This document shows, in pieces, positions 1 to 22,205 of a stretch of 22,205 bases of DNA. The stretch's first letter is position 1. The number at the start of each line of letters is the position of its first letter. Origin of the DNA: a virus; IMG/VR virus record IMGVR_UViG_3300042514_000287, positions 1 through 22,205 of that record. One strand, given 5' to 3'. The translations under genes and the position numbers were made by a program. The notes below the pieces were generated by a model, which searched no databases, was not told where the DNA came from, and saw nothing but the letters and a program-made list of their open reading frames with translations.

Positions 1-1826
1 GTGGTTGAAAAACCATTAACAAGGTTACTACCAATAGTAGCATCAACAGTTCCTGACATAGCAACGTTTACGGATGTTTCAAGATTTAAGAAAAGTTCTC
101 TCTTGTCTGTTGTAGAAAGTGTTCCTGTATAAGGAAGAGAGTCCGAACCTGGCGCAGACGCAGTGAATGAACCATCCGATGCAATTGTTACGGGTATTGT
201 CGTAGTATAGTAATATGTTGTGTCTGGTAGATCACTATAATCTTTTACTTTTCTGGTAAAATTAGAACCAGTGTAATACAATAGAGGCGCGTTAAACGGT
301 TCTCTTAGAACTGTAGTATTTGTTGTGCTATCTGGAACAATATCGGCGCCAAAATCAGCAGTTGTTGCATTGTTACTATACAAGCTCTTCACAGATGAGA
401 AGCTGTTGCTTCCTAGCATACGGATATCAGTGATATAGATATCTACTCTACCATCAGATGTTCCTAATACACCGCTGTTATATTCAACGCTCATAACGGT
501 AGCTGTACCGATAGTATTACCTACAGCCGCTGCTGTAAATATGCCATTTGAAACTCTTCTATTATATCTGTCAAGAAGATCGATAGTAATACCTTCATCA
601 AGTTCAAGATGGCCCGACATGTTATTGGCAGTAACATAAGATCCCATGAAAGCAGATACAATTTGAGAATTTACATTAATATATTGTGTAGATTTAGGAG
701 TAATCAAATATTCTGGACGAATTATTTCAACTTCGTATCCCTTAACATAAGCTGTACCAGGATTAACGCGAACGGAAATTAAGTTTGCATCTGGATTAAG
801 TGCTGCTAAAATTAAACCTCCATTTGTGCCTGAATCTGCGTTTTCTCTTAATTCAACATCGAGACCAGAAACATAGTAATCTCCGGACTCATCAAATGTT
901 CTCTTTGCCAATTCATCTTTAAGAATACTGTATTGAGTTCTTTGATTGTATGTTTGAATAACACCATCTTTGATAGTGAAAAGAGTGGTAAAGTTTGGAA
1001 CACCTTCAGTGTCATCAAATGCGCGAGATTCCAAAACTGCTGTTAGTTTTAAACGATCAGCACCTGGTGCAGAATAGTTTGAAGATTCAAGAGCTGGATC
1101 AAGTAGAGTGCTATCAACAGTATAATCAACAATATTTTCAATAATATTAAATCCAACTTTAGCTGTTGGATTATCATTATATCGATCTAAAATAACTTCC
1201 TGCTCTGGGAAGTATACAAAATGTTCTTTTGAGAATATAACACCTTCTGTAATACGAAAAACTGATCCTTTTCCTGTAGCATTTGATGATACAGTAACAA
1301 CATTACCTACATTTGATACGAGAGTTTCATTGTTAAGAAATGTTTTTTGTGCTGTATTTGAAGAACTGACTGAAAGATAATCAACATAAAGTGTTTTGGT
1401 ATTAGAGCTAATTTCAGAACCATCAGCAATAATATTAACATATGCGGTAATATTAGATGTTGCGCCACGAAGTACAACACCATCAAAGTTTGATAGTGTT
1501 ATGTTATTATTTGAGTTATCAACATCTCTAATCTTTACATAGTCTAAAGCTCCAGAAGCCGAAGAATCATTATTTGCAAATAATTGAAAATTACCAGGAA
1601 GAACAATTGTACCTTCTTCAAAAATATGTCTACCAAATCGTGTGATCTGCTTTTGCAGAATTGTCTGCATTTGAGTAAGTTCGCGCCCCTGAACGGCAAA
1701 ACCAGGCTTATAGAGGATTCTGTAATACTCTTTCTTATCTACATAATCGTCATAATATGGAGTTACATTCAAATCTGTTGATAAGTTGTAAGCCTCTGTA
1801 TTTGCGTAATCTGAACCTACAGTCAT
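1..1826 (-). CDS. DUF4815-type baseplate/tail structural protein (partial, 3' end outside window)
   Basis: An open frame runs from ATG at 1826 leftward to the window edge with no stop, giving about 608 residues without the C-terminus. The N-terminus (MTVGSDYANTEAYNLSTDLN, then a YYRILYKPGFAVQGRELTQM stretch around residues 36-55) is the hallmark I associate with the DUF4815 family of marine T4-like virion proteins. The rest is rich in Thr, Ser, Asn and Val, as expected of beta-structured tail proteins, with a G-T-A-Y-V-K-G-Y-E motif near the middle. It lies directly downstream of gp8 (25-base gap) with a good ribosome site (GAGG about 10 bases before the ATG), so it belongs to the wedge operon. 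T4 has gp9, gp10 and gp11 at this position, but I see no similarity to them. The family name is recalled, not searched; its exact role in the baseplate rim or fibre attachment is inference. Confidence 0.75.
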   Translation of the reverse strand, partial: MTVGSDYANTEAYNLSTDLNVTPYYDDYVDKKEYYRILYKPGFAVQGRELTQMQTILQKQITRFGRHIFEEGTIVLPGNFQLFANNDSSASGALDYVKIRDVDNSNNNITLSNFDGVVLRGATSNITAYVNIIADGSEISSNTKTLYVDYLSVSSSNTAQKTFLNNETLVSNVGNVVTVSSNATGKGSVFRITEGVIFSKEHFVYFPEQEVILDRYNDNPTAKVGFNIIENIVDYTVDSTLLDPALESSNYSAPGADRLKLTAVLESRAFDDTEGVPNFTTLFTIKDGVIQTYNQRTQYSILKDELAKRTFDESGDYYVSGLDVELRENADSGTNGGLILAALNPDANLISVRVNPGTAYVKGYEVEIIRPEYLITPKSTQYINVNSQIVSAFMGSYVTANNMSGHLELDEGITIDLLDRYNRRVSNGIFTAAAVGNTIGTATVMSVEYNSGVLGTSDGRVDIYITDIRMLGSNSFSSVKSLYSNNATTADFGADIVPDSTTNTTVLREPFNAPLLYYTGSNFTRKVKDYSDLPDTTYYYTTTIPVTIASDGSFTASAPGSDSLPYTGTLSTTDKRELFLNLETSVNVAMSGTVDATIGSNLVNGFST

Positions 1827-1851
1827 TTAGTCTTTTTCCTCTTCACTGGGA

Positions 1852-3180
1852 TTAAAATGAAACCACGATCTTAAAATCTTCTGTTTGATCTGTAGCTCTT
1901 TGAATTGGTGTAATATTATTTATGTACAATAAACTTCCTGTATATGGAGTAAAAGCTTTGTTAATGCTGCTTTGAACCTGACGAGAAGCTTTTGATGTGT
2001 CGCCTGTTAATGGATCAGTTGTTAAAGTTCCAGACACATCTATCAAGTTTAAAAGATTCAATCCAGAATTCCAACTTACAACTCTACCTTTAAATGATGC
2101 AGACGCTAGACTTATTCCTTGATAAACATATTCATCTTCTACATAGTTGTCGCCTACTGGATCTAACGTTACCGATGTTGTTTGTGAATATACTAGTCCA
2201 GAAGCTATTGTAGTACCATCTCTCAATACAGGATTTTTAATTAATGCTATCTGTCTAATTTCGTTTTGAGTGTCTATGATATCTGATTCCGAGCCTCTTA
2301 GTCTTGGATTAAGTATAACAAAAGATCCTCCAAGTTCTTCTACAGGATTAGCACCATGACCACCTGTAGGACTCATAATAACTCTTGCATTTGCTCCACT
2401 GCCATTAGCAGAAGTAAAGGCTGCATTAGCGTATGTGTAATTTTGCCCTTTGTTTGTAATTAAAATGCTTTCTATGCCAAATGTTGTTGTATTGACAGTT
2501 GCGGCAGCTTCAGCACCTGTTCCATCGCCAGTAATAGTGATTGTAGGAGGAGTAGCTACAGAATAAGCAGATCCTGCATTTACAATCTTTATTGATCCAA
2601 TCGAACCTTGTACAGCACTATTTTGAACATGCCATTGCAATGTTCCATTATCTTCAGTTAGTGTACGAACTGGTATAAAATTGGTTGTGGTAAAACGAAG
2701 CTTTTCTTCATCCGATAGCTGATACATAAATTTCCAGATGTACTTATCGGATAACTGTTCGGCCAAATATGTATTGATGCTTGTTGGTTTAACTGTCGAT
2801 GCACCGCTATTGTTATTGCCAAGGCATTTATATACATTCCATTCATCAGTAACAACATAAAACTTAACATCAGGATCATTCATATCTAAAGTTGCTTCGG
2901 AATCATCATATTCTGTATAAACTGTTCCTGATACCCAATCAAATCTGCGGATAGCAAGACGAATATCATTACCAACAATCTTCTTAGCACCAATCATATT
3001 TTTCCAAACTTGATTGAATGTGTCGATAGAGCTATTAGCTTGAGGAGGAGCACCTTCACTTGTCCATTCATCTACCTTACCGAATGTAAAGTAAACGTAT
3101 GGCAGACTTGTATCTCCAATTGATGCCTTAAAATTCTCGGCATTATAGATTTGCATACTTTTAGTGTAAATTGAAGACAT
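1852..3180 (-). CDS. 8: baseplate wedge protein gp8
   Basis: 442 residues; T4 gp8 has 334. Two ends match T4 gp8 closely. Near the N-terminus Y-V-Y-F-T-F-G-K-x-x-E-W (residues 28-39) parallels T4 I-F-I-T-F-G-R-x-x-P-W and is followed by a W-x-x-M-x-G segment. The last residues (INNITPIQRATDQTEDFKIV, then VSF) parallel the T4 end with its M-D-Q-T-E-E motif. gp8 is a dimeric wedge protein that binds gp7 and gp10 in T4. The extra length comes mostly from an inserted block at about residues 195-270 holding two copies of a Gly-rich beta repeat (I-x-I-V-N-A-G-x-x-Y ... P-T-I-T-I-T-G-D-G-T-G-A) that also occurs in the two genes upstream. The start at 3180 has an AGGAAAAG ribosome site. It follows the gp7-position gene by 21 bases. 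Confidence 0.85.
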   Translation of the reverse strand: MSSIYTKSMQIYNAENFKASIGDTSLPYVYFTFGKVDEWTSEGAPPQANSSIDTFNQVWKNMIGAKKIVGNDIRLAIRRFDWVSGTVYTEYDDSEATLDMNDPDVKFYVVTDEWNVYKCLGNNNSGASTVKPTSINTYLAEQLSDKYIWKFMYQLSDEEKLRFTTTNFIPVRTLTEDNGTLQWHVQNSAVQGSIGSIKIVNAGSAYSVATPPTITITGDGTGAEAAATVNTTTFGIESILITNKGQNYTYANAAFTSANGSGANARVIMSPTGGHGANPVEELGGSFVILNPRLRGSESDIIDTQNEIRQIALIKNPVLRDGTTIASGLVYSQTTSVTLDPVGDNYVEDEYVYQGISLASASFKGRVVSWNSGLNLLNLIDVSGTLTTDPLTGDTSKASRQVQSSINKAFTPYTGSLLYINNITPIQRATDQTEDFKIVVSF

Positions 3181-3201
3181 TTCTTTTCCTATTTTTACTA
3201 T

Positions 3202-5409
3202 TTAGTATATAACTTTGCCAACATTCACTGTTCCCGAAGTGTTAGGAAGAAGCGTATTGGCTAGATATGTCGAAACAAGAGTGTTGGCAATATAAGGAAC
3301 AGTGTTGATTATGAAGTAGTCTGTATTTACCACTGTTCTAATCTTATATGGTCCAGCCACACTATCGTAAGAAGCATTTACAACATTGGCAGCAACAGCC
3401 GTTGCTATGTTAGACGGCGATAAGTTACCTGTCAACCATTCCAGATATACAATATCATTGGTATTTAAACCGTGAGAACTATAGTTGATGCCCACATTTC
3501 CCTTATAAAAATCATATGTTCTGGTTATAGTGGAAACTAGATTGTCCGATGTTCCTCTAACAGAAAGATTTAGATTTGCTCCTTCATCCACAGTTAAATA
3601 CTCACCAAATAGTTTCATACCAGCAGGATGTATTAGATTTTTAAGAACCGAACGATACTTATCTAAAGATTGCTTTACCTTAACAACATAAGAGAACTTC
3701 TGATAATAATCTCTGTCTTGAATAAAGTTGTATGAAGAGATATGACCATCGTCGTTTAGATATCTACCAGGATATGTAAATGTTCCTGTAATGATTGTAG
3801 CTACAGCTTGTGCAGTTCCATCACCAGATTGTGTAAGATTTAAAGTTGGTATGGTTGTGTATCCTGAACCGCGAGATAGAATTTCAAGACTTAAAATTTG
3901 ACCTTCTACAGAGTTCGCAGAATATAAGGTTTCTCCTGATCCAAGAACAGCGGTAACTTGAATATTGGCATTAGAAGCTTGAGCATTTGCCGATACAACA
4001 TTAGCTATTGGTAGCAATAGTTGTTCATATCCTGAACCGCCAGTAATTTGACCAGGAACACTCACGAACGCCACAGCACTGATTGTATTGGATTGTGCCA
4101 TATCAACATTAGCAACTCTAGCTGCTGCACCAGATCCAGTTCCGCCAGGAACGTTTATAAACTCAATAGTGTCTCCAATATAGTATCCAGTACCACCATT
4201 AACAATTCTCATTTTACCAAGAATACCAAGATTTCTCACTCTTGTATTAGCTTGAGCGGTAATTGTAGGAGCGGTTAGATAACCAGAACCTAAATTGTAT
4301 AGAAGAACGCCTGTGATTGGACCAGTGTTGGCATAAACAAAGTAAGAAAGAGAGTTTGCTAGTGTAGTGTTAGCATTAGCAGGATTTGTAAACCCAGAGA
4401 AATACAGACCATAGTTAATATTATTGATATTTGCATTTGCTATCGATTGTATAGTAGTATAGATAATATTGTATGAGTTAGGATGATAAAAGTTGTCTGC
4501 TGAAACTGAAGAAACATTTGCATTTGCTCCTGATCCGCCGCCACCAGTAATCAGGACTTGATTTCCTTTTTGGAATCCAGCACCACCATTTAGTGCTGCA
4601 ATAGAGCTTAGATTACCACTACTAACGGATGTGACAATAACAACGCCGCCACTTCCAGTTCCACTCTCAATTATTACCTGATCACCAACTTGATATCTTG
4701 TTCCGCGATTAGTGATCTCAACAGTATTGATACCGCCAGAGAAAAGATTGGCCGTGATTGTCTTTTCAACACCGTTTTCAATAAAATTTGATGTTATTCC
4801 TTCACCCGAATCAAATGTTCTATACTGGTTTGATAGCTTAAGCTCACGAACAAGAGAAGTGCCTTCGTAGTATGATGAAGTTCTTTCGATTAGAGCAAAT
4901 GCATTTGAAACATCGCCTGTGATTCTTCTATTGACGAATTTAGTTTCTATTCCTAAAGAACTGTTAGCAACACCATTAACTTTTATATTTGTGATCTTGA
5001 CAGATTTTTCTTGGAACCATTTACCATCGGATACTCTTAGAATATCTCTCTGTGGGTAATAGAATTCAACATCTTCATCAAACAAAATTCTCATAAGGAA
5101 TCTGATAGACTTTTCGGTACCTCTTGAACGATAGAAGTCCTTGATGTGCTTTAGAATAAGAGTTTTATCTACAGCAGTATCTTTTGGAATAAATGGAAGA
5201 AAGTTATCGTAGAACTTCTCAACAAAGATATCAGTCAGGTCAACATCTGCTTGATCTAATAGGTTCTTAGTGACGTTCACAACACCTGTTTGCTGTTCTA
5301 AGAATTCATAGTAAGCTTCCACAAAAGCGACGAAGTTTTCATGGTCGTTCCTAACAAAGAACGGAACTTGCGATTCGATTAAATTTGATATTTTGTTGTT
5401 GCTGATCAT
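3202..5409 (-). CDS. baseplate wedge structural protein at the gp7 position
   Basis: 735 residues between gp6 and gp8, the slot of gp7 in T4 (1032 residues). I see no direct sequence match to T4 gp7, so the equivalence is positional. The N-terminal 130 residues are a compact helical-looking domain (SQVPFFVRNDHENFVAFVEA, then YYEFLEQQ; D-F-Y-R-S-R-G-T-E-K-S-I-R-F-L at 91-105) of a type common in marine T4-like virion proteins. Residues about 225-540 carry several Gly-rich beta repeats (around 227-258, 266-300, 365-385, 398-434 and 505-540), each with I-x-x-x-G-x-G-Y/F followed by G-S-G-A-x-A. After these comes a conserved-looking segment at 564-605 (D-Y-Y-Q-K-F-S-Y ... H-P-A-G-M-K-L-F-G-E-Y). 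The gp6 stop is 3 bases before this ATG, and no strong ribosome site is visible, so translation may be coupled to gp6. Confidence 0.7.
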   Translation of the reverse strand: MISNNKISNLIESQVPFFVRNDHENFVAFVEAYYEFLEQQTGVVNVTKNLLDQADVDLTDIFVEKFYDNFLPFIPKDTAVDKTLILKHIKDFYRSRGTEKSIRFLMRILFDEDVEFYYPQRDILRVSDGKWFQEKSVKITNIKVNGVANSSLGIETKFVNRRITGDVSNAFALIERTSSYYEGTSLVRELKLSNQYRTFDSGEGITSNFIENGVEKTITANLFSGGINTVEITNRGTRYQVGDQVIIESGTGSGGVVIVTSVSSGNLSSIAALNGGAGFQKGNQVLITGGGGSGANANVSSVSADNFYHPNSYNIIYTTIQSIANANINNINYGLYFSGFTNPANANTTLANSLSYFVYANTGPITGVLLYNLGSGYLTAPTITAQANTRVRNLGILGKMRIVNGGTGYYIGDTIEFINVPGGTGSGAAARVANVDMAQSNTISAVAFVSVPGQITGGSGYEQLLLPIANVVSANAQASNANIQVTAVLGSGETLYSANSVEGQILSLEILSRGSGYTTIPTLNLTQSGDGTAQAVATIITGTFTYPGRYLNDDGHISSYNFIQDRDYYQKFSYVVKVKQSLDKYRSVLKNLIHPAGMKLFGEYLTVDEGANLNLSVRGTSDNLVSTITRTYDFYKGNVGINYSSHGLNTNDIVYLEWLTGNLSPSNIATAVAANVVNASYDSVAGPYKIRTVVNTDYFIINTVPYIANTLVSTYLANTLLPNTSGTVNVGKVIY

Positions 5410-5412
5410 CTT

Positions 5413-7482
5413 TTATGCTGAAACAATTTCTATTTGATATGAGAGCGGATTATCAACATCAATGTCTATAATCTTATTTCTGATAGAGGTAATAATTTCT
5501 TTGTCTACAAATGTATTTATCGTCAATACATTTGGTTCATAATAAGCATTTGTTGCTACCGACACAGGTAATAGAGACTTAAGAACAATTATACCATTAT
5601 CATAGTCTATTGTTCCAGCATTATTGTTGACGAATACTTTTTCGCCATTTTCGTTTAGATAGTATGTTCTAAGAGTTCCGACGCGAGACTGAAGAATAGG
5701 ATCCACAACAACACCTGATCCTGTTTCTCCCGATATAGTTACAATAGCTCTTGTATAATTAGAACCTTTATTGGTCAATTCAATCGACGCAATTCTACCA
5801 CCATAAAGTTTAGCAATACCTGTTGCTCCTGTGCCATCGCCGACAATAGTAACTGTCGGAACTGTGCTGTAGTTTACACCGCCATTTACAATATCGATTC
5901 TATCAATACCAGAGCTTATTGATGGCACCTCTTCAAAGAATACCTGTCTTGTAACAAAGTTAGTATCAACAATGCCTAATGAAGGATAAGATGATATTGA
6001 GCTATTGAAATCGCCTTTCTTTATAGGTATTCCATAATCAACGGTATAGCTTTTTGTTTGACTTAGTGTGATTGGAATTCTCTTTTGAAGTATAACCTTA
6101 ATATCGGAACCAGTGATAGATTTTTCCGAGTCCTGAATATACTGCTGTATTACCGACTTTTGAAAACCAGACTTAAACTTACCGAGATAGTCTGTCTTAT
6201 AGTCTTCAATAGAAGCAACGACAAAGCTTTTAATCTGGGCCGCTGTGTATTGAGTTAAAGTCGGATCATAATATACGTATCCGCGAACAAAGATGTATGT
6301 ATAAGACGGATCAACGATTTCAGGTATAACAGTTAAGACGTTTCTATTTGTGATTAGACTGTTCTTAATGCTTTCTTTTTCCAAATTAGTTAAGAAGTAG
6401 TTTTCCTTAGTCTTCAATGATAAGAATACCTTACCGTAAACAACAGGAATATTGTCTTCACCGCCCCATACAGCCACTGAATCGATGTTTGGATAGTCTT
6501 TGGTAACCAGAGTTTCATAGTCATATATGGTAATAGCGCGGTTCTGTGCTGAGTAGAAGTATGGTGCACGATACTTGACCTGCTCAATTGTTTCTTTCTC
6601 AGTACCAGAATATGATGCACCAGTAGAAGATATGCGAACATTATCATTGAATGAGCCAACCGATTCAACAATTGTAAAGACATTGATCTTATTGGCTATT
6701 GAACCGGCATTGTCAATGTATGTGATATTGATGATATTGCCATTTGTAGGTTTCTTGCCAATTACATCATCACCGAAGTAAACTCTATAATTTCCATCTT
6801 CGTTTTCTTCAATAAAGTATACCTTTGAATCTCTTGTAATTTCGGTCAAATCTTCTGCAATATTATAGACAAAGGTATCTGTATTAGATGAAGATTGTTG
6901 AACAGTAACAATTACTGTATTAAGATCAACGTTTGCAGATGGTATTTCAAATCTTCTCTTGGTATTTGTTGAATCCATTAGAAACTGGCGTGTGACAACT
7001 TCGCCTTGTTTAATGGTAACATTACTGAATAAGAATGAACTTCCGTCTTTATTGACTGTATCCGAATTCAAAGCAACAAATGGATAGTTGATACCATCAA
7101 GAGAACCACCGAAGAATCTGGTATATTTGTCTAGTGTTAGAGTAGAGGTTCCTTGATCTTCATTTACTGAAGGCGTTACTAGAATGTTCAGCTTAGTTTC
7201 CGCGCCATGGCTGCTTTCCGGCACGTAATTGATAAGCTTGGCATGGGATACGGTAGACTGGCGCAGCTTCGAAGTATCAAGGAACATTTCATTGGCAATC
7301 ATGTTCAGGTAGAACGCATTATAGTGAGTGTTATAAGCCAAAAGATCCAGCAGAACATTCATACCTGAACCTTCAAAGTCAAAGTCCTGGAATCGCGACT
7401 GGCTTCTTAGGAACGTTTTTAGATTATTCTTGATTGAATCAAAATCAAGATCGGTAACTGTTAGCGTTGTATTAGCTGGCAT
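5413..7482 (-). CDS. 6: baseplate wedge protein gp6
   Basis: 689 residues against 660 in T4. The N-terminus (LDFDSIKNNLKTFLRSQSRF; then F-E-G-S-G-M-N-V-L-L-D-L-L-A-Y-N-T-H-Y-N-A-F-Y-L) is the characteristic gp6 / J-type wedge domain. gp6 forms the inner ring that ties the six wedges together around the hub, in complex with gp25 and gp53. A mid-region segment Y-R-A-P-Y-F-Y-S-A-Q-N-R-A-I-T-x-x-D-Y-E is also typical of the family. Roughly residues 520-597 contain two Gly-rich beta repeats (I-D-I-V-N-G-G-V-N-Y ... V-T-I-V-G-D-G-T-G-A, then I-E-L-T-N-K-G-S-N-Y) which T4 gp6 does not have to my knowledge, placed before the C-terminal domain. The ATG overlaps the gp25 stop (TAATG). By eye the first 300 bases are richer in G+C than the rest. 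Confidence 0.93.
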   Translation of the reverse strand: MPANTTLTVTDLDFDSIKNNLKTFLRSQSRFQDFDFEGSGMNVLLDLLAYNTHYNAFYLNMIANEMFLDTSKLRQSTVSHAKLINYVPESSHGAETKLNILVTPSVNEDQGTSTLTLDKYTRFFGGSLDGINYPFVALNSDTVNKDGSSFLFSNVTIKQGEVVTRQFLMDSTNTKRRFEIPSANVDLNTVIVTVQQSSSNTDTFVYNIAEDLTEITRDSKVYFIEENEDGNYRVYFGDDVIGKKPTNGNIINITYIDNAGSIANKINVFTIVESVGSFNDNVRISSTGASYSGTEKETIEQVKYRAPYFYSAQNRAITIYDYETLVTKDYPNIDSVAVWGGEDNIPVVYGKVFLSLKTKENYFLTNLEKESIKNSLITNRNVLTVIPEIVDPSYTYIFVRGYVYYDPTLTQYTAAQIKSFVVASIEDYKTDYLGKFKSGFQKSVIQQYIQDSEKSITGSDIKVILQKRIPITLSQTKSYTVDYGIPIKKGDFNSSISSYPSLGIVDTNFVTRQVFFEEVPSISSGIDRIDIVNGGVNYSTVPTVTIVGDGTGATGIAKLYGGRIASIELTNKGSNYTRAIVTISGETGSGVVVDPILQSRVGTLRTYYLNENGEKVFVNNNAGTIDYDNGIIVLKSLLPVSVATNAYYEPNVLTINTFVDKEIITSIRNKIIDIDVDNPLSYQIEIVSA

Positions 7483-7889
7483 TAGCGGACTCTTTCTAGG
7501 AATATTGTGGTGGTCAGTGGCTCGTTTCTATTAAGAACAATAAAATCAAGTCTTGCTGTATATCCGTTATTATCATAGTCTGGTATAACTGTGACTTTTA
7601 AAAGCTCTACACGCGGTTCATAGTTTTGAATGACTTCTGTAATTGCATTTTCTAAGAAATTAGCAACAAGCGGAGACATATTATCAAATAGTAATTTAAC
7701 GGCATTCGAACCAATACCAGGTCTAAAAGGCTTTTCATAGAAATTTGTAAGGACTAAATTACGAACCGAACGCTTGATAGCATCAGCACCAGTCTTAACA
7801 ACCACATCTTTTGTCATAGGATGTGCGATGAAATCCAAATCTAAATCGGAATAGTCTGGTGTTCTTGATATTACTATTGGTTGTGCCAT
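7482..7889 (-). CDS. 25: baseplate wedge subunit gp25
   Basis: 135 residues, the normal size (T4 gp25 is 132). gp25 joins gp6 and gp53 in the wedge core and helps connect the baseplate to the sheath. The core motif E-P-R is present at residues 91-93 (N-Y-E-P-R-V-E-L), preceded by R-N-L-V-L-T-N-x-x-E-K-P-F-R-P-x-x-G (43-60), both typical of the gp25/Afp9-like family, which also occurs in type VI secretion systems as TssE. Its stop overlaps the gp6 start by one base. It lies 8 bases downstream of the spike gene. The T4 gene name 'lysozyme 25' seen in some databases is historical; nothing here suggests enzyme activity. Confidence 0.93.
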   Translation of the reverse strand: MAQPIVISRTPDYSDLDLDFIAHPMTKDVVVKTGADAIKRSVRNLVLTNFYEKPFRPGIGSNAVKLLFDNMSPLVANFLENAITEVIQNYEPRVELLKVTVIPDYDNNGYTARLDFIVLNRNEPLTTTIFLERVR

Positions 7890-7897
7890 GTGATTAT

Positions 7898-8713
7898 TTA
7901 TGTTTCTCTAGCAGGTGATGTTGGTTTCTTAAATGTAACTTCGGTAGAATCAGCATCAACAGAAGCACCAGAAGCAAGTAGAATATTAGGTGCGCCATCG
8001 GAACCATCAGCAGCAATAGAACCGCCTTTTAGTGATATTTTGCCGCTTGATTTTAGATTCAAAGCTGAATCGGATTTCATATGCATACTGCTACCAGCTT
8101 CTATCATCATTTTTCTACCTGATTTAATTCCAACGGCTTGTTTAGCACCAAGGGCTACGGAATCACTGGTAGACAATAAAGATAGACCACCATCGGATGC
8201 AATAGTGGTAATACCCTGAGATGTAATTTTGGTTGACCCCTCAATATTGGTAGACATTTCCTTTGCAGTCGTATCCATATTACCACGAATTGTTTGATTT
8301 AAATTCTTAGCTGTCACATTCATATCGCCATGGACAACCGTATTATGATTTCCCTTGACAGTCACATTATAATCTCCGTCTACACTGAGGCTTCCTCCGC
8401 CTTGAACAGTAATATCTTGAGCGCCAGTGACAAGAATTCTATTCTCACCAAATATAATCTGATACATTCCATTCTGGGCGCCAATAGATATAGCACCATC
8501 AGGCATGAATTGGATCATAGAACCACCGCGATGCTGAATGGTTACATGTTCACTGCCCATGGTATCATCAGTCATAATGACATGCCCCGATCTAGTCTTG
8601 GCCAATACATTATAATTTGGATACTCACCGCCAGTATCTCTTGCATCTGGCGGACCAGACCATTCAGCTGGTGTTACGTTCTTAGGATTACCTGGTGGTT
8701 TATAAGCGCCCAT
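7898..8713 (-). CDS. cell-puncturing spike protein, gp5 C-terminal beta-helix equivalent
   Basis: 271 residues. Residues 34-70 (N-V-L-A-K-T-R-S-G-H-V-I-M-T-D-D ... V-T-I-Q-H-R-G-G-S) parallel the start of the T4 gp5 C-terminal domain, which has T-E-S-G-H-I-Q-E-F-D-D and R-Y-R-L-V-H-P-T-G-T. After that comes a run of short beta-helix repeats of about eight residues with V/I-x-G (V-D-G-D-Y-N-V-T-V-K-G-N-H-N-T-V-V-H-G-D), as in the T4 needle. It should form the trimeric membrane-piercing spike below the hub. In T4 this domain is fused to an OB-fold and a lysozyme; here it is a separate gene 14 bases after the OB-fold gene. No obvious metal-binding tip motif such as H-x-H is visible at the C-terminus, so a PAAR-type tip could be encoded elsewhere. 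Confidence 0.82.
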   Translation of the reverse strand: MGAYKPPGNPKNVTPAEWSGPPDARDTGGEYPNYNVLAKTRSGHVIMTDDTMGSEHVTIQHRGGSMIQFMPDGAISIGAQNGMYQIIFGENRILVTGAQDITVQGGGSLSVDGDYNVTVKGNHNTVVHGDMNVTAKNLNQTIRGNMDTTAKEMSTNIEGSTKITSQGITTIASDGGLSLLSTSDSVALGAKQAVGIKSGRKMMIEAGSSMHMKSDSALNLKSSGKISLKGGSIAADGSDGAPNILLASGASVDADSTEVTFKKPTSPARET

Positions 8714-8727
8714 AATTCATCACTTTC

Positions 8728-9978
8728 TTATTTAACTGCATCAAAAATATTACCCACATTATGTCCAATATCATTCGCTTTATTTAATAGTGTTTGGGCT
8801 TGTGATCCCGGAGCAATTACTTTTTCCATCATGCTTTTAGCTATTCCTTGTTTATCTGGTGGCAGTCTATTAAACATATCGGACATAACACCAGATGAAC
8901 TACCAAACATATTACCTAGAGAAGCACCAGGGAATCCAGCACCAGAAGACATTAAACTACCAAACGCATCAATTGCTTTCTGGACTGGCTCAGGAGTTGT
9001 TATTTGAACTGCTCCAGTAGCCGATAAACTCATAGATATATCACCAAACGCTGTAGGAATAGTAAATGGTGTAGCCGCTAATTTATCTAAACCGAATAAT
9101 GATGTGTCGGATTGTAGACGCTGCATATTGCTAATTACTTCACCGAGAGACTGATTGCCCTTTAATATAGAAACAGCATTGGTCAAGTATGTAGTAGGAT
9201 CCACCTTACCCGATGTAGAAAATCCACCGCTTTCCGATATTTCCATTGACTGCATTAGACTAAACATATTCTGCATACCCTGGGCTAATTCAGGTTTTAG
9301 TGATGATAATAACTCATCGGCCACAGATGAGGTAAGCGATGTTAAAATATTACTTACCGAAAAATTGGTACCAGGCAAAGCAGAAAGCATAGAACCAGTT
9401 AGAATATTACTGAAAGATTGAGTGGCTGAAGAAACACCAGTTATTTGCTTTAATGGCATACCAGCTAGATTATACGATGCTCCGTGAGATTGCATACCTT
9501 TTAGTAGGTCGTGCTTATGCTTTTGACCTTTTTCCTGTATTTGACGGATTCGAGTACCGCCAGACATGGTCTCTTTTACATTAGGTGGAGTATTGATATT
9601 TAATTCGGTAGAAAAAGCCTCAACCAAAGCTTTTAAAAAGGTATTTAAATTTTTATTACCTGGTTGCCCACCATCTTGTCTATTTGTTGGTATTGAACCA
9701 AGAACAATTAATGAAGAATCGCCGGGCGGACCACTCTTCATACAAAGCATAGCCTGACCAGGATCTGGGCAACCATTAAATGATGTAGCACCGCCTTGAC
9801 TTGATGGCATAATCATAGGTGAAAAACCACAGTCTTCCTTATTTACAAGATTGCCATGTACTTGTGGGCAAAATATTCTTACACCATTTTGATTTGGCGC
9901 TGGATCTCCCTCATGGCCACCGATAACAATACCAACCAGCATATTGTTTTCTTGTGTCGGATCTCTTGGTCTACTCAT
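8728..9978 (-). CDS. 5: baseplate hub OB-fold protein, gp5 N-terminal equivalent without lysozyme
   Basis: 416 residues. The first ~100 look like the gp5/VgrG OB-fold: a short N-terminus, L-V-G-I-V-I-G-G-H-E-G-D ... G-V-R-I-F-C-P-Q-V-H-G and later S-L-I-V-L-G-S-I-P. T4 gp5 begins with W-F-V-G-V-V-E-D and R-V-R-V-R-V-V-G-L-H in the same layout. No lysozyme domain follows; residues 150-416 are a low-complexity Ser/Gly/Met/Leu-rich region with predicted amphipathic segments (P-E-L-A-Q-G-M-Q-N-M-F-S-L-M-Q) whose role I do not know. It probably sits between the gp27-like torus and the spike. The preceding hub gene ends one base before this start. The gp5 assignment is by fold pattern and position; the C-terminal half is unassigned. 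Confidence 0.7.
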   Translation of the reverse strand: MSRPRDPTQENNMLVGIVIGGHEGDPAPNQNGVRIFCPQVHGNLVNKEDCGFSPMIMPSSQGGATSFNGCPDPGQAMLCMKSGPPGDSSLIVLGSIPTNRQDGGQPGNKNLNTFLKALVEAFSTELNINTPPNVKETMSGGTRIRQIQEKGQKHKHDLLKGMQSHGASYNLAGMPLKQITGVSSATQSFSNILTGSMLSALPGTNFSVSNILTSLTSSVADELLSSLKPELAQGMQNMFSLMQSMEISESGGFSTSGKVDPTTYLTNAVSILKGNQSLGEVISNMQRLQSDTSLFGLDKLAATPFTIPTAFGDISMSLSATGAVQITTPEPVQKAIDAFGSLMSSGAGFPGASLGNMFGSSSGVMSDMFNRLPPDKQGIAKSMMEKVIAPGSQAQTLLNKANDIGHNVGNIFDAVK

Positions 9979-9979
9979 A

Positions 9980-11269
9980 TTATACTATTCCCTGTCCTGC
10001 TGTCTGTGCTACACATTCCATTGTAGTGGTAGAAAAACCACCGCTTTTAAGTGAATGTTTTAAATTAACGATTAAATATCTGCCAGAACCATATAATAAT
10101 TTATCTTCACGACCTGCAGAACCCTCGACGCCTTTTCTAGGGAATTCAACGTCAATCATTTTGCCTGCATGTAGCATTGGATTCCATGGTACTGTAAGAG
10201 ATAGAGCTATTTTGTCTTGCTCTAATAATGACATTCTGGCCTGTCTTTTTAATAGGTATTTCTCAATTTCAGAGGCGCACTGATCTTGGTCTTGTTCGGT
10301 ATTAAAATTAGACTTACCTAAATTCATATTACCACCGCCTAATCCACACCCAGCAGCTTGATTACCAAACAAACTGTGAGTGCCTGCCATCGGGTTAGAG
10401 CTTATCATTGAACTAATAAAGCTGCCATCCACATCAATACCATTTAGAATATCTGATAATAAATCAAAATCACATGGGAAATTATATGTCATTATACTAA
10501 GTGGATTACCATAGCCAGCAACAGAACCTGTCTCAGAAAATACAAATGGCTCATTAATAGCTGGTGCTTCTTTGGTAAGCGAATAAATTGATCTGAAGTG
10601 GTGTGTGCCAAGGTTCTCATAGGTCATATAATGAACAAACGATGGGTCATTACCATTAGCCAGAGCAGCATTGGCTTGCTGTGTTACCACCTGAAACGGG
10701 TGAATATTCTCAGCGATATAATCGCGCATTGGTGTGCAAGATTCCACATCTAAGCTTTGGACACCAGCGCAACCTTGTAATATTTGCGACACAATATCAG
10801 ATGGAGCGGTGCATTTCCATGACTGTGATACCAAGCTTCTGGCATCATTTAATAAGCTATCATCGCAGGCATGAATACGGAATTGTTCGTTATTATTATT
10901 TAATGACTTAACTCCACTTGAATCAGGACGTTGGTCGCGCTTATCTATACGGTATATTCTTTGAGATATATCCATGGTTGATTCCATACCAAAGTCCTTG
11001 AGAATTTCTCTCTCAATTCGAATATCCATTATTTTATTCTTGAAATCATCAAAATTCTTTGGTGGTCCAACTACACCATTACCATCCGGTGATGCATGGA
11101 GAAAGCTGTCTACTAATATTGACGTTTGGAGACCAGGAGTTAATAGACTTTCTCCTAGTGTAATTTCACGGATAGTGATTTCTCTGATATTATTCTCGTT
11201 TACACCACCAAAACCTACCGTAAACTCGACCTTTGATTCACCCAGTGTTGGAGTATTAATATTTACCAT
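9980..11269 (-). CDS. 27: baseplate hub protein, gp27-like
   Basis: 429 residues (T4 gp27 has 391). The C-terminal part (W-N-P-M-L-H-A-G-K-M-I-D-V-E-F-P ... L-L-Y-G-S-G-R-Y-L-I-V-N-L-K-H ... T-T-M-E-C-V) has the pattern of a hub protein with tube-like beta-barrels: a 'solvent-exposed length, size-limited interface, then I-V-x-L-x-H' ending that I associate with gp27/gpD/VgrG-N proteins. The N-terminus has I-R-E-I-T-I-R-E-I-T-L-G-E-S and a later F-K-N-K-I-M-D-I-R-I-E-R segment. Its place between gp53 and the OB-fold protein fits the hub trimer that links tube and spike. Sequence similarity to T4 gp27 itself is not evident by eye, so the name rests on context and pattern. Confidence 0.62.
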   Translation of the reverse strand: MVNINTPTLGESKVEFTVGFGGVNENNIREITIREITLGESLLTPGLQTSILVDSFLHASPDGNGVVGPPKNFDDFKNKIMDIRIEREILKDFGMESTMDISQRIYRIDKRDQRPDSSGVKSLNNNNEQFRIHACDDSLLNDARSLVSQSWKCTAPSDIVSQILQGCAGVQSLDVESCTPMRDYIAENIHPFQVVTQQANAALANGNDPSFVHYMTYENLGTHHFRSIYSLTKEAPAINEPFVFSETGSVAGYGNPLSIMTYNFPCDFDLLSDILNGIDVDGSFISSMISSNPMAGTHSLFGNQAAGCGLGGGNMNLGKSNFNTEQDQDQCASEIEKYLLKRQARMSLLEQDKIALSLTVPWNPMLHAGKMIDVEFPRKGVEGSAGREDKLLYGSGRYLIVNLKHSLKSGGFSTTTMECVAQTAGQGIV

Positions 11270-11272
11270 GCT

Positions 11273-12040
11273 TTATACAACTCGTCTCATGAATATTGGT
11301 GTATTTTTATTTGTAAGAATACCAAACTCAGTATTCATTTGAGTGTAGTATTCTTTCTTGATTATTCGAATGGTACGTTTGGCCTCGTTTAATTCATTCT
11401 CATAATCATAATAGGTAACCTTATTACCGTATACTGTCTCAATTATTGTCTGTCCATCTATTGTTAGATTGGTTGGAGTAACATCTTGTATAGCCGCTAT
11501 ACTACCCGGACCTTCATAATAATCATGTGGCACATCAAGCGCATCATCGGTTAATCTTGTTTTATTAATTTTAAATCGGTTTTCAGTGGTTACCTGAGCT
11601 GATTGATTTTCTCGTATTACCACCTTCTCATAATGGTGAACAGAGGCATCATTTGTTAAATCTTGAGTCCATGCGATTACCTCATAATCTTCTGGTGTTC
11701 TTTCAAGGCCTAAGTCTTCTTTTGCCATACTACGATACTTATCTGCAATATATTTTGGAAAGACAGTTGAAGTCAGCGGCCAGTCATATTGAGCGTCTAT
11801 CATATCATTGGCATATAATATCATCCAGTGAGCCTGTGGATCACCATATATCTTTGCCGCAAGTATTTCTGGTGTATCGCCATCACGTATAATATAGCGT
11901 ATATATGATGAAGAGTTGCTTAGAGCTTCACGAATAACAGAGGTACGGAACAAAAGGTTCCTAATTGTTTGGAAACTTGAATACTTAACACCTGATATAT
12001 TATAGCGAATTATTGGAAATTTATCAAAAAAACTGCTCAT
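11273..12040 (-). CDS. 53: baseplate wedge protein gp53
   Basis: 255 residues against 196 in T4. Residues about 46-86 (Y-I-R-Y-I-I-R-D-G-D-T-P-E-I-L-A-A-K-I-Y-G-D-P-Q-A-H-W-M-I-L-Y-A-N-D) align well with T4 gp53 (Y-Y-I-K-G-S-P-R-P-E-E-L-A-N-A-I-Y-G-N-P-Q-L-Y-W-V-L-L). This is the LysM-like region by which gp53 clamps the wedges onto the hub periphery. A W near residue 87 follows at the T4-like position. The C-terminal third (E-L-N-E-A-K-R-T-I-R-I-I-K) matches the T4 E-N-E-K-L-R-Q-I-K-I-I pattern. It lies 2 bases after the gp48-like stop and 3 bases before the hub gene. Confidence 0.88.
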   Translation of the reverse strand: MSSFFDKFPIIRYNISGVKYSSFQTIRNLLFRTSVIREALSNSSSYIRYIIRDGDTPEILAAKIYGDPQAHWMILYANDMIDAQYDWPLTSTVFPKYIADKYRSMAKEDLGLERTPEDYEVIAWTQDLTNDASVHHYEKVVIRENQSAQVTTENRFKINKTRLTDDALDVPHDYYEGPGSIAAIQDVTPTNLTIDGQTIIETVYGNKVTYYDYENELNEAKRTIRIIKKEYYTQMNTEFGILTNKNTPIFMRRVV

Positions 12041-12042
12041 TC

Positions 12043-13113
12043 TTAGAATCCTTGGAGAACGCGGCGCTTGTGGACAACTTCAATTTCTCTCATGCCTAAG
12101 CTTAGTCTTGCTGCTACTGGATGCCCGTTAGAGAATGTAGAATAAACACCCGTTGGTGCATAGTCTACCTCAATACGATCCAGTACGCAGGTATTAATTC
12201 TTGGAATATTGGTATTTTCTACACCCTTATCAAAGAAGGTAATATCAAATTCAGCAGGTGGAATCCATGTAAACCCAGCTGTGGTCGAATCAAGCTCGGG
12301 TGCTGCGTGATATCTGAGAGTGCGAATAATCGCTTTCATATTCTCGGACTCTTGCTCGTTTCTAGGTGCCATTAAAAATTCGAGAACAAACTGGCGCAAA
12401 TTAGTTTTAGAAAATAATACCTCAACGCGCGGATTAATTGGATAACCTAACATGCTGGATATATTACCTAAGCCATTTAAAGTGGAACTAACCAATGAAC
12501 CGAGAGAGCCTCCGCTTTCGGCTCCGCGTCTACCACCAGCACGACCACCGACAAATTCACCAGCAATACCAGCAGCACTAGATAATAGCCCGCCGGCCAT
12601 ACCAGTCAAACTGATTTCCTGGTATTCATTTGTTGTATTAAATATTACTGGATTGGGCATGAATAGTGCGATGGATTCTTTAATGCGGCGAGTATATCTC
12701 GGGATAGACAATGGTTCTCTTTGTAAAGCTCCATATCCTGTTACTGGACTGGTACCGCCTACATTAACAGCATTACCAAAACGCAATGTGTCCACCTTCG
12801 AATACTCATTCTGCATTATATTTTGACCAAATTGAGCGCCACCATACGCTGATCTGGCTGAACCGGTACGAGCAAATACAGGCACGTTTATGTTTATCAC
12901 TATATAATGACCAATATAATCATTGGCCAAATCAGATGGAAATACACGATATCTAAAATCGTATTCGGACTGACCCAGGGTATCATCATTAACATTATAA
13001 CCAAATAATAAGTCACCAGCTCTTGTAATCGAATTATCAAGAACAGAAACAATATTCTGAGGCGCCCCTGTGATACCTTCGAATGCGTTCTGTAGATCGT
13101 CTAAAATTGACAT
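12043..13113 (-). CDS. 48: baseplate tail-tube cap, gp48-like
   Basis: 356 residues from the ATG at 13113 (MSILDDLQNAFEG); T4 gp48 has 364. The frame stays open up to 13209, but the 13113 start has a clear ribosome site (AGGGA at 13121-13125, 7 bases upstream) and a late promoter just behind it, while the longer start would run into the divergent gp4 gene. The C-terminus (A-R-L-S-L-G-M-R-E-I-E-V-V-H-K-R-R-V) resembles the T4 gp48 end (F-T-L-E-I-T-M-R-E-I-I-T-L-N-R-A). The middle has a Gly/Ala-rich loop (residues about 175-215: L-S-S-A-A-G-I-A-G-E-F-V-G-G-R-A-G-G-R-R-G). gp48 caps the hub and, with gp54, starts tube polymerisation. First gene of the leftward baseplate operon. gp54 is the alternative assignment. 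Confidence 0.7.
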   Translation of the reverse strand: MSILDDLQNAFEGITGAPQNIVSVLDNSITRAGDLLFGYNVNDDTLGQSEYDFRYRVFPSDLANDYIGHYIVININVPVFARTGSARSAYGGAQFGQNIMQNEYSKVDTLRFGNAVNVGGTSPVTGYGALQREPLSIPRYTRRIKESIALFMPNPVIFNTTNEYQEISLTGMAGGLLSSAAGIAGEFVGGRAGGRRGAESGGSLGSLVSSTLNGLGNISSMLGYPINPRVEVLFSKTNLRQFVLEFLMAPRNEQESENMKAIIRTLRYHAAPELDSTTAGFTWIPPAEFDITFFDKGVENTNIPRINTCVLDRIEVDYAPTGVYSTFSNGHPVAARLSLGMREIEVVHKRRVLQGF

Positions 13114-13120
13114 TGAATTG

Positions 13121-13125
13121 TCCCT
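13121..13125 (-). promoter_or_regulatory. Ribosome binding site that fixes the gp48-like start
   Basis: AGGGA on the minus strand, 7 bases before the ATG at 13113. It supports this start over the upstream in-frame ATG at 13209. Confidence 0.7.
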
Positions 13126-13141
13126 GGAATTGTTTTCTATA

Positions 13142-13149
13142 TATTTATA
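13142..13149 (-). promoter_or_regulatory. T4-type late promoter for the leftward baseplate operon
   Basis: The minus strand reads TATAAATA, an exact match to the T4 late promoter element recognised by sigma gp55 with gp33 and the sliding clamp. The predicted transcript start falls about 20 bases before the gp48-like ATG, with its ribosome site in between. The presence of a gp33 gene in this window fits late-promoter use. The element overlaps the first base of the gp4 start codon on the other strand. Confidence 0.8.
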
Positions 13150-13589
13150 TGAAAACTTACAAGGGCAGATATAGCCCAAAGCACCCGGAAAAATATAAAG
13201 GCGACCCAACGGGAATAATATACCGTTCTTTATGGGAACGAAAGCTAATGGTATATTTGGATGAGAACAAATCGATTATTCAGTGGTCATCTGAGGAAAT
13301 AGCAATACCATATATATCACCACTGGATAATAGGTACCATAGGTATTTCCCTGACTTCTATATAAAGGCTATCGATAAGAATGGTAATATCACAGAACAA
13401 CTATTGGAAGTAAAGCCCAAGAAAGAAACAACTGAACCCAAGAAAAAGAAGCGTATTACCAAACAGTACATTACTGAGGTAACTACATGGGGCAAGAATC
13501 AAGCTAAATGGAAAGCAGCAGAAGAATACTGCTTAGACAGAGGATGGCAGTTCAAGCTTATTACTGAGACTGAATTAGGTATCAAATAG
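13149..13589 (+). CDS. 4: head completion nuclease gp4
   Basis: 146 residues from the ATG at 13149 (MKTYKGRYSPKHPEKYKGDP), close to T4 gp4 (150). The opening G-R-Y-S-P-K-H-P-E-K-Y-K-G and I-I-Y-R-S-L-W-E-R-K match the T4 family, as do Q-W-S-S-E-E-I-A-I-P-Y and the end K-W-x-A-A-x-x-Y-C-x-x-R-G-W-x-F-x-L-I-T-E. A PD-(D/E)xK nuclease core is visible: E30, P68-D69 and E87-V-K89. T4 gp4 acts in finishing filled heads before tail joining. An earlier in-frame ATG at 13083 is unlikely because it overlaps the gp48-like gene head and adds residues not found in the family. There is no ribosome site before 13149, so initiation may be leaderless or weak. Confidence 0.92.
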   Translation: MKTYKGRYSPKHPEKYKGDPTGIIYRSLWERKLMVYLDENKSIIQWSSEEIAIPYISPLDNRYHRYFPDFYIKAIDKNGNITEQLLEVKPKKETTEPKKKKRITKQYITEVTTWGKNQAKWKAAEEYCLDRGWQFKLITETELGIK

Positions 13590-13662
13590 TATTATTCATT
13601 CATACAGCACATAGCCATTATATAGTCATGTCAAGTGGCTGTCAAGTGAAATAAATACAATT
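13590..13662. other. 73-base spacer between gp4 and the next gene
   Basis: It holds the leftward sigma70-type promoter described separately and a direct repeat: TGTCAAGTG at 13629-13637 and again at 13640-13648. No terminator hairpin and no open frame of note were seen. Just before the downstream ATG is AATAAATA (13649-13656), one mismatch from the late promoter element; if used, the mRNA would be nearly leaderless. Confidence 0.6.
13617..13645 (-). promoter_or_regulatory. Consensus sigma70-type promoter pointing leftward, antisense to gp4
   Basis: Reading the minus strand, TTGACA at 13645-13640, a 17-base spacer, then TATAAT at 13622-13617: a full match to both boxes at optimal spacing. A second TTGACA lies within the spacer at 13634-13629, too close to the -10 to pair with it. 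Transcription would start near 13610 and run antisense through gp4, then in the sense direction into the gp48-like gene. No protein frame starts right behind it. The -35 region shares CACTTGACA with the gp32 promoter. Confidence 0.7.
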
Positions 13663-14166
13663 ATGGCAAAAAATTATACTTCACAAGAAATCGGCAATTG
13701 GATGACGGGCAAGGCCAAGAGTGCTTCTGGCTACCGTACCAAAATCATGTCTAATAATGAGCGCAATAGAGACGGCACCGTAATAGGTAAAATGTACTTT
13801 TTCTGGTACGATCCAAAGCACAAAGCCACCCTTCCAATGTACGATAGATTTCCCTTGGTATTTCCTATTGAGCGTTATCCAGATGGCTTTTTAGGCCTTA
13901 ATCTGCATTATCTCTCATTTGGAGAGCGTAGCGCACTATTAAATAATATGATGAAATTCCGTAATAATAACCACATGAATGCCACCACCAAGCTCCGTGT
14001 CACATATGACTTATTAAATAGCACCAGCAAAATAGCTGGTGCAATGCGCCCATGCATTAAGAGATATCTATTCACACAGGTCAGATCGTCCTTTGTTGAA
14101 GTCACAGCGGATGAATGGGATAAGGCCATGCAATTGCCTGTCGCAGCATGGGTTTCAAAAGGATAG
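13663..14166 (+). CDS. conserved virion-type protein of unknown function
   Basis: 167 residues, not securely recognised. The visible conserved-looking core is M-Y-F-F-W-Y-D-P-K-H-K-A-T-L-P-M-Y-D-R-F-P-L-V-F-P-I-E-R-Y-P-D-G-F-L-G-L-N-L-H-Y-L (residues about 44-84), a pattern I recall from marine T4-like structural neighbourhoods, followed by a basic C-terminal half with no catalytic motif. No signal peptide or membrane helix. In T4, genes 2 and 3 (DNA end protector, tail sheath terminator) neighbour gene 4, so one of these roles is possible by position, but I see no match to either. Initiation has only a weak ribosome site. It ends 6 bases before the next gene, within an apparent plus-strand late operon. 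Confidence 0.6.
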   Translation: MAKNYTSQEIGNWMTGKAKSASGYRTKIMSNNERNRDGTVIGKMYFFWYDPKHKATLPMYDRFPLVFPIERYPDGFLGLNLHYLSFGERSALLNNMMKFRNNNHMNATTKLRVTYDLLNSTSKIAGAMRPCIKRYLFTQVRSSFVEVTADEWDKAMQLPVAAWVSKG

Positions 14167-14172
14167 AAATAA

Positions 14173-14826
14173 ATGCCCAGTTTTAAAATAGATAATCAAC
14201 CAAGATATTTAAGAATGCAGGACTTCTATGCTTATTCCAGTGCTTTTCAAAGCCTGGCTAAGTCATGTCGATTTGCCATACAGATCACTCCAAGTGGTAT
14301 TAATTCGACATTGAATAAGCTTGGGTATGGTGATTTTATGAGACAATTCACATATCTATGCGAATCAGCAGAGTTCCCTGGTCGTGGCTTTGATATGGCA
14401 GATATGAGATATTATGGTCCAAGCTTCAAGATACCATACCAGTCCGACTACCAAGAAACAGCTATGACATTCCTATGCCGTACGGACTCATATGAAAGAC
14501 AATTCTTTGATGATTGGATGGAAATAATTAATCCAACCAATACATTTGACTTTGCTTATAAGGATAATTATAAGTGCGAGATTAATATGTTTCAATTTAG
14601 CGAACAAGCTGCAACATCAGGCCAGACAGAACCGCTGGCTACCTATGCATGGACTCTACATGATGCATGGCCTGTCCTTGTTAATCCACAGCCAGTCACA
14701 TGGGCAGACGATAATTTCCAACGTCTGGCTATTTCTTTTACATATACCAAGTGGACTCGTAAGAATAGAGATCCAAAATCAGGAACATTTAAATTAGTGA
14801 GAGACGGATCAAACGTTCGAGTTTAA
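14173..14826 (+). CDS. tail-tube-fold baseplate protein, gp54 candidate
   Basis: 217 residues. The layout is that of tail-tube-type proteins (gp19, gp54): early strands with F-A-I-Q-I-T-P, then C-E-S-A-E-F-P-G-R (residues 65-73), a middle M-T-F-L-C-R-T-D-S-Y-E-R-Q-F-F-D-D-W-M-E-I-I (about 99-120), and a last strand pair W-T-L-H-D-A-W-P-V-L-V ... F-Q-R-L-A-I-S-F-T-Y-T-K-W. T4 gp54 has R-A-M-Q-D-W-V and F-D-V-T-F-A-Y-R at like positions. gp54 binds the gp48 cap and starts tube growth. A tube subunit (gp19-like) is the alternative, but the neighbouring hub-assembly genes favour an initiator. Ribosome site AAAGG 10 bases before the ATG. Confidence 0.6.
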   Translation: MPSFKIDNQPRYLRMQDFYAYSSAFQSLAKSCRFAIQITPSGINSTLNKLGYGDFMRQFTYLCESAEFPGRGFDMADMRYYGPSFKIPYQSDYQETAMTFLCRTDSYERQFFDDWMEIINPTNTFDFAYKDNYKCEINMFQFSEQAATSGQTEPLATYAWTLHDAWPVLVNPQPVTWADDNFQRLAISFTYTKWTRKNRDPKSGTFKLVRDGSNVRV

Positions 14827-14844
14827 TATAAAGGATGAAAATAT

Positions 14845-15570
14845 ATGACTATACCTAAAATTGATGTGCCGATTTATGATATTACCTTGCCATCGACTGG
14901 TAAGACTATTAAGATTCGACCATTTCTGGTAAAAGAAGAAAAGCTTTTATTAATGGCAATCGAATCAGGAGACAATGAGAATATCATCAAGACCACTAAG
15001 CAAGTAATCAATAACTGTATTGTGTCTGGTGATCTTGACTTAGAAAAGATACCATTCTTTGATGTGGATTACCTGTTTATAGCACTGAGAGCCAAGTCTA
15101 TCGGTGAGAATATTGAGACTTCCTATATCTGTAATAATCTGGTAGATGGTATTAAATGCGGTGGTGTATTTGAAGCTGTTATTGACATATCCAATTGCGT
15201 CATCGAAAAGAATGATGAAATTAGTATGGATATTACTCTATCAAATAAGATCGACATTAAGATGAAATATCCATCTTATTCTATTATGAAAACAATTACG
15301 GGCAATGAAAGTAATTTTCAAAAGAAAATCAGAGTTATTTCCAGCTGTATTGAGCGAATTACCTCAGGCGATAAGACATACTCAAGCAAGGATTTCTCAA
15401 AGGAAGAACTGGTAGAATTTATTGAGGGTCTTACAAGTGAGCAGTATGTTAAGCTGGAAAAATTCGTAGATAATCTACCTTCGTTTGCTATTAAATCTGG
15501 TGGTGTATGTGGTAAGTGCGGATTCAAGCATGAGATAAAGTACACGGAATTTACCCGTTTTTTTCAATAA
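14845..15570 (+). CDS. 26: baseplate hub assembly protein, gp26-like
   Basis: 241 residues (T4 gp26 has 208). The N-terminus (I-T-L-P-S-T-G-K-T-I-K-I-R-P-F-L-V-K-E-E-K-L-L-L-M-A, residues 13-38) is the signature I associate with the T4 base plate protein family containing gp26. Four cysteines at 96, 105, 222 and 225 (the last pair as C-G-K-C) could form a zinc site, a feature I recall in marine members. The end is Y-T-E-F-T-R-F-F-Q. In T4 gp26 is needed for hub formation but its mechanism is unclear. A ribosome site AAAGGATG precedes the ATG. The stop overlaps the next start by one base (TAATG), suggesting coupled translation with the gp51-like gene. Confidence 0.72.
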   Translation: MTIPKIDVPIYDITLPSTGKTIKIRPFLVKEEKLLLMAIESGDNENIIKTTKQVINNCIVSGDLDLEKIPFFDVDYLFIALRAKSIGENIETSYICNNLVDGIKCGGVFEAVIDISNCVIEKNDEISMDITLSNKIDIKMKYPSYSIMKTITGNESNFQKKIRVISSCIERITSGDKTYSSKDFSKEELVEFIEGLTSEQYVKLEKFVDNLPSFAIKSGGVCGKCGFKHEIKYTEFTRFFQ

Positions 15571-15773
15571 TGCTTGGCCATGACAAACTAATGAATCATT
15601 ATAAGACTAACTTTGCACTCATGCAGTTCCATAAGTATAGTCTTACCGAATTAGAGGGAATGATTCCTTGGGAAAGATTTATATACGTTGATTTGCTCAA
15701 AGAACACCTAAAAGAACAAGAGCAGAAAAATCGTGACCAAGCAGCAACATTTAAGAAAGCACAGAGAAGATAA
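15570..15773 (+). CDS. small hub-assembly chaperone-like protein, gp51-like
   Basis: 67 residues, highly charged at the C-terminus (E-H-L-K-E-Q-E-Q-K-N-R-D-Q). The core F-A-L-M-Q-F-H-K-Y-S-L-T-E-L-E-G-M-I-P-W-E-R-F-I-Y (residues 15-39) followed by L-L-K-E-H-L-K-E is the pattern of short chaperones placed after gp26-like genes in marine T4 relatives, where the label 'gp51 hub assembly catalyst' is used. T4 gp51 itself is much longer (249 residues), so the name is by position. The pattern also recalls the frameshift-derived gpG/gpGT tail chaperones, where I-P-W-E-R-E/D is common. Its TAA directly abuts the ATG of the hydrolase gene, suggesting coupled translation. Confidence 0.6.
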   Translation: MLGHDKLMNHYKTNFALMQFHKYSLTELEGMIPWERFIYVDLLKEHLKEQEQKNRDQAATFKKAQRR

Positions 15774-17780
15774 ATGGCATTCAATCTAGAAGGTATGACA
15801 GTCGATTATAAAACCATGTATCGTATGGTACCATCGGATCGATTTGCAGTGGCTCAAAGCGGCATAGCTAATGATCTATTGTCTTCTTTGACTCCGGGTC
15901 AATTAGCTAATCTATTTCCTAGATATTATAGTAATAGACTTCCAGATATAGGCAATTCAGGATCTACATCAGCCCTTGGAGGTGCTTTGTCTGGAGGCAC
16001 CTCATTTGGTAGTGGCGGCGGCGGTTCATACTCTCCCGCATCTGCCGGTGGTTCAGCAGCACCATCTAAAACAGCGCAGCAAATGGCAGTAGAAAGAATC
16101 CTATCAGAACATGGTATTACAGCTAAAACAGAATCCACAACTCTCACTGGTAAAGAAGGACAAGTTTTAGCTACTATCAGACACCGCGAATCAGGCGGGA
16201 ATTATGCGATTGAAAGTAAATCATCCAGCGCATCTGGTGCTTATCAGTTTATCGATTCTACATGGCAAACTCTTACAGCAAAATATGGAGTTGGTACAGA
16301 ATATGGTAGAGCAGCATGGGCACCTCCAGCAGTCCAAGATGCCGTAGCAAAAGCTTATGTAAAAGAAATTTTAGCTCAAAATGGCGGTGATATATCCAAA
16401 GTGCCTCTGGTCTGGTATACAGGCAATGCTCAAGGTCAAATGTCAGCTCAAGCTTTGGCTGTGAATGGCGGTCTAACTCCACAGAGATATCAATCCAATT
16501 GGATGAATGACTTTAGTAAGTTTGCAAACATTGCAGAAATCGAATCGTCGGTTGATGATATCAAGAGACTTGAAGACTTGAAAGCCGAATTGATACCTCT
16601 TTCTGAGGAAATCAGAAGTCAACTGGATGCCAAGACGCTTGAGATATACGATAGAGGATCCAATGAGCAGAAGTGGAATATTGAACAGGCTATTAAAATA
16701 GCTGGCGTTCAAGGATTTAATCAAGAATTGAGTAGACATCCTATCAATGAAGCAACAGTCACAGCCACCTCTGAGAGATTTTCTGTATTGAGAGGCAACA
16801 TCGATGAGGTAAATCCAAAGCTCCAGAATGTTATTAATGCTGCTTCTGGTGATTTACCTCCTGGTTATAGTGTTAAAGCTATCTCAGGTAAAGATTCCCG
16901 ACTAAGAACAGGAACACAGAACCATCCTGCAGGTCTAGCAATGGATGTGCAGATATATGATGGTGATGGAAACTTAATTCCTCATAATAGCAACAGTCCT
17001 GGTTGGAAATATTATGAGATGTTATATAGATCCGCGCACATTCGTGGTCAGCAAATGTACCCAGATGATAAGTTTATTTGGGGCGGCGCTTGGATATCGG
17101 ATGCTGCTGGTCGCGGTGATCCTATGCATTATCAGATTGTGGATCCATCTGTGCGCGGATCATCAACTTCATCTGGTAGATATTCTTTTGATAATGGTCT
17201 AGACCCATCACATCCATTTGTTAGAGAGGGTGGACAATTAAGCGCAAAAGAAAGAGAAGACTATGACGCTTCCGTATTGGCCAGAATTCAAGCTGAAAGA
17301 AATGCATCCGATCCTGTAACAGCCGCTCAGAGTAATATGCAGTTACCTCCTTCGCCAGTTCCTGCGGAAACACCACCACCTCCTCCTGCACTATCAGCTG
17401 GTGGTACTGTAGAAATGACTCCTGGTGAGAACATTGCTGGCATCAATACAACAACTGGTAAAGTCGAGTTTATGAGTAATGATAGGGAATTGTATACCAA
17501 AGATGACCAGGGCAATCTCCGAGTTGATCCTTCTACCATTAGACAGGAAGATCAAAAGACTCAAACAGCGCCTGCTGAACCACAAAGAATGGAAATGCCA
17601 AATCAATCTATACAATCAAAACCACAACAGCCAATGCCAGTAAGTACACCTGATCCAAACTTCTTAGACACAATGTCCTCTGGTTCAATGGCATCATCAC
17701 CATCACAATTGAGAGCATTGAACAGAGCAAAGCTTTACAGTGAAAATAGTGGTAGTTTAGTCAACGGCCACTTCTCATAA
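15774..17780 (+). CDS. tail-associated cell-wall hydrolase: transglycosylase plus M15-type peptidase
   Basis: 668 residues in at least four parts. (1) Residues 1-60, a conserved-looking N-terminal anchor. (2) A Gly/Ser linker at 61-98. (3) A transglycosylase-type domain at about 130-250: R-H-R-E-S-G-G-N-Y (E139 as likely catalytic glutamate), S-G-A-Y-Q-F-I-D-S-T-W (154-164). (4) A D,D/L,D-carboxypeptidase-like M15 domain at about 345-458: N-H-P-A-G-L-A-M-D (H384, D391) and G-D-P-M-H-Y-Q (H452), the three expected zinc ligands. The C-terminal 200 residues are Pro/Gln/Ser-rich and probably disordered. It would cut both glycan strands and stem peptides during DNA entry, doing the job of the lysozyme domain that is missing from the gp5-like protein. 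No signal peptide. The gene ends at the terminator shared with gp32. Confidence 0.85.
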   Translation: MAFNLEGMTVDYKTMYRMVPSDRFAVAQSGIANDLLSSLTPGQLANLFPRYYSNRLPDIGNSGSTSALGGALSGGTSFGSGGGGSYSPASAGGSAAPSKTAQQMAVERILSEHGITAKTESTTLTGKEGQVLATIRHRESGGNYAIESKSSSASGAYQFIDSTWQTLTAKYGVGTEYGRAAWAPPAVQDAVAKAYVKEILAQNGGDISKVPLVWYTGNAQGQMSAQALAVNGGLTPQRYQSNWMNDFSKFANIAEIESSVDDIKRLEDLKAELIPLSEEIRSQLDAKTLEIYDRGSNEQKWNIEQAIKIAGVQGFNQELSRHPINEATVTATSERFSVLRGNIDEVNPKLQNVINAASGDLPPGYSVKAISGKDSRLRTGTQNHPAGLAMDVQIYDGDGNLIPHNSNSPGWKYYEMLYRSAHIRGQQMYPDDKFIWGGAWISDAAGRGDPMHYQIVDPSVRGSSTSSGRYSFDNGLDPSHPFVREGGQLSAKEREDYDASVLARIQAERNASDPVTAAQSNMQLPPSPVPAETPPPPPALSAGGTVEMTPGENIAGINTTTGKVEFMSNDRELYTKDDQGNLRVDPSTIRQEDQKTQTAPAEPQRMEMPNQSIQSKPQQPMPVSTPDPNFLDTMSSGSMASSPSQLRALNRAKLYSENSGSLVNGHFS

Positions 17781-17784
17781 TAAA

Positions 17785-17810
17785 AAAGGGCAGCCGCGAA
17801 GCTGCCCTTT
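17785..17810. terminator. Bidirectional hairpin terminator between the hydrolase gene and gp32
   Basis: A 10-base-pair stem (AAAGGGCAGC at 17785-17794 with GCTGCCCTTT at 17801-17810) and a 6-base loop. Read from gp32 (minus strand) the stem runs into T6, an excellent intrinsic terminator. Read from the plus strand the T run is only three bases, so it should work less well for the hydrolase transcript. It lies 4 bases after one stop codon and 17 bases beyond the other. Confidence 0.92.
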
Positions 17811-17827
17811 CTACTCTCACGCTGCAA

Positions 17828-18751
17828 TTATTCGTCTGCAAGACCCTTGAAGTAGTTAAGGTCTTCGTCCTCAGTATCAAATGGCACATCATCTGCGACA
17901 GACTTACGAGCCTTTGCAGCCTCGAAGTTTGGCTTCTGAGTAACAGAATCGGTGATCTGGTCCTTGACAGGAGCATCAGCCGAGCCGAGAGTTGCGCCAA
18001 GAACGTCCTCGAGCTTCCGCTTGAGTTCGTCGTATGACTTGAAGTTCTTAGGATCCAGAACTTCCTTGAGAGAATGCTCGGACTTCCAAATCTTCTCAAG
18101 CTCTGCGTCATCATCAAGCAGAGGACCAGGAGTGTCAAACGATGAGGTATCGTAGTTGACATAACCAGCGACCATCTTAGAACGGAGCTTGAAGTTAGCA
18201 CCAGACCAGAAATCGAACGGGTTGAGAGGCTTGTCGCCTTCATACTCGGGATTCATAGCAGAGGTGAGCTTGTCGAAAATCTTCTTGCCGAACTTGTACA
18301 AGAAGACCTTGCCTTCGTTAGCAGGATTAGAAGGATCCTTCACCACATAGATGTTAGCAACATAGTGGAGACGGCGCTTCTGCTCACGGGCTTGCTTACG
18401 CTGCCATGAGTTTTCATCGCTTGAAGCATTCCAAAGTTGAGAGTTGAATTCGGACACAGGATCCTTTTGTCCGAGAGAGGTAAGCGAGTTCTCAATGAAC
18501 CACTTACCGGTGGGGCCCTTGAAGCCATGATCGAAATAGCGAATCCAAGGAAGAGCATCATCGCCATCTACTGCGGGTGCAGGCAGGAAGCGAAAGACCG
18601 CCATGCCGTTGCCGGCCTTATCGCGGTTGAGCTTCCAATAGCGTTCATCTTCCGCACGGCCTTCGCCCTGAGGTTGATTGATCTTTTCGATTTCCTTGGT
18701 AAGACGACCAATATCGGCCGAAGACTTCTTGAGGGATGCAAAGTTTGACAT
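17828..18751 (-). CDS. 32: single-stranded DNA-binding protein gp32
   Basis: 307 residues from the ATG at 18751 (T4 gp32 has 301). gp32 coats single-stranded DNA and organises the replisome, recombination and repair. Family marks: W-K-L-N-R-D-K-A-G-N-G-M-A-V-F-R-F-L-P (39-57), H-G-F-K-G-x-x-G-K-W-F-I-E (75-87), V-V-K-D-P-S-N-P-A-N-E-G-K-V-F (136-150), F-G-K-K-I-x-D (154-160), G-A-N-F-x-L (184-189) and an acidic tail (D-D-V-P-F-D-T-E-D-E-D, 287-297). The zinc site of T4 is gone: H75 remains, but the positions of T4 C77, C87 and C90 read S, D and S, and the protein has no cysteine. The frame is open up to 18835, but the promoter and the CGGAG ribosome site fix the start at 18751. By eye its codons are more G+C-rich than its neighbours. 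Confidence 0.95.
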   Translation of the reverse strand: MSNFASLKKSSADIGRLTKEIEKINQPQGEGRAEDERYWKLNRDKAGNGMAVFRFLPAPAVDGDDALPWIRYFDHGFKGPTGKWFIENSLTSLGQKDPVSEFNSQLWNASSDENSWQRKQAREQKRRLHYVANIYVVKDPSNPANEGKVFLYKFGKKIFDKLTSAMNPEYEGDKPLNPFDFWSGANFKLRSKMVAGYVNYDTSSFDTPGPLLDDDAELEKIWKSEHSLKEVLDPKNFKSYDELKRKLEDVLGATLGSADAPVKDQITDSVTQKPNFEAAKARKSVADDVPFDTEDEDLNYFKGLADE

Positions 18752-18784
18752 TGTATTTTCTCCGTATGACAGTGTATGTTGAGT

Positions 18785-18813
18785 ATAATAGCACAGGAAT
18801 CTCCCTGTGTCAA
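18785..18813 (-). promoter_or_regulatory. sigma70-type promoter of gp32 with an inverted repeat in the spacer
   Basis: On the minus strand TTGACA (18813-18808), 17-base spacer, TATTAT (18790-18785). The expected start is about 27 bases before the gp32 ATG. The spacer contains the inverted repeat CACAGG-N6-CCTGTG (18792-18809), which could be an operator. The gp59 stop codon lies inside the -35 box. This promoter lets gp32 be expressed without the upstream genes. Confidence 0.88.
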
Positions 18814-19406
18814 GTGTATATAGTATCTTCCACATGAGATTTCAAGAGGTCTGCGAACTTTTTTTTGTCTATCTGTGGAAGAATAAACGGCGCAAACTTC
18901 TTGGCTTTGAAACTAATCTTAGACCAAATGAAATCATCTGGTAGTTTAGCATCAAACTTCGGAACGAACTGGATAAAATAGTTGAGTATCACAAAGGTCT
19001 GATAAGATATAGATCCAGCCATCAGAGTCGGTATAATGTTTGGATATTGACTATCAAACCGTAAGGCGGGTTTGATATCTCCTATCGTCGCCAGTTCGTT
19101 CCGAAATACATAAGACATGGATTGGTTGGTTTTCACATATGCTGTTGTGGTATCAAACGCTTCATCATCAAGTAGGTCACCAACCCATGTCTTATCTTTT
19201 AGTAAGTTGGCCACCAAATGATCCTGCATGTTATCGCAGTTTCGGGCCAACTTTTCAAACTGAAACCTATCTCTCCTTGAGAGGTAAGTTTCCTTGCTAA
19301 CATGCCTTGTCTTACCATTATACTTGAAGTAATCGTAAGAGTCAAGATTAAAATGGTTTTTCAAAGCAAGATAGAGACAGAATGTTTCATATCCTGTTAT
19401 TCTCAT
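18810..19406 (-). CDS. 59: replicative helicase loader gp59
   Basis: 198 residues (T4 gp59 has 217). gp59 loads the gp41 helicase onto gp32-covered DNA at forks and recombination intermediates. Matches to T4: Y-D-Y-F-K-Y-N-G ... Y-L-S-R-R-D-R-F-x-F-E-K-L-A (T4 Y-D-V-I-K-Y-N-W ... Y-Q-K-R-R-D-K-Y-F-F-Q-K-L), H-L-V-A-N-L-L-K-D-K-T-W-V-G-D (T4 N-L-V-A-N-Q-D-A-W-I-G-D), S-Y-Q-T-F-V-I-L-N-Y-F and the C-terminal W-S-K-I-S-F-K-A-K-K. Its position between gp32 and gp33 is the T4 order. The start overlaps the gp33 stop by 4 bases (ATGA), and its stop lies in the gp32 promoter. Confidence 0.93.
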   Translation of the reverse strand: MRITGYETFCLYLALKNHFNLDSYDYFKYNGKTRHVSKETYLSRRDRFQFEKLARNCDNMQDHLVANLLKDKTWVGDLLDDEAFDTTTAYVKTNQSMSYVFRNELATIGDIKPALRFDSQYPNIIPTLMAGSISYQTFVILNYFIQFVPKFDAKLPDDFIWSKISFKAKKFAPFILPQIDKKKFADLLKSHVEDTIYT

Positions 19407-19633
19407 ACTGGCAGTTTATATGTGTTCGACTTCGGTAAGAAATGTAACTCTTCAGCCTCAATCTTAATCTTGGACTTCAACGCACCAGATATCATCTTAG
19501 CACCAATTTCCACTTCTAATCCAATCTCATCACAATACTCAATCACTGCTTCCATATAACTGATACTCTTGGTCTTCGCAATCGTTTCAATCTTGAACGA
19601 GAATGTTGTCACTTCATCTTTGGAGGGTGCCAT
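19403..19633 (-). CDS. 33: late-transcription co-activator gp33
   Basis: 76 residues; T4 gp33 has 112, so this is a short form lacking the T4 N-terminal extension. The core F-S-F-K-I-E-T-I-A-x-x-x-S-I-S-Y-M-E-A-V-I-E-Y-C parallels T4 F-I-I-E-K-M-V-E-E-F-G-M-S-Y-L-E-A-T-T-A-F, and I-K-I-E-A-E-E-L-H-F-L parallels I-Q-S-E-A-I-D-E-N-L-L. In T4 gp33 binds the RNA polymerase beta flap and, through its last residues, the sliding clamp, enabling late transcription with gp55. Here the C-terminus (S-N-T-Y-K-L-P-V) differs from the T4 clamp-binding tail (L-D-F-L-L). The start overlaps the HtrA stop (TAATG). Confidence 0.82.
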   Translation of the reverse strand: MAPSKDEVTTFSFKIETIAKTKSISYMEAVIEYCDEIGLEVEIGAKMISGALKSKIKIEAEELHFLPKSNTYKLPV

Positions 19634-20685
19634 TACTTGGCCTTATCCGGTTCATATTCTTTTGAGAGCTTATAGTTTGTAATCACATCGATCATTTGCT
19701 TTTCACCATTTCTTTCGATTAGGACTTTGATCTTTTCATCAGCGCCGCTCATTGTGGCCATTTCGGAAACTAAACTGTTAACATCGGTAACTACCAGTCC
19801 AGCAGGATGATTGTTTGGAGTATAGATGGCCAGTATCTTGTCATCCACTTTGATTCCAGCCTTATCAGCAGCGCCATTCGCATCAAGTGAGTTTACTATA
19901 ACAGAGTTGCCGTCATCTGTCAACCCAATACTTACATTCATTGCTCTCCATCTTACTTCACCGAACATTTGGAAATCACCAAGAACTTTCTTGAGTAGAA
20001 CGGATGGAATACAGAATCCATATGAGCCACCCTTTCCTTCAAACATCAGTTCGCTAACACAGATAACTTCACCGTATTCGTTGAAGACAGGGCCTCCTGA
20101 GTTGCCTTGGAAAATCTTAGCATCAACTTGATCCACATACTTTGGATTTGATCCTACGCGACGATTCTTGGAAGACATAATACCTTCGGAAACTGTCCAT
20201 GTGAGTCCCCAAGGATGACCAATAACAACCACCTTATCGCCTTCTAATGTTTCACGACTATCACCAATCGGAAGAATAACTGCTCCCTCATTTTGCTTAA
20301 ACTCATCCCACTTCTTTAACTTAAGAATGGCTATATCAACAATAGCATCTGTGCTAATGACCTCAGCTTCATAGCGAGTTTGGTCATTGGCAGACACAAC
20401 CGTTATTGTTCCATTGCCTTGAATAACATGATCATTTGTAACGATTAGATTCTCACCTATAATGAATCCAGTACCGATACCTCCATTTGCGGTATCGAGT
20501 TTGTTTTCTATGAGAACGGTGCCTTTTTTAACCTCACGAACAAGATGTTCCGTGCTTTTTATAGAACCAAGTCCTCCTGTATAAAGGACAATATATGCTG
20601 TAATGAACGATATTACGATTATATAAATGACTAGAAGAGAATGTCTTATAAGCGATAGAGAATTTTGGATAAAACAATTGTTCAT
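19633..20685 (-). CDS. membrane-anchored HtrA/Deg-type serine protease with PDZ domain
   Basis: 350 residues. An N-terminal hydrophobic segment (about 13-35) with Arg14 and His15 at its near end suggests an inner-membrane anchor with the bulk in the periplasm; no signal-peptidase site stands out. The trypsin-like domain (50-240) has the full triad: H86 in T-N-D-H-V-I, D117 in V-D-I-A-I-L, S196 in G-N-S-G-G-P, and an oxyanion-loop G-H-P-W-G at 156-160. A PDZ domain follows (about 245-335: G-I-K-V-D-D-K-I-L-A-I). This matches DegP/DegS/DegQ proteases, which degrade misfolded or signal-regulated envelope proteins. The start overlaps the upstream membrane gene (ATGA) with an AAAGGA ribosome site. 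Role during infection is inference: envelope remodelling, cutting a host stress regulator, or partner of the channel genes. Confidence 0.9.
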   Translation of the reverse strand: MNNCFIQNSLSLIRHSLLVIYIIVISFITAYIVLYTGGLGSIKSTEHLVREVKKGTVLIENKLDTANGGIGTGFIIGENLIVTNDHVIQGNGTITVVSANDQTRYEAEVISTDAIVDIAILKLKKWDEFKQNEGAVILPIGDSRETLEGDKVVVIGHPWGLTWTVSEGIMSSKNRRVGSNPKYVDQVDAKIFQGNSGGPVFNEYGEVICVSELMFEGKGGSYGFCIPSVLLKKVLGDFQMFGEVRWRAMNVSIGLTDDGNSVIVNSLDANGAADKAGIKVDDKILAIYTPNNHPAGLVVTDVNSLVSEMATMSGADEKIKVLIERNGEKQMIDVITNYKLSKEYEPDKAK

Positions 20686-21275
20686 GGCTGTTTTCCTTTC
20701 GGAGGTGGTGCCCCCTGTTCTACAATTTCCAGATCACCAGGTGTCTTTGGTTTGTAGGTGTCTTTTTGATTAGATAATAGTTTATTCATTATGTCATTCA
20801 TAAGAGTACCAATCTCACTCAAATCATCCGTACCATCTTGACCTTCACCGCTGCTTTCTTTAGGCGGTATACCATTTATACGAACTTCTTTACCTTCAGC
20901 CATTGCCTGTTTTGCTTTTTCAAACTGAGCAGCGCGGTTGTTCGAATACTCCACATAGAATGTCTTTGGTGCTATGCGTGGATATAAGTATTTATACGAT
21001 TCAGGTTTTTCAGTCAAAAATATTGATATATAAATGCCGCCTTTGTCTGTAGATGATGGATTAACAATCACAACAGACGCAAGAGTACCTTTGACTTCAT
21101 TTGGTTCTTCTGCGGGCCATCCTTTTACACCATCAAGTGCGAAATACACACAGTTAGCAAGAACAACAAACAACGCAATAGAAGCAAACTTCACAAGAGA
21201 GTTATTCCAATACAAGGATATTGCCATCACAGCAACAGCAAATAGTGCGAATACTAATAGAAATGTCTGTGTCAT
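20682..21275 (-). CDS. two-helix membrane protein of unknown function
   Basis: 197 residues. Two hydrophobic helices at about 3-22 and 30-47 (T-F-L-L-V-F-A-L-F-A-V-A-V-M-A; I-A-L-F-V-V-L-A-N-C-V-Y-F) are followed by a soluble part with I-Y-I-S-I-F-L-T and A-P-K-T-F-Y-V-E-Y (about 82-112), an amphipathic stretch (R-A-A-Q-F-E-K-A-K-Q-A-M-A-E-G), and a Gly/Asp and Pro/Lys-rich tail. I do not recognise a family. The start overlaps the ExbD-like stop (ATGA; ribosome site GAGAGG), and the stop overlaps the protease start by 4 bases, so it should be made together with both, and may link channel and protease. Confidence 0.7.
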   Translation of the reverse strand: MTQTFLLVFALFAVAVMAISLYWNNSLVKFASIALFVVLANCVYFALDGVKGWPAEEPNEVKGTLASVVIVNPSSTDKGGIYISIFLTEKPESYKYLYPRIAPKTFYVEYSNNRAAQFEKAKQAMAEGKEVRINGIPPKESSGEGQDGTDDLSEIGTLMNDIMNKLLSNQKDTYKPKTPGDLEIVEQGAPPPKGKQP

Positions 21276-21916
21276 TGCAATCCTCTCTCGCCTCTAACAG
21301 AAACGAAATCGCTCATAGTGCGAATGATATTCTTTTGATCATCCATAACAAAGCGTATCGCAGTCTTTTCTTGCCATACAAAATCCATCTTCATGTGAAT
21401 GGTCTTCTCGACCACAAGATTTGGATTGATCCTGATCACTTCAACAACTAAAGGAACTTCAATCGGCTCATCAATAGGTAGCCCCAAGTTACTTTGAGCA
21501 CTCAAGCATGAGTATAGATGTAAGTTCACGACATATTCACCAGGGAATGTACCGCGTAGTGTTATGTACTCTTTGTTATCTGGATCAATAACAACTTCTT
21601 CTCCGTTGATATCGTACACGCTTCTACGCTTACCCATATCATCACGCTCGAAATACATCAAGCCAGATTCTGGTATTTTGTATGAAACGACATTGTTTAA
21701 TGGATCACGCACCCACAGATCAACATCACAATCAACAGCCTCAGGCCATTCCAGTGTGATTATGTAATCGGCATTCTTTTTGATGCCTTCGTTGTTCTTT
21801 GTGATTGGTGCTATGAGAAGAGTTGTGAGTATGAACAGGACAACTGTGCCTGTCAATAAATTGATCAGTAGGTCAATATATGCGGTACGAAAATCAAACT
21901 TCTTATGGTTTATCAT
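21272..21916 (-). CDS. ExbD/TolR-like membrane protein with a DUF2135/YfaP-like periplasmic domain
   Basis: 214 residues. The N-terminus has one hydrophobic helix (about 12-38) beginning Y-I-D-L-L-I-N-L-L; D15 sits where ExbD, TolR and MotB keep the essential proton-carrying aspartate (ExbD T-P-L-I-D-V-M-L-V-L-L). The rest is a beta-type domain: L-E-W-P-x-x-V-D-C-D-V-D-L-W-V-R-D-P (55-72), then Y-I-T-L-R-G-T-F-P-G-E-Y-V-V-N-L-H-L-Y, the layout of the DUF2135/YfaP family (W-x-x-D-x-D-L-x-V-x-D-P-x-G ... G-x-Y-x-V). No OmpA-like peptidoglycan-binding domain is seen, unlike MotB or ZorB. It overlaps the channel subunit gene by 14 bases. The TM-plus-acidic-residue pattern is seen; a proton-driven role is inferred from the pair. 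Confidence 0.75.
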   Translation of the reverse strand: MINHKKFDFRTAYIDLLINLLTGTVVLFILTTLLIAPITKNNEGIKKNADYIITLEWPEAVDCDVDLWVRDPLNNVVSYKIPESGLMYFERDDMGKRRSVYDINGEEVVIDPDNKEYITLRGTFPGEYVVNLHLYSCLSAQSNLGLPIDEPIEVPLVVEVIRINPNLVVEKTIHMKMDFVWQEKTAIRFVMDDQKNIIRTMSDFVSVRGERGLQ

Positions 21917-22205
21917 CGTAGATCACCACATACAATAATGTCTTGGTGATCAGGCTTGATAGAATACCGACAGCATTAGTGTATAGCGCGATTCCCAATC
22001 CAACAGACATGTTAGCAAGTAACTTGGCCAGACTTGTCGCATCGGTAACTGAGGCCGAGGTGATGCCTGACGATAAGAGGTAAATGAAGCCAATAACGGT
22101 ACCTAACATACCGAGCGCCAACATCTGTTCGGAACCAAACCAAACAGCATCGATCAACTTTTTATTATCTCTTGTCTTGTTTGTGTATGCGATAAATCCA
22201 ATCGC
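21903..22205 (-). CDS. MotA/TolQ/ExbB-type proton channel subunit (partial, 5' end outside window)
   Basis: The frame runs off the right edge at 22205; only the C-terminal 100 residues are in the window. They hold the core of the MotA/TolQ/ExbB family: L-G-M-L-G-T-V-I-G-F-I-Y-L-L as one membrane helix, then L-A-K-L-L-A-N-M-S-V-G-L-G-I-A-L-Y-T-N-A-V-G-I as the next, ending shortly after (Y-D-D-K-P). TolQ/ExbB have L-G-L-L-G-T-V-x-G and a later A-L-x-T-T-A-x-G at matching places. This pore subunit forms a pentamer around an ExbD/TolR/MotB dimer and uses the proton gradient to rotate it. Residue W at the I-D-A-V-W-F-G segment precedes the first helix. There is no in-window start: the first in-frame alternative start (TTG at 22157) is inside the domain. 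Confidence 0.8.
   Translation of the reverse strand, partial: AIGFIAYTNKTRDNKKLIDAVWFGSEQMLALGMLGTVIGFIYLLSSGITSASVTDATSLAKLLANMSVGLGIALYTNAVGILSSLITKTLLYVVIYDDKP

Follow-up and report, generated by a model that had tools for sequence, protein, structure and literature searches.

The gp4-gp2 locus and its antisense promoter

The window analyzed here, a 22-kb IMG/VR fragment (22,205 nucleotides in full), is from a T4-like myovirus with matches to baseplate proteins, gp4, gp2, gp32 and gp59. The nearest cultured phages of its gp2 are alphaproteobacterial T4 relatives and Kyanoviridae (for example pelagiphages and Melnitz), all at less than 60% identity. Between the gp4 stop codon (13589) and the gp2 ATG (13663) lies a spacer of 73 bp that contains TTGACAGCCACTTGACATGACTATATAAT on the minus strand (13645-13617), an exact TTGACA-N17-TATAAT that points antisense towards gp4 (Table 1). 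Promoters were called throughout as consensus matches, and by this measure both sigma70 hexamers are complete (12/12) with a spacer of 17, inside the 16-18 bp range, a geometry that is kept in relatives.

An initial annotation had described a perfect sigma70 consensus, antisense to gp4 and unlikely to arise by chance, and this description was borne out: the element is the sole exact TTGACA-N15-19-TATAAT of the window, and only 0.07 such promoters are expected per window (7 of 100 dinucleotide shuffles contained one). The total number of promoter-like sites was not in excess (56, compared with 57.0 +/- 7.5 by chance), and what is unusual is the top score alone, which was reached by no other of the 56 sites.

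Table 1. Features of the gp4-gp2 locus and neighboring genes in the window
Feature	Position	Strand	Remarks
-35 box (box 1), TTGACA	13640..13645	-	17 nt from -10; invariant in 25 distinct relatives save A/C at position 4
Box 2, TTGACA, direct repeat at 11 bp	13629..13634	-	In 25/25 distinct elements; box 2 was not demanded by the search
-10 hexamer, TATAAT	13617..13622	-	Consensus match; final T in 20 of 25 distinct elements
GGCTATG at predicted start site	13610..13616	-	Averages 1.78 bits per position in relatives
gp4, head closure / TnsA-like, read antisense	13149..13589	+	phrog_218, E=4e-59; PF08722
gp2, DNA end protector, behind promoter	13663..14166	+	phrog_429, E=4e-45
gp2 T4-type late promoter, AATAAATA	13650..13657	+	4 bp behind antisense -35; 5 nt before gp2 ATG
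gp48, baseplate tail tube cap	12043..13113	-	phrog_230; first gene of minus-strand baseplate operon
gp48 late promoter, TATAAATA	13149-13142	-	Sequence read directly

On the minus strand the element reads CTTGACA-GCCA-CTTGACA-TGACTA-TATAAT-GGCTATG. It forms part of a cassette of ~60 bp in which one TTGACA box follows another at 11 bp, the -10 hexamer keeps a distance of exactly 17 nt, and a conserved GGCTATG marks the start site. Two of its features go beyond the initial annotation: the second TTGACA within the spacer (13634-13629), and the AATAAATA late promoter of gp2 behind the -35 box, which has the T4-type form of NATAAATA just upstream of a gene. Late gp2 mRNA may be leaderless. Judging from the -10 hexamer, transcription is predicted to start near 13610, and the antisense transcript would reach gp4 ~20 nt past its start; gp48 is the first gene of the minus-strand operon that a long antisense transcript would meet. 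A gene served by this promoter in the sense direction was sought and rejected, as no minus-strand ORF longer than 45 aa begins in the stretch from the predicted start to the gp48 frame. No further copy of the cassette scored above threshold in the window.

Two other parts of the window deserve mention. The gp32 promoter (CTTGACA-N17-TATTAT, 18813-18785, minus strand) has a CAGG/CCTG inverted repeat within its spacer. On the same strand, an HtrA-like protease (trypsin + PDZ) at 19633-22205 stands beside a weak MotA/TolQ/ExbB match and two unassigned proteins, possibly a membrane-stress or proton-channel module in a phage.

Conservation of the cassette at gp4-gp2 junctions

Junctions were located by homology to gp4 and gp2, in a set that partly includes loci retrieved with the twin-box motif, and were scanned only for one -35 box, 17 nt and TA at -10. 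When relatives were examined for the same promoter, a check that the initial annotation had proposed, the antisense geometry was recovered in 34 of 95 distinct junctions (an approximate fraction, some loci having first been fetched by the twin-box motif), and it recurs upstream of gp55, as described below. Both states, with and without the cassette, were seen in the two homology scans alone. Box 2 and GGnTATG accompanied the promoter in all 25 distinct junction elements. In the alignment the boxes are near invariant and the spacers variable, with 1.85 bits per position for box 1, 0.63 for N5, 1.85 for box 2, 0.39 for N6, 1.38 for -10 and 1.78 for the start region, values drawn from related phages that are not independent (weighted sequence number about 10). 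A chance promoter-like sequence in AT-rich DNA would agree with the lack of a window-wide excess of such sites, but is scarcely credible in view of the low expected number and of this strong conservation with variable spacers.

The final T of the -10 hexamer is present in the window and in 20 of the 25 elements; the other five end in A or C (TATAAA, TATAAC), which would be expected to make a sigma70 promoter weaker. One group of relatives has TTGCCA in both boxes. This joint change from A to C, the Pho-box-like placement of two boxes at 11 bp and a -10 less conserved than the start region are what might be expected of an operator for a direct-repeat-binding regulator (PhoB/OmpR type) with a secondary resemblance to a promoter. 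However, the box sequence is TTGACA rather than CTGTCAT, the 17-nt distance between -35 and -10 is kept even where box 2 lies at 12 bp, and cyanophages keep the promoter where box 2 is inverted or missing, and an operator is therefore quite unlikely. The cassette shares the 11-bp period of the Pho box, but its repeat is CTGTCAA / CTTGACA in place of CTGTCAT and the plus-strand -10 is not conserved in the junction sequences, so that it does not qualify as a Pho box; a sense reading of the element was rejected on the same ground.

Junctions without the cassette mostly have a near-zero spacer, with gp4 abutting the gp2 late promoter or start, and many of them belong to close relatives of phages that carry it. 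On a gp4+gp2 tree, cassette presence requires 11 changes, at least 7 of which are forced by well-supported branches; the 11 changes of label indicate that the cassette has often been gained, lost or exchanged. The late promoter motif NATAAATA lies 2-12 bp from the -35 box in 13 of the 13 junctions listed, always 5 nt from the ATG. Exactly this distance of NATAAATA to the gp2 ATG is found in all cassette-bearing junctions listed, and a similar one in many junctions without the cassette. A dyad around the start site with arms of at least 4 was present in 37 of 106 cases, where recombined controls gave about 21. The idea of a mini-ORF downstream of the start was also considered and rejected, since codon counts vary and many cyanophages would have ATG-TAA. 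Genes in metagenomic loci were called by a simple ORF picker. At one locus (L116:4432-4743), an ORF of 103 aa with a NUMOD3 motif (weak match, E=0.002) stands between gp4 and an otherwise intact cassette.

Recurrence beside gp55 and other genes

A twin-box promoter scan of viral contigs returned at least 119 stretches, and about two thirds of those listed are flanked on both sides by genes of the opposite strand and are mostly placed 16-50 bp beyond the stop codon of the gene read antisense. Among 42 upstream proteins tested in this motif-selected set, the gene behind the promoter was gp55, the late sigma factor, in 21 cases and gp2 in seven. Because the set had been selected by motif, gp55 was retested by gp55 homology: an antisense promoter scoring at least 10/12 was found in 124 of 203 distinct regions upstream of gp55 (most from three gp55 homology scans, some from motif-fetched loci), compared with about 10 in 2-mer shuffles, an approximate control. 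Contigs carry one to three copies of the cassette. In a 167-kb contig (G027) three copies with a common start region occur at gp4-gp2, at gp55 and at a structural gene pair, and all three strong intergenic antisense promoters of that contig are the cassette. The orientation is that of a cis-antisense element, antisense to a gene end. On the sequences compared, many T4-like phages share the cassette, which recurs at the termini of certain genes and most frequently next to the late sigma gene.

The gp55 element reads antisense into a gene referred to here as X, which encodes an Sm-like protein (PF16243, E 1e-42), and into uvsW. These targets bear on the suggestion of the initial annotation that a long transcript through gp4 gives early low-level transcription of the baseplate operon (gp48, 53, 5 and others). 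In the window the divergent gp48 does lie 0.5 kb downstream, but it has its own late promoter, and at gp55 the same-strand genes entered by the element are X and uvsW, both opposite to it, with no sense operon nearby; the suggestion is weakened by this and is now very improbable.

A trans-acting small RNA with a conserved 5' end, for which the position of the promoter would be incidental, draws on the first 15-25 nt after the start, common to copies within one genome and across cyanophages. Against it, the 3' codons of gp4 show no added synonymous constraint, no Rfam match was obtained, and no convincing minus-strand terminator was seen within gp4, so that this second proposal of the initial annotation, a small RNA promoter, receives little support and appears decidedly unlikely. 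At a separate locus (L501:2632-2901), about 230 nt that contain no ORF separate a sense twin-box promoter from the small gene downstream, and the stretch is possibly a long leader or a non-coding RNA.

Occurrence in cultured phages

An antisense promoter between X and gp55 was identified in S-RIM8, P-RSM1, ACG-2014e, Syn9, S-PM2 and P-SSM2, and Stenotrophomonas phage DLP6 has an 11/12 site at this position; none was found there in Melnitz. In Syn9, the gene read antisense beside gp55 (123236-123673; L545:1737-2174) is labelled 'methylamine utilization' and is the Sm-like PF16243, i.e., Hfq/LSm-like. In several marine cyanophages the sense promoter of gp55 overlaps the antisense promoter back to back, and cyanophages retain the promoter with box 2 inverted or absent. 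The signature TTGACA-N17-TANNNT-N5-TGTNNGGG, allowing at most one mismatch, has exactly two copies in each of Syn9, S-PM2, ACG-2014e, P-RSM1 and S-RIM8, one in P-SSM2 and none in the T4 genome. Where there are two copies, one is antisense at gp55 and the other is sense-oriented before or among runs of small hypothetical genes, in several cases with the look of an ordinary promoter that has a leader and a start codon.

Such low copy numbers, one to three cassettes per contig, would also suit an R-loop replication origin, where leading-strand synthesis would be primed by the antisense transcript, as happens at T4 oriE/oriF, and the paired boxes would serve as small iterons. In T4, the oriE primer RNA runs antisense to gene 5, a late gene of the same gp4-53-5 neighborhood in the late baseplate region. 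The oriE origin carries direct repeats of 12 nt, and transcription divergences are found close to T4 origins (PMC3016281); the window element is about 0.5 kb from the gp48/gp4 divergence. However, in G027, S-RIM8, P-RSM1 and Syn9 the cumulative GC skew keeps a steady course past the elements and does not turn there, the cyanophage signature also serves a sense promoter, two boxes are few for iterons, and an AT-rich unwinding region was not demonstrated on the downstream side. Unlike the cassette, oriE lies inside gene 5, and twin TTGACA boxes were not found in the T4 genome. An origin is thus unlikely, if worth keeping in mind.

A probable early promoter that may gate late transcription

Three points favor a true promoter: the conserved spacing, the recurrence at unrelated genes and the existence of a sibling in sense orientation. 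The cassette is very probably functional as such. At about even confidence, it can be interpreted as a selected early promoter of host-sigma70 type, inserted between co-directional genes, that would fire antisense into the preceding gene and gate the late gene behind it. That early-late gating is its main role is a slightly weaker proposition, held at a little short of even.

In cyanomyoviruses, early transcription is believed to rely on host sigma70 polymerase in unmodified form, and late transcription on NATAAATA (PMC2984593). In early infection, host polymerase would occupy the cassette and fire, producing antisense gp4 RNA; sigma70 polymerase at the cassette would block the loading of polymerase at the gp2 late promoter, and antisense firing would oppose oncoming read-through from gp4. 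With the gp2 late promoter starting 4 bp behind the -35 box, the footprints of the early and the late polymerase would overlap, and their binding at this site would be mutually exclusive. Once gp55 and its partners took over the polymerase, the cassette would fall silent and the late promoter would open. Box 2 might bind a regulator or aid polymerase loading.

What the antisense copies have in common is position and not the body of the RNA, and the lack of extra synonymous constraint at the gp4 3' end makes initiation or occupancy a likelier function than a specific RNA. Among the three roles offered by the initial annotation, the holding back of a late gene remains the best on present sequence comparisons, and gp2, whose late promoter abuts the cassette, is no less likely to be the target than gp4, the gene originally named. 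At the gp55 sites of twin-box phages a late promoter behind the element was not observed, so something beyond the gating of late promoters must be involved. The absence of the cassette from many close relatives also counts against the gating interpretation. The conserved start region is unexplained by the gating model; since it is more conserved than the -10 hexamer, another factor may be the main reader of the cassette, and its conservation suggests a further factor.

Comparison with known systems

The window element exactly matches the consensus and spacing of a sigma70 promoter, and differs from a plain one in the extra TTGACA within the spacer, the conserved GGCTATG start region and the antisense position. 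T4 middle promoters resemble the cassette in that a further recognition element, the MotA box, lies in their -35 region, whereas the -35 of the window element is perfect. The sequence of the MotA box also differs from that of the cassette box. The CfrI antisense RNA of cyanophage S-PM2, at the psbA 3' end, is likewise antisense at a gene end in a T4-like cyanophage (PMC2984593, PMC5931967); its locus is psbA/homing endonuclease, whereas the cassette, with its predicted RNA, sits at gp55, gp4-gp2 and other genes.

Significance

No description of this element was found in the literature searched. Tentatively, with the odds somewhat against it, the dispersed cassette, prone to gain and loss, may represent an early regulon of T4-like phages in which small early genes have a sense copy and gp55 and late genes have antisense copies. 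The cassette is recognizable by sequence in uncultured phages, and in cultured cyanophages the antisense promoter conserved beside gp55 offers a defined site for testing. The early, middle and late timing of T4-like phages without MotA/AsiA is poorly known; if the proposed reading is true, antisense firing beside the late sigma gene would be a built-in, previously undescribed early-to-late timing switch.
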